A DNA stretch of 44,393 nucleotides. Source: a virus. The DNA is taken from IMG/VR virus record IMGVR_UViG_3300009079_000034, positions 1 to 44,393 of that record; one strand, written 5' to 3'. The stretch's first letter is position 1. Every line of letters begins with the position of its first letter. Both the position numbers and the translations under genes were made by a program. Below are positions 1-44,393 of the stretch, piece by piece. The notes under the pieces were generated by a model, which was given only the letters and a program-made list of their open reading frames with translations, made no database searches and was not told the origin of the DNA.

Positions 1-6
1 ACCACG

Positions 7-321
7 ATGTACCAGCCCGTCTATGGCACAGATAGCAGCAGCACCTACTACTGCATTGGCCTATCTGAGAACCTATGCGTAGGCGTCAGGGTTAAAGACA
101 ACTTCAGAATCTCGTTCAGGGTTGAAGGCTCGATAGCCAAATATCAGAATGAACTGGCAGGTGCAGGCCTAAGCGTTAACAGTGAACACGCATCAGTCCA
201 CATGGATTGCGGGGATATGATCATGGCTCAGAAGGCTATCGGGGCCCTGCTATTGTCGCTGGGCGTCAACCTTACCACGCCGATACCTCAGGTGAAGTTG
301 CTAATCGGAAAGGGTAACTGA
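7..321 (+). CDS. Hypothetical protein (104 aa)
   Basis: Small gene of unknown function, opening at an ATG six bases into the window, so its ribosome-binding site is outside what I can see and a longer upstream start cannot be excluded. The product has no signal peptide or membrane segment and no motif I recognise; it alternates short beta-like stretches with an Ala/Leu-rich segment near residues 75-90. It ends one base before the next gene's ATG, and three such small genes lead directly into the DNA polymerase gene, so it probably belongs to the replication transcript. Confidence 0.6.
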   Translation: MYQPVYGTDSSSTYYCIGLSENLCVGVRVKDNFRISFRVEGSIAKYQNELAGAGLSVNSEHASVHMDCGDMIMAQKAIGALLLSLGVNLTTPIPQVKLLIGKGN

Positions 322-322
322 T

Positions 323-568
323 ATGAGAGCGCTCAATGCAGATCTAATCACAGGCCTACGGCTGGGGGAGGTCATGTCCACCAATGGCCCCTTCATTGGC
401 ATGTCTGACAAGAAGATGTATTGGAAGCTGGTCAGGGTGCCGGACGGGGACGCTAAGAGCTACCTATTCGACCTATTCTATTTCGATGTCTATATGGGCT
501 CGGTATATGTCGCACCTCAAGCAGACGGCAGTGTGAAAATTCGGGAGACTCAACGTGGCAATAAATAA
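323..568 (+). CDS. Hypothetical protein (81 aa)
   Basis: Unknown small protein. The ATG lies one base after the preceding stop codon, with an AAAGGG ribosome-binding sequence about nine bases upstream, inside the end of the previous gene. The product is rich in Tyr, Phe and Asp around residues 45-60 and has no membrane segment. It overlaps the next gene by 14 bases. Placement suggests co-expression with the DNA polymerase, but the sequence gives no specific role. Confidence 0.6.
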   Translation: MRALNADLITGLRLGEVMSTNGPFIGMSDKKMYWKLVRVPDGDAKSYLFDLFYFDVYMGSVYVAPQADGSVKIRETQRGNK

Positions 569-911
569 CCTGATCTACCCCCTAGCTGACGCGCTACAAA
601 TCGCCCTGATTGCAGAGCATGGCAAGATACAGCAGGACAGCCCTCAGACCTCCTTCAGGGTGGCCCAGACTGGTCTCAAATATGACCTCAATGTGGTATC
701 AGGATGCTATAGTCGAGACTCGGCGGCGGTGATAGCTCATGTACGTGGGGATCTATATCTCTACTGCCAATATTGGGCAGACAACCGCATCATGGAGGTT
801 CGGTTGTTCGACGCTGCCAAGCAAGACATTCACCCCCAGAAGATCAAGTCCTTTGCCAGCCCTAAAGGCATGATGGACTATGCAAAAAAGCTACGGTGGG
901 CCAGTTCATAA
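555..911 (+). CDS. Hypothetical protein (118 aa)
   Basis: Unknown protein, third of the small genes before the polymerase. It starts at a GTG inside the end of the preceding gene, with CGGGAG about eight bases upstream. The product looks like a small mixed alpha/beta protein with a basic C-terminus (Lys, Arg, Trp). It has no membrane segment or known motif. The 55 bases after its stop contain only the ribosome-binding site of the polymerase gene. Confidence 0.6.
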   Translation: MAINNLIYPLADALQIALIAEHGKIQQDSPQTSFRVAQTGLKYDLNVVSGCYSRDSAAVIAHVRGDLYLYCQYWADNRIMEVRLFDAAKQDIHPQKIKSFASPKGMMDYAKKLRWASS

Positions 912-966
912 AGCGGCAAGGGGACGCCCACTGGCAAGACGTTCAACCGCAACAAAGGGACAGCAC

Positions 967-3336
967 ATGCTAGTAGTCTGGACATCAGATAAGACATCCG
1001 ACATTAAAAAGGTGGTGGGGCCTATTATTAAAAACACCGGCGCACCCCATCGCGTCATAGAGTTTAAGCAAGGCGAGGCCCCTAACGTCAAGGAGGGTGA
1101 GACCTTGCTGGCCATGGGCGGGAAATGCCACGCCGAGCTGATGGCCCGAGGCACCTTCCCAAAGAATAGATCTATCACCAGCCTGCGTGGGAAGCGGGTG
1201 ATGTTTGAAGGCGTACCCACCTACCTTAGCTTTGGCCCTGCCTTAGTAAACCTTGATCATACCAAGTGGCCAGAGATCCAGTGGGATGTAACCTTGGCAT
1301 GTCGCTGGGCCTTAACCGGATCTGAGTTCCCCCCTTTAGGAAAATACCGCTGGGTCGAAGGCTTTGAGGACGTGATTGCTCACGTCGAAAAGGAATACGA
1401 TCGCACCGGTAAGCCGGTCAAGGTTGCAACCGATTTGGAAACGGTAGGGCTGGACGCCTACGACCCTGAGCGGTGGGTAGTCTCGATTAGCTTTACCTGT
1501 GAGGAAGGCAGATCAGACATGATTCGGTTCCATGGCCCACATGATCAACCCTGCCAGACAGACGGCCCCACCAAGATGACCAAGCTATGGGCCCAGATCC
1601 TATGGCTGCTGCAATCACCTAAGATCAGCATACGGGGAGCCAACCTGAAATTCGATTGCGTATGGATGCGGATCAAGTGGGGCATTGAGGTGCTGAACTT
1701 TAAGTTCGATACCACGTTGGTGGGGTCACTGCTTGACGAAAACAGATCAAACAGCCTGAACAATCATGCCAAGATCTACACCGGTATGGGCGGCTACGAT
1801 GACCCCTTCAATGCCAAATATGACAAAGGCCGGATGGATCTTATCCCAGATGATGACCTTCTCATATATGGCGGCGGCGACACTGACGCCACGCAGCGGG
1901 TAGCTAATCAGCAGACCAATGAGCTGATGCGGGATAAGCAATTGGCAAGGTTCTATACCAAGCTGCTGCACCCTGCCAGCCGAGCCTTCGAGGACATGGA
2001 AGTTGAAGGCGTCCTGATAGACGTACCCTATTATCGAGAGCTGGAAAAAGAGTTGACTGAGGAATGTGAGCGCGTGACTGAGGAGGTGTTTGCTTTAATG
2101 CCTCGGCGGGTACAGGTTAAGCACTGTCACGACTTTAAGTTGACTCGCCCTAGCATCTTGAAAGACTTTTTCTTCACTAATAGAGGGCTGAATTTGTCCC
2201 CTATTATGGTGACGGAAAAGACCCGTGAGCCTGCCATGAGCATGGAGCACCTACAGATGTTCGCGGATAACGAGGACGCGGCCCCACTGATCGCCAAGCT
2301 GGAAGAATATAACAGCGCCAAAAAGACCTTAGGAACTTTCGTAACAGGGTTTCTTAACCATGTCAGGGCTGACGGCAAACTGCATCCTACAGCCGTCCTC
2401 TATCGGGGCAACTATGAGAGCAGCACCAGCAGCTCGGACTCGGGCACTGTCACAGGCAGGACAGCCTTTAAAGACCCCGCCTTTCAGACGGTGCCTAAGC
2501 ATACCAAGTGGGCCAAGAAACTGCGTAGAGGATATATAGCGCCACAGGGCTATACGATGGTGAACTGGGATTATAGCCAAGGCGAGTTGAAGATTACTGC
2601 CTGCGTGGCCAATGAGCCCAACATGCTTGAGGCCTATATGAATGGTATTGACCTGCATCTGGTAACAGGCGCTCGGGTGTCTGGTTACGACTTTGAAGAT
2701 GTTATGGCCATGAAGGCAGGTGGCAACCCTGAGCACATCGCCATGGTTAAGCGCATACGTCAGAACGGGAAGGCCGGTAACTTTGGCCTGATATATGGCA
2801 TGAGCGCCGGTGGTTATGTGAATTACGCATGGACGGCCTATGGGGTTCAGATGTCAGACGCTGAAGGCGTGGCTCAGCGGGAAGGGTTCTTTGAGTTGTA
2901 TCCGGGGCTACCCGCATGGCACGAACAGTCCAGACAACATGCCAAGCGCTGGGGCTCTGTCCGCTCCCCTCTGGGGCGTATACGTCACCTGCCTATGATC
3001 AATAGCCGAGACCAAGGACTACGCTCACAGGCCGAACGCCAGTCGATTAACAGCCCTATACAGTCTACGTTGTCAGACCTGTCTCAGTTGGCACTGGCAG
3101 AGATCAAGCGGGAATATGGTAGGCCTGTAGGTTGCAGGTTCTTTGCTATGTGTCACGATGCCATCACGGCCTACGTTAAAGATGACGAGCTAGGCATTTG
3201 GATACCTAGGGTAACTGACATCATGGAGAACCTACCTATCCAGCAGACTTTTGGATGGAAGCCCCAGCTACAGTTTACGACTGACTATGAGCATGGCCCC
3301 AACATGGCAGAGCTAGTTGAAGGCGCTCCCTACTGA
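967..3336 (+). CDS. DNA polymerase, family A, with 3'-5' exonuclease domain
   Basis: Replicative DNA polymerase of the Pol I/T7 type, 789 aa. Exonuclease motifs are complete: ExoI D156-L-E-T, ExoII ending at D230 (ANLKFD), ExoIII Y301-xxx-D305. Polymerase motif A is DYSQGELK (D535, E540), motif B carries R598, K602, F606 and Y610 in canonical spacing, and motif C is H730-D731-A732. Motif C normally reads HDE, so the acidic third residue is replaced by Ala. Motif A has Gly where Ile is usual. Phe at 606 is the residue associated with dideoxynucleotide discrimination in this family. I chose ATG 967 because AAAGGGA lies six bases upstream; an in-frame start at 880 would add a basic 29-residue stretch overlapping the previous gene. 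A strong terminator follows. The portal gene comes next, with no terminase between. Confidence 0.95.
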   Translation: MLVVWTSDKTSDIKKVVGPIIKNTGAPHRVIEFKQGEAPNVKEGETLLAMGGKCHAELMARGTFPKNRSITSLRGKRVMFEGVPTYLSFGPALVNLDHTKWPEIQWDVTLACRWALTGSEFPPLGKYRWVEGFEDVIAHVEKEYDRTGKPVKVATDLETVGLDAYDPERWVVSISFTCEEGRSDMIRFHGPHDQPCQTDGPTKMTKLWAQILWLLQSPKISIRGANLKFDCVWMRIKWGIEVLNFKFDTTLVGSLLDENRSNSLNNHAKIYTGMGGYDDPFNAKYDKGRMDLIPDDDLLIYGGGDTDATQRVANQQTNELMRDKQLARFYTKLLHPASRAFEDMEVEGVLIDVPYYRELEKELTEECERVTEEVFALMPRRVQVKHCHDFKLTRPSILKDFFFTNRGLNLSPIMVTEKTREPAMSMEHLQMFADNEDAAPLIAKLEEYNSAKKTLGTFVTGFLNHVRADGKLHPTAVLYRGNYESSTSSSDSGTVTGRTAFKDPAFQTVPKHTKWAKKLRRGYIAPQGYTMVNWDYSQGELKITACVANEPNMLEAYMNGIDLHLVTGARVSGYDFEDVMAMKAGGNPEHIAMVKRIRQNGKAGNFGLIYGMSAGGYVNYAWTAYGVQMSDAEGVAQREGFFELYPGLPAWHEQSRQHAKRWGSVRSPLGRIRHLPMINSRDQGLRSQAERQSINSPIQSTLSDLSQLALAEIKREYGRPVGCRFFAMCHDAITAYVKDDELGIWIPRVTDIMENLPIQQTFGWKPQLQFTTDYEHGPNMAELVEGAPY

Positions 3337-3354
3337 TTTGATCTTAAGATCAAA
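3337..3354 (+). promoter_or_regulatory. Perfect 18-bp palindrome containing the repeated TTTGATCTTAA element
   Basis: TTTGATCTTAAGATCAAA reads identically on both strands. It starts directly after the polymerase stop codon and six bases before a terminator. Its first eleven bases equal those of the directional 16-base element found elsewhere in this window, which makes it look like a two-half-site version of that element. A dimeric DNA-binding protein site is a plausible reading, but no binding protein is identified here. Confidence 0.5.
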
Positions 3355-3360
3355 AACAAG

Positions 3361-3386
3361 AGGCTCACTTCGGTGGGCCTTTTTTT
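3361..3386 (+). terminator. Rho-independent terminator after the DNA polymerase gene
   Basis: Eight-pair stem (AGGCTCAC with GTGGGCCT, one G-T wobble) closed by a TTCG tetraloop and followed by a run of seven T. It separates the polymerase transcript from the head genes. A near copy occurs at 31612-31641. Confidence 0.9.
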
Positions 3387-3450
3387 GTGTGGTTCTCGCA
3401 GAAGGTGTATCGTAGCCCCCATAACCTAGTTCGCATCGTGAGGGAGTGAG

Positions 3451-5250
3451 ATGTCAGAATCCACAGTCGCAGAAGTCAGCCAAGAACAAGACTTCATCCA
3501 AAAACCACAGATGAACGTCACTCTGATTAAGAAAGCAGATAATGCGTCTGTAGAGTCCAACGCTATGGAGCGTGAAGACGCTTTCGAGGGCGTATATTTT
3601 GATGGTGCAAATGGTGAGGGTAATGTTATCCGACCACCCTTTGACCCCATTAAGCTGCATGAGTTGACCACGGAGAACAATACCCTGCTCCAGTGCATCG
3701 GGGCCATGGAGGTCAACATAGATGGAACCGGTCATGAGGTTGAGCATGGGGATACTGACCAGCGTCAAGAAGATGATGCGGTGGTGTCTGGTGCTTTAGA
3801 CTTTTTCAAAGAGCCTTATCCGGGGCAATCTTTTATTTCCCAGCGGCGAGCCATTCGCAGAGACCTTGAGGCTACCGGTAACGGCTACCTTGAAGTCATG
3901 CGAAACCCTGCTGAGGATCTGGTGTTTGTGCGCCCTATGGACTGCACCACCATGCGAATCGTCAAGCTGGGTGAACCTGTAACGGTAGATAAGGAGGTCA
4001 TGCGTGGCGGCAAAAAGGTCAACATTAAAGTGGGCGTCCGTGAGCGTGTGTTTATCCAGCAGGTAGGCACTCAGTTCAGATACTTTAAGGAGTATGGGGC
4101 CAGCCGAGACTTAAATAAAAAGACCGGTGAATGGAGCGACAACAAACTCCCAGCCAAAGACAGGGCCAGTGAGGTCATCCACTTCACGGTCATCAAAGAC
4201 CCCGCCTCGCCTTATGGGCTACCTCGCTGGATCTCACAAATACCATCAGTGCTGGGAAGCAGATCTGCTGAGGAGTTGAACCTTGACTATTTCGACAGCG
4301 GCGGCATACCACCGGCCATCATATTCCTGTCTGGTGGCATGATTGCAGAGGGCTCCAAAGGCCACCTGAACTCCCTGCTATCTGGCAAGGCTAAAGCAAA
4401 GAACAGAGGGGCCGTGGTTGAGGCTCACGCTACCAGTGGCGATATCGGGAGTGCAGGCAATGTCCGCGTACAAGTTGAGCGGTTTGGTTCGGAGCGCCAA
4501 GCGGATTCCATGTTTGAAGGCTATGACGATAAATGCGAGCGCCGTGTTCGTGGGGCCTTCCGACTGCCACCCCTGTTCGTTGGTAAAGCAGAGGATTATT
4601 CATTCGCAACGGCCTTCGCCAGTTATACGATAGCCGAGGCCCAAGTCTTCAAACCTGAGCGGGAGGAGTTTGATGAAATCATCACCAACACTCTGCTCAG
4701 AGAGATCACAGGAGAGAGCTACATATTTCGGTCTCGGGATCTGGTTATCAACAACTCAGAATCTCAGATGCAGGCTGTTAAGCTGGCAGCAGATAAGGGC
4801 GTGATAGATCGAGACATGCTGGTGGATACTCTCAACGAGATTACCAACCTCAACATGAAAGCGTCAGACGTAGCAGACCTGTTAGGTGCCATACCTAAAC
4901 CTGAGCCAGAGCCTACCGATGATCCTGAGGCCGTGACTGACAACACCGATTCGGCAGGTGCTTCTACGCCGGTGTCAGCCCCTACGGCTAAGGTGTCCAA
5001 GGCTGACCCCTTTGAGATCAGTGTCCTTGCTAAAGAGTGGGTGCAGTTGTCAGGCGGTTTGAAAGGCGGGGCATCAGTTGACAGCTATCTGCTGAAGGCC
5101 CGAGTTGAGACCCTTACCAAACAAGATCGCCAGCTATTCGACGCGGCCGTGTCCACGCTGGCATTCTCAGCCGCCCACCATGACTTTGACGGGGCGGAAG
5201 ACTTAGCAGCCTGCACCTGCGAGGTTATGGGGGCAGAGCATGACGATTAA
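3451..5250 (+). CDS. Portal protein (PBSX-type)
   Basis: Portal subunit, 599 aa, forming the dodecameric ring at the capsid vertex through which DNA is packaged and ejected. Residues around 120-300 match the PBSX/HK97 portal pattern: an N-G-Y-x-E segment (GNGYLEVMR), then VIHF, then YGLPRW, then a SRSAEELNLDYFDSGG-type stretch ahead of a hydrophobic loop. The C-terminus (about 475-530) is Pro/Glu/Thr rich and probably flexible. The ATG has GGGAGTGAG just upstream, and the gene follows a terminator, so a promoter in 3387-3440 is expected, although I see no clear -35/-10 pair. It overlaps the next gene by 11 bases, typical of portal and MuF genes. Confidence 0.9.
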   Translation: MSESTVAEVSQEQDFIQKPQMNVTLIKKADNASVESNAMEREDAFEGVYFDGANGEGNVIRPPFDPIKLHELTTENNTLLQCIGAMEVNIDGTGHEVEHGDTDQRQEDDAVVSGALDFFKEPYPGQSFISQRRAIRRDLEATGNGYLEVMRNPAEDLVFVRPMDCTTMRIVKLGEPVTVDKEVMRGGKKVNIKVGVRERVFIQQVGTQFRYFKEYGASRDLNKKTGEWSDNKLPAKDRASEVIHFTVIKDPASPYGLPRWISQIPSVLGSRSAEELNLDYFDSGGIPPAIIFLSGGMIAEGSKGHLNSLLSGKAKAKNRGAVVEAHATSGDIGSAGNVRVQVERFGSERQADSMFEGYDDKCERRVRGAFRLPPLFVGKAEDYSFATAFASYTIAEAQVFKPEREEFDEIITNTLLREITGESYIFRSRDLVINNSESQMQAVKLAADKGVIDRDMLVDTLNEITNLNMKASDVADLLGAIPKPEPEPTDDPEAVTDNTDSAGASTPVSAPTAKVSKADPFEISVLAKEWVQLSGGLKGGASVDSYLLKARVETLTKQDRQLFDAAVSTLAFSAAHHDFDGAEDLAACTCEVMGAEHDD

Positions 5251-6949
5251 TGTTGAGTCCTTCCTTGTCATAGAGGAATCCTTGACTGACAGGCTGATGG
5301 TGCCATGGGCTAAACATGCTACGGCCAAGGTCACGCAGATCAAGAAGCTAGTAGCCCAAGGCAAGTTCAACGAGGCCTACAGGGTCACGGAGACCTTAGA
5401 CCTGACCACGGCCCTGAAAGGCAACCTGAAATATGTGCGGTTCGCTACCATGGCAGCACTGCTCTATGGCGCTGGCAGGGTCAAGGCAACCAAGACCACT
5501 GAGGTCTATAAGGCCGGTACGAACTTGGAAGTGTTTGATCCTAGCGTCACGATGTTTCAGCTTATGCTGGAAGATGCGGCGGGGACGCTAAGGCGGGAGG
5601 TCAGATCTGTCATAGCGGCAGAGGAGAAGCGACAACTCGAAACAGATGCTGAGGTAGTTACCAAGGCAGCGCTGGTGCGAGACTTTGCTGGGGACATGGC
5701 CAAGGCCGTAGGCACCAACGGCAGGGCCCTAGTACAGCTCACCTCTAGCCTGCACACTAGCCGCCTATCAGCCTACGGCTATACGCTTGAAGCGGCAGTG
5801 TCAGGGCATTCATATTTCAAAGTCAGTGAACAACTGGATATCCGCATCTGCCCAGTCTGCCGAGAAATGCACGGCAAGGAATTTCCAATAGGGGACGCCT
5901 TTACCCGACTGGACAAACAACTCAGGCTGGATGATCTGTCTACCCTTAAATCCACCGCGCCATGGCCTCGGCAATCTAAGCATGATCTGAGCATCCTAAG
6001 GAACATGACTTCCGAGGAGATAGTGGCCAAGGGGTGGGACACGCCACCCTACCATCCGGGATGTCGAGGCGTGTTGATTGCGTCGAAACGAAGGGCTCCC
6101 CAAGGCGAGACATTCTTGCCGCCTATCCTGCAAAACGGGAAGCTACCCGTTAAGGTGCCGGTGGTTACTGCACCGGTGGTCAACCCGACCACGGTAGAGG
6201 AGTTGCAACAATACAACCGCTACGCAGGTGAGGCCGAGCTGGCAGACTATGTGAAGGTAATGGGCACCGTCACGCCAGCCGAACTAGAGGCATCCCTGCT
6301 GGGCGGCATGGTGGACGAGATAGGGGAAGGAACTATCAAGTCGAAGCTGTCCATAGGCAAAGACCAGTTGAAGTACAGCGGTAGAGTAATAGCTGCTGAC
6401 GGTGACGAGGTGGCTTACATGGAGCGGACGTTCCTGCGGACAACCTCTGACGACTACGCTGAAAAGCTGATGGTGGTCAAGCATGACTACTTGGACATCG
6501 AGCCGCTGTATCAGGGTCAAGGTCTGGCCAAGCGTGTTCTGCGAGATAGCATGAGCATGTATAAGCGCCTAGGGGTAGACAGGATTAACTTGGATGCAGG
6601 GCTGGACAGGGGCGGGTACGCTTGGGCCAAGTATGGCTTCACGCCTACCCAATCCAACTGGGATGCCTTGCGTAGACGGCTGGCCATGGATTATCACGTA
6701 AGCGGAGGCGGGGAGGGTCTGGTAGGTCTGTCTGCCTCTGGGCGTAAAGCTATGGACGACATATTGACCTACGACAACCCTAAGGCCTTGTGGACGCTAT
6801 CAGATATACCAGACGAGGTGAGCTATGGCGGCGTAAGTGATAAGCTGGGCGTACACCTATTGTCTGGTACAGGTTGGAGCGGTTCCTTGAGCCTGTCTGA
6901 CGTGACAGCCATGCGTAGATTCAACCGGTATACGGGAGCTGAGCAATGA
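5240..6949 (+). CDS. MuF-like minor head protein with C-terminal GNAT-like domain
   Basis: 569-aa protein in the usual MuF position just after the portal. Residues 185-280 carry the MuF signature: C204-P-V-C207 after an Asp-Ile-Arg turn and a PPYHPGC275R motif, likely metal or disulfide linked. Beyond a Pro/Val linker (300-320), residues about 375-475 resemble a GCN5-type N-acetyltransferase: a beta-strand, then Y-Q-G-Q-G-L-A-K (acetyl-CoA pyrophosphate-binding pattern), a helix, then GGYAWAKYGF, close to the family's typical strand-5 region. The last about 90 residues are unassigned. MuF proteins of some phages carry C-terminal effector domains and are thought to be ejected with DNA; an injected acetyltransferase is therefore an inference. 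The head role is firm, the GNAT call is moderate. Confidence 0.8.
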   Translation: MTINVESFLVIEESLTDRLMVPWAKHATAKVTQIKKLVAQGKFNEAYRVTETLDLTTALKGNLKYVRFATMAALLYGAGRVKATKTTEVYKAGTNLEVFDPSVTMFQLMLEDAAGTLRREVRSVIAAEEKRQLETDAEVVTKAALVRDFAGDMAKAVGTNGRALVQLTSSLHTSRLSAYGYTLEAAVSGHSYFKVSEQLDIRICPVCREMHGKEFPIGDAFTRLDKQLRLDDLSTLKSTAPWPRQSKHDLSILRNMTSEEIVAKGWDTPPYHPGCRGVLIASKRRAPQGETFLPPILQNGKLPVKVPVVTAPVVNPTTVEELQQYNRYAGEAELADYVKVMGTVTPAELEASLLGGMVDEIGEGTIKSKLSIGKDQLKYSGRVIAADGDEVAYMERTFLRTTSDDYAEKLMVVKHDYLDIEPLYQGQGLAKRVLRDSMSMYKRLGVDRINLDAGLDRGGYAWAKYGFTPTQSNWDALRRRLAMDYHVSGGGEGLVGLSASGRKAMDDILTYDNPKALWTLSDIPDEVSYGGVSDKLGVHLLSGTGWSGSLSLSDVTAMRRFNRYTGAEQ

Positions 6950-7116
6950 GCCAGACCAGTAAGAAAGAGCCGTCAGTAGACCTCCATAAAGAGCTGCTGA
7001 CTGGCGTATCTTTAGAAGATCGAAAGGCAGAACTGATTGAGTCCAGAGACTTAGCTATCAGTCTGGGCATGTCAGAAGAACTAGCCAACGCCACCTACGA
7101 TATTGACCGCCTGTGA
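6946..7116 (+). CDS. Small hypothetical head-region protein (56 aa)
   Basis: Short gene beginning at ATG 6946, overlapping the stop of the MuF-like gene by ATGA, so probably translationally coupled; GGGAGCTGAG lies just upstream. The product is acidic and helical (many Glu, Leu, Asp) with no membrane segment. Its TGA stop lies within the first copy of the repeated TTTGATCTTAATTGCA-type element. Function unknown. Confidence 0.65.
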   Translation: MSQTSKKEPSVDLHKELLTGVSLEDRKAELIESRDLAISLGMSEELANATYDIDRL

Positions 7117-7127
7117 TCTTAATTGCA
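7112..7127 (+). promoter_or_regulatory. Repeated directional element, copy 1 (TGTGATCTTAATTGCA)
   Basis: Matches the 16-base consensus TTTGATCTTAATTGCA at 15 positions. It overlaps the stop codon of the small head-region gene and lies about 46 bases before the protease ATG. Same orientation as transcription. Confidence 0.6.
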
Positions 7128-7173
7128 CTCGCGGGGGTTGTGCCGCTAAACCAGAGGCTCTAGCATTCAAATC

Positions 7174-7746
7174 ATGGAACTCACAGTTAAGAAAAGCGAC
7201 TCTAAGCTACAGATTGTTTACGCCGAGGTTTATGCGCCTGAGGTGCTAGATTCTGACGGCGATTTCATGAGAGCTAATGAAATCCGCAAGATGGCTCACA
7301 AGTTCCTAGCGGATATGAACACCCGCAAGATCGACACCAACCACGACAACCAGCTAGTGGATGCCGTGGTAGTTGAATCCTTTATTGCCCGTGAGGGTGA
7401 TCCAGAGTTCATCGCGGATGCGTGGGTCGTAGGTGTTCATATTGCTGATAAGGATCTGTGGGCTAAGGTCGAGGACGGCGAAATAAATGGTTTTTCCATG
7501 GAAGCCGCTGTCATACGCACTGAGCGCATAATCGAGATTGAGGTTCCTGAATCCGTTACCGGAGTGACCGAAGAAGTCGATGGACACACCCATACTTTTA
7601 CAGTCTTGTTTGACGAGGAAGGAAAATTCCTTGGCGGCGTGACTGATCTGGTTGAAGGTCATATCCATACGATTGTACGCGGAACCCACACGGACAAGGC
7701 TGACGACCATACGCACAGGTTTTCTTTTGTGGAGGCTTTCAGATGA
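7174..7746 (+). CDS. Prohead serine protease, XkdF-like (Peptidase S78-type)
   Basis: 190-aa protein resembling the XkdF-type phage serine protease domain, which matures the capsid by cleaving scaffold and head proteins. Recognisable parts are D-S-D-G-D (26-30), TNHDN with H57, ESF with S69, a Trp-rich strand (A-W-V-V-G-V-H) and G-E-I-N-G-F-S108-M, a pattern typical of these proteases. H57 and S108 are the likely catalytic candidates. The C-terminus carries three His motifs, DGHTHTF, EGHIHTI and DDHTHRF, possibly metal binding. No good ribosome-binding sequence sits at normal distance from the ATG (AGAGG is about 16 bases away). It overlaps the next gene by ATGA. Confidence 0.75.
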   Translation: MELTVKKSDSKLQIVYAEVYAPEVLDSDGDFMRANEIRKMAHKFLADMNTRKIDTNHDNQLVDAVVVESFIAREGDPEFIADAWVVGVHIADKDLWAKVEDGEINGFSMEAAVIRTERIIEIEVPESVTGVTEEVDGHTHTFTVLFDEEGKFLGGVTDLVEGHIHTIVRGTHTDKADDHTHRFSFVEAFR

Positions 7747-8939
7747 CTAGCCCAGTAGGTAAAAACCGGCGCATGGTTTCCGTACAAGCTACCGAGATGG
7801 CAGAAGCTGACGTTCAATACGTGAGCCTAGTCGGTCGAGGTGCTAACCGAATCCCGTTCCGGGTAATGAAATCGGAGAATGGCATGATTAACTTAGCAAA
7901 CCTTTTCAACATGAAAAAAGCGGACGTTACCCCCAAGATTGTGGCGGTAATGACTAAGAGCGAGTTGGCGGTAGAACTTACTGAACAGCTTAAAGGTATT
8001 GGATTTGAAGTGACCGGCACCACGGTTCACAAAGACGATTCAGGCGTAGTAGTTTTATCGCTGACTAGCGATGACCTACCTGAAGATGTAGTTGTGATTA
8101 AGATGGCGGAAGACGTTGCGGCCGTAGTGTCCAATGTCCAAAAGTCATTCAGCTCTTGGGCTGAGTCTAACGACTTCGCCGCCAACGTATCCCAGTCAGG
8201 TTTTTTCCCCGGACTGCGGGTAGGTCAAGAAGTCTTGAATGAGACCATTGCCAACATTATGTACGCGGCTGAGAAAGGTGAATCACCTACTCAGACGGTT
8301 GCTAAGGCATTGTCGGACTTCAATGGCTACGTCCTGAGCTTGCTGTCTGAGGTGCCTGCACAGGCATTCAAGATGGAAGGGATTGTCCTGAAAGGTTTGC
8401 TGAACTCTGACGTAGAAGGGCAGAAGTCGAACCCTGATGAAGCGTCCCTAGCCGCTGCCGAAGCAGCAGGTAAGGAAGTCACAGCCGAAGCGGCCCCTGA
8501 AGGCGAAGCAGCCAAGTCAGACGGCAAAGACGTTGTTGACCCTGCTCTGGCTGACGAGAAGGCCCCTGCTGCCGTTAAGGCGGAAGACAAGGCCCCAGCC
8601 AAGAAGGAAGAATCAGAAGGCAAGGCAGCTCCGGCGGCTGAGCCAGAAGACAATGAGATGACCCTGAAAATGGATCAGCTCCTTGGAGCCATGGGTGCCA
8701 TGACTGCACAGGTCACGGGATTGGCCCAGAAGCTCGACACGGTTGAGGAAACCACCACCGCACTGAAAGCCCAAGTGGCCGAAGTAGAATCCGTTGCCAA
8801 GTCTGCCAGCGAAGCGGTATCTGGTACTGTCATCAGTGACATGCTAGGCGATAACCTCACCACCAACACTCGCAAGGGCGAAGACGCTTTTGATGGGGGT
8901 CTGTTTGATACAGCCTTCCAGAAAAATATCCGAGGCTAA
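7743..8939 (+). CDS. Scaffold-like capsid assembly protein
   Basis: 398-aa protein between protease and capsid genes. An N-terminal V-S-L-V-x-R-G-A-N motif (28-36) is commonly seen in XkdF-related head proteins. A mixed alpha/beta region follows to about 210. Residues 220-300 are an Ala/Glu/Lys/Pro-rich disordered stretch, and 305-375 are helical with coiled-coil character. This architecture, acidic linker plus helical tail, is typical of scaffolding proteins, and the position supports the role. I infer that it is removed or cleaved by the upstream protease during maturation. It could instead be a fused protease/scaffold accessory. ATGA overlap with the protease gene implies coupled translation. 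Confidence 0.6.
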   Translation: MTSPVGKNRRMVSVQATEMAEADVQYVSLVGRGANRIPFRVMKSENGMINLANLFNMKKADVTPKIVAVMTKSELAVELTEQLKGIGFEVTGTTVHKDDSGVVVLSLTSDDLPEDVVVIKMAEDVAAVVSNVQKSFSSWAESNDFAANVSQSGFFPGLRVGQEVLNETIANIMYAAEKGESPTQTVAKALSDFNGYVLSLLSEVPAQAFKMEGIVLKGLLNSDVEGQKSNPDEASLAAAEAAGKEVTAEAAPEGEAAKSDGKDVVDPALADEKAPAAVKAEDKAPAKKEESEGKAAPAAEPEDNEMTLKMDQLLGAMGAMTAQVTGLAQKLDTVEETTTALKAQVAEVESVAKSASEAVSGTVISDMLGDNLTTNTRKGEDAFDGGLFDTAFQKNIRG

Positions 8940-8951
8940 ACGAGTTTAAAA

Positions 8952-8969
8952 GGTGGTGTTATCATCACC
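8952..8969 (+). promoter_or_regulatory. Stem-loop in the major capsid gene leader
   Basis: GGTGGTG pairs with CATCACC (one G-T wobble) around a TTAT loop. No T-run follows, so it is not a standard terminator. A second small inverted repeat, GCAAA-GA-TTTGC, lies directly downstream (8970-8981). The pair sits in the 66-base leader of the most highly expressed virion gene and might stabilise or process its mRNA. Confidence 0.4.
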
Positions 8970-9006
8970 GCAAAGATTTGCAAACAAGTTCGATTGGAGA
9001 ACACAC

Positions 9007-9957
9007 ATGAAAAGTGCCGACCTGATTAAAAAAGCGGACATGACTCTGGCTGACTTGGCAACTGCTGGGCACCTGAGCCAAGAACAGTCCAACCAGTTTA
9101 TCCGCAAGATGATCGTACAACCGACTCTGCTCAAGCAGGCCCGTGTTGTAACGATGAACGCGCCAAGCCGTAAGATCAACAAGATCGGATTCGGCTCACG
9201 CATCATGCGCCCAGCGACCTCCGGTACTGCCTTGGCAGTCGGTGATCGTAGTAAGCCTGATCTGTCTAAGATCGAGCTAAACACCAAGGAAGTGATCGCT
9301 GAGATCCGCCTTCCTTACGATGTGATCGAAGACAACATCGAGCGCGGAAACGTCAACTTCGGCGGTGCAGGCGATAATGGTTCTAGTGCAGCGAATGGCG
9401 GTTTGGTTAACACCATTCTGGCCCTGATCGCAGAACGTGCGGCTCTGGACTTTGAAGAACTGGCCCTGCTGGGCGACACCGGTTCAGGCGATGCGTACTT
9501 GGCATTGTGTGACGGCTTCCTGAAACGTGCCACCAGCAACGTGGTTGACGCCGGTGCTTCGACTATCAGCAAGGCTGTATTCAAGGCCGGTCTGAAGGCG
9601 ATGCCTGATCAATACCTGCGTAACAAGACGGCTATGCGTCACTACGTTTCGGTTGATAACGAGACCGAGTATCGTGACACTATTGCAGATCGTCAGACTG
9701 CTTTGGGTGATGCGACTCTGCAAGGCACCAGCCCTGTATACGGTTTCGGTGTCGGTGTTGAAGGTGTGAGCCTTATGCCCGGGTCTCAGGGCCTTCTGAC
9801 CAACCCGCTGAACCTGATCATGGGTATCCAGCGTCAGTTGTCTTTGGAAGTGGACAAGATCATCACTGAGCGTATGTTCGTGATTGTCCTGACTGCTCGC
9901 GTTGACTTCCAGATCGAAGAAGAAGAATCAGTAGTTAAGTACACCAACATCGCGTAA
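9007..9957 (+). CDS. Major capsid protein (PBSX/HK97-like)
   Basis: 316-aa major head protein, expected to adopt the HK97 fold. The N-terminal segment is helical, followed by V-V-T-M-N-A-P-S and an E-V-I-A-E-I-R-L-P-Y-D-V-I-E-D-N run characteristic of PBSX XkdG-like capsid proteins. The C-terminal third ends in a strand-rich domain with an I-T-E-R-M segment. I chose ATG 9007, preceded by TTGGAG, over an in-frame start at 8953 that would add 18 residues through the leader hairpin. Codon choice is visibly more uniform here (CTG, CGT, GGT) than in neighbours, as expected for an abundant protein. It is followed by a strong terminator. Confidence 0.88.
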   Translation: MKSADLIKKADMTLADLATAGHLSQEQSNQFIRKMIVQPTLLKQARVVTMNAPSRKINKIGFGSRIMRPATSGTALAVGDRSKPDLSKIELNTKEVIAEIRLPYDVIEDNIERGNVNFGGAGDNGSSAANGGLVNTILALIAERAALDFEELALLGDTGSGDAYLALCDGFLKRATSNVVDAGASTISKAVFKAGLKAMPDQYLRNKTAMRHYVSVDNETEYRDTIADRQTALGDATLQGTSPVYGFGVGVEGVSLMPGSQGLLTNPLNLIMGIQRQLSLEVDKIITERMFVIVLTARVDFQIEEEESVVKYTNIA

Positions 9958-9990
9958 GCGGTTGCTGCTGATTAATGGCTAGAGTATAAA

Positions 9991-10016
9991 GGGGGAGCCA
10001 ACTGGTTCCCCCTTTT
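9991..10016 (+). terminator. Terminator after the major capsid gene
   Basis: Nine-pair stem, GGGGGAGCC with GGTTCCCCC (one G-T wobble), loop AACT, followed by TTTT and flanked upstream by AAA that can extend the stem. It probably sets partial read-through from the capsid gene into the neck genes. Confidence 0.88.
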
Positions 10017-10036
10017 GCTTATTAACGGAGTGAGAT

Positions 10037-10315
10037 ATGAAGCAAGTTACATTGAAACGCGGTAAGCGTTACGGATACAAAAATTCCCTTTTTCTGCATG
10101 ATCAGCCTAAGGTAGTAGATGACAAAACTGCCGAGTGGTTGAAGAAGCAGCGTGACCCTCAGGACGTGCCTGTGTTCTCAGTTAAGAACGCCCCTAAAGG
10201 CGCTAAGCTGGGTGAGTCGGTGACTATCGTTTCACAGGCTGCACCGGAGCCTGATGCTGTAGGCATGGACGAGCAGGACGAAGACGACACCGGTTCAGAT
10301 GCCGTAGAAGTTTGA
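10037..10315 (+). CDS. Hypothetical head/neck protein (92 aa)
   Basis: Small protein following the capsid terminator; ribosome-binding sequence CGGAGTGAG lies close to the ATG. The N-terminal half is basic with aromatic residues (YGYKN, FLHDQ, then WLKKQ), and the last about 25 residues are very acidic (Asp, Glu). A short gene at this position in PBSX-like operons is often of unknown function (YqbF position), and a head-binding or connector role is only inferred. Its TGA stop is embedded in copy 2 of the repeated element. Confidence 0.6.
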   Translation: MKQVTLKRGKRYGYKNSLFLHDQPKVVDDKTAEWLKKQRDPQDVPVFSVKNAPKGAKLGESVTIVSQAAPEPDAVGMDEQDEDDTGSDAVEV

Positions 10316-10326
10316 TCTTAATTGCA
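10311..10326 (+). promoter_or_regulatory. Repeated directional element, copy 2 (TTTGATCTTAATTGCA)
   Basis: Exact 16/16 match to the consensus. It overlaps the TGA stop of the preceding gene and ends 15 bases before the next ATG, which lacks a convincing Shine-Dalgarno sequence. Confidence 0.65.
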
Positions 10327-10341
10327 ATTGGGTAGGTACGA

Positions 10342-10980
10342 ATGAAACTTGTCAGCAGCACCACGGTAATTAACGAACTAGCACTCAGAGATCTGAAGGC
10401 CATTAAGGACGTTATTGATTCAATGCTCGACACCGTGACCATCTACATCAGCGCCTACATCAGGACTGGTATGGACGAGGGTGCGGCGGCTGATAAGTTT
10501 CGACTCACGTTGGAAGCCTTGCCTATCTATCGGGCGGGGGACTTCGTGAACCTGCATTTGTCGAGAGGCTTTGTGACCGCAGTCACCGGTATACGGGTGG
10601 CCAGCTCTCAGGCAGACGTAGCAGGTGCTACGCCATTGGTTGAAGGCGTGAACTATGAAGTCAACAAAGACGAAGGCCAAATAGTCCTGATGTCAGGCTT
10701 CAACCCTAACCAATATTTGACCGTTGAGTATGATTGCGGGTTCACGCTTAAGAGCGGCGTGGCCCAAGGCGTTCCTTCCTATTTGTCTGAGTCGGCCATC
10801 CGATACGTGGAGTCTCTCTATGCCAAGTGGGGGCAGAAAGACTCGACTACGACTACCAAGGGTAAGGCTCAAGTCGTAGGCAAGACGCCACCCTCAGAGG
10901 TTGCACTGCTGCTAGGCAACCGCATACGCATGAACCATAATGGCCTCACAGCCTACCACTCTACTTTCACGGCGGCGTAA
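10342..10980 (+). CDS. Head-tail connector (adaptor) protein
   Basis: 212-aa protein in the adaptor position between capsid and tail completion genes. The N-terminal half is helical (residues 8-60), followed by beta segments with a repeated V-N-Y-E-V / L-T-V-E-Y-D-C-G-F pattern, then a helix and a basic C-terminus. This profile and the C-G-F segment are common in gp6/YqbG-type adaptors, which dock below the portal ring. The assignment rests more on order and size than on diagnostic residues. Confidence 0.6.
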   Translation: MKLVSSTTVINELALRDLKAIKDVIDSMLDTVTIYISAYIRTGMDEGAAADKFRLTLEALPIYRAGDFVNLHLSRGFVTAVTGIRVASSQADVAGATPLVEGVNYEVNKDEGQIVLMSGFNPNQYLTVEYDCGFTLKSGVAQGVPSYLSESAIRYVESLYAKWGQKDSTTTTKGKAQVVGKTPPSEVALLLGNRIRMNHNGLTAYHSTFTAA

Positions 10981-10983
10981 CCT

Positions 10984-11445
10984 ATGGCGCTGACAGTTAA
11001 CTTCCGGCATACCAACGCCGTAAGAAAAATGTTGGACGAGCTACGGGAGCGCGGGGACGTTGACGTTGAAGACTTCTTGGATGCGGCGGCGGCTACATTG
11101 CTGGCTCGCACCCGTAGAAGGTTTCTGGCTGAGACTGATCCTGACGGTAAGGCATGGCCAAAGTCTGAGGCCTCTATTGTCCGCAGATCTAAAGGCGATA
11201 CCGGCACCCTGTTCGACACTGGCTCCCTGTTCCACTCCCTGACTATAACCCGCAAGACGGCAGGGCTCAGGGCCGTAGGGGTGCTGGCAGGGGCGGTAAA
11301 CCGCAACTCTCGTATGAAGGTTGCAGATTATGCCAAGTACCTAATACCCGGAGGCAGCGCAAAGGGTAAATGGAGGTTCTTAGGGGTAAGTGACCAAGAT
11401 CAGCTACTTATAGAGCGGCTGCTACAGACGAAGGTTGGAGCCTAA
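10984..11445 (+). CDS. Virion morphogenesis / tail completion protein (Mu gpG / HK97 gp10-like)
   Basis: 153-aa protein resembling the phage virion morphogenesis family, small neck proteins that complete the head-tail joint. Diagnostic pattern: a helix with T-L-L-A-R-T-R-R-R-F, then D-P-D-G-K-A-W-P-K-S, then L-F-D-T-G-S-L-F-H-S-L, and a Y-A-K-Y-L-I-P-G-G segment. It starts three bases after the previous stop and is followed directly by the tail-terminator candidate, as expected for this module. Confidence 0.75.
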   Translation: MALTVNFRHTNAVRKMLDELRERGDVDVEDFLDAAAATLLARTRRRFLAETDPDGKAWPKSEASIVRRSKGDTGTLFDTGSLFHSLTITRKTAGLRAVGVLAGAVNRNSRMKVADYAKYLIPGGSAKGKWRFLGVSDQDQLLIERLLQTKVGA

Positions 11446-11446
11446 T

Positions 11447-11878
11447 ATGTCGGAAGATATCGTCAACGATTGCGTGGAAGATCTGATCAAGAAGTTGAAG
11501 GCCACCAGCGCCATTGATGATCAGGCCCTTTACGTTTATAGCGAAAAGGTTTTCATGGACGCCAGTAAGCCGCTGACCCCGCCTTGTGCCGCTGTTATAT
11601 ATCAGGGGGCCGTAGGGTCTGACGCTAAGATTGGGTTCGGCGGGGCTGCTAAAGTACGCTTCGCTATCCTGCTACTGGCAGGGGAGCATGAGCTAGATGT
11701 CAAAGGGCATGAGGAAAAAGATCGCACTACCGCGCTCCTGAACGAAATGCGGAAAGCCATTAAGGGACAGTGTTCCCCTAGCGGCCACCCATACACTTTT
11801 GAGATGGAGGCCCCCTATGACATTGACGATGTTGGGCTGGTATATATCCAGCGGTGGGCTACCCAAGCCATCCTATGA
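11447..11878 (+). CDS. Putative tail terminator protein
   Basis: 143-aa protein located between neck protein and tail tube, the usual place for the protein that caps the tail tube and joins it to the head. The sequence is mixed alpha/beta, with a P-P-C-A-A-V-I-Y strand and a central helix (T-A-L-L-N-E-M-R-K), compatible with a gpU/gp37-like fold. ATG 11447 is used, preceded by TTGGAG, rather than a TTG twelve bases upstream. Only position and general features support the role. Confidence 0.5.
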   Translation: MSEDIVNDCVEDLIKKLKATSAIDDQALYVYSEKVFMDASKPLTPPCAAVIYQGAVGSDAKIGFGGAAKVRFAILLLAGEHELDVKGHEEKDRTTALLNEMRKAIKGQCSPSGHPYTFEMEAPYDIDDVGLVYIQRWATQAIL

Positions 11879-11888
11879 CGTTGAGGGC

Positions 11889-11914
11889 TTGTCACGGTAG
11901 CTGTATTCTGACAA
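11889..11914 (+). promoter_or_regulatory. Inverted repeat TTGTCA-N14-TGACAA
   Basis: Perfect 6-base arms separated by 14 bases in the short gap between the tail terminator gene and the next small gene. It could be an operator-like site; no -10 box at correct spacing is evident. Confidence 0.3.
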
Positions 11915-11934
11915 CTCAGTGAAGGAGGCCAATT

Positions 11935-12105
11935 ATGGCTATTGAAAAAACCACGAAAAAGCGCGGAGCCTACATGGAGTCTGACACTTGCGAGGTCATC
12001 CTAAAGAAAGATCACACCCACAAGGGCGCGAACTTTCATAAGGGTGCTACCCTGACCGTAAGCAAGGACACCAAGAAGTTTCTAGCTGATCGTAATATCA
12101 TCTAA
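11935..12105 (+). CDS. Small basic protein of the tail module (56 aa)
   Basis: Short gene with a strong AAGGAGG ribosome-binding sequence, so well expressed. The product is Lys-rich and carries a short motif, K-K-D-H-T-H-K-G, followed by F-H-K-G and ending L-A-D-R-N-I-I. Small phage proteins with an H-T-H-x-G motif and a hydrophobic C-terminal end occur commonly in head/tail clusters and remain uncharacterised. It is immediately upstream of the tail tube gene. Confidence 0.7.
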   Translation: MAIEKTTKKRGAYMESDTCEVILKKDHTHKGANFHKGATLTVSKDTKKFLADRNII

Positions 12106-12121
12106 TTAGAGGACGGCCATC

Positions 12122-12907
12122 ATGGGCGCTACAGTTGCAAACCAATATTTTTCAGGTCAGGGTGTGCTCATGCTTGCCACTCGTGACGTTGACGGCAAGC
12201 CAGAGGGTTTCGTCCCTGTGGGTAACGTATCTGCTTTGACTGTGGGTATTGCCACCACGGAGTTCAAGCATAAAGAATCCACATCCGGCGTTCGCGGTAC
12301 TGACCTGACTATGATTCAGGAAATTGCTGGCACCATGAACATCACCATGGAGTCTTTGCAAAAAGACAACCTAGCGCTCGCCCTTTATGGTGCAGCGGCT
12401 ACCAAAGTCGGGGCCTCCGCAACTGCTGAAATGGTTAAGGGCTACCTCGGTAAGTACCTTGCTCTTGAGAACATCCAAGTCAGTAATGTAGTTGTGAAAA
12501 ATACTGGCGGGGTTATCACCTATGAGCTGGACAAGAACTACACGGTTAACGCCGCGACCGGTTCTATCTACATCATGCCTGACGCTGCTCAGACTGCTGC
12601 CGGTGCTGTAGCCAACATCACAGACGCTCAGGCGCTTGAGATTGATTACGACTACGCTGAGCAAGACGTTGTGGACGCGCTATTGTCGGGTGACTCGCCA
12701 GTTCGTTGGGCTCGCTTTGAAGGCCTTAACACTGCTGACGGCTCTAAGCCTGTCGTGGTTGACTGCTTTAAGGTAGGCACCAAGCCTCTGGCTGAACTGG
12801 GCCTGATCAACGAGGAACTCGCTCAGATGACTATCGAAGCCGAGATCTTGTCTGACAGCCTACGCGCTACCGGCTCTAAGTATTTCAGCGTGAAGAAAAT
12901 TGCCTAA
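12122..12907 (+). CDS. Major tail tube protein
   Basis: 261-aa protein, beta-rich, matching siphovirus tail tube proteins in size, composition and place (after the terminator protein, before chaperone and tape measure). N-terminal Y-F-S-G-Q-G, then V-G-N-V-S-A-L-T and a K-E-S-T-S-G-V-R-G-T stretch are typical of tube subunits that stack into a hollow helix. The C-terminus has an acidic Leu-Asn-Glu-Glu segment, then K-Y-F-S-V-K-K-I-A. A terminator follows, as is common for abundant tube proteins. Confidence 0.8.
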   Translation: MGATVANQYFSGQGVLMLATRDVDGKPEGFVPVGNVSALTVGIATTEFKHKESTSGVRGTDLTMIQEIAGTMNITMESLQKDNLALALYGAAATKVGASATAEMVKGYLGKYLALENIQVSNVVVKNTGGVITYELDKNYTVNAATGSIYIMPDAAQTAAGAVANITDAQALEIDYDYAEQDVVDALLSGDSPVRWARFEGLNTADGSKPVVVDCFKVGTKPLAELGLINEELAQMTIEAEILSDSLRATGSKYFSVKKIA

Positions 12908-12932
12908 GCCTTAACGGCTGGGTAGTATAACG

Positions 12933-12958
12933 GGGTGCCTTAGGGTGCCCTTTTTTTT
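12933..12958 (+). terminator. Terminator after the tail tube gene
   Basis: Seven-pair stem, GGGTGCC with GGTGCCC (two G-T wobbles), loop TTAG, then eight T. It separates the abundant tube mRNA from the chaperone and tape-measure genes. Confidence 0.82.
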
Positions 12959-12977
12959 ATGTCAACGGAGTGAAGTA

Positions 12978-13403
12978 ATGTCACTAGCAGATTTGATCGT
13001 ACATACAGCCACCATCCACGTAGGTGAGCAGAGTTTTGAAGTCCGAGGCCTGTCGGTTTCGGATCTGTCTGTCTTAGCCTCCAAGCATCTTACTGAACTG
13101 AAAAACATCTTTGAAGGCGCTGACGGAGGTAAGGAGTTTGACCTCCAAGGCCTGATTCTGAAAGCCCCTAAGTTTGCAGCTACCATCATAGCCTTGGCGG
13201 CTGATGACCTAGCCAATGCCAGCAAAGTCGAAAAGCTACCAGCAGGCGTACAAGTCGTAGCCTTGAAGGCTATCTGGGATCTGTCCGTGGTGGAGAAGGA
13301 TGAACTGGTAAAGATATGGGGGGATCTGTCGGCGGAGATAGAGGCAATTCCCAGCCCAGCCCAAGCCTTGAAAGCTACCTCAGGCGCATCGAAGAAGCTG
13401 TAG
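12978..13403 (+). CDS. Tail assembly chaperone (gpG-like)
   Basis: 141-aa, mostly helical protein between tube and tape measure, the position of lambda gpG. A small N-terminal beta segment (V-H-T-A-T-I-H-V-G) precedes helices. ATG 12978 is used, with CGGAGTGAAG just upstream; the reading frame opens at 12945, but that would place the start inside the terminator T-run. An overlapping ORF in the -1 frame continues to 13591, so a gpGT-like fusion made by ribosomal frameshifting is likely. Confidence 0.75.
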   Translation: MSLADLIVHTATIHVGEQSFEVRGLSVSDLSVLASKHLTELKNIFEGADGGKEFDLQGLILKAPKFAATIIALAADDLANASKVEKLPAGVQVVALKAIWDLSVVEKDELVKIWGDLSAEIEAIPSPAQALKATSGASKKL

Positions 13404-13591
13404 AGCTTCTGGTGGCTAACGGACATGGGCCCACGGTGGTGGTAAATTACACATTACCGCAACTATGGGCCTACAGCTCTCTGGTCAGACACCGGCAAAA
13501 TACCGAGACTCTTGACCGGCTAAGGCTCATAAGATCCGCCGTATGGGCGGGAGATGAAGACTTTGAGAAGCTGACTCGGGAGCTACAGTAA
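13316..13591 (+). CDS. Tail assembly chaperone -1 frame extension (gpT-like)
   Basis: ORF overlapping the gpG-like gene and lying in its -1 frame; this frame is open from 13304. Its own ATG has no ribosome-binding sequence, which favours expression only as a frameshift product of about 205 aa. A run of six G (13318-13323) in the overlap is the best slip candidate: tRNA-Gly on GGG could re-pair one base back. No canonical X-XXY-YYZ heptamer is in the right phase. The ORF ends TAATG at the tape-measure start, as expected for gpT. The encoded helix-rich domain is Arg/Leu rich. Confidence 0.6.
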   Translation: MGGSVGGDRGNSQPSPSLESYLRRIEEAVELLVANGHGPTVVVNYTLPQLWAYSSLVRHRQNTETLDRLRLIRSAVWAGDEDFEKLTRELQ

Positions 13592-16500
13592 TGGCGTCAT
13601 CCGTCCTAGAAATCCTGATCAAGGCCAAGAACCTAGCCACGGCCGAGTTCGAGAAATTAGAAAAATCGGCCAAGGCTGCCGAAGCCAAGATCAAATCCCT
13701 CAATACAGAATCCAAAAGATTAGGGGGCTTGAAGCTGCCTAATCTGGGTGCGTCCCTGACTAAATTTAAGGACGGGGCTAGAGCAGCCATAGGAGACATA
13801 AACACCCTAGGGACGAGGACAGTAGCCCTAGGTGACAAGATGCAGTCCGTGGGCGGTAAGTTTGCTCTGGCGGGTGCAGCTTTAGGTGTACCTCTGGCCG
13901 CTGGCGTAGCCTCCTTTGCTCGCTTTGAGCAGTCTATGAACAAGGTGCAGGCGGTATCCGGCGCTACTGCTAAGCAGATGGAAGGCCTGTCTGCCATCGC
14001 TAAGGAGATGGGTTCGACTACGGAGTTCACCGCCTCACAGGCAGCAGACGCACTTACGTTCCTAGCCATGGCAGGCTTGGACGCCAACCAGTCCATGGAG
14101 GCATTGCCCGGTACGCTGCAACTGGCAACGGCAGGTGGTATAGGGCTGGCCGAGTCGGCTGACATCGTAACCAACGTGCTCGCCGGTTTAGGGCTGGGCG
14201 TTGAGGATCTGGGGCGCGTCAGTGACGTTCTGACAGCTACGGCATCTCAAGCAAACACGTCCGTGAGTGAAATGGGTCAGGCCATGAAGGTAGCTGCCCC
14301 TTTGGCAGCGGCTACCGGCGTAACCGTTGAGGAGGCTTCTGCCGCCCTTGGGGTACTGGCGAACAACGGTATCAAGGGTGCTGAGGCAGGCACAAAGCTC
14401 CGCTCTATGCTGATCAGGTTGCAGAAGCCTACCAAGGAGGCCCAGACCGCTTTAGATTCTCTGGGCGTATCCTTGACCGACAAGGACGACAACTTCCGAG
14501 GCTTAACGCCTATATTGAAAGACCTAAGGGATGCCCAACTAGGCGTAAGCGATGCAGCCGCCATCTTTGGGGTGCAGACCTCAGGCGCGGCCCTTGCTGC
14601 CGTTAACTATGCTTCCGACATCGAGAAGCTGAACGGTAAGCTGGAGAATGCTGCGGGCACTACCAAGCGCATGGCTGACATCATGGGTAAGGGCCTTACA
14701 AAGGATCTGATCGCATTAGGATCAGCCTTGGAAGGTTTGGCTATCGAAGTGTTTGAAGATATGGCTGGAGACATGAGTGGCTTCGTGCAAGGCATTCGGG
14801 ATAGTGTTCTGGCCCTCAAGGACTGGTATACCAACCTTGGCCCAGCAGGTCAGGCATTGGTGCAGATGGGTGTCAAGCTGGTGGCCTTTACTGCGGCCCT
14901 TGGCGTATTGCTGATTCCGCTAGGGGCCATGATCAGCGCCTTCGGAGCCGCCGGAGGTGGGTTGATCGCCTTGGGTACTAGGTTTGCCGCCACGAAGGTA
15001 GGCATGGCTACCGTGACAGCCTTTACCAATGGCCTCACAGCGGCCTTTTCTCGCTTAGCCATTGTGCTACTAAGGGTAGGAACCTTCCTACTGGCTAACC
15101 CCATCGTGGCGCTGGGCGTGGCCATAGCTGCTACGGGTGTCATAGTTTACGACACGGTGAACGCCTACAACGACATGCGAAAGGCCCAAGAGAAACTGGC
15201 CGAGCAGCAGAAGCGCACCATAGCCCTTGAGGGGGATGCGGCAACCAAGCTCAAAGGATTACAGGAAGCGTCTGATGATGTGACCCGAGCCTTCGTAGAT
15301 AGGATTGACGCGGGTAAGGATGCCGCCAAGTCAGGGGCAGATCTGACAGACGCTCAACTGGAAAGCTCTAAGGCGTTGCTGATCGCTGAGGGTACGCTGA
15401 TGGCTCAGACGGCCCAGCGCATCTTGCAGGATGTCGAGGCTACCAACGTCCAGAAGCAACATGCTCAGGCCATGGTCAAAAGTGTTGAGGAGTTGCCAGA
15501 CAAGATCCAGAAAATAGTAGATCTGCAAAAAGCCAGAGCGGTAGCATCTCAGCAGGCGGAAGCCGAGGCCATAGCAGCTAACCAGTCTGAGCAGCGGGTT
15601 CTTGAAGACACCGTTGAGTCCATAGAGGCAGTCACTAAAGCTCGCGTCAAGGACGTAGACGAGCAGGGTGCTCAGCTCCTTAAGCTGGCCAAGCAGTCCT
15701 TCGACCTTAATTCCCAAATGCTAAGGGATCGCCAGATATCAGACGAGGCAGGCGCTCTTTCCTATGATACTTATAGCAACAACGTGCAGGCCATAGCCAA
15801 GGCCACCAAGGATAAGTTGCTGGCCATCGCAGAAGACGAGTTCCGCCGTAAGGATGCGTTGTTAGGCCATGCAAGCGAACGCACTGAGGAGGCCCAAGCA
15901 GAGGCCAGAGCCCTGACCCTTGAGCATTCTAATCGTATGGTGGAAATAGCTAGGCAGGAGATCTCGACTGTCAGCAGCCTTAGGGATGAAGCGTTCAGTA
16001 AGTATAAGTCTGCACTGGCTCAAGTTGCAGATCTGGATCGTCAGATTGCTCAGGCTCAATTACAAGGTGAGTTTGATCTGACAGATCTTCGCCGCCAAGG
16101 CTTAAACGACTTTACCTCTTATGAGCAGGCGAAGTCCGAAGCTGCCAGCCTGTCCAGCCGTATACGGCGAGCTTTGGAGGAGGGTGACTTCGCGGTAGCC
16201 CAAGAGCTGAACCAGCGTCAGAGGGGCTTAGCACGGAGCCTGACGGGCGAAGTTAAAGTTGGGGAGAAAGTTTACGTCACCAAGGAGCAGGCGGTTCGTA
16301 ATGCCGTCAATGCTACCTCCGAGGCCCAGAAGAACAACATAGCCATCTTGAAAGCTAAAAAGCAGGCAGCTCAGGAGGAAGCCAACGCCCAGAAAGCCCT
16401 CTATGAAAAGCTGTCTTCGGTATTGGATCGACTGGCCAAGCAGCTATCTGCCATCAGCGGTATTCCTGACATTGATCTTAACGTCAATACCCAGCAGGCC

Positions 16501-17712
16501 GAGAGCAATATTAACCGCATGGAGTCTCGGGCTAGGTCAGTGGCTAATGGAACATTCCAAGCTACCCTGAACTTCGATACTAAACCGGCTGAGCAAAGTC
16601 TAGGCAACATTCAAGGCAAGGTTGATGCCTATGTGGGCGAGGGTATTGAAGTGCCTTTGACGGCCAACCAGCAGCAGCTACAACGGGAGTTCAACGCGGC
16701 ATCTGATCAGATCCAGCTATTGAACAACAGCCGAGAGGTGGGTGTGCCTCTGGTAGCCGACACTCGGGAGTATGTCCAGACCTATGAGAAGGTTCTGTCA
16801 GATGATGGTAGGAACAAGATCAGGGTGGGTGTCTATGCTGACGATGGGCTATATCAGACTCGCGTTCAGGAAATAAGGGATGACAAGATTGTAGCCGTGG
16901 GTGAGGTTATGTTCCCTACCACGTCCCTAGAGTCCGCTGCCCGTGAGGCGGCTGAGATCTTAGAAGGCTCACTGCTAGACAATTCCCTACGCCTGCCTAT
17001 GCAGTTCCAGACAGACAACGCTCAAGCCTTTGCCGAAATTAATAAGATGTCGATAGCTGCCAAGCAGGAGTTGGCCAAGGAATCTAATTCACTGGTGATG
17101 CAGGCTAGGCTGAACGGAGAGAGGGTGGACATAGCCCTTAGGACTTACCATGACACTACGGTTGAGCCGACTGTCAGGCCTTTCGTGGATGACCGTGAGG
17201 CCCAGTCCCGACTAAACCAACTGACCCGCACCGAGAACAAGGTGATCAACGTGGTCATTCGTGAGACTGTGCAGAGGGCCCGAGCCTTAGGCGGACTGGT
17301 AAGCAACATTAGCGGCCTAGAGAAAAAGGTGAACGGCTATGCCACCGGTGGGCGGGTAAGCGGAGCAGGCACCGGCACCAGTGATTCCATCATGGCTAAG
17401 CTATCGGATGGGGAGTTCGTTATTCGTGCCGCATCTGTTAAGAAATACGGCTACCAGTTGATGAATGCTCTGAATCGGGGCCTGCTCAATAAGGCCAAGC
17501 TGCCAGCCTTTGCCACCGGTGGGTTAGTGTCGGCCAATGCCACCCGAGGGGCCACGCCATTGTCGGGCTCCAGTAGCGATGATAACGTGGCCGCTGTAAC
17601 CGCCCTTGATCTTAGTTTTAACGGTAACAAAGCTGGGCGGTTGTTAGGCCCTAGGGATACCGTCGAGACCTTAACCAATGCCCTTAGACACTTGCAAAGA
17701 GGTGGTGCGTAA
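13591..17712 (+). CDS. Tail tape measure protein
   Basis: 1373-aa tape measure, fixing tail length and forming part of the DNA conduit. N-terminal coiled coil (1-60), then the TP901-type core at about 110-320 with repeats such as E-A-S-A-A-L-G-V-L-A-N-N-G-I-K-G-A-E-A-G and M-A-G-L-D-A-N-Q. Two hydrophobic segments lie near residues 423-460 and 488-523, likely inserted into the host membrane during ejection. A long coiled-coil region follows, and the C-terminus has two Gly-rich A-T-G-G motifs flanking a D-G-E-F-V-I-R-A-A-S-V-K-K-Y-G segment often seen in tape measures. At about 0.15 nm per residue the tail would be near 200 nm; this is a rule-of-thumb estimate. Confidence 0.92.
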   Translation: MASSVLEILIKAKNLATAEFEKLEKSAKAAEAKIKSLNTESKRLGGLKLPNLGASLTKFKDGARAAIGDINTLGTRTVALGDKMQSVGGKFALAGAALGVPLAAGVASFARFEQSMNKVQAVSGATAKQMEGLSAIAKEMGSTTEFTASQAADALTFLAMAGLDANQSMEALPGTLQLATAGGIGLAESADIVTNVLAGLGLGVEDLGRVSDVLTATASQANTSVSEMGQAMKVAAPLAAATGVTVEEASAALGVLANNGIKGAEAGTKLRSMLIRLQKPTKEAQTALDSLGVSLTDKDDNFRGLTPILKDLRDAQLGVSDAAAIFGVQTSGAALAAVNYASDIEKLNGKLENAAGTTKRMADIMGKGLTKDLIALGSALEGLAIEVFEDMAGDMSGFVQGIRDSVLALKDWYTNLGPAGQALVQMGVKLVAFTAALGVLLIPLGAMISAFGAAGGGLIALGTRFAATKVGMATVTAFTNGLTAAFSRLAIVLLRVGTFLLANPIVALGVAIAATGVIVYDTVNAYNDMRKAQEKLAEQQKRTIALEGDAATKLKGLQEASDDVTRAFVDRIDAGKDAAKSGADLTDAQLESSKALLIAEGTLMAQTAQRILQDVEATNVQKQHAQAMVKSVEELPDKIQKIVDLQKARAVASQQAEAEAIAANQSEQRVLEDTVESIEAVTKARVKDVDEQGAQLLKLAKQSFDLNSQMLRDRQISDEAGALSYDTYSNNVQAIAKATKDKLLAIAEDEFRRKDALLGHASERTEEAQAEARALTLEHSNRMVEIARQEISTVSSLRDEAFSKYKSALAQVADLDRQIAQAQLQGEFDLTDLRRQGLNDFTSYEQAKSEAASLSSRIRRALEEGDFAVAQELNQRQRGLARSLTGEVKVGEKVYVTKEQAVRNAVNATSEAQKNNIAILKAKKQAAQEEANAQKALYEKLSSVLDRLAKQLSAISGIPDIDLNVNTQQAESNINRMESRARSVANGTFQATLNFDTKPAEQSLGNIQGKVDAYVGEGIEVPLTANQQQLQREFNAASDQIQLLNNSREVGVPLVADTREYVQTYEKVLSDDGRNKIRVGVYADDGLYQTRVQEIRDDKIVAVGEVMFPTTSLESAAREAAEILEGSLLDNSLRLPMQFQTDNAQAFAEINKMSIAAKQELAKESNSLVMQARLNGERVDIALRTYHDTTVEPTVRPFVDDREAQSRLNQLTRTENKVINVVIRETVQRARALGGLVSNISGLEKKVNGYATGGRVSGAGTGTSDSIMAKLSDGEFVIRAASVKKYGYQLMNALNRGLLNKAKLPAFATGGLVSANATRGATPLSGSSSDDNVAAVTALDLSFNGNKAGRLLGPRDTVETLTNALRHLQRGGA

Positions 17713-18101
17713 TGCCTGTAACTCTGACTCTCGGAGGGGTGAGTCTAAACCCCTCCATGGAATGGATAGATCGCCACCAGTCTCAGAAGGTAGATCAAGC
17801 GGTTCAACGGACTTTAGGCGGGGGGCTGATCGTCTATCACCGAAGCCTATTCAACGGGCAGTCTATTACCCTCGCAGCTCAGGAAGATGCGGGATGGCTG
17901 ACGCTTGACCAAGTAACGGCTCTGGAGGCTTTAGCGGCTCAGGCGGGGGCAGTGTTTGTGATTGATCTTAATGGCACTGAGTATTCAGTCATGTTCAGGC
18001 ATCAGGACGCCCCTGCATTTTCTGCGGAGCCTTTTGTGCCTCGACTTAACGAAGGAGCGCAGGATTACTTCATGGCCACGATTAAGCTGATGGTGGTCTG
18101 A
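17712..18101 (+). CDS. Putative distal tail (tail tip) protein (129 aa)
   Basis: Small beta-rich protein starting TAATG at the tape-measure stop. The N-terminal P-V-T-L-T-L-G-G-V-S-L-N-P and the central V-F-V-I-D-L-N-G-T-E-Y-S-V-M-F strand pair look like minor tail or Dit-type proteins that close the tube beneath the tape measure. No catalytic motif or membrane segment. The role is inferred from order. Confidence 0.55.
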   Translation: MPVTLTLGGVSLNPSMEWIDRHQSQKVDQAVQRTLGGGLIVYHRSLFNGQSITLAAQEDAGWLTLDQVTALEALAAQAGAVFVIDLNGTEYSVMFRHQDAPAFSAEPFVPRLNEGAQDYFMATIKLMVV

Positions 18102-18742
18102 TGGGTATTATTGAAGGGCCTTTCCGGTTTATAAGAAGCATCGAGACTATCAACCCTGACGTTCCACCGGGAAAGGGGGACTTGTGCTCCCGTTACTGGC
18201 ACATGGTAGGACATCAGAGGGCCGTGTTCAGTACCAAGTACACAGGATGGCAGAGTCGTAGCGTCAGGTTAGAGCCTCCTAGTGGTAATTTTCAGCACCG
18301 GTATATCACCATATCTAAAAATTACCAGAGCTTTATGCCCGGTAATGCCTTGATATCCTCTAACCCTACGGCCATAGCGGAGATTGGTAACGACACGCAA
18401 TATAGGGGAACGGTAAACTACTGGGGTATCTTTACCCATAACCAAGACACTCGCGTGATTGGGGTCACTGGGCCTTCCAACTTCGTGCCCTACTCCCTCA
18501 CTGTCAGGTTTGAAAATACGCCTAGCAATCTGCCGGTAGTGGTTTCAACCCAAGCCTTAAGCAACACTCCCACCTATAACAATGCCACAGGCTTCAACGC
18601 CTCTGCCGGTTTCGTTTACGGGGAAGCGCAGCGGGACGCAGGGCCAGAGCAGTATGCTGGTTATGGCCATTACACAGAGTTTCCCAACGGGTGGGAGGAA
18701 TCCTTTTATGAACCCGACAACGCCCACGCCTTTCAGGCGTAG
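18101..18742 (+). CDS. Hypothetical minor tail protein (213 aa)
   Basis: Beta-rich protein with many Asn, Thr, Tyr and aromatic residues, starting TGATG at the preceding stop. No recognised domain. A segment near residues 39-63 (R-A-V-F-S-T ... P-P-S-G-N-F) resembles, weakly and without gaps, the joined product of the next two reading frames (K-A-V-Y-A-P ... S-P-S-G-S-Y), hinting at a tandem duplication. Its 3' end contains the strong ribosome-binding site and start of the next ORF at 18708. Confidence 0.6.
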   Translation: MGIIEGPFRFIRSIETINPDVPPGKGDLCSRYWHMVGHQRAVFSTKYTGWQSRSVRLEPPSGNFQHRYITISKNYQSFMPGNALISSNPTAIAEIGNDTQYRGTVNYWGIFTHNQDTRVIGVTGPSNFVPYSLTVRFENTPSNLPVVVSTQALSNTPTYNNATGFNASAGFVYGEAQRDAGPEQYAGYGHYTEFPNGWEESFYEPDNAHAFQA

Positions 18743-18794
18743 CAAGGCAGTCTACGCCCCTAGGATATTTGGAAGGACAGCTAGTATCTACTGA
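18708..18794 (+). other. Short 5' reading frame of the next tail gene, interrupted by a stop
   Basis: An ATG preceded at ideal distance by GGGAGGA (18693-18699) opens a 28-codon frame ending at TGA 18792. One base further (+1 frame) the sequence stays open to 19542. The best start signal in this area therefore leads into a frame that stops, and the long downstream ORF has no good start of its own. Either the stop is bypassed by +1 frameshifting, or an extra base is present (mutation or sequencing error), or the short frame is a leader peptide. Confidence 0.5.
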
Positions 18795-19542
18795 GGGTGA
18801 CTCCCCTAGTGGTAGCTATGGCGGATATAAGACCAACCATTATGAGACTTATATAGGCCCAGAGGAGCAGGCTATATACAACGGTATGGCACTTATCTTT
18901 GAGGCCTCAGGGTTTAGTAACCTACGCTACCTGACCATGACCGTGCTGGTGGCCTTGCCTAAGCATGGAGAGATTCCTGCGGGGTATAACTTCCATTTGA
19001 ACGTGAATGGGAACCCCAACTCCCAGTATGTAAAAAGCTACAACAGTGGAGTGGTAGACGCCTCTGGGGTTATCTATGAGAACTTGGAAATAACTGACTG
19101 GCTCAGCGGTGGCATACCTCAGGCGGTTAAGGACATTTTTCCCAACCTAGTAGATACGGGCCACGCCACTAGGCTGAATATGCTGACGACTGACAGCGGC
19201 GGCATACATGGGCAAGTGACCCTCATAAGACCCGAGATAAGGAAGAAGCCCTCTATAGGAGATGTAGTGTTTAAAACTGAGGTTGAGCTATGGCTGGTAT
19301 ATCAGAAAGTGAGCAATGGCTCGTTTGAAAGCGTATGGCTGGGGAACATAGACATTGCAGCATGGTCCGCTAAGATGGCCGTCAATAACCGACCTGAATT
19401 AGACCGACCGGTAAATCTTAACTTTGCTACGCTAAACAATAGGCATACCTACTACTTGGCGGAAAGGCCTGAGTTCGTAAGCTCCTTAAGTGATAGCTAT
19501 GACGGCAACTGCTCCAGTGCCCCAATTACCTTAACTTTATAG
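18769..19542 (+). CDS. Hypothetical minor tail protein, 5' end uncertain
   Basis: Open frame of about 257 codons with no ATG near its beginning: the frame is open from 18712, the first usable codon is TTG 18769 with only a poorly spaced AGGA before it, and the first in-frame ATG is about 115 bases further on. The product is beta-rich, Asn/Tyr/Gly rich, like the upstream protein. If joined to the 18708 start by a +1 shift at the TGA, the protein would be about 277 aa. I see no domain of known function. An 87-base gap follows, holding the next gene's ribosome-binding site and no clear promoter. Confidence 0.55.
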   Translation: MEGQLVSTEGDSPSGSYGGYKTNHYETYIGPEEQAIYNGMALIFEASGFSNLRYLTMTVLVALPKHGEIPAGYNFHLNVNGNPNSQYVKSYNSGVVDASGVIYENLEITDWLSGGIPQAVKDIFPNLVDTGHATRLNMLTTDSGGIHGQVTLIRPEIRKKPSIGDVVFKTEVELWLVYQKVSNGSFESVWLGNIDIAAWSAKMAVNNRPELDRPVNLNFATLNNRHTYYLAERPEFVSSLSDSYDGNCSSAPITLTL

Positions 19543-19629
19543 CCCTAAGGATGCCGCAACTACCAGACACTTATAGGTAGGTGTATCATCCTTTAAACGA
19601 CAACATACACAAGCATTAGGAGTCCAGCC

Positions 19630-20625
19630 ATGGCTGTTCAAGATAACGAAATTAAATGGTACAAAGCAGCCGTGATGGCCAGTGGGGCTTCTAATGGTGG
19701 GCGCATGTCTGCCGTTGAATCTGTGTCCCTGACTAAGAACAACGTCTGGCCTGACATTGATCAAGCTGAGCGAGCTGTCGGATCTACCAAATACCGTAAG
19801 ACCTTCATAAAAACTGATAACTCGGCCAATGATGGATTGGTAAACCCTAAGGCGTTCATCGAGACCCCGAGCCCCGGTGATGATTCTGTGATGATCTTCG
19901 CAGGTACTCAGACGGATACCGAGTCCGCCTTAACAGGGTCAGAGCGCACCTATGGCGCTGGTATCTTGAATGTCGGCGTGTCTGCCGGGGCTACCTCAAT
20001 TGACGTTACTACTGAGGGTGCGGCCTTCCTGCATTTCCAAGACGGGGACGAGATCCGCATATCAGATCAGGCTACCGTACTGGCAGCAGGCAGCTATGAA
20101 TACGCCACCATCTCGGGGGCCCCGACTTATGTGGGCGATGTGGCCACAATTACGCTGGCTTCACCTCTGGCTAATACTTATACCGACACCGTAACCCGAG
20201 TGGCCTCTATCTTGGCACTGGCAGACATCAAGGCAGCATTTGATACTTTTGGTGTGACCTCGGCCTCCGGCACCTATGACAGTGTGACAGAGCCTGTGCT
20301 GCTGGATGGTATCTCAGCGGTAGATGACACTTGGACATTGACCTTCACCAGCGGTACGGCCTTCAACATCGTAGGTACGGCAACTGGGGCCGCTGGTTCA
20401 GGGTCTATCGGCACAGCCACCGCACCTAATAATCCAGACTTCGGAGCCCCCTATTTCACCTTGGCATCCGCAGGCTTTGGCGGGACGTTCTTGAGTGGGG
20501 ACACTATCATCTTCCATACCACCCCTGCCGGTGCAGCGGTTTGGGAGAAGCGGGTTGTTCCTATTGGTGCGGCTAGTTTGGCAGGGAATAAGCGGATCAT
20601 CGGACTACTGGCTGAGACTGCGTAA
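19630..20625 (+). CDS. Hypothetical tail structural protein (331 aa)
   Basis: Thr, Ala and Gly-rich beta protein, ATG preceded by TTAGGAGTC. The N-terminal 100 residues include K-W-Y-K-A-A-V-M-A-S and an N-N-V-W-P-D-I motif; the middle has repeated V-x-S-A-G-A-T-S-I-D-V-T-like strands; the C-terminus is G-L-L-A-E-T-A. It has the look of a virion surface or tail protein with Ig-like strands. It follows an intergenic gap and may head its own transcript. Function unknown. Confidence 0.65.
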   Translation: MAVQDNEIKWYKAAVMASGASNGGRMSAVESVSLTKNNVWPDIDQAERAVGSTKYRKTFIKTDNSANDGLVNPKAFIETPSPGDDSVMIFAGTQTDTESALTGSERTYGAGILNVGVSAGATSIDVTTEGAAFLHFQDGDEIRISDQATVLAAGSYEYATISGAPTYVGDVATITLASPLANTYTDTVTRVASILALADIKAAFDTFGVTSASGTYDSVTEPVLLDGISAVDDTWTLTFTSGTAFNIVGTATGAAGSGSIGTATAPNNPDFGAPYFTLASAGFGGTFLSGDTIIFHTTPAGAAVWEKRVVPIGAASLAGNKRIIGLLAETA

Positions 20626-21782
20626 TGACCTGCACCACGGCTTCGACGGTATTAGGGTTCAAGGGCTCCCCAACTATTAGCAAGCTATCGTTGGGTGAGT
20701 TCACCTTGGATAATAGATCTCCGAGCGCACTTGCTAAGGCTAAAGAGTTGGCAGACATGCAGGCCAAAGGCACGTTTGAAAACCCTCTGACCCCTAAGCA
20801 GAGGGCGGCTAAAGCAGCTCAGCTCCGTGAGGCTGACGCCTTGGCATGGAACACCCGAATACTTAGGGCCTACCCTGCCGGAGCCTTGTCAGCCTATGCC
20901 TCTCTGGGTACTGTCACTGATGACGGTAGGGGCGTTGAATCAGGATCGACGGTGGTGCAATTCTCAGGCACCACCACGGCATCCTTAGGCCTGCCCGTGT
21001 CGTCTGCTTCGGTGAAGTCTTACTTCGCCTACGGATTAGATGGTAAGCGTAAGACCGGTGTAACCTTTGTCGCCAATGATGGGCAACTAGTAGCCTCTAT
21101 GCCCATACATGGCATTGCCTTAGTGGACTACGTTTCAAACTTCCAGAAGCTAAAGCTGACCGTACCCAAAGGCACCGGCTGGGCTGAGGTGGGTATTGTA
21201 GTGGCTAGGGATGGTCAGGTGGCTTCTAGCAAGGTTAGCTATGAGCCATATATGACAGACAACGGGGATCTTATTACCCAGTTCGATCTTGAGGAGGTTG
21301 AGCAGCGGTTTAGGATGCGGCTTAAGGTGCGGGACGATTACATACCCTATGACCGTAGCGACTTAGACCCCTTCGACCCCAGCTACAACCCTTATGCAGA
21401 CCCTAGGAGTCCGTTATACGACCCTAAGAGAGACCCTAGGCATGGTCTATATGAGCCTATCATTGACCCTGACAACCCTAGGTATGACAAATACGCAGAC
21501 CCCGACAGCCCTTATTACGACCCTGAACAAGACCCTAACGATCCGAGATACAGGCCTGAGAAGGTTGAGGAGCGTAAGCGCCGAGAGAACCTGAACCGGT
21601 ATACATTCCCAGCCAACTTCACAGAGACTAGCCGTTCTATGTCTCAGGTGGATATAGAGGGCGTGATCATCGACCGGATAGAGACTGTCACCCTGAGGCT
21701 GTTAGCCCCTGCCGACTCAGCCAACAAAGTTCCAGACTTTGCTGAAATGGTACTGACATTCAATAACAGCAAATATAAGTAA
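20625..21782 (+). CDS. Hypothetical tail protein with six exact 11-residue Asp/Pro repeats
   Basis: 385-aa protein, TAATG-coupled to the previous gene. Residues 1-245 are beta/helix mixed with no known domain. Residues 248-313 are six tandem 11-residue units with the pattern D-P-x-x-P-x-Y-x-P-x-x (for example DPRSPLYDPKR, DPDSPYYDPEQ, DPNDPRYRPEK), then a highly charged helix (V-E-E-R-K-R-R-E-N) and a beta-rich C-terminal about 60 residues. The strict period suggests an extended spacer or Ca-binding rod between two globular domains. It is probably a tail-tip or fibre-anchoring component, from location only. Confidence 0.65.
   Translation: MTCTTASTVLGFKGSPTISKLSLGEFTLDNRSPSALAKAKELADMQAKGTFENPLTPKQRAAKAAQLREADALAWNTRILRAYPAGALSAYASLGTVTDDGRGVESGSTVVQFSGTTTASLGLPVSSASVKSYFAYGLDGKRKTGVTFVANDGQLVASMPIHGIALVDYVSNFQKLKLTVPKGTGWAEVGIVVARDGQVASSKVSYEPYMTDNGDLITQFDLEEVEQRFRMRLKVRDDYIPYDRSDLDPFDPSYNPYADPRSPLYDPKRDPRHGLYEPIIDPDNPRYDKYADPDSPYYDPEQDPNDPRYRPEKVEERKRRENLNRYTFPANFTETSRSMSQVDIEGVIIDRIETVTLRLLAPADSANKVPDFAEMVLTFNNSKYK
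21366..21563 (+). repeat. Six tandem 33-bp coding repeats (11-residue Asp/Pro/Tyr units)
   Basis: Each 33-base unit starts with GAC or GAT plus a Pro codon. DNA copies have diverged more than the protein pattern, suggesting selection on the encoded rod rather than recent expansion. Confidence 0.8.
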
Positions 21783-21792
21783 GGAGTAATTT

Positions 21793-24066
21793 GTGGCTAT
21801 AACTATTAGAGACCGCATGGCTGAGCAGATCTTGAAAGAGCGGTTAGGAGCCACGGACCTATATCGGGCTTCCACCTTTAACTCCATCAGACCCTCTACG
21901 TTCCTGTCCGTGGTAGGTACACGCCTCATAGATACATCCACCGTGTCCACAGGCGATTACCTTTCCCGAGGATATAAGGGCAACCCTAACTTCTACTATG
22001 ACGCCTCAGCCCTGCCGGATAATCTGCCTGATTCGGCAACGATCTTCGTAATTATGCAGGCTGACAGCAACGCGATACCGGGGGCTGCACAGGGCATTCT
22101 GCGGTTGGTGTCCTCTACAAATTGGGAGATCCGAGTTTGGCTGGACGCTGCTGGGTTGTATCAATATCAGGTGCTTGACGATATAGGGACTTCCATTGAT
22201 GTAGGAACATTCGGCACTCAGGTGGATTACGGCACGGCCACCATCGTTCAATTGTTCCTAGGCAAGGGCGTAAGTGGCACAGGCCTCACCTTTATTGGCG
22301 CTCGGAGCTATATCCAATCCGTCAACAACTGGGGCGGAGCAAGTGAGCAGGGTGTTATTGTAGATACTGCGGCTGACTCTTTCCCAGACCAGCCCACATG
22401 GAAATTAGACCGCTGGGGCTCTGATAGCATATTTGATACCAGCGCGGCTATGATTCACTGGATGCTGGCCATTGTTCCGGGGGAGGCGGCAACTGACGAT
22501 GTAGCGGATCTAATATCCTCTGTGATGATGGGCACCATGAGCAAGCCCACAGACTTTCGAGATAACTGTGAGGGTGTGTTGTTTGAGACCTTATTAGCGA
22601 CTGATACTCAGATTAGGCTAGGTGTAGGTGAGGGGGCTTTATTCCCTATGCCCTACTCCTACGACTACTGGCACCCCAGACCTGAGTTATTGCTGACGGA
22701 CGGCATAATCTCAGAAAAGGTAGAGATGTTTGAAAGGGAAGGCGATTATATAAACATCACCCGAAACCCAGAAACGATGGTGGAGTGGCCTGCCGGTACG
22801 AAAGTGCAGTTGAGACTTACTGCCAAGGTGATCAACAAACTGATGTCCGGTGGCCATGCTCGCGGGGCTCGGTCTATAGCCATAGGCCAATCCGAACGTA
22901 GCCTGAGAATGAGCGAGCGGGTAAACATCGACTTCGTGGGGTCTGGTGGGGCAGAATCCTTCGCGGCGGGGTATAAGGCGGCGGCTAACGGGGCCTATAG
23001 TGTGGCGGTGGGCTCTAATGCTTTTAGCCACGGTAGGGGAAGCATCTCCATAGGTAATAGAGCTGAGATCCATGCCGGATCGGACTACTCCATGGCCGTA
23101 GGATATGACTCAACCTGCTACGGCTATAAAAGTCAGGCCCTAGGTGCCAGATCTGCGGTATATCCGGGGGCTAATTATTCGGTGGCCCTAGGGTACTCCG
23201 CCAAGACCTACAGCACTAACTCAGGGTATGGGGAGTATTTCAACACCTCAGTGGGCATCTGGGCGGAGGTTCAGAGTAGTAATAGGGCCACGGTGTTGGG
23301 TTACTGGTCTCGTGCTTACATAGGCTCCAACAAGGCCCTACTGGCTGGAGCCCGCAATAAGGTTTATTCCGAGTACGGCATAGCTCTTGGGGCCTACAAT
23401 GTCGTAGCGTTGAACTCCCCTAGGTCTATGGCCATAGGGGCTAAGGCCAATGTGGCGACTAACCGACCCCATACAATAAATATCGGTTACAAGTCTGGCC
23501 TGACCGCTACAGCCGCTGTCGCCAAGACTTTGGCCGTAGGCTATAACTCTGCGGCAGACGCTTTGGGAGCCACTGCCATTGGTGAGTTTGTTACCAACGG
23601 GGTAGCCCAAACCTTTATGTCTCAACCCCCGGTGTTGAGGGCGGATAACTCCTCAGTGACGGGGGCCAAGCAGAGCATCTTCAGTACGGGTGGAGGGGCA
23701 CCAACGGTATTGACCACGCAGGTCTTTGATCTGGCTTACACCAACTATGCCAGCATACCCCTACCAGCCAACTGTAAGTTCTTCCCTGAAGAAATAGGGA
23801 TGATTTGTACGGAGGCCTATGCGCCCTCGGTTCAGCCTACCATTCAGGCCGGTGTGGATGCCTCCTACTCGGCCACATTACTGGCACCCATATTAACCAG
23901 CAATATGGCCGTGGCTGGAGGCCATGAGAAGTTCAATACGCTATCGTCAAACGGGGTAGCCTCGCTACGCTTTGAGGTGACTATCGCAGGTAATGATGGG
24001 GCCAACCCCTACAAGGGACGCTTCTATGCGAAGGGTCTGTTAATTGAAGATGAAAATGTCGGTTAA
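21793..24066 (+). CDS. Tail fibre/adhesin with YadA-like left-handed beta-roll
   Basis: 757-aa protein started by GTG with AAGGAG just upstream. Residues about 60-260 resemble a LamG/lectin-like jelly-roll (repeated aromatic strands, R-V-W-L-D-A-A-G-L-Y). Residues about 355-605 are at least a dozen 14-16-residue units of the S-x-A-x-G-x-x-A-x-A-x-G type (for example S-V-A-V-G-S-N-A, S-M-A-V-G-Y-D-S), the hallmark of the trimeric beta-roll head of YadA-type adhesins. A C-terminal beta domain (640-757) follows. In a phage this suggests a trimeric receptor-binding fibre. The name YadA-like refers to fold, not function. Confidence 0.8.
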   Translation: MAITIRDRMAEQILKERLGATDLYRASTFNSIRPSTFLSVVGTRLIDTSTVSTGDYLSRGYKGNPNFYYDASALPDNLPDSATIFVIMQADSNAIPGAAQGILRLVSSTNWEIRVWLDAAGLYQYQVLDDIGTSIDVGTFGTQVDYGTATIVQLFLGKGVSGTGLTFIGARSYIQSVNNWGGASEQGVIVDTAADSFPDQPTWKLDRWGSDSIFDTSAAMIHWMLAIVPGEAATDDVADLISSVMMGTMSKPTDFRDNCEGVLFETLLATDTQIRLGVGEGALFPMPYSYDYWHPRPELLLTDGIISEKVEMFEREGDYINITRNPETMVEWPAGTKVQLRLTAKVINKLMSGGHARGARSIAIGQSERSLRMSERVNIDFVGSGGAESFAAGYKAAANGAYSVAVGSNAFSHGRGSISIGNRAEIHAGSDYSMAVGYDSTCYGYKSQALGARSAVYPGANYSVALGYSAKTYSTNSGYGEYFNTSVGIWAEVQSSNRATVLGYWSRAYIGSNKALLAGARNKVYSEYGIALGAYNVVALNSPRSMAIGAKANVATNRPHTINIGYKSGLTATAAVAKTLAVGYNSAADALGATAIGEFVTNGVAQTFMSQPPVLRADNSSVTGAKQSIFSTGGGAPTVLTTQVFDLAYTNYASIPLPANCKFFPEEIGMICTEAYAPSVQPTIQAGVDASYSATLLAPILTSNMAVAGGHEKFNTLSSNGVASLRFEVTIAGNDGANPYKGRFYAKGLLIEDENVG

Positions 24067-24090
24067 GGTGGATCGTAAGGAGATTTTTAA

Positions 24091-24366
24091 GTGGCTATTC
24101 GAGCAGATATAACCCTACGGGGCACGACCTACAACCAGCTGTATATACAGATCCTTACAGCTCAATACCTCCGTCGAGGGAATACCAAGCGCCTACTGAT
24201 CAAGGCGGTGGTCATTGATGATTCCGGCCCATCACCAGAGAAGGTCCGATTCTTCCAAGAGACAGCCCCTTTCACGGATGAAGCAGCGCCAACGGGTCTG
24301 GTGTCTTGGGCCTATGACCAGTTAAAATTGCTTCCCTATGTGGCCAACGCCACTGATGAAGTTTGA
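24091..24366 (+). CDS. Hypothetical protein (91 aa)
   Basis: Small protein started by GTG after AAGGAG. Alpha/beta, with no motif I know. It lies between the beta-roll fibre and the sulfotransferase, so it may be a fibre accessory or chaperone. Its TGA stop is inside copy 3 of the repeated element. Confidence 0.55.
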   Translation: MAIRADITLRGTTYNQLYIQILTAQYLRRGNTKRLLIKAVVIDDSGPSPEKVRFFQETAPFTDEAAPTGLVSWAYDQLKLLPYVANATDEV

Positions 24367-24377
24367 TCTTAATTGCA
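24362..24377 (+). promoter_or_regulatory. Repeated directional element, copy 3 (TTTGATCTTAATTGCA)
   Basis: Exact 16/16 match, overlapping the TGA stop of the upstream gene; followed by the CGGAGTGA ribosome-binding site of the sulfotransferase gene. Confidence 0.65.
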
Positions 24378-24394
24378 ATCCAACGGAGTGACGG

Positions 24395-24404
24395 ATGCCT
24401 AAAG
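24395..24404 (+). other. Start context of the sulfotransferase gene
   Basis: CAACGGAGTGA precedes this ATG. The same sequence, with little change, precedes the genes at 10037 and 12978, and GGGAGTGAG precedes the portal, so the gene carries the phage's own late translation signal. Confidence 0.5.
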
Positions 24405-25204
24405 TATATTTTGTAGGGGGTCTGCCTCGGGCAGGCTCCACCCTTTTGATGCAGATACTTGCACAGAACCCCGCCTTTCACAGCAGCCCCACCTCGGGGC
24501 TCTGTTCTTTGGTTAAGGCCATGACGCAAGCCAACGCCACCAACGAGGAGGAGAAGTCCAACCTACGCCCTGACGAGCAGCGGAAGCGGATGCAGCGAGG
24601 TGTTCGGGGGCTGATAGACGGTTGGTATTCTGAGGACATTGGGGAAGCGCGGGTGGCCTTTGACAAGGGGCGGGGGTGGGTAGGTCAGATGGAGATGCTT
24701 AACCACGCCTACGGCGAGCCACCTAAGGTGCTAGTACCTATCAGAGACCTGAGGGGTATATTGACATCTGCTGAGAAATTGTGGCGTTCAAACCCTGAGA
24801 AATGGCAGCAGGGGGATATGGCTACCGTTGACGCTCGGTGCGTAAATTGGCTGTCAGGCCAGAGCTTTATAGGCTCGGCGGCTGAGCGTATTAAGGACAT
24901 GCTGCATAGAGGGCATGCACCGGATGTCCTGTTCATTCGCATGGAAGACCTGACCACAAACCCCGAGCCCATAATGAAGTCGGTTTACGAATATCTGCGG
25001 GAGCCTTACTATAGTCATGACTTTAGCAACGTGAAGCAGGCGACCCATGAGCATGATCCAGTGCATGGGATCTACGGAGACCATGATATCAAGGAAGGCC
25101 CCGTAAGGCCGATCCCTGAGGAGTGGGATAAGTACCTTGGGGCAGGATTGGCAGAACGTATTAAGAACGACAACGCATGGTTTTATCAGGCGTTCTACCA
25201 GTAG
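24395..25204 (+). CDS. Sulfotransferase (PAPS-dependent) family protein
   Basis: 269-aa protein with the sulfotransferase fold signature. Residues 8-18, G-G-L-P-R-A-G-S-T-L-L, match the 5'-phosphosulfate loop (usual form GxPRSGTTLL) that holds PAPS. Residues 112-130, V-L-V-P-I-R-D-L-R-G-I-L-T-S-A-E, match the 3'-phosphate motif (Arg117, Ser125). I-R-M-E-D-L-T-T-N-P (181-190) is the family's C-terminal E-D-L-x-x-x-P motif. These enzymes move sulfate from PAPS to a hydroxyl or amine of sugar, lipid or peptide. The substrate cannot be told. The gene sits among tail fibre genes with the phage's own ribosome-binding sequence, so modification of virion or host surface glycans is possible but unproven. 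Confidence 0.85.
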   Translation: MPKVYFVGGLPRAGSTLLMQILAQNPAFHSSPTSGLCSLVKAMTQANATNEEEKSNLRPDEQRKRMQRGVRGLIDGWYSEDIGEARVAFDKGRGWVGQMEMLNHAYGEPPKVLVPIRDLRGILTSAEKLWRSNPEKWQQGDMATVDARCVNWLSGQSFIGSAAERIKDMLHRGHAPDVLFIRMEDLTTNPEPIMKSVYEYLREPYYSHDFSNVKQATHEHDPVHGIYGDHDIKEGPVRPIPEEWDKYLGAGLAERIKNDNAWFYQAFYQ

Positions 25205-25213
25205 AGGTGGCAG

Positions 25214-27076
25214 GTGCTATTCAATGGTTCGCTTTTAGGCCAAACGGTATTCAACGGATCATCGGAGGCACCGCCCCCTAAGCTGGTTCAGCATTCGGCT
25301 GAGTATGGGGCTAAGGTAGGGGCTCAGACTTCTACATCATGGTTCATAGCCATGACTTCTGCCGAGCATACTGCTAGGTATGAGGCCCAACATGCGGCCC
25401 AGCACACGGCATCATTTGTAAACGCTATGCTAGTGCAGCAGGAGGCCCCCTATACCCTCCAACTGATGCACCAAGGCCAGCCCACGTTCTGGGATATAGC
25501 CAAAGTCACGGTAAGGCAAGATGCTCCCTTTGCTGCAACCTACGAAACCCAACATAACGCCAACTGGGTTAGGCGTCAGGCACTTCAGCATGAATCAGTG
25601 TATGGGATCACCCAGCCGGTGCAGGCCCAGAACGCCATGTTCTACAATCTGAAAACGTCTAACAGTCTTAGGGCCCAGCACGAAGCTCACCATGCCGTTG
25701 TGACCCTTGTTAGTCATGAAGCGTCCGATAGCTTTTTACTGCTCAAAGGTTCTCAGCAGGAAGGGCTATACCAGATTAAAGACACGGTGACAGCGGGGGC
25801 CTATCAGGAGGCTACCTATAGTTCGGTGGTGTTGAAAAACCATGAAGCCGACTACAGCGCCAGTGAGTTACTAAACGCCAGCCACATAGGGTCTTGGGAT
25901 CTTACTCAGAAGGCCTCTGGTCAGCAGCAGTCAGGATATGACCTGCTAACCTTCAACCGCTTGGCCGTCGAGCACTCAAGTCACTACTCGCTAATATCGT
26001 CCTACTTACTAGGCGTAGCAGACCTGCCTTATGTGCTGCTTAACGGTAAGGAGATCGGAGTGGAGTCTGCCGAGCTGTCCTTGGATGAAGGGCAGTCTCT
26101 GTGGCTGTCAGGCGTGGAGCTGGCCAACGTAGAAGACTATGTTAAATTCTCCAAGGACAAAGCCTTCACCATTGTTTTAGGGGGTCAGTCCTACGCCATG
26201 ATCGTGGACAGTAAAACCTTGAGCAGAGATGGCGTGACGCCCACCATGGCTGTCAGAGGCATAAGCCCTGCCGCTGCCCTGTCCTTCCCCAGAGCTACCC
26301 CTGTCACTAAGGTATGGGTTACGCCTACCACCGCCAAAGCCGTAGCTGAGGAGGTCATTGGGGGCGTCATAGCTTGGGAAATACCCGATTGGCCTATACC
26401 TGCCTATCGCCTAGGCGTAACTCAGTCTTCGCCCCTACAGGTGGTGTCTTTGCTGGCAGCAGCGGCGGGGGGCGTGGTTGAGGCCACCCCAGCAGGGTCA
26501 TTAAGGGTAAGGCCCTTATTCCCTGTCACGCTTAAAGACTATGCACTAGCAACCCCAGACCAGATCTTTACAGACCTTGAGGATAACATCACGGTATCTG
26601 AGGGCGTAACCACGACTGAGGCCTATGACCAGTTCTTGATCTCAGAGCAGAAAGATACTGGGGTCAGAGACCGCATAGAGGCCGACTCTGAGGACGGCAC
26701 CAGCGTCAAGAAGCTGCGGGTTTACCCTGCCCCGAGGCGCAACGGGTTAAGGATAATCCATACTGGCCCAGCAGGCATAACCTTGAAAGAGAAGTCCTAC
26801 GCCTCTGTCAGGGACGAGACTCAGGAGGTAGAAGTGTTTGACAGCCTATGCAGCACCAACTACCCAGTGGAGGCCCTGACCTCTGCTCAGTGGTCTGACG
26901 GCACCCCAGCAGCTTTGACGTTCACTAAATATGGCACGGAGTTCAAGTCTACCGATCCTACCCGCAAATTTGGGATACTAACCCTGAAATATAAAACGGT
27001 AGCCGTAGAATACGAGGCATCAAGTAACCTAGATGCTAACGTGCAATTCCTAGTAGAAGATTTGGAGGAAGTATAA
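25214..27076 (+). CDS. Tail hub-like protein with N-terminal aromatic/His/Gln repeat
   Basis: 620-aa protein from GTG 25214, preceded by AGAGGTGG. Residues about 24-272 consist of roughly 18 short units of 12-16 residues patterned [LVA]-Q-[HQD]-x-A-x-[YFW] plus about 6 (for example LQHESVY, VRQDAPF, TQHNANW). Residues about 280-620 form a beta-rich domain that resembles baseplate hub (gp27-type) modules: L-S-G-V-E-L, a G-G-Q-S-Y-A-M-I-V-D strand pair and a V-A-E-E-V-I-G-G segment. The N-terminal repeat looks like a beta-solenoid or fibrous stem. A tail-tip hub or central-fibre role is inferred. Confidence 0.6.
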   Translation: MLFNGSLLGQTVFNGSSEAPPPKLVQHSAEYGAKVGAQTSTSWFIAMTSAEHTARYEAQHAAQHTASFVNAMLVQQEAPYTLQLMHQGQPTFWDIAKVTVRQDAPFAATYETQHNANWVRRQALQHESVYGITQPVQAQNAMFYNLKTSNSLRAQHEAHHAVVTLVSHEASDSFLLLKGSQQEGLYQIKDTVTAGAYQEATYSSVVLKNHEADYSASELLNASHIGSWDLTQKASGQQQSGYDLLTFNRLAVEHSSHYSLISSYLLGVADLPYVLLNGKEIGVESAELSLDEGQSLWLSGVELANVEDYVKFSKDKAFTIVLGGQSYAMIVDSKTLSRDGVTPTMAVRGISPAAALSFPRATPVTKVWVTPTTAKAVAEEVIGGVIAWEIPDWPIPAYRLGVTQSSPLQVVSLLAAAAGGVVEATPAGSLRVRPLFPVTLKDYALATPDQIFTDLEDNITVSEGVTTTEAYDQFLISEQKDTGVRDRIEADSEDGTSVKKLRVYPAPRRNGLRIIHTGPAGITLKEKSYASVRDETQEVEVFDSLCSTNYPVEALTSAQWSDGTPAALTFTKYGTEFKSTDPTRKFGILTLKYKTVAVEYEASSNLDANVQFLVEDLEEV

Positions 27077-27570
27077 TGGCCTGCGTAACAGCATCCATAG
27101 TAGTTAAATTCGGTGAAGGTGCAGTAGCAGCCGGTGCTTCCGTTCAGGTCGAACTAGGCAGTTCAGAGGCAGGCTTCAACGATGGTAAAACCAGCTTCTC
27201 TCCGGGGGATACCGTCACGCTACTGGCCTATGCTGAGAATGTGTCCAGCCTCAAAGGCTACGTGTCTGCCGGATCTATTATTGAGACTACCGGTGGCACC
27301 CTGTCCATCACTGAGGTGGTATCGTTTGCCAGAAGTAATGAGGCCAGTTTAAGAAAGAAGGCGGAATCTATCACCTCCTCTAAGTGGATAGGGGCCAGCC
27401 TTGGGGCCGTGTCATTAGTTGGCAGCAAGACCGTGAAGGCCGCTACGTCAGGCACCGGACTGCTGGAGATAACCTACCCAGCCAAGTACCGAAGATTTCA
27501 AGTGGCATCCCCTGCCCAAGTGGGAGACCTTAAGGACTTCGATATTCTGGTGGTACTGGAGGCCTGCTAA
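27076..27570 (+). CDS. Hypothetical tail protein (164 aa)
   Basis: Small beta-rich protein (Ala, Val, Ser, Thr), starting TAATG at the hub gene stop. It contains an Ig-like pattern with S-F-S-P-G-D-T-V-T-L-L-A. No known domain. Probably a baseplate or tail-tip accessory; the coupling to the next two genes suggests an ordered assembly set. Confidence 0.6.
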   Translation: MACVTASIVVKFGEGAVAAGASVQVELGSSEAGFNDGKTSFSPGDTVTLLAYAENVSSLKGYVSAGSIIETTGGTLSITEVVSFARSNEASLRKKAESITSSKWIGASLGAVSLVGSKTVKAATSGTGLLEITYPAKYRRFQVASPAQVGDLKDFDILVVLEAC

Positions 27571-27875
27571 TGGCTGTCTCAATTCTGGCACGTAGGGGCT
27601 TGGGGGTCAGACAGGGGCCTGACATCACAGACCCGCTTATCCTCACCCTTGAGGTGGCTAGGGCTAGAGGCAGAGCTGAGCTAGATTCGGCAACCGCCAA
27701 CGCCCAAGACATTAACCTGACGGTACGCTACAGGCCCTCCGTGTTACCGGGGCAATTGGTGGAAATCCAAGACTCGTTTCAAGGTCAAAACTGGAGGGGT
27801 AAGGTTGTCAGCGTCAGGCATGTGGCAGACGGGCAGGCCTTGACTACTCAACTTTCGGTATTGAGAGCGCCTTAA
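27570..27875 (+). CDS. Hypothetical tail-tip protein (101 aa)
   Basis: TAATG-coupled small protein. It contains L-P-G-Q-L-V-E-I-Q-D, then W-R-G-K-V-V-S-V-R-H, a strand-turn-strand pattern common in hub and late-control (gpD-like) tail proteins, where it forms part of a beta-barrel. It is too short to be a complete gpD. It may complete the hub formed by the preceding protein. Confidence 0.55.
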   Translation: MAVSILARRGLGVRQGPDITDPLILTLEVARARGRAELDSATANAQDINLTVRYRPSVLPGQLVEIQDSFQGQNWRGKVVSVRHVADGQALTTQLSVLRAP

Positions 27876-28105
27876 TGTCCAACATCACATCACTAAAAAA
27901 ACTGCTATCAGGCCCAGCCGCCCCATCTAGTGGCGTGGTAATTTCATATACCAGTGGGAAGGTGACTCTGGCTACTACCCAAGGCTCACAAGAATTTCCC
28001 TACTCTGGCATACAGCCCCAGATAGGTCAGACTCTATCCCTAAAAGACGGGGAGGCCGTGGCCATAATACTGAGGCGCAACCTGCCCGATATTCACCACC
28101 TGTAG
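27875..28105 (+). CDS. Hypothetical small protein (76 aa)
   Basis: TAATG-coupled to the previous gene. A small beta protein with G-K-V-T-L-A-T-T and Q-I-G-Q-T-L-S-L-K-D-G-E-A-V strands, suggesting an OB-like or beta-barrel fold. Function unknown. The 76 bases after its stop hold copy 4 of the repeated element and the next ribosome-binding site. Confidence 0.55.
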   Translation: MSNITSLKKLLSGPAAPSSGVVISYTSGKVTLATTQGSQEFPYSGIQPQIGQTLSLKDGEAVAIILRRNLPDIHHL

Positions 28106-28149
28106 TCTCGTCTGGCCGGAGGTTCTAAGATAGCAGGGTCAATTGACTG

Positions 28150-28165
28150 TTTGACCTTAATTGCA
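28150..28165 (+). promoter_or_regulatory. Repeated directional element, copy 4 (TTTGACCTTAATTGCA)
   Basis: 15/16 match (T to C at position 6). Unlike copies 1-3 it does not overlap a stop codon, showing that the element is not simply a shared gene end. It lies just before the ribosome-binding sequence of the next gene. Confidence 0.6.
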
Positions 28166-28181
28166 ATCTTGGAGACTACCC

Positions 28182-28508
28182 ATGGGCACTACCCTGATCG
28201 AAAACCAATCTGAGCGTCCTGCGTTCACCATCCTTGATCAAGGCGCAAGCCTGCAAGGCGTGGACGCTAATACCTCAAACATCGCCGCAGCCGCCCAGTG
28301 GGTATCTGTCGAAGGCCTAGCCGATACCGAAGTGGCTCAGGTTCAAGTCCGTATCCACCCTAACGCAAGCTGGGAAGTGATGCAGGAACTCACCGGCACC
28401 CCTACCGTCAGCACTGGCCTCGTAGATCTTGAAGGCCGCTTGAACTTCGCTCGCGTTGTCGTGACCACCCCAGTTTCTGGTGCGGTTAAAGCCTTCGCCC
28501 AAAAGTAA
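28182..28508 (+). CDS. Hypothetical beta-rich structural protein (108 aa)
   Basis: ATG 28182 with TTGGAG upstream is chosen over an in-frame TTG at 28161 that would lie inside the repeated element. The product has alternating strands (W-V-S-V-E-G-L, V-Q-V-R-I-H, N-F-A-R-V-V-V-T-T), the look of an Ig-like decoration or tail domain. Codon use is more regular than in neighbours, hinting at high expression. Role unknown. Confidence 0.6.
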   Translation: MGTTLIENQSERPAFTILDQGASLQGVDANTSNIAAAAQWVSVEGLADTEVAQVQVRIHPNASWEVMQELTGTPTVSTGLVDLEGRLNFARVVVTTPVSGAVKAFAQK

Positions 28509-28519
28509 GGAGTTGAACT

Positions 28520-29119
28520 ATGGCTATTCATAAGCCTTTAGGATCAGGCGGTGGTGGTAACGCTATATCCACCGCACTGGTAGACGTACCTGCCGATGGC
28601 AACGAGTATGTGTTGAAGAACGGAGTTTGGACGATTGCTTCAGGCGGCGGCGGTGGCCCAGAAGTGACTAAGTTTGACATAGCCCTAGGTTCCCGAACTT
28701 TGCTGGGCGAGGTTCTTATCTCCGAGGCTGGGGACGTAGACTGGCTCTTACGATTGGAGAGTAAGCGTACCAACGGCGGTAGCTTTGGCCATACCTCCAC
28801 CTTCCGTATTAACGCTTCCATACAGACAGCCGTCTTGGACTCGGCCCGCACCCTACCGGCCAAGCCTATGGACCCGATTTATAGCGTGTCTATGCTGCAA
28901 GGTAATACGGCCATGAACGGGGGCCTGAATGAGATTGTAGCGGCCCGAGATGATAAGCGGAGTTTAGACTTTGATGTGGTGATTGATGACCCAGACGCAC
29001 CCTTCTCAGCTCAGAAAATGCAGCTATGGCTGTCCTGTTCTCCGGGCTCAAACGTAGGGGCTATAGGTTACAGGGGCCTCTTGTCTACTACCAAACACAC
29101 CATTCCAGCGGGAGCATAA
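28520..29119 (+). CDS. Hypothetical tail protein (199 aa)
   Basis: ATG preceded by AAGGAG. The N-terminal 45 residues are Gly-rich (two G-G-G-G segments around a short beta hairpin, E-Y-V-L-K-N-G-V-W-T), a pattern common at the base of phage fibres. The remainder is a beta sandwich-like domain. Likely a virion component next to the following 728-aa protein, with which it is coupled four bases apart. Confidence 0.55.
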   Translation: MAIHKPLGSGGGGNAISTALVDVPADGNEYVLKNGVWTIASGGGGGPEVTKFDIALGSRTLLGEVLISEAGDVDWLLRLESKRTNGGSFGHTSTFRINASIQTAVLDSARTLPAKPMDPIYSVSMLQGNTAMNGGLNEIVAARDDKRSLDFDVVIDDPDAPFSAQKMQLWLSCSPGSNVGAIGYRGLLSTTKHTIPAGA

Positions 29120-29123
29120 CGAC

Positions 29124-31310
29124 ATGACTAAGGTGATACCGGTCAATCTGACCCAAAACTTATCCCAGATGACTTCGGCTGGCTCTATAACCTATGCGGG
29201 AGCCCCTTGGGAGCTTAATAGTACAGAGTTAGTCAGCCTAGGGGTCTGGGACAATAACAGCCAACATCCTGTGCGCCGATGGTTTGATACCTCACGCGGG
29301 ATGCAGTACGCCCTTATCCACCCTAACTATTATGCGTCTGAGATGGCTTGGATTGTGGTGGAAGGATATGACCCCGCCACCCGAGCTAACGAATACGTGA
29401 CTAATAAAGGGGGGCACACTACGGTATGGCGCACTGAGAACGATCCTATCTTCTTGCATCCGTTTCAGGTTGATGCAGGTAATTCGGCGGGTCTGGTAGG
29501 CGAGCTAGTATTGGAAGTTACGGTTGCTCGAAAGAATGACAGGGGAGCATTTACCCGCCGGTCTATTATTACCTTGACCCCTACCTACACCTTGGCCACC
29601 GACTACGCTAACAACTCCACTGGAATTACGTTAGCTGAGGCAGATGTAAAAATGCGTGGCTACGCGGGTACGGAGATGGCCCTCGCGGCTAACTTCGTGG
29701 GCAATGGCACCAACAAGCATTTCCTTGAATTAAGGCTAACCAATAATGAGGCGTCCTTTGACCAGATAGCCGCCGTTCGGGTGGTGTCCTGCAAGACTCG
29801 CGGATCTATGGTGGGCCCGTTCTACGCCAACGCCAGTATTCTGTCAGACTATGACCAATGGCCTAACATGAACAAGCCAGCCCGATCAGCAACGAGCCTG
29901 CATACCGCTTCCGGTAACGGAGGTCGATACCCCCATGCGGTAGGAATTTCATCCGCGACTCCTAAAGGGCTTTTTGCCGTAGGGTTCAGCGAATCTACCG
30001 CTACCCATGATAAGGCACTGGCCGTGGGTCTAGTATCGGTAGACTTTAACACTGGTGACGTGGTGGTGGCCTCCACCATTACCCACGGAACTACCCTAGT
30101 ATCCGGCTATAACCAAGCAGGCCAAATTGGGTACTCTGACGTTAAGATGGCCCGAGTGTCGGAGGCCAAGTTTGCCGCCTTAACGGCTATAAACAACGGG
30201 GGCAGCAACAACTCGGATCTGGTACTAATGGGTGGCGGGGCCACCTTAAATGACCATACCGTAAACGACTCAGCCGCATTCACGGGTACTCCAGTGACTA
30301 TAGCGCCTCAGCCTGCCTACGGTTCCTTTAGCCGAGGGGACTTCACTGTGGGGGGCATTGATGACGCATCCGAGACCGCATTGGTTCTTTGGGCCGAGCA
30401 GGATGCCGCTGGGTACTACGCTACGTCCACCGTCAAATACAAGCTGGTTAGCGGGGTGACAGGTACTCCGGTTGAGCGAGCAGCCGGTATTGTGTTGGCC
30501 GGTAAAGACCACCCTACTACCCCAGGTATCGGTAAGAAGATGGACGTTATCTGCTACCAGATCAAGCAGGTCTATGCGAAGAATGCCAACAACGAAGTGG
30601 TACTGATGGCCGCTTGGTTTGACGAGGATGAAACTCGGGTTGGTGGGGCGCAGCAATACAATAATGACCGCCAGTATATGCTGAGTGCCTGTGTCTTCAA
30701 GATCAATATGGTGACGTGGGAAGTGACCCACAAAATCACCAACATTGATTATCAGGACTGGGGCGATGACGTTAACGTGATTGTGCCTTATGAGAACGGG
30801 GCTTCGGATGCAGATCCCGTGATGGTATACCTATCAGCCACTGAGGCATCTGACGGAGACAATGACCTTACCTATGTATTCCGAGGGTATGTTGACCCTG
30901 TAACTTTAGACCTTGTGTCGGTGCTGGGCGATGTCAATTTTGGGAGGTCTCTAATAGGCGGGGGTGTAGGCACTACCGATTATTACGGCGGCACTATGAC
31001 AGACCAGCATGTATTCCTGTCTGGTTCTGGAAGGCCTATGTCTAGCGGATGGTTGTCTAATATGACGGCTTGGCCCCATCAATCCCCCCTTAAGAGCCAA
31101 GAGGAAAACATGAATAGAGTACCCCTCTATCAGGCCAGCATGAAAACTCGGAGCATCCACCCAACGTATGACGAGGTGTTTTACAATACGGTGGTGTCTC
31201 TGGGACAAGGCTTCTTTTATGACCATGTGGCCGTAATTGGCATGAACAACGACCATGTTAATGGGCGCACTATCGAAGTGTTAGTGCTAGACAAGAGGAC
31301 TTCAGCATGA
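29124..31310 (+). CDS. Hypothetical large tail/fibre protein, possible beta-propeller (728 aa)
   Basis: Large beta-rich protein without known signature. Residues about 250-700 contain spaced segments with alternating small and aromatic residues and recurring A-V-G, K-F-A-A-L, L-V-L-W-A-E and V-V-L-M-A-A-W-F patterns, about one per 55-70 residues, suggesting propeller blades. The N-terminus (1-230) is a separate beta domain. There is no enzyme motif. It probably forms a tail-side receptor-binding or decorating structure. The stop overlaps the next ATG as ATGA. Confidence 0.55.
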   Translation: MTKVIPVNLTQNLSQMTSAGSITYAGAPWELNSTELVSLGVWDNNSQHPVRRWFDTSRGMQYALIHPNYYASEMAWIVVEGYDPATRANEYVTNKGGHTTVWRTENDPIFLHPFQVDAGNSAGLVGELVLEVTVARKNDRGAFTRRSIITLTPTYTLATDYANNSTGITLAEADVKMRGYAGTEMALAANFVGNGTNKHFLELRLTNNEASFDQIAAVRVVSCKTRGSMVGPFYANASILSDYDQWPNMNKPARSATSLHTASGNGGRYPHAVGISSATPKGLFAVGFSESTATHDKALAVGLVSVDFNTGDVVVASTITHGTTLVSGYNQAGQIGYSDVKMARVSEAKFAALTAINNGGSNNSDLVLMGGGATLNDHTVNDSAAFTGTPVTIAPQPAYGSFSRGDFTVGGIDDASETALVLWAEQDAAGYYATSTVKYKLVSGVTGTPVERAAGIVLAGKDHPTTPGIGKKMDVICYQIKQVYAKNANNEVVLMAAWFDEDETRVGGAQQYNNDRQYMLSACVFKINMVTWEVTHKITNIDYQDWGDDVNVIVPYENGASDADPVMVYLSATEASDGDNDLTYVFRGYVDPVTLDLVSVLGDVNFGRSLIGGGVGTTDYYGGTMTDQHVFLSGSGRPMSSGWLSNMTAWPHQSPLKSQEENMNRVPLYQASMKTRSIHPTYDEVFYNTVVSLGQGFFYDHVAVIGMNNDHVNGRTIEVLVLDKRTSA

Positions 31311-31579
31311 TCCAGCAACGAGTAGTTTTTATGGTAGCTACGGGGGCCATTGTAGGCCTCGCGGCTGATACCACGGTAGGGGAGGGTATGGCTCTATCTA
31401 AGCCCTTCGATAAGCCTCGCACCCGTAAGGAAGGGGAAAGCTGGGACGCTTATAAGATCGTAGACGGGCACCTGATGCCGGACATGACCCATGATAAATG
31501 GACTGAGGCCCAATGCTGCAAGTTTGACCGGTTGATGGCCCAGCGTAACGAAGGTGAGCCCCTCCGCAAAAGATTGTAA
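31307..31579 (+). CDS. Hypothetical protein (90 aa)
   Basis: Coupled by ATGA to the large beta protein. A hydrophobic N-terminus (R-V-V-F-M-V-A-T-G-A-I-V-G-L-A) could be a beta strand pair or a weak membrane segment. The rest is charged, with a Cys pair (Q-C-C-K-F) and a basic C-terminus. Its size and place fit a fibre assembly chaperone, but nothing shows this. Confidence 0.55.
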   Translation: MIQQRVVFMVATGAIVGLAADTTVGEGMALSKPFDKPRTRKEGESWDAYKIVDGHLMPDMTHDKWTEAQCCKFDRLMAQRNEGEPLRKRL

Positions 31580-31594
31580 GACCCGCAACTAGGG

Positions 31595-31610
31595 TTTGAT
31601 CTTAATTGCA
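31595..31610 (+). promoter_or_regulatory. Repeated directional element, copy 5 (TTTGATCTTAATTGCA)
   Basis: Exact 16/16 match, 15 bases after a gene stop and directly followed by a terminator stem. This adjacency argues against a simple promoter and favours a site that acts on transcription elongation. Confidence 0.65.
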
Positions 31611-31611
31611 C

Positions 31612-31641
31612 AAAGGCTCACTTCGGTGGGCCTTTCCTTTT
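31612..31641 (+). terminator. Terminator, near copy of the one at 3361
   Basis: Ten-pair stem AAAGGCTCAC with GTGGGCCTTT and a TTCG loop, followed by CCTTTTT. Same core stem and loop as 3361-3386, likewise preceded by the TTTGATCTTAA element. Confidence 0.82.
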
Positions 31642-31697
31642 TATGGCCGAGGCACCAGAATAAGACCATATTCTGAACTCAACAATGGAGGGGTGAC

Positions 31698-32054
31698 GTG
31701 GCCGACCTCAATGATATTTTTAGAGGTGACAGCAAGAGCTTCAAAGTCACTTTCAAGGACAAGTATAAGCAGCCCATACCATTGTTCGGTTCTGAGCTGT
31801 GGATGACTGCCAAGGTCGAGGACACCGACCCCGACGAGGACGCCATATGGCAGCGGCGGCATGTGTTCCCAGACAATGATGAATCCTTAGCCGGTATCGG
31901 CTACATAACTCTTAGCCCTTCTGACACTGACGTGGAGGCCGGAATCTACCAATATGACTTCCAGCGCGTGGTACCCGGTAGTCCGCCTGACGTGAAGACT
32001 CTGGCTAAGGGTCAGATCCGCGTAGTGCAGGACGTTACCCAGAGTAACGCTTAA
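31698..32054 (+). CDS. Baseplate/fibre-anchoring protein candidate (118 aa)
   Basis: GTG start preceded by GGAGGGGTGA. The sequence F-R-G-D-S-K-S-F-K-V-T-F-K-D, then a strand with L-W-M-T-A-K-V-E and a C-terminal G-Q-I-R-V-V-Q-D resembles the N-terminal domain of BppU-type baseplate proteins, which hold fibres to the tail. It starts the fibre gene group after a terminator, so a promoter would be expected in 31642-31690, but I see no clear one. Call is by pattern only. Confidence 0.5.
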   Translation: MADLNDIFRGDSKSFKVTFKDKYKQPIPLFGSELWMTAKVEDTDPDEDAIWQRRHVFPDNDESLAGIGYITLSPSDTDVEAGIYQYDFQRVVPGSPPDVKTLAKGQIRVVQDVTQSNA

Positions 32055-32056
32055 GC

Positions 32057-32623
32057 ATGAGCGATGAAATCGTCTTTCAGGTTGAGGAGATAACCCTCGC
32101 CGTTACTATAGCCGAAGCAGATCCGCTTGAGTTTCAAGTGGTCGAGCAGACATTGGAGTTCTCCACGGTAGAGGATTGCATCAATGTTACGGCGGGGGGT
32201 GACGCGGAGCTGATATTCCTTCAGACCGTTGACGAGATAATATTTGAAGTCCAAGAGGTGTCGGTAGGCGGGGCGGGGCAGACCGTTGTCGTGCAGACCC
32301 AACCGGCACCGGGGCAAGTACAGGTACAGGCCGAACCGTCTGAGGTGGATCTTGTTAACCTCGGAGACTTCCAATCGGTAAAGTGGTATCTGGTCATTTC
32401 AAACCCGCTGGCTGGGACGTTTCTGGCCACGGAAATCAGTGCAGTGCATAACGGAACTACGGTGCATTTCACGGAGTATGGCACCATAGGAGATGCCATA
32501 AACTACGAAGTGGATGTGACTATCGAAGGCGGAGGTCTCAGACTAAACGTGATAAATGGGGAGACTGATCCGCTGGACGTATCGGTAGTCAGGATTCCGG
32601 TTTCTGTTCCATTAACTGCATAG
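32057..32623 (+). CDS. Beta-rich fibre protein sharing a C-terminal domain with its neighbour
   Basis: 188-aa protein. Residues 1-70 carry repeated strands of the form E-[IL]-x-F-Q-V-x-E, and residues 75-100 a Pro/Gln/Val linker. Residues 106-185 (W-Y-L-V-I, then A-V-H-N-G, T-E-Y, D-V-T-I, D-V-S-V-V-R-I) match in order the last 85 residues of the next protein, so the two share a domain by duplication or exchange. Probably a tail fibre or fibre-tip component. Confidence 0.6.
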   Translation: MSDEIVFQVEEITLAVTIAEADPLEFQVVEQTLEFSTVEDCINVTAGGDAELIFLQTVDEIIFEVQEVSVGGAGQTVVVQTQPAPGQVQVQAEPSEVDLVNLGDFQSVKWYLVISNPLAGTFLATEISAVHNGTTVHFTEYGTIGDAINYEVDVTIEGGGLRLNVINGETDPLDVSVVRIPVSVPLTA

Positions 32624-32635
32624 GAGATAGCCCTC

Positions 32636-33979
32636 ATGGCTAAGTCTTTTTTTAGAGCCGGTAAAGGCTTACAGATTGATAATGTTGTTTTCCTTGGAGG
32701 CGCTGGCGCTCCCAATGGTGGTGACGCCGATCTCGTAGGTATTGGCTCGATTTACCTTAACGAAACGAATGGTAGCCTCTACCAGAAGATCGCTGCCGGT
32801 TCAGGCCCCGAGAAGTGGGAGAAGAAAGCCTCTCAATCGGATTTGGACGCTATCTCTAGCGCCACGTCTTGGTTAGAGCCTGCCGACATCCACGACGAGA
32901 CCACTCCGACTCTGGCGGCTGCTAAGTCGGACATGGATACCGATGACGACATTGACGGCGTGGCCGTTACTGCCGGTATGCGTATCCTGTTCTCTGGATT
33001 GTCCGGCGAGAACAACAACGTCTACGTTGTATCGGGTAGCACCGGCGCTTGGACCCTGACAGAGGACGTTAACACGGCCACTGCTGGAGACACCTTATAC
33101 GTGTCGGGCGGCACCCATGGTGGGCACCGTCATACCTACAACGGCACTATCTGGGTACAAACAGATCAGGCATCCTCTGATGAACTTGGCTACCTACGCA
33201 CGTTTGTAGGTAAAGTGGCGTCGGGTACAGAAACCCCTGATTACACCAGCGTCAACTACATCCTTGATGGGGATTCCCTCGTCACTGCGATGTCGAAGCT
33301 GGATGCTCAGATCAAGGCGAACGCCGATGCTGCTAGTGCCAACGGTTCAGCGATTACCTCACTGCAATCTACGGTAAGCACCAACGGGTCAGCCATCTCC
33401 TCTATCCAGAGCGAGCAGTCAACCCAGAACACCAACATCAGCAACAACGCCTCGGCAATCACTACCATCCAAGGTGAGCAAACCACGCAGAATACCGCGA
33501 TTGGTAACGCTCAATCAGACGCTACGACTGCCCTGAACCGAGTAGGCAATACCGCTGACTATACCAGCAACAATACGGTGGTAGACGGGGATACGGCGGC
33601 GGCGGCTATCGGCAAGTTGGACGCTGAGCTGGGTGCCCGTATCAAGCGCGTGACTTCAACCAACGTGACAGCCGCCACCTCTGTGGACTCTGTTTCGGTT
33701 GATTCGGTATTCGCGGTTGAGTGGTTGGTGACTTGCTCCAAGACGGCTGATAAGTCTGACCGTGAAACCCTGAAGATTGTAGCGGTTCACAACGGTGACG
33801 CGGCGGCTGATGCTAACGCGGTTGACTGGACTGAGTACGCTCGACTGGATGTAGGTAACACCATCGCTGGTTTGAACTTCGATGTTACCGTAAGTGGCAC
33901 GGGTGTCGGCCAAACCATGAACTTACGTATCAGCTCCACGGATGCGGTTGATGTTAGTGCGGTTCGGATCGCCAGCTAA
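32636..33979 (+). CDS. Tail fibre protein with coiled-coil stalk (447 aa)
   Basis: N-terminal module (about 1-70) with F-R-A-G-K-G-L, F-L-G-G-A-G-A-P-N and G-S-I-Y-L-N-E-T-N-G, similar to the N-terminus of the next fibre gene. Residues about 70-190 form a beta domain. Residues about 215-325 are heptad-like with many Ala, Ser, Asn, Gln and Ile (S-A-I-T-S-L-Q-S, N-A-S-A-I-T-T-I-Q), a typical trimeric fibre stalk. The C-terminal 85 residues match the C-terminal domain of the upstream protein. Role: receptor-binding or side tail fibre, inferred. Confidence 0.7.
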   Translation: MAKSFFRAGKGLQIDNVVFLGGAGAPNGGDADLVGIGSIYLNETNGSLYQKIAAGSGPEKWEKKASQSDLDAISSATSWLEPADIHDETTPTLAAAKSDMDTDDDIDGVAVTAGMRILFSGLSGENNNVYVVSGSTGAWTLTEDVNTATAGDTLYVSGGTHGGHRHTYNGTIWVQTDQASSDELGYLRTFVGKVASGTETPDYTSVNYILDGDSLVTAMSKLDAQIKANADAASANGSAITSLQSTVSTNGSAISSIQSEQSTQNTNISNNASAITTIQGEQTTQNTAIGNAQSDATTALNRVGNTADYTSNNTVVDGDTAAAAIGKLDAELGARIKRVTSTNVTAATSVDSVSVDSVFAVEWLVTCSKTADKSDRETLKIVAVHNGDAAADANAVDWTEYARLDVGNTIAGLNFDVTVSGTGVGQTMNLRISSTDAVDVSAVRIAS

Positions 33980-36573
33980 TGGAAAACTTTGACCGAGCGA
34001 ATCGGGTACGCGGAATAAGCCTACTGGACGAGGTGGGCCTCTTTGGAGGCACCGCCACGCCCTCGGCGGCTGATGATGGTACTTGGCCCCTAGGCTCCTT
34101 GTATCTGCAAACGGGGGGAGGCACCTATAAGAAGACGGGTATGCCCAACCTATACACAGAACTTGGAGCCGTAGGCGGCGGAGCAGGAGGTGGCCCTCTG
34201 AGTCACTTAGACCTTTACCTGACTACGCCCAGCATCAACATTGATGCTGGGTGGACTGATGTAGTCTGGAACGGGGTAAGGATGCAAACCGACCCGCCAT
34301 TCACTTGGACAAACCCTGGGGCTGAAATAACCTTTCAGACCTCGGGACACTTTCTGGTAGCAGCTTCTGTTTCTACCGATATAAGCGCGGGAACCGTCCG
34401 GTCAGAATCCCACATGCGCGTGATGCTGGACACCGGAGCCGGTTACGCCGAAATCGCTGGCTCTCATAAAGCCATGTATAACCGGACGACAACCCAAGGC
34501 GGGGCCAACGCGACCTCCGTATTCCTTGTGATGGCCGTGGCCGGTGACAAGATAAAGGTGCAGGCCCAGCGGTCTACAGGCACCAGTAACATCATCCTCC
34601 ATGAGGACGGGTGCAGCTTTACCTCCATAGAAATCACGGCCCCCAAAGGTGATACGGGCGCTGCCGGTACTGATGGCATTGACGGCATTGACGGGGCAGA
34701 CGGTTCGATATGGCTGACCGGCACTACGGTGCCTAGCGATGTGATTGGGTCTGATGGAGATCATTACCTAAGAACAGGCACCGGCGATGTCTATACCAAG
34801 GCGGCAGGTACGTGGGGGGCCATAATCGGCAACCTGCAAGGGCCAGCCGGTGGCGGCGGAATAGCCGAGGGGCCAGTAGATGGAAAGTCCTATATCCGAA
34901 AGGACGCGGCATGGCAGCGCGGGGCAGACTTTGAGGACATCCGAGTTCAAAACGGATTCCCTAATCAGTCGGATTCCCTAATCAGTTTCGTGGATGGTAC
35001 CCGCACCATGACCATAGCGCCCACGGGTGCTAGTTTTAGTTTCTGGGCGGGGGGCACCAAGTTCACCAAGACGGCGGCGGAGAACCTTCAGATCACCAAC
35101 ACGCAGGGCGACCACTACCTTTATTACGACACGACTGGAACCCTGCAAGTCACCAACACGTTCTCGCTGGCTATCATTGACGACTTCGCATATGTCTGTG
35201 CAGTGCATTGGAACGCCACAGATGGGGTATCTATTTACTTCGGTGAGGAGCGCCATGGTCGAGGAGATAACGAGTGGCATAAATGGGCCCACACGACACT
35301 GGGCACTCAATGGGTGGCCGGACTAGACCTGACCGGTATTACCTCGGGTGGGACGGGCAACTCAGCCGCAGACGCACAATGCTCCGTGGTGGCCGGTGCT
35401 ATCCGTGATGAGGACATCCACCTAGCCATACCGGGAGCTTCTGGGCAGGTTCTATCCCCAGCGGCACAGATACCACTGCTGTATCGGGATGGCGTGTCTG
35501 GCAACTGGCGCAAGATAGCAGCCACCAATTACCCGATTACTACCACTGGCACCGGCCTAGCAGCTTGGAACCGGTACAACGGGTCAGCTTGGCAGCTCGC
35601 CGAGGCCAGTCATAACAACTTTGTGCTAGTCCACCTAATAGCGTCCAGCGACAAGCGCCACCCTGTAATAGGAATTATCGGGCAGGCTGAGTATACGTCT
35701 AGGGCTTTGGCCGAGTCGGGTGCCAACGATGAATTGCACACCCTAGTGCTGGGGGCTCTGGATGGCACCATCACGGAATGGAAGGCTATCGCCACCTTGA
35801 TATTCCAGACTGCCAACAACAAGACCAACGCGGTCAAGTCTTCGATTGAGCCTACAGAGAGCGGCGGCGATTACGTTGATTGGCGGGTGAACTCTCTGGC
35901 CTCTAGTGGGGCGAGCGCGGGTATCAGTGACCATGGGATGCTGGCAGGCCTGTCTGACGATGACCATACCATCTACCATACGGATGCCCGAGGGGATGCC
36001 CGATACGATACTAAGGCCCAAGTCTCTGCCAAAGTCACCTACGAAACCTTGGCAGCAAATGGGGACATCGGTACTGGTGCCACCCAAGTAGCCCAAGGGG
36101 ATCATGAGCACTCGCTGTCTGCCCTGTCCTTCTCCCGAGCCAAGATTGTGGCTCAGTCTGGCAGCAGCTCTATCCCAAATGACAACACTACCCCCACGGT
36201 CACTGAAGGCACGGAGATATTCGCGGCTACGGTGGCTATGGATATGGCCGACCATGAGATCCATATCACGGTGAGCGTCCAAGGCGAATGCGACAACAAC
36301 GATATTGGTGCTCTGGGGATAACCGTATTCCGAGATAGCACCTGCATTGGTGGTTCCATGGCGCTCTATAACATCAAAGATCCGGGGGAGGGTTATGGGC
36401 CTCTGGCGGCGAATATCGTGGACGCTCCGGGGGACATGGCCAACCATACCTACTCGGTTCGGGTGGGATCGGTAGGCGGTGGGACTTGGTATATAGGCAG
36501 GACAAAGACGGCTAGATGGAATGGAGCTTTGTCTGATGGTAGCTGGGTAACACTTATGGAGATAATGCCGTAA
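33979..36573 (+). CDS. Large tail fibre protein with short collagen-like segment (864 aa)
   Basis: TAATG-coupled to the previous fibre gene. The N-terminal 70 residues match the upstream fibre's N-terminal module (L-F-G-G-T-A-T-P-S, G-S-L-Y-L-Q-T-G-G-G-T-Y-K-K). A TNF/C1q-like beta domain follows (about 75-215), then a collagen-like G-x-x run (about 217-233) with G-D-T-G-A-A-G-T-D-G, a second Y-L-R-T-G-T-G-D-V-Y-T-K module, further beta regions, and a last domain (about 720-864) again C1q-like. This layout is that of a long trimeric fibre binding the host surface. Receptor unknown. Confidence 0.75.
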   Translation: MENFDRANRVRGISLLDEVGLFGGTATPSAADDGTWPLGSLYLQTGGGTYKKTGMPNLYTELGAVGGGAGGGPLSHLDLYLTTPSINIDAGWTDVVWNGVRMQTDPPFTWTNPGAEITFQTSGHFLVAASVSTDISAGTVRSESHMRVMLDTGAGYAEIAGSHKAMYNRTTTQGGANATSVFLVMAVAGDKIKVQAQRSTGTSNIILHEDGCSFTSIEITAPKGDTGAAGTDGIDGIDGADGSIWLTGTTVPSDVIGSDGDHYLRTGTGDVYTKAAGTWGAIIGNLQGPAGGGGIAEGPVDGKSYIRKDAAWQRGADFEDIRVQNGFPNQSDSLISFVDGTRTMTIAPTGASFSFWAGGTKFTKTAAENLQITNTQGDHYLYYDTTGTLQVTNTFSLAIIDDFAYVCAVHWNATDGVSIYFGEERHGRGDNEWHKWAHTTLGTQWVAGLDLTGITSGGTGNSAADAQCSVVAGAIRDEDIHLAIPGASGQVLSPAAQIPLLYRDGVSGNWRKIAATNYPITTTGTGLAAWNRYNGSAWQLAEASHNNFVLVHLIASSDKRHPVIGIIGQAEYTSRALAESGANDELHTLVLGALDGTITEWKAIATLIFQTANNKTNAVKSSIEPTESGGDYVDWRVNSLASSGASAGISDHGMLAGLSDDDHTIYHTDARGDARYDTKAQVSAKVTYETLAANGDIGTGATQVAQGDHEHSLSALSFSRAKIVAQSGSSSIPNDNTTPTVTEGTEIFAATVAMDMADHEIHITVSVQGECDNNDIGALGITVFRDSTCIGGSMALYNIKDPGEGYGPLAANIVDAPGDMANHTYSVRVGSVGGGTWYIGRTKTARWNGALSDGSWVTLMEIMP

Positions 36574-37103
36574 TGCACTTTCAAGCACCGGACTATGTTG
36601 AGGCCTTGGCCAGATATCATCCTATGGTGGCCTACCATGCCATTGGGGATTACCCAGTGCCTTATGAGAGTATTGACTTCGAGCAGGGTATGGTGTCCAA
36701 GCAGGAGCTTACCTCTAATATCCTGATGCTGGCCAAGGAGCGGCTGTCTACCCGCACTAGGGCTGACGCTGAGGCGGCAAGGGTGAGGATCACCACCATG
36801 ATCCTAGGCACTTCTGACCCTCAGCAGCTTAAGTCCTATGAGGTTAAATATGCGGAGGCTTTGATCTTAATGTCAAACCGGTTCGCTCCTAGTACCCAGA
36901 TTGAGGCTGAGGCGGTTATTACCGGCGAGAATGTCCTAGCACTGGCCCAGATGGTGAAAGCCCAGTATGAGGCTGTACAGAACGCCCTGAAGCCGCATTA
37001 CGGAAGGATAGACGGCCTACGCCGTGTTACGCTGACCCAGATACAAGCAGCTACCGCCCTGTCTGATCTGGTAACTTTGCCTGATGTTAGTTGGGGTGTG
37101 TGA
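36573..37103 (+). CDS. Hypothetical helical protein, fibre-associated (176 aa)
   Basis: TAATG-coupled to the fibre gene. Mostly helical with Ala, Glu, Lys, Arg; Tyr/His-rich N-terminus (A-R-Y-H-P-M-V-A-Y-H-A-I-G). No transmembrane segment. Phage genes just after the fibre gene often encode fibre assembly chaperones, which fits, but no family signature is seen. It contains a chance or cryptic TTGATCTTAA within its coding sequence (36861-36870). Confidence 0.55.
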   Translation: MHFQAPDYVEALARYHPMVAYHAIGDYPVPYESIDFEQGMVSKQELTSNILMLAKERLSTRTRADAEAARVRITTMILGTSDPQQLKSYEVKYAEALILMSNRFAPSTQIEAEAVITGENVLALAQMVKAQYEAVQNALKPHYGRIDGLRRVTLTQIQAATALSDLVTLPDVSWGV

Positions 37104-37546
37104 TGGCCAAAGTGACCTTGTGTTTTTCAAAGAGCCGTAGTCTAGGCTCAGCACTGATCCGCTGGTTCTCATGGGGCAGCTATAGCCATGTGGACTTCGT
37201 TACTCAAGACGGGCGACTGCTAGGCGCTCGCATGTTTGGCGGGGTCAAGGTGAGGAGCTATGACTCCCTGCATGGATCGCCACGAGAGCACCTGTCCTTT
37301 GAGGTGCCAAGTCAGGGGGAGGCTGACGCTATCTTGAAATCTGCCTTCGACAAGGTAGGCCAGCCCTATGACTGGATGGGCATCATCGCAATGCCCTTTA
37401 GATCGTCATGGCAGCACCGGTCTAAGGTGTTTTGTTCAGAGTATGTGGCTCAACATTGTCGGGCTCGCGGAGTCGTCCTACAGGCTAGGGTGGCGGATCA
37501 TAGGCTCACCCCCCGAGATCTAAGAATGTCACCCCTGCTAAATTGA
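37103..37546 (+). CDS. Permuted papain-like cysteine hydrolase (YiiX/NlpC-P60-like)
   Basis: 147-aa protein. ATG 37103 overlaps the previous stop (TGATG). S-Y-S-H29-V-D-F-V followed much later by K-V-F-C111-S-E-Y-V-A is the His-before-Cys order of the circularly permuted papain fold found in YiiX-like hydrolases, which act on peptidoglycan peptides or lipids. There is no signal peptide. At the end of the tail genes it could help penetrate the cell wall during infection or act in lysis. The catalytic pair is my reading of the sequence. Confidence 0.65.
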   Translation: MAKVTLCFSKSRSLGSALIRWFSWGSYSHVDFVTQDGRLLGARMFGGVKVRSYDSLHGSPREHLSFEVPSQGEADAILKSAFDKVGQPYDWMGIIAMPFRSSWQHRSKVFCSEYVAQHCRARGVVLQARVADHRLTPRDLRMSPLLN

Positions 37547-37583
37547 TTTTTCTAAGCTGTGGTTTTTATTAAGCAGACCCTTC

Positions 37584-37616
37584 AAAATCCTCCATTACAG
37601 AAGTGGGGGATTTTTT
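37584..37616 (+). terminator. Terminator whose 3' arm doubles as a ribosome-binding site
   Basis: Ten-pair stem AAAATCCTCC with GGGGGATTTT (one T-G wobble), 11-base loop and a run of T. The GGGGGA in its 3' arm lies six bases before the ATG of the next gene at 37617, so the hairpin could also mask translation of that gene. Confidence 0.75.
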
Positions 37617-38018
37617 ATGAGCGACCAGATAGATGTAAAGAATGATGGGCTGACCATCGGCTGGAAGCTAGTGGTTATGGTGGCTTTTTTGATGTTGGCT
37701 TTTTATGTATCGAACATCGTGGCACCGATAAAAAGCGAATATGACCTTCTAGTTCAAAAGTATGAGGTGTTAAACTCCACTGTGAAGAAGCAGCAGGACA
37801 TAATCACCAACCTGATGCACAATGACATTAAGGAGAACACGAACGGGGCATCCAGAGAGTCAAGATTGATAGCTCTTGAGATCGAGCTTAGATCTGGAGT
37901 AGATGACCGGTGGCGTAGAAAGGACGCTAAGGAAGCGCATGATGAATTGAAGGCCAGCATCGCCAAAGTATCGGACAGATTACAGGCCCACTTAATTCAG
38001 CATTCAAGCAACAAATAA
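37617..38018 (+). CDS. Membrane-anchored coiled-coil protein of the lysis region (133 aa)
   Basis: N-terminal hydrophobic helix (about residues 15-37: K-L-V-V-M-V-A-F-L-M-L-A-F-Y) followed by a charged helical region (45-125) with coiled-coil character. No lipobox or enzyme motif. Similar architectures are seen in holin-like and antiholin-like proteins. It opens the lysis group; its ribosome-binding sequence lies inside the upstream terminator stem. Confidence 0.55.
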   Translation: MSDQIDVKNDGLTIGWKLVVMVAFLMLAFYVSNIVAPIKSEYDLLVQKYEVLNSTVKKQQDIITNLMHNDIKENTNGASRESRLIALEIELRSGVDDRWRRKDAKEAHDELKASIAKVSDRLQAHLIQHSSNK

Positions 38019-38030
38019 GGGGGCGGGGTC

Positions 38031-38453
38031 ATGTGCCTTAAAACTCAACTAGACGATGGGGCATTCTTGGTGTTGAACTGGCTTAAATATGTAGACCTGA
38101 CGGGTGCAGTAGTCGTTATTTTTGCTTTCGGTATCGTGGTAGGTGAGTTGCATCATGATAGTGTTCAACAGGCCTCCAAGATACTGACATACTTAGCCTC
38201 GGCGGTAGCCATTGTGTTTGGGTTGGCCACGCTTTACTTCACGCAATATGACCAGAGGCGCAATAGGAACTTTCTGTTGATAGCCGTGGTAGCCTTCACG
38301 GTGGTGTCCAACATCGGCCACGCCATCCAGTATTTCAACCACACGGTAAACGACATCCTGTTCAGCTTCGGGTCAATGGTGGTAGCCACCTATCTGATGA
38401 TTGGGGCACTGCGAGGATATCGAATGTGTAAGCGTAAGGAGCAAGGCCAGTGA
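38031..38453 (+). CDS. Multi-pass membrane protein, possible holin (140 aa)
   Basis: Four predicted membrane helices at about residues 22-42, 47-68, 79-99 and 106-127, with a basic C-terminus (R-M-C-K-R-K-E). It sits immediately upstream of the endolysin, with GTGA overlap, a frequent place for a holin. A second candidate, the two-helix gene at 38934, may be the main holin instead; one could be an antiholin. Confidence 0.55.
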   Translation: MCLKTQLDDGAFLVLNWLKYVDLTGAVVVIFAFGIVVGELHHDSVQQASKILTYLASAVAIVFGLATLYFTQYDQRRNRNFLLIAVVAFTVVSNIGHAIQYFNHTVNDILFSFGSMVVATYLMIGALRGYRMCKRKEQGQ

Positions 38454-39007
38454 TCATCATTTCCGCAGGGCATCATGCTAAAGCCAAGGGCGCGTGTTGT
38501 GACGGGATCAGCGAATATCCCCTCAGTATGCAGTGGGCTGATGCTCTCTCCGAGCAACTGGACAGCATGATCATTCCCAACGGAGTGATTCCCGCCGGTA
38601 CGCTAGGCACCAAGGTCAGCACCATTAACAACATCTGTGTAGACACCAAGGTGAAGCTGGCTATTGAGATCCACTTCAACTCGGTAGCTGGGGGCGGGGC
38701 GCATGGGTCAGAAACCTTGTATTGTCCCGGTAGTAAAGGCGGCAAGGCGGCGGCGGAGTTTATCCAGAAGGCCATGGGCAAAGTGATGGGCCCTGACCGA
38801 GGCGTGAAGGAGGGTTGGTATCAGATGAAGGTGGGCGGTACGCCTGACTATTTCCTTAAGGCCACAGCCTGCCCTGCCATTATCATTGAGCCGGAGTTTA
38901 TCCAGAACCACCTGATCATGGCGGAGAAGAAAGATGACTGCATCCAAGCCATCGCCCGAGGAATTGCAGCCTACCTCGATAGTATCAAATCTCCATTCAG
39001 CCGATAG
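38450..39007 (+). CDS. N-acetylmuramoyl-L-alanine amidase endolysin (Amidase_3-like)
   Basis: 185-aa zinc amidase that cleaves the bond between N-acetylmuramic acid and the peptide of peptidoglycan. Likely zinc ligands: H8 (S-A-G-H-H), E22 (G-I-S-E), H75 (E-I-H-F-N); catalytic Glu at 147 or 149 (I-I-E-P-E-F). Residues 118-140 (R-G-V-K-E-G ... T-P-D-Y-F-L) fit the family. The gene starts at GTG with AAGGAG eight bases upstream and overlaps the preceding stop by GTGA. No signal peptide, so export needs a holin. Confidence 0.85.
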   Translation: MIIISAGHHAKAKGACCDGISEYPLSMQWADALSEQLDSMIIPNGVIPAGTLGTKVSTINNICVDTKVKLAIEIHFNSVAGGGAHGSETLYCPGSKGGKAAAEFIQKAMGKVMGPDRGVKEGWYQMKVGGTPDYFLKATACPAIIIEPEFIQNHLIMAEKKDDCIQAIARGIAAYLDSIKSPFSR

Positions 39008-39290
39008 GGTCATAAGGGCCCTTTTTAAGCCCCTGTGGACGGTGTTGCATGAAGGCCACCTAATCCGCAGGGGCGTTCTGTTCTTCGTGCTGTACTTAAC
39101 GTGGACGTGCTACGACTACATCTTTGATTTGTTGCAGGCCGGTAAACCCCTAGACGTGAACCTAGCCGCTGTCATAGCCGCGATACTGACACCGGTGAGT
39201 GGCTTGCAAGGATTAGCCATAAAGTTTTATTCTGATGGCCGCAGGCAACACAACGCTGACCAGAGGGAGCAAGAAAAGAGTGGGCTTTAA
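38934..39290 (+). CDS. Holin candidate, two membrane helices (118 aa)
   Basis: Starts inside the endolysin gene, 74 bases before its stop, with GGAG eight bases upstream of the ATG. Two hydrophobic segments at about 44-64 (G-V-L-F-F-V-L-Y-L-T-W) and 74-98 (A-A-V-I-A-A-I-L-T-P-V-S-G-L-Q-G), with a charged, hydrophilic C-terminus. The T-P-V-S-G-L-Q-G end of the second segment is commonly seen in phage holin-like proteins. Location between endolysin and spanin genes supports a holin. Confidence 0.6.
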   Translation: MTASKPSPEELQPTSIVSNLHSADRVIRALFKPLWTVLHEGHLIRRGVLFFVLYLTWTCYDYIFDLLQAGKPLDVNLAAVIAAILTPVSGLQGLAIKFYSDGRRQHNADQREQEKSGL

Positions 39291-39675
39291 ACTTTACGGA
39301 ATCTTGGGTTTGATCTTGATTGCAATGGCCGGTAGCGGTTATGCAGCATTTTCCCATCTACAGTCCGAATTGGTCATCACTCAGTCTAACCTGATCCGCG
39401 AATCCATAGCCCGAGCATCTGCTGAACAGCGCCTCGCCACGCTGGAACAGCATCAGGGCAAGCTGGAGGAGGTCGGGGCCTTGCTGCATAAAGAGCTTGA
39501 AGCTACGCGAGTGGCACAAGATAAAGCTCTAGCTGTGTTTGCAGGCCACGACCTTGGGCGTCTGATGCTGGCAAAGCCTGCATTGATAACCACCAGACTT
39601 AAAGAGGCTTCGGTTAAGCTATGGACAGACGTAGAGAAGACCAGTATGGCGAGCTTAATAGAAACTCCCCAGTGA
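39235..39675 (+). CDS. Inner-membrane spanin subunit (Rz-like)
   Basis: Single N-terminal membrane helix (about residues 19-39), then a coiled-coil periplasmic region (40-100) and a C-terminal G-H-D-L, K-P-A-L-I-T-T-R-L-K-E-A-S, E-K-T segment typical of Rz-like spanins. It joins the inner and outer membrane with the following lipoprotein during the last step of lysis. Overlaps the holin candidate by 56 bases. An alternative GTG start at 39280, preceded by GAGGGAG, would give 131 aa and a shorter N-terminus. A copy of the repeated element lies in this coding region. Confidence 0.78.
   Translation: MAAGNTTLTRGSKKRVGFKLYGILGLILIAMAGSGYAAFSHLQSELVITQSNLIRESIARASAEQRLATLEQHQGKLEEVGALLHKELEATRVAQDKALAVFAGHDLGRLMLAKPALITTRLKEASVKLWTDVEKTSMASLIETPQ
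39309..39324 (+). promoter_or_regulatory. Repeated directional element, copy 6, inside the i-spanin gene (TTTGATCTTGATTGCA)
   Basis: 15/16 match within the part coding for the membrane helix. It may be a chance match forced by Leu/Ile codons, but the near-complete identity and same orientation make a real site possible. Confidence 0.4.
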
Positions 39676-40031
39676 AATTTATAGCGGTCGGAACCTTAGG
39701 GCTTTGGGCGCTGATCGCTCTGATAGCCCTAGCGGCACTGTCCGGCTGTGCAACCAAGGAGACCCAGATCAATGTCCAAGCCTCAACTACCTTGGTATGC
39801 CCTGAGCCACCACCCGTGGACACTATCACTACTCGACCCACGCCGCCTGAAGTTATCATTGATGGTGATGGTCTGCCTTGGATTGGCCTCGCCCCTCGTT
39901 CCTATGAAAATCTGGCAACCAACATCCAAGCAATGCTCAAGGCAATAAGGCAGCACAAAGCCCGAGGGGATTATTATCAGGCCTGCATAGACCTAAACAA
40001 AGACATCAACAACCGTGAACAAGGAAGCTGA
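39621..40031 (+). CDS. Outer-membrane spanin lipoprotein (Rz1-like)
   Basis: Overlaps the i-spanin gene in another frame, as Rz/Rz1 pairs do. Hydrophobic signal segment ending in lipobox L-S-G-C with lipidated C43, then a Pro-rich stretch (C-P-E-P-P-P-V, T-R-P-T-P-P). Two starts are possible: ATG 39621 (136 aa, charged 19-residue N-terminus) or GTG 39672, which overlaps the i-spanin TGA as GTGA and would give a compact lipoprotein signal (119 aa). I cannot tell which is used; the lipobox is in both. Confidence 0.75.
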   Translation: MDRRREDQYGELNRNSPVKFIAVGTLGLWALIALIALAALSGCATKETQINVQASTTLVCPEPPPVDTITTRPTPPEVIIDGDGLPWIGLAPRSYENLATNIQAMLKAIRQHKARGDYYQACIDLNKDINNREQGS

Positions 40032-40087
40032 GTTGGCTCGCCGGTTTGCAATAGCCAGAGTCCAAGCATCCAGAAGGAGGCAGATTT

Positions 40088-40465
40088 ATGCCCTTGACCA
40101 ACATATTAGAACTGGTACGTGCCCCTCGCTGGGTAGTAGCTCTCGTAACCGCCGTGACCCTAGCTGTACCGACTGCCTTTACCTTGGATGCCAGATATGC
40201 CCACGCCGAGGATCTGATGGAGAGGCAAGAGCAGACCCAGTATGACTTTGGGCAGGCCTTGATTGAGATCCGCATTGAGCAGGCCGAGCAGCAATTGGAG
40301 ATATTTAAGTGGAAGGAGGCAAACGGGGAAGCTATGGACGGGTATGACTTGTTCCGCTATGGGAACCTGAAAAATACAAGGGACTCGCTGATTAAGCGGC
40401 AAGAGAAGCTGGACGCCCACTGGCAAGCTCGGCAACTACGGCAGCGCTCTGGATCATGGTGGTAA
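40088..40465 (+). CDS. Membrane-anchored or secreted coiled-coil protein (125 aa)
   Basis: Strong GGAGG ribosome-binding site seven bases before the ATG. N-terminal hydrophobic segment (about 15-33, V-V-A-L-V-T-A-V-T-L-A-V-P) followed by A-R-Y-A-H-A, which could be a signal cleavage site or the end of a membrane anchor, then a long charged helix (45-125) rich in Gln, Glu, Arg and Lys. It closes the lysis group. Function unknown. Confidence 0.6.
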   Translation: MPLTNILELVRAPRWVVALVTAVTLAVPTAFTLDARYAHAEDLMERQEQTQYDFGQALIEIRIEQAEQQLEIFKWKEANGEAMDGYDLFRYGNLKNTRDSLIKRQEKLDAHWQARQLRQRSGSWW

Positions 40466-40484
40466 TATTAACGGTACTCACCCT

Positions 40485-40513
40485 TTGACAATCTGATCAA
40501 ACTTAGGCAATAT
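40485..40513 (+). promoter_or_regulatory. Promoter-like sequence A: TTGACA, 17 bp, CAATAT
   Basis: Perfect -35 hexamer with 17-bp spacing to CAATAT, an imperfect -10. Sequence between and around is shared with the site at 42030, including (C/A)TAGG just before the -10 and an identical leader CACCCA(C/T)GGAGGG with seven bases to the ATG. A GATCAAA stretch overlaps the spacer and might be an operator. Confidence 0.6.
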
Positions 40514-40550
40514 AGGAGGCCATACAGCAGCACCCACGGAGGGCGACAAA

Positions 40551-40796
40551 ATGAAAGCAACCATCCCACAGCTTAAAGCCAAGATCAAAAAACTGTCCGA
40601 GTGTACCGGCCTTGTCTTAACTACCAGCAACCCCTATTGGGCCAATGAGAAGCAGCTTGGCTATATGCAGGACGCCTATCAATCAGTAATACGGGAAGGC
40701 AACGAAAGCCCTGATCGTAGATATACCCCTACCCCTAAGCAGATCGAAAGCCTAGACAACTGGTTCTTCGGCCTGAAGCAGAAATACTTACATTAA
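40551..40796 (+). CDS. Hypothetical early protein (81 aa)
   Basis: First gene of the promoter A transcript; GGAGGG lies seven bases before the ATG. Basic N-terminus with K-I-K-K-L, central aromatic patch (N-P-Y-W-A-N, Y-M-Q-D-A-Y) and C-terminal W-F-F-G-L-K-Q-K-Y. No known domain. The very strong translation signal suggests high early expression. Confidence 0.65.
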   Translation: MKATIPQLKAKIKKLSECTGLVLTTSNPYWANEKQLGYMQDAYQSVIREGNESPDRRYTPTPKQIESLDNWFFGLKQKYLH

Positions 40797-40812
40797 GTGT
40801 TAAGGAGCTACC

Positions 40813-42033
40813 ATGCTTGAATTAGCATTACGGGCGAAGGTGCCTATGCTGGCGGTCACATCTACCGACACACTGAACGCGGGGGCCGTATTGCAGGCCT
40901 TGGCTCAGTCCAGCAAAAAGGTCACATTCAAAGCCGACCTGACTGTGAAGGCAGTCGAGAACACCAATTTTACCTACATACTGACAGGCCCTATTACTGA
41001 TCAGGCAGACACCCTTGAGGAGGTTTATCGTGCCGCCGAAGCTGAGGACAAATGCGTGATCTTCCTAAACGCCGAAGTTGAATCTACGCTGCTGCTAGAT
41101 TGCGGCGAGATCATGGTTCCTAGGGCCATGGTTCAGGCTTACTTGTCATCCCTTGGCATCCTGTCAGACCAAGACCTAGCGGATGTCCTGCTTCTGTTAG
41201 GGGGCGTGACGCTGAAGGAGGTAGATGATATCTGCCGCCTAACCATGGCCAGAGATCAGAGCCTATCTCCGCGTGGGGTGTCGGAGACCCGCAGGCATCT
41301 GGTAGGGGGTACTAGGGGGCTGATGCAGATAGATACCACCAGCTCGTTCTATGATGCCCCTGTCTTTCTGGCTGACTATGTGGATGGCAACGCGGCCTTC
41401 ATGCTGGGAGAGGACGATAGGCTACGCCCTAAGGGCCTGATGTTTACCGGTATACCCGGAACTGGCAAAACTGAAGGGGCCAAATATATAGCCCAAAAGT
41501 GGGGCATCCCGCTATACCATTTGGACATCGGAATGATGATGGGCAAGTGGGTTGGGCAGTCTGAGGAAAACCTGAGGACAGCCTTGGCTCGGGTAGACAG
41601 GGAGGAGCCTTGCGTGATCTTGCTGGACGAGGTTGAAAAGGTCTTTACCCAAGGCGATGACAGCGGCGTAGCTACCCGTATGATGTCTCAACTGCTCTGG
41701 TGGTTGCAGGAGCATAGCAGCCGCGTGTTCGTGGTTATGACCTGCAACAACAAGGACGCCATACCTGATGAACTTTACCGCCCCGGACGCATTGATGACA
41801 CGTTCTGGTTCGGAGGAATGACCACCTTTGCTAATGGTATTTCACCTAGCATAGAGACCTTTTTGTTCGGCGTGTTGGAGGCTTGGGACTACGGCTATAT
41901 GCTGGATCATGAATATGACGAAAGCATCCAAGAATATATAGAGCAGCGCATGAACGACACCAACAACCTGAAGACTGTTCCTCAGGCTTATCTGGTGCAA
42001 TGGGCTAAAGAATGGGTAAAGAAGTATATTTGA
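40813..42033 (+). CDS. AAA+ ATPase, Ycf46-like
   Basis: 406-aa protein. Walker A G-I-P-G-T-G-K-T (213-220), Walker B C-V-I-L-L-D-E-V-E-K (267-276), Asn-rich sensor 1 (312-313) and R-P-G-R-I-D (323-328, arginine finger region), all intact. The N-terminal about 190 residues match, in outline, the regulatory domain of Ycf46-type ATPases: T-S-T-D-T, then F-L-N-A-E-V-E. Ycf46 relatives are ill understood. In this place, between unknown early genes and replication genes, the protein may remodel a host or replication complex. ATG preceded by AAGGAG; the TGA stop lies within the promoter at 42030. Confidence 0.85.
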   Translation: MLELALRAKVPMLAVTSTDTLNAGAVLQALAQSSKKVTFKADLTVKAVENTNFTYILTGPITDQADTLEEVYRAAEAEDKCVIFLNAEVESTLLLDCGEIMVPRAMVQAYLSSLGILSDQDLADVLLLLGGVTLKEVDDICRLTMARDQSLSPRGVSETRRHLVGGTRGLMQIDTTSSFYDAPVFLADYVDGNAAFMLGEDDRLRPKGLMFTGIPGTGKTEGAKYIAQKWGIPLYHLDIGMMMGKWVGQSEENLRTALARVDREEPCVILLDEVEKVFTQGDDSGVATRMMSQLLWWLQEHSSRVFVVMTCNNKDAIPDELYRPGRIDDTFWFGGMTTFANGISPSIETFLFGVLEAWDYGYMLDHEYDESIQEYIEQRMNDTNNLKTVPQAYLVQWAKEWVKKYI

Positions 42034-42058
42034 CAATCGTCTTAAACCTAGGCAACAT
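42030..42058 (+). promoter_or_regulatory. Promoter-like sequence B: TTGACA, 17 bp, CAACAT
   Basis: Second copy of the promoter/leader unit, with the same spacing and leader as 40485-40513, starting at the AAA+ gene's stop codon. The -10 (CAACAT) is again weak, suggesting activator help or regulation. Confidence 0.6.
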
Positions 42059-42100
42059 CAGCCGCTTAGGCAAACAGTAGCACCCATGGAGGGTACAAGC

Positions 42101-42679
42101 ATGACTCAGGCACTTAATATTGAAAAAGCAGATTGGATGGTAGGCACCAACGGCGGGAAAGATTATGTCGTAATAGCCAGAGAGCAAGGTATAGCCCTTG
42201 GTATCAAGGTGGTCGAAGAATCAGGAGGCGGGGTGGCTTGCTTTGGCGTCCGTATCCGTGCAGCCCTTGACCCTAACCCACCGGCGGATCAACCGCTAAT
42301 AATCGTCCCTGACGTAGCCAAGCAGGCAGACAGTATCTTTCCTATCGAATATACCAAGAAGGACTATGACCGTAGTTCAATTGGCATCGTGGCCCAAGGG
42401 CCGTTACCGCCCACGCTGGAAGACTTCAATAAGATAGTCAGCAGCAAGGCAGGCACCGGGACTATGCGAGCCACCATCATCGGAGAGCTGTCTAAGATTG
42501 AGACCAAGCTGCTCTATACCCTAGAGGACATTGCAGATTGGGTTATGTCGGGCGTAGCCGAAAAGGTCGATCTTATCCGTCACAACGTATACCCCAACGA
42601 GATGCAGCAAGCAGGCAAGACGCCTGAAAAAGGTAAGGTCGTGTCCGTAGACTTTGGCCAAGGCAAGACCAAGCACTGA
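42101..42679 (+). CDS. Hypothetical early protein (192 aa)
   Basis: Driven by promoter B. I chose ATG 42101, seven bases after GGAGGG, not the in-frame ATG 42086 that lies in the ribosome-binding sequence. Mixed alpha/beta, no membrane segment or known motif; Y-V-V-I-A-R-E-Q-G-I-A-L-G-I-K-V-V then a Pro-rich turn (N-P-P-A-D-Q-P-L-I-I-V-P). Ends with a basic tail. A terminator follows, so it is a separate short transcript. Confidence 0.65.
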   Translation: MTQALNIEKADWMVGTNGGKDYVVIAREQGIALGIKVVEESGGGVACFGVRIRAALDPNPPADQPLIIVPDVAKQADSIFPIEYTKKDYDRSSIGIVAQGPLPPTLEDFNKIVSSKAGTGTMRATIIGELSKIETKLLYTLEDIADWVMSGVAEKVDLIRHNVYPNEMQQAGKTPEKGKVVSVDFGQGKTKH

Positions 42680-42689
42680 ATGGTATCTG

Positions 42690-42717
42690 CCCGTAGCTAT
42701 CAGGTTGCGGGTTTTTT
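42690..42717 (+). terminator. Terminator before the replication genes
   Basis: Eight-pair stem CCCGTAGC with GTTGCGGG (two G-T wobbles), loop TATCAG, then six T. It separates the promoter B transcript from the replication initiator. Confidence 0.8.
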
Positions 42718-42737
42718 ATTGTCTTGGGGGCTTGGGA

Positions 42738-43664
42738 ATGGCAGTAGAGTTTGTAAGGTGGGTAATGGCCCACAGCCCTGTCCAGCGCGGGGAACATGCA
42801 GTATTGCTGGTATTGGCTGAACGCGCTAATAGGAAGACCGGCGTAGCTTGGCCATCAGTGACCTTAATTGCACATGAATCAAAACTAAAAAGACGATGGG
42901 CTCAGGAATGCCTAAAGCGCCTCCAAGGCCGTGGCCTGATCGAAGCAAGGGGACGAACCGCCTACGGTGTAACCAAGTACGAGCTGAAGTTTAAGGCTGA
43001 GGCACTGACTGCACAGGGGGGGTGCATTCCAATGCACGGGGGGGTGCATTCAGATGCACAGGGGGGTGCAGTCCTATGCACCTTAACCGGAATAGAACCG
43101 GAAACAGAACCGGAAGTTAACCAAGGGGGCTCCGCCCCGTGTTTACATCAGGAGGTATCAGACTTGGGAACAGCGAACGATATAGCGGTGGGATTTAAAG
43201 ACAACCCTGACTCTGCAAAAGATGGGAAGCGGGAATCAGTTAATAAGACCCTGCTGATGGATTTCCAATACTTATGGAATACCCTGTCAACAGAGTGTGG
43301 GCATTATGAGTTCGCACCTTTATGGGTAGCCAAGCGCGAAGGGGCCTACATAGGCCAATTCATTAAGAGCTGTCCTAAAGGCCGAAGCAAAGACGTGTTC
43401 CGGGGCGTGATGGAAGACTGGTGGGGCTATTGCCTGCATGTAGGCAACGCTCAAGGCCTAACTAAGAAGATCCTACCTACCAAGCCTCAAGTGAAGTTTA
43501 TGGCTCGCTATGGGGCTGAGGCTGTAGACTACATCTTAAGCAACGGTTTTGAGCCTAAGGCAACAACAGAAACCAAGGCCATCACAAAAGGTCAGCAGCA
43601 TAAGAACGCTGTAGATGACTACCTAGCCATGCTAGAAAAGATGACCGGCGGTAAGGAGGGTTGA
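42738..43664 (+). CDS. Replication initiator with winged-helix domain and internal iterons
   Basis: 308-aa protein. Residues 15-85 form a helix-turn-helix/winged-helix domain (H-A-V-L-L-V-L-A-E-R-A, W-P-S-V-T-L-I-A-H-E-S, C-L-K-R-L-Q-G-R-G-L-I-E) of the HTH_36 type used by phage O-like replication initiators. Residues 92-130 are a Gly/Pro/Thr linker encoded by three palindromic repeats. The C-terminal domain (about 145-308) is helix-rich and may bind the helicase. I use ATG 42738 because it follows the terminator; an in-frame 42654 start would cross it. Layout matches lambda O, whose origin lies in its own gene. Confidence 0.8.
   Translation: MAVEFVRWVMAHSPVQRGEHAVLLVLAERANRKTGVAWPSVTLIAHESKLKRRWAQECLKRLQGRGLIEARGRTAYGVTKYELKFKAEALTAQGGCIPMHGGVHSDAQGGAVLCTLTGIEPETEPEVNQGGSAPCLHQEVSDLGTANDIAVGFKDNPDSAKDGKRESVNKTLLMDFQYLWNTLSTECGHYEFAPLWVAKREGAYIGQFIKSCPKGRSKDVFRGVMEDWWGYCLHVGNAQGLTKKILPTKPQVKFMARYGAEAVDYILSNGFEPKATTETKAITKGQQHKNAVDDYLAMLEKMTGGKEG
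42857..42872 (+). promoter_or_regulatory. Repeated directional element, copy 7, inside the initiator gene
   Basis: Thirteen of 16 bases match the consensus, with 13 consecutive bases, GACCTTAATTGCA, identical to copy 4. It lies in the coding sequence for the DNA-binding helices. Confidence 0.45.
43016..43081 (+). repeat. Three palindromic iterons at exact 22-bp spacing with G-tracts, candidate replication origin
   Basis: Centres repeat every 22 bases: GTGCAT-TCCA-ATGCAC (43022-43037), GTGCAT-TCAG-ATGCAC (43044-43059), GTGCAG-TCCT-ATGCAC (43066-43081, one arm mismatch). G-runs of 7, 7 and 6 bases precede them, giving strong strand bias. Three AACCGGAA copies follow at 11-12-bp steps (43085-43115). 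The position, inside the linker of the initiator gene, equals that of lambda ori. Confidence 0.7.
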
Positions 43665-43666
43665 TC

Positions 43667-44278
43667 ATGACAACAACCACGCTACCAGATGGCGTCAGTC
43701 AGGCCATGGTAAATCACCTGACAGCGAACGCTAAGTATTACGCCCACAAGATCCTGATTCCAGAGCATCATCAGCGGCTAGTGCAAAACCTCGCCTCAGT
43801 GGCCCAGACAGCGCATATACCGCCCCAATACATCTACCGGTACTCCATGGCTGACCATTGCACTCAGGCCGAGCTAGATTGGGTCAGGACGCTGCATAGC
43901 CATGAGGACGAGGATTGTGCTGGTCTGATCTATGAGGGTAAGCAGCCTAAGCTGGATCAAAGAATGATGACCATGGCCGGAGCATTCATTAGAAATTATA
44001 TTGACGCTCGGGTATATCCTGTTCAAGACATCGTGCAGATGCTTAAGCGCGGGAAAAAGCCGGAAGGTACTATCATCCTAGTCCCTAACTTTTTCCTTAC
44101 TAAAGAGAACGGGGGCCATGTAGCAACTTGGGAAGTGTCTGCTCTGTTGGGGTGGCTCTATGACCGCTATGGGTCAAGTCAGCAGACGGTGCTCTATGTC
44201 CAATCATTGACAGCGGTTGAGCAGGAGTATGGCACCAGTTTTAAAGACCACATTGACGAGCATTTTCAGAAGCTCTAA
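43667..44278 (+). CDS. Helicase-loader-like replication protein (203 aa)
   Basis: ATG 43667 preceded by AAGGAGGG at six bases. It directly follows the initiator, where lambda P or a DnaC-type loader is expected. The C-terminal half (I-R-N-Y-I-D-A-R-V-Y, I-L-V-P-N-F-F-L-T, L-L-G-W-L-Y-D-R-Y, T-V-L-Y-V-Q-S-L) looks like the strand and helix order of a DnaC-like ATPase core, but I find no Walker A, so it would be a degenerate or adaptor-type loader. The N-terminal half is helical. Function inferred from order and weak similarity. Confidence 0.55.
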   Translation: MTTTTLPDGVSQAMVNHLTANAKYYAHKILIPEHHQRLVQNLASVAQTAHIPPQYIYRYSMADHCTQAELDWVRTLHSHEDEDCAGLIYEGKQPKLDQRMMTMAGAFIRNYIDARVYPVQDIVQMLKRGKKPEGTIILVPNFFLTKENGGHVATWEVSALLGWLYDRYGSSQQTVLYVQSLTAVEQEYGTSFKDHIDEHFQKL

Positions 44279-44287
44279 GGAGTAGCA

Positions 44288-44393
44288 ATGGGCGCAGGTA
44301 TGGACTACCTCGCGGCGATAGTGGCCAGCGGGGATATGAAAGCTATTCTGGGACAGAAGATGCCTGAAGGCGTTTTTAGACCCTCAGAAGAAG
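44288..44393 (+). CDS. Replicative helicase (DnaB-like), 5' fragment
   Basis: Opens at ATG 44288 with AAGGAG upstream and runs off the right edge after 35 codons. M-D-Y-L-A-A-I-V-A-S-G-D-M-K-A-I-L ending F-R-P-S-E-E matches the start of phage DnaB-family helicases (an N-terminal helix followed by the F-x-x-E-E turn) and fits after a loader-like gene, but the core is outside the window. Confidence limited by the fragment. Confidence 0.45.
   Translation, partial: MGAGMDYLAAIVASGDMKAILGQKMPEGVFRPSEE

Follow-up and report, generated by a model that had tools for sequence, protein, structure and literature searches.

Positions 43016-43122 of the virus record IMGVR_UViG_3300009079_000034 probably form a two-part replication origin within the gene of a replication initiator, in which three palindromic iterons are followed by a phased array of AACC motifs that would act as the unwinding element. 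The window, by which we mean the whole stretch of DNA analyzed, is this IMG/VR record from position 1 to 44,393 (44,393 bases). A lambda-like origin inside the initiator gene is the most likely reading of iterons and an array that both lie in the codons of a linker. Palindromic iterons in an origin that sits within an O-like gene follow the lambda design, which is already known; the widely conserved part is the AACC array, which was undervalued in the original prediction made for this DNA. The features are as follows.

42738..43664, + strand: replication initiator gene, 308 aa, with an N-terminal winged helix, a predicted disordered linker and a C-terminal domain (Pfam and PHROG matches)
42798..42941, + strand: codons of the HTH_36 winged-helix domain, residues 21-68 (Pfam, AlphaFold2, Foldseek)
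42999..43259, + strand: codons of the predicted disordered linker, residues 88-174 (AlphaFold2 pLDDT below 50), enclosing the entire putative origin
43007..43014, + strand: possible degenerate half-iteron GACTGCAC, an inverted-repeat match to iteron 3
43016..43037, + strand: iteron 1, a G7 spacer (run starts at 43016) and the palindrome GTGCATTCCAATGCAC (43022-43037)
43038..43059, + strand: iteron 2, a G7 spacer (run starts at 43038) and the palindrome GTGCATTCAGATGCAC (43044-43059)
43060..43081, + strand: iteron 3, a G6 spacer (run starts at 43061) and the imperfect palindrome GTGCAGTCCTATGCAC (43066-43081), with one arm mismatch
43085..43122, + strand: phased array of four AACC (43085, 43096, 43108 and 43119; steps 11-12-11), candidate DNA-unwinding element
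43661..44278, + strand: downstream gene (phrog_22850, unknown function), at the slot where relatives have a P-type replication gene

The product of the open reading frame at 42738-43664 matches Pfam HTH_36 (E 1.5e-7) and, in PHROG, the replication initiation protein phrog_1032 (2e-11) and the O-like phrog_391 (6.7e-9). The AlphaFold2 model has a block mean pLDDT of 84-96 over residues 21-80 and a C-terminal fold of low confidence, and the top Foldseek matches are winged-helix DNA-binding proteins, though none has an E below 0.001. Because the repeats encode residues 93-129 and the pLDDT is below 50 across residues 88-174, they fall within the predicted disordered linker. Linkers predicted to be disordered leave their codons free for origin sequence, and one stretch of DNA can in this way stand under two codes. 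In relatives, the gene that follows the initiator gene is annotated as replication P family. For the gene at this slot in the window (43661..44278), phrog_22850 was the sole PHROG match, no PDB relative was found, and the predicted fold was poor and uninformative. An AAA ATPase gene lies upstream of the initiator gene at 40813-42033 (Pfam AAA 1.1e-29, phrog_10401 3.4e-77), and a terminator-like hairpin with a T-tail occupies 42689-42712, after the upstream gene (42086-42679) and before the initiator gene; no sigma-70-like promoter was found nearby. The GC skew across the window gave no origin signal.

Each of the three 22-bp iterons (43016-43081) is composed of a spacer of 6-7 G and the palindrome GTGCAnTCnnATGCAC. 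Their start-to-start distances are 22 and 22, their identity to iteron 1 is 86-91%, and the G7 runs of iterons 1 and 2 are the only two in the whole window. The lag-22 self-match of the iterons is 38/44. In 1000 synonymous-codon shuffles of the gene it reached at most 33/44, and nowhere else in the window does it rise above 30/44. Since 22 is not a multiple of three, the iterons are read in three frames (as GGCIPMH, GGVHSDA and GGAVLCT), and the repeat is therefore a feature of the DNA, with selection acting on the DNA. The iterons, palindromes, G-runs and AACC copies of the original prediction were all found where it had placed them. The sequence supports its interpretation in part: that of a lambda-like origin located in codons for the linker of a winged-helix initiator, with repeats selected at the DNA level. 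Its further statement, that the initiator likely binds its own gene, would be compatible with this. A search for the exact iteron pattern across IMG/VR gave no occurrence beyond the window.

The sequence AACCGGAA is present at 43085, 43096 and 43108, which agrees with the three copies at 11-12 bp described before; the additional AACC at 43119 had been missed. The complete pattern, AACC-N7-AACC-N8-AACC-N7-AACC, has one occurrence in the window and zero in 100 shuffles. Compared with synonymous shuffles of the window gene alone, the AACC chain is merely suggestive (P about 0.06), and its significance comes from the relatives.

Neither tblastn in phages nor single-protein scans of GTDB and IMG/VR yielded a close relative of the whole initiator protein. 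Phage initiators share 33-46% identity with its N-terminal domain, and a multi-sequence alignment search obtained relatives in IMG/VR and none in GTDB. We retrieved 80 IMG/VR loci with an N-terminal peptide pattern independent of the linker, and a second homology set, in which one of the peptide patterns was derived from the linker, enlarged the sample from 30 to 46 non-redundant genes. In the Pseudomonas phages Riah and TC7 and the Streptomyces phage TurkishDelight, the corresponding place is occupied by iterons whose sequence is quite different, with AACC directly 3' of them at steps of 11-12-11 (Riah), 11-12-12 (TC7) and 11-12-10 (TurkishDelight). Among cultured phages with this layout of iterons and array, Riah- and TC7-like phages are the nearest relatives. 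Spacers of G- or C-runs between palindromes also recur in relatives, for example the Pseudomonas phages and L051, which does not support the claim of an unusual architecture. The linker of the L039 initiator gene has six copies of an 18-bp unit, CCAGTCCCAAAAACGGTA; because this length is divisible by three, the encoded peptide, TSPKNG, is repeated too.

Three or more AACC at steps of 11-12 bp were found in 15 of the 30 genes of the first set, with AACC ranked first among the 256 tetramers and a synonymous-shuffle expectation of 2.0 genes. The enlarged set gave 27 of 46 genes (shuffle means 2.8-3.8, maximum 8), to be read with the qualification that the genes are related and not fully independent and that shared descent lies outside the shuffling null. 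All the remaining step windows from 6 to 22 bp gave at most 2 genes each in the 46-gene set, and when AATC was accepted as a variant the count became 31 of 46 (5.8 expected). Steps of 11-12-11 (in 12 genes) and of 11-12 (in 9) are common, and AACCRTCAnnG is the consensus unit. In 43/46 genes the iteron-like repeats outscore all of 40 synonymous shuffles of the same gene, and in the 31/31 genes with an AAYC array they lie 5' of it, often only a few bases away. The GC content of the array is below that of its own gene in 27/27 cases (means of 44% and 59%), while the 100 bp upstream, the iteron region, average 64%. The window gene has three or more AACC spaced by 11-12 bp, in linker codons and 3' of its iterons, and belongs to the proposed shared-array class. 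Four HTH initiators that appear AACC-negative or short (L025, L045, L066 and L636) have a similar phased AATC repeat, e.g. GAATCATCATTAGAATCATCA. The array is present in 2 of 12 DUF1376 genes. AACCC at 11-12 bp steps was also observed in the linkers of DUF6291 / DUF1376 phage proteins (L091, L103, L111, L121, L134, L144 and L157), where the arrays typically come after 'GKKGGRP' or 'GSKGGR' and no obvious palindromic iterons are seen.

The repeats, their constraint at the DNA level, their fixed order and their conservation in relatives can be read directly from the sequences. From them we infer protein binding, melting, strand capture and origin activity in the following way. The three TGCA palindromes, which the G-run spacers keep 22 bp, or about two turns, apart, would be bound by dimers of the initiator winged helix, and a nucleoprotein complex would form on them. 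The adjacent, less GC-rich AACC array (11-12-11 bp) would melt as the DNA-unwinding element, the assembled initiator would hold one strand via the repeated AACC (or GGTT) motif, and this strand capture would let the helicase loader deliver the helicase. Initiator sites beside an unwinding element would be expected to look as they do here, with putative GC-rich binding sites and, after them, a less stable array of strand-specific repeats. It counts against the unwinding role that the array is just moderately AT-rich: in the window its GC content is 47%, compared with 64% for the iterons and 50% for the remainder of the gene, and the array is motif-based and less AT-rich than the lambda region.

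The alternative that survives best accepts the same origin and considers the AACC array to be a second duplex binding site, for the other domain of the initiator or for a partner protein, instead of a melted strand-capture element. We regard it as rather unlikely, yet it has a precedent in the lactococcal phages TP901-1 and Tuc2009, whose replisome organizers bind regions of direct repeats that lie within the organizer genes and constitute the origin (PMC8965321, a published summary), and AACC arrays with 11-bp steps occur in the Tuc2009 and r1t genes. A spacing of roughly one motif to each helical turn would also fit one-sided binding to duplex DNA. The family spacing is, however, 11-12 bp and not 10-11 bp; the idea that 11-12 bp matches one DNA turn holds approximately, with a family mean near 11.5 bp that exceeds 10.5 bp. 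Moreover, the array is constantly on the same strand, 3' of the iterons and with a GC content below that of the gene, which is a better fit to a strand-specific unwinding element.

It is very improbable, and largely refuted, that the AACC repeats are a by-product of protein-level selection on a conserved linker peptide (T-x-x-E-P-x-x-E-P). The peptide ITIxEPSIEPS is indeed well conserved among close relatives, but the synonymous shuffles preserve the protein and predict 2.8-3.8 array genes where 27 of 46 were observed, and the synonymous choices are fixed to AACC. The Glu of the linker Glu-Pro is encoded by GAA in 74/83 cases (89%) against 342/712 (48%) elsewhere (P about 1e-13), and in GC-rich genes the corresponding values are 88% and 35%. 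In the xT[VI]xEP context of the first repeat, Thr is encoded by ACC in 26/26, and in 26/26 the codon preceding it ends in A, compared with 21% of all codons. Some family genes have the AACC motif in other reading frames, and the linker that would have to be under selection is predicted to be disordered.

We find it hardly credible that replication or translation is regulated by a G-quadruplex made of the G-runs, with the palindromes as its loops. Three G6-7 runs do occur within 51 bp, and the iteron segment folds better than shuffles on both strands, but on the coding strand of the Pseudomonas relatives the runs consist of C, and L037 is without long G- or C-runs, so that same-strand runs are not conserved; palindromes at fixed spacing fit protein dimers instead. 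We give equally little credence to the conserved array being mainly a recombination joint for swapping N- and C-terminal modules of the initiator: lambdoid modules are known to exchange and the array does lie where the winged helix and its iterons give way to the variable C-terminal part, but AACC at 11-12-11 spacing with variable bases between is not needed for a joint.

A DNA-only scan of IMG/VR for AACC at 11-12-11 gave at least 120 loci, and 102 of those listed are inside ORFs of at least 100 aa. Among the 102 ORFs listed, the PHROG matches, which overlap, were to replication-initiation (43), primosomal (27) and DnaD-like loader (17) families, and the Pfam matches to HTH_36 (36), DUF1376 (10) and DUF6291 (10). 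A CCAA control with identical spacing gave, among 84 ORFs listed, 10 matches to O-like families and 19 to primosomal ones. CCAA is not a clean control, probably because repeats of the AACCCAA and CAACCAA kind contain both motifs, and since it is also enriched in replication genes, albeit less than AACC in the O-like ones, the AACC enrichment outside the HTH family needs care. With the spacing changed to 12-11-12, there were 14 HTH matches among 122 places listed. In the 11-12-11 scan of GTDB, only 2 of the matches listed and examined lie in an HTH initiator, Streptomyces L327 and L366; the other matches listed mostly look like chance or simple repeats, and we rejected the pattern as a stand-alone marker in bacterial chromosomes. 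The Rhizobium loci of GTDB (L324, L350, L354, L392, L395 and L414), from several species of the genus, have a conserved AACC-containing segment, AACCAAGGAGAAACCAAATGGCAAACCAAGGTGGAACCCA, with variants, and no HTH-initiator ORF.

An array common to many otherwise dissimilar phages suggests an undescribed common DNA-opening signal, and in the openly licensed literature we found no description of the AACC array as a general element. A more general proposal, which we offer tentatively and which may well prove wrong, is that a single code for opening the origin is common to many tailed phages whose initiators and iterons differ. In this code AACC, or its variant AATC, would recur every 11-12 nucleotides and would be recognized in single-stranded form by the initiator or by a loading factor that these phages have in common; the code would be comparable to the DnaA-trios of bacterial chromosomes. 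If the array is an unwinding element, it would provide a sequence signature for origins in many uncultivated phages that are without the AT-rich tract of lambda, and it would become possible to test how phage initiators that are unrelated to one another open DNA and select the strand on which the helicase is loaded.

The arrangement resembles the lambda ori in gene O in that the putative origin is in the middle of the initiator gene, here one with HTH_36 and O-like PHROG matches, and contains several tandem iterons with dyad symmetry. A lower-GC element lies 3' of the iterons in both, and in lambda gene P comes next. The palindromes had been presented as a difference from lambda, a contrast that fails because each lambda iteron is likewise an imperfect inverted repeat (PMC7466680). 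The differences are that the iterons here are TGCA palindromes with G-run spacers and a 22-bp step, and that AACC repeats are found where lambda has an A/T-rich purine tract. The AACC array was sought in lambda O, TP901-1 rep and Rac ydaU and was absent from them; it is not universal.

The lactococcal replisome-organizer origins consist of direct repeats within the organizer gene (PMC8965321), much as the putative origin of the window lies within its initiator gene, and two of those phages share AACC arrays: the rep gene of Lactococcus phage Tuc2009, annotated as containing the origin, has four CAACC at 11-11-11, and orf11 of Lactococcus phage r1t has four copies of GGAACC at 11-11-11. Footprinting reportedly placed the r1t organizer on short direct repeats within the gene that encodes it, which we take as a lead only. 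Palindromic iterons were not noted beside the lactococcal AACC arrays, so the repeats there may be ordinary duplex binding sites. Unlike the HTH_36 O-like protein of the window, the lactococcal initiators carry the annotations DnaD-like helicase loader or conserved C-terminal domain protein. The window protein has no DnaD-like helicase-loader family among its listed PHROG matches and is thus not an initiator of the Rep2009/Pro11 type. ORF11 of r1t has been named a homolog of the TP901-1/Tuc2009 organizers (PMC8965321). A further comparison is the DnaD protein of Bacillus subtilis, which reads a strand-specific single-stranded DNA motif in the unwound origin (PMC10201434); its element consists of TnnT pairs at variable distance, whereas the window array consists of AACC at fixed spacing.

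RK2 oriV and Vibrio cholerae ori2 are similar to the window in having short tetranucleotide repeats beside initiator-binding sites, which are putative here. In both of these systems the sites are outside the initiator gene. The initiators are unrelated to that of the window and no homology is implied. The unwinding element of RK2 has four GGTT repeats, GGTT being the reverse complement of the window's AACC, and that of Vibrio ori2 has ATCA repeats (PMC10316083). Plasmid Rep proteins bind one strand of the unwinding element and the iterons together (PMC4081077), and by analogy we infer that the AACC array is a candidate origin-opening element of the kind found in RK2 or Vibrio ori2.
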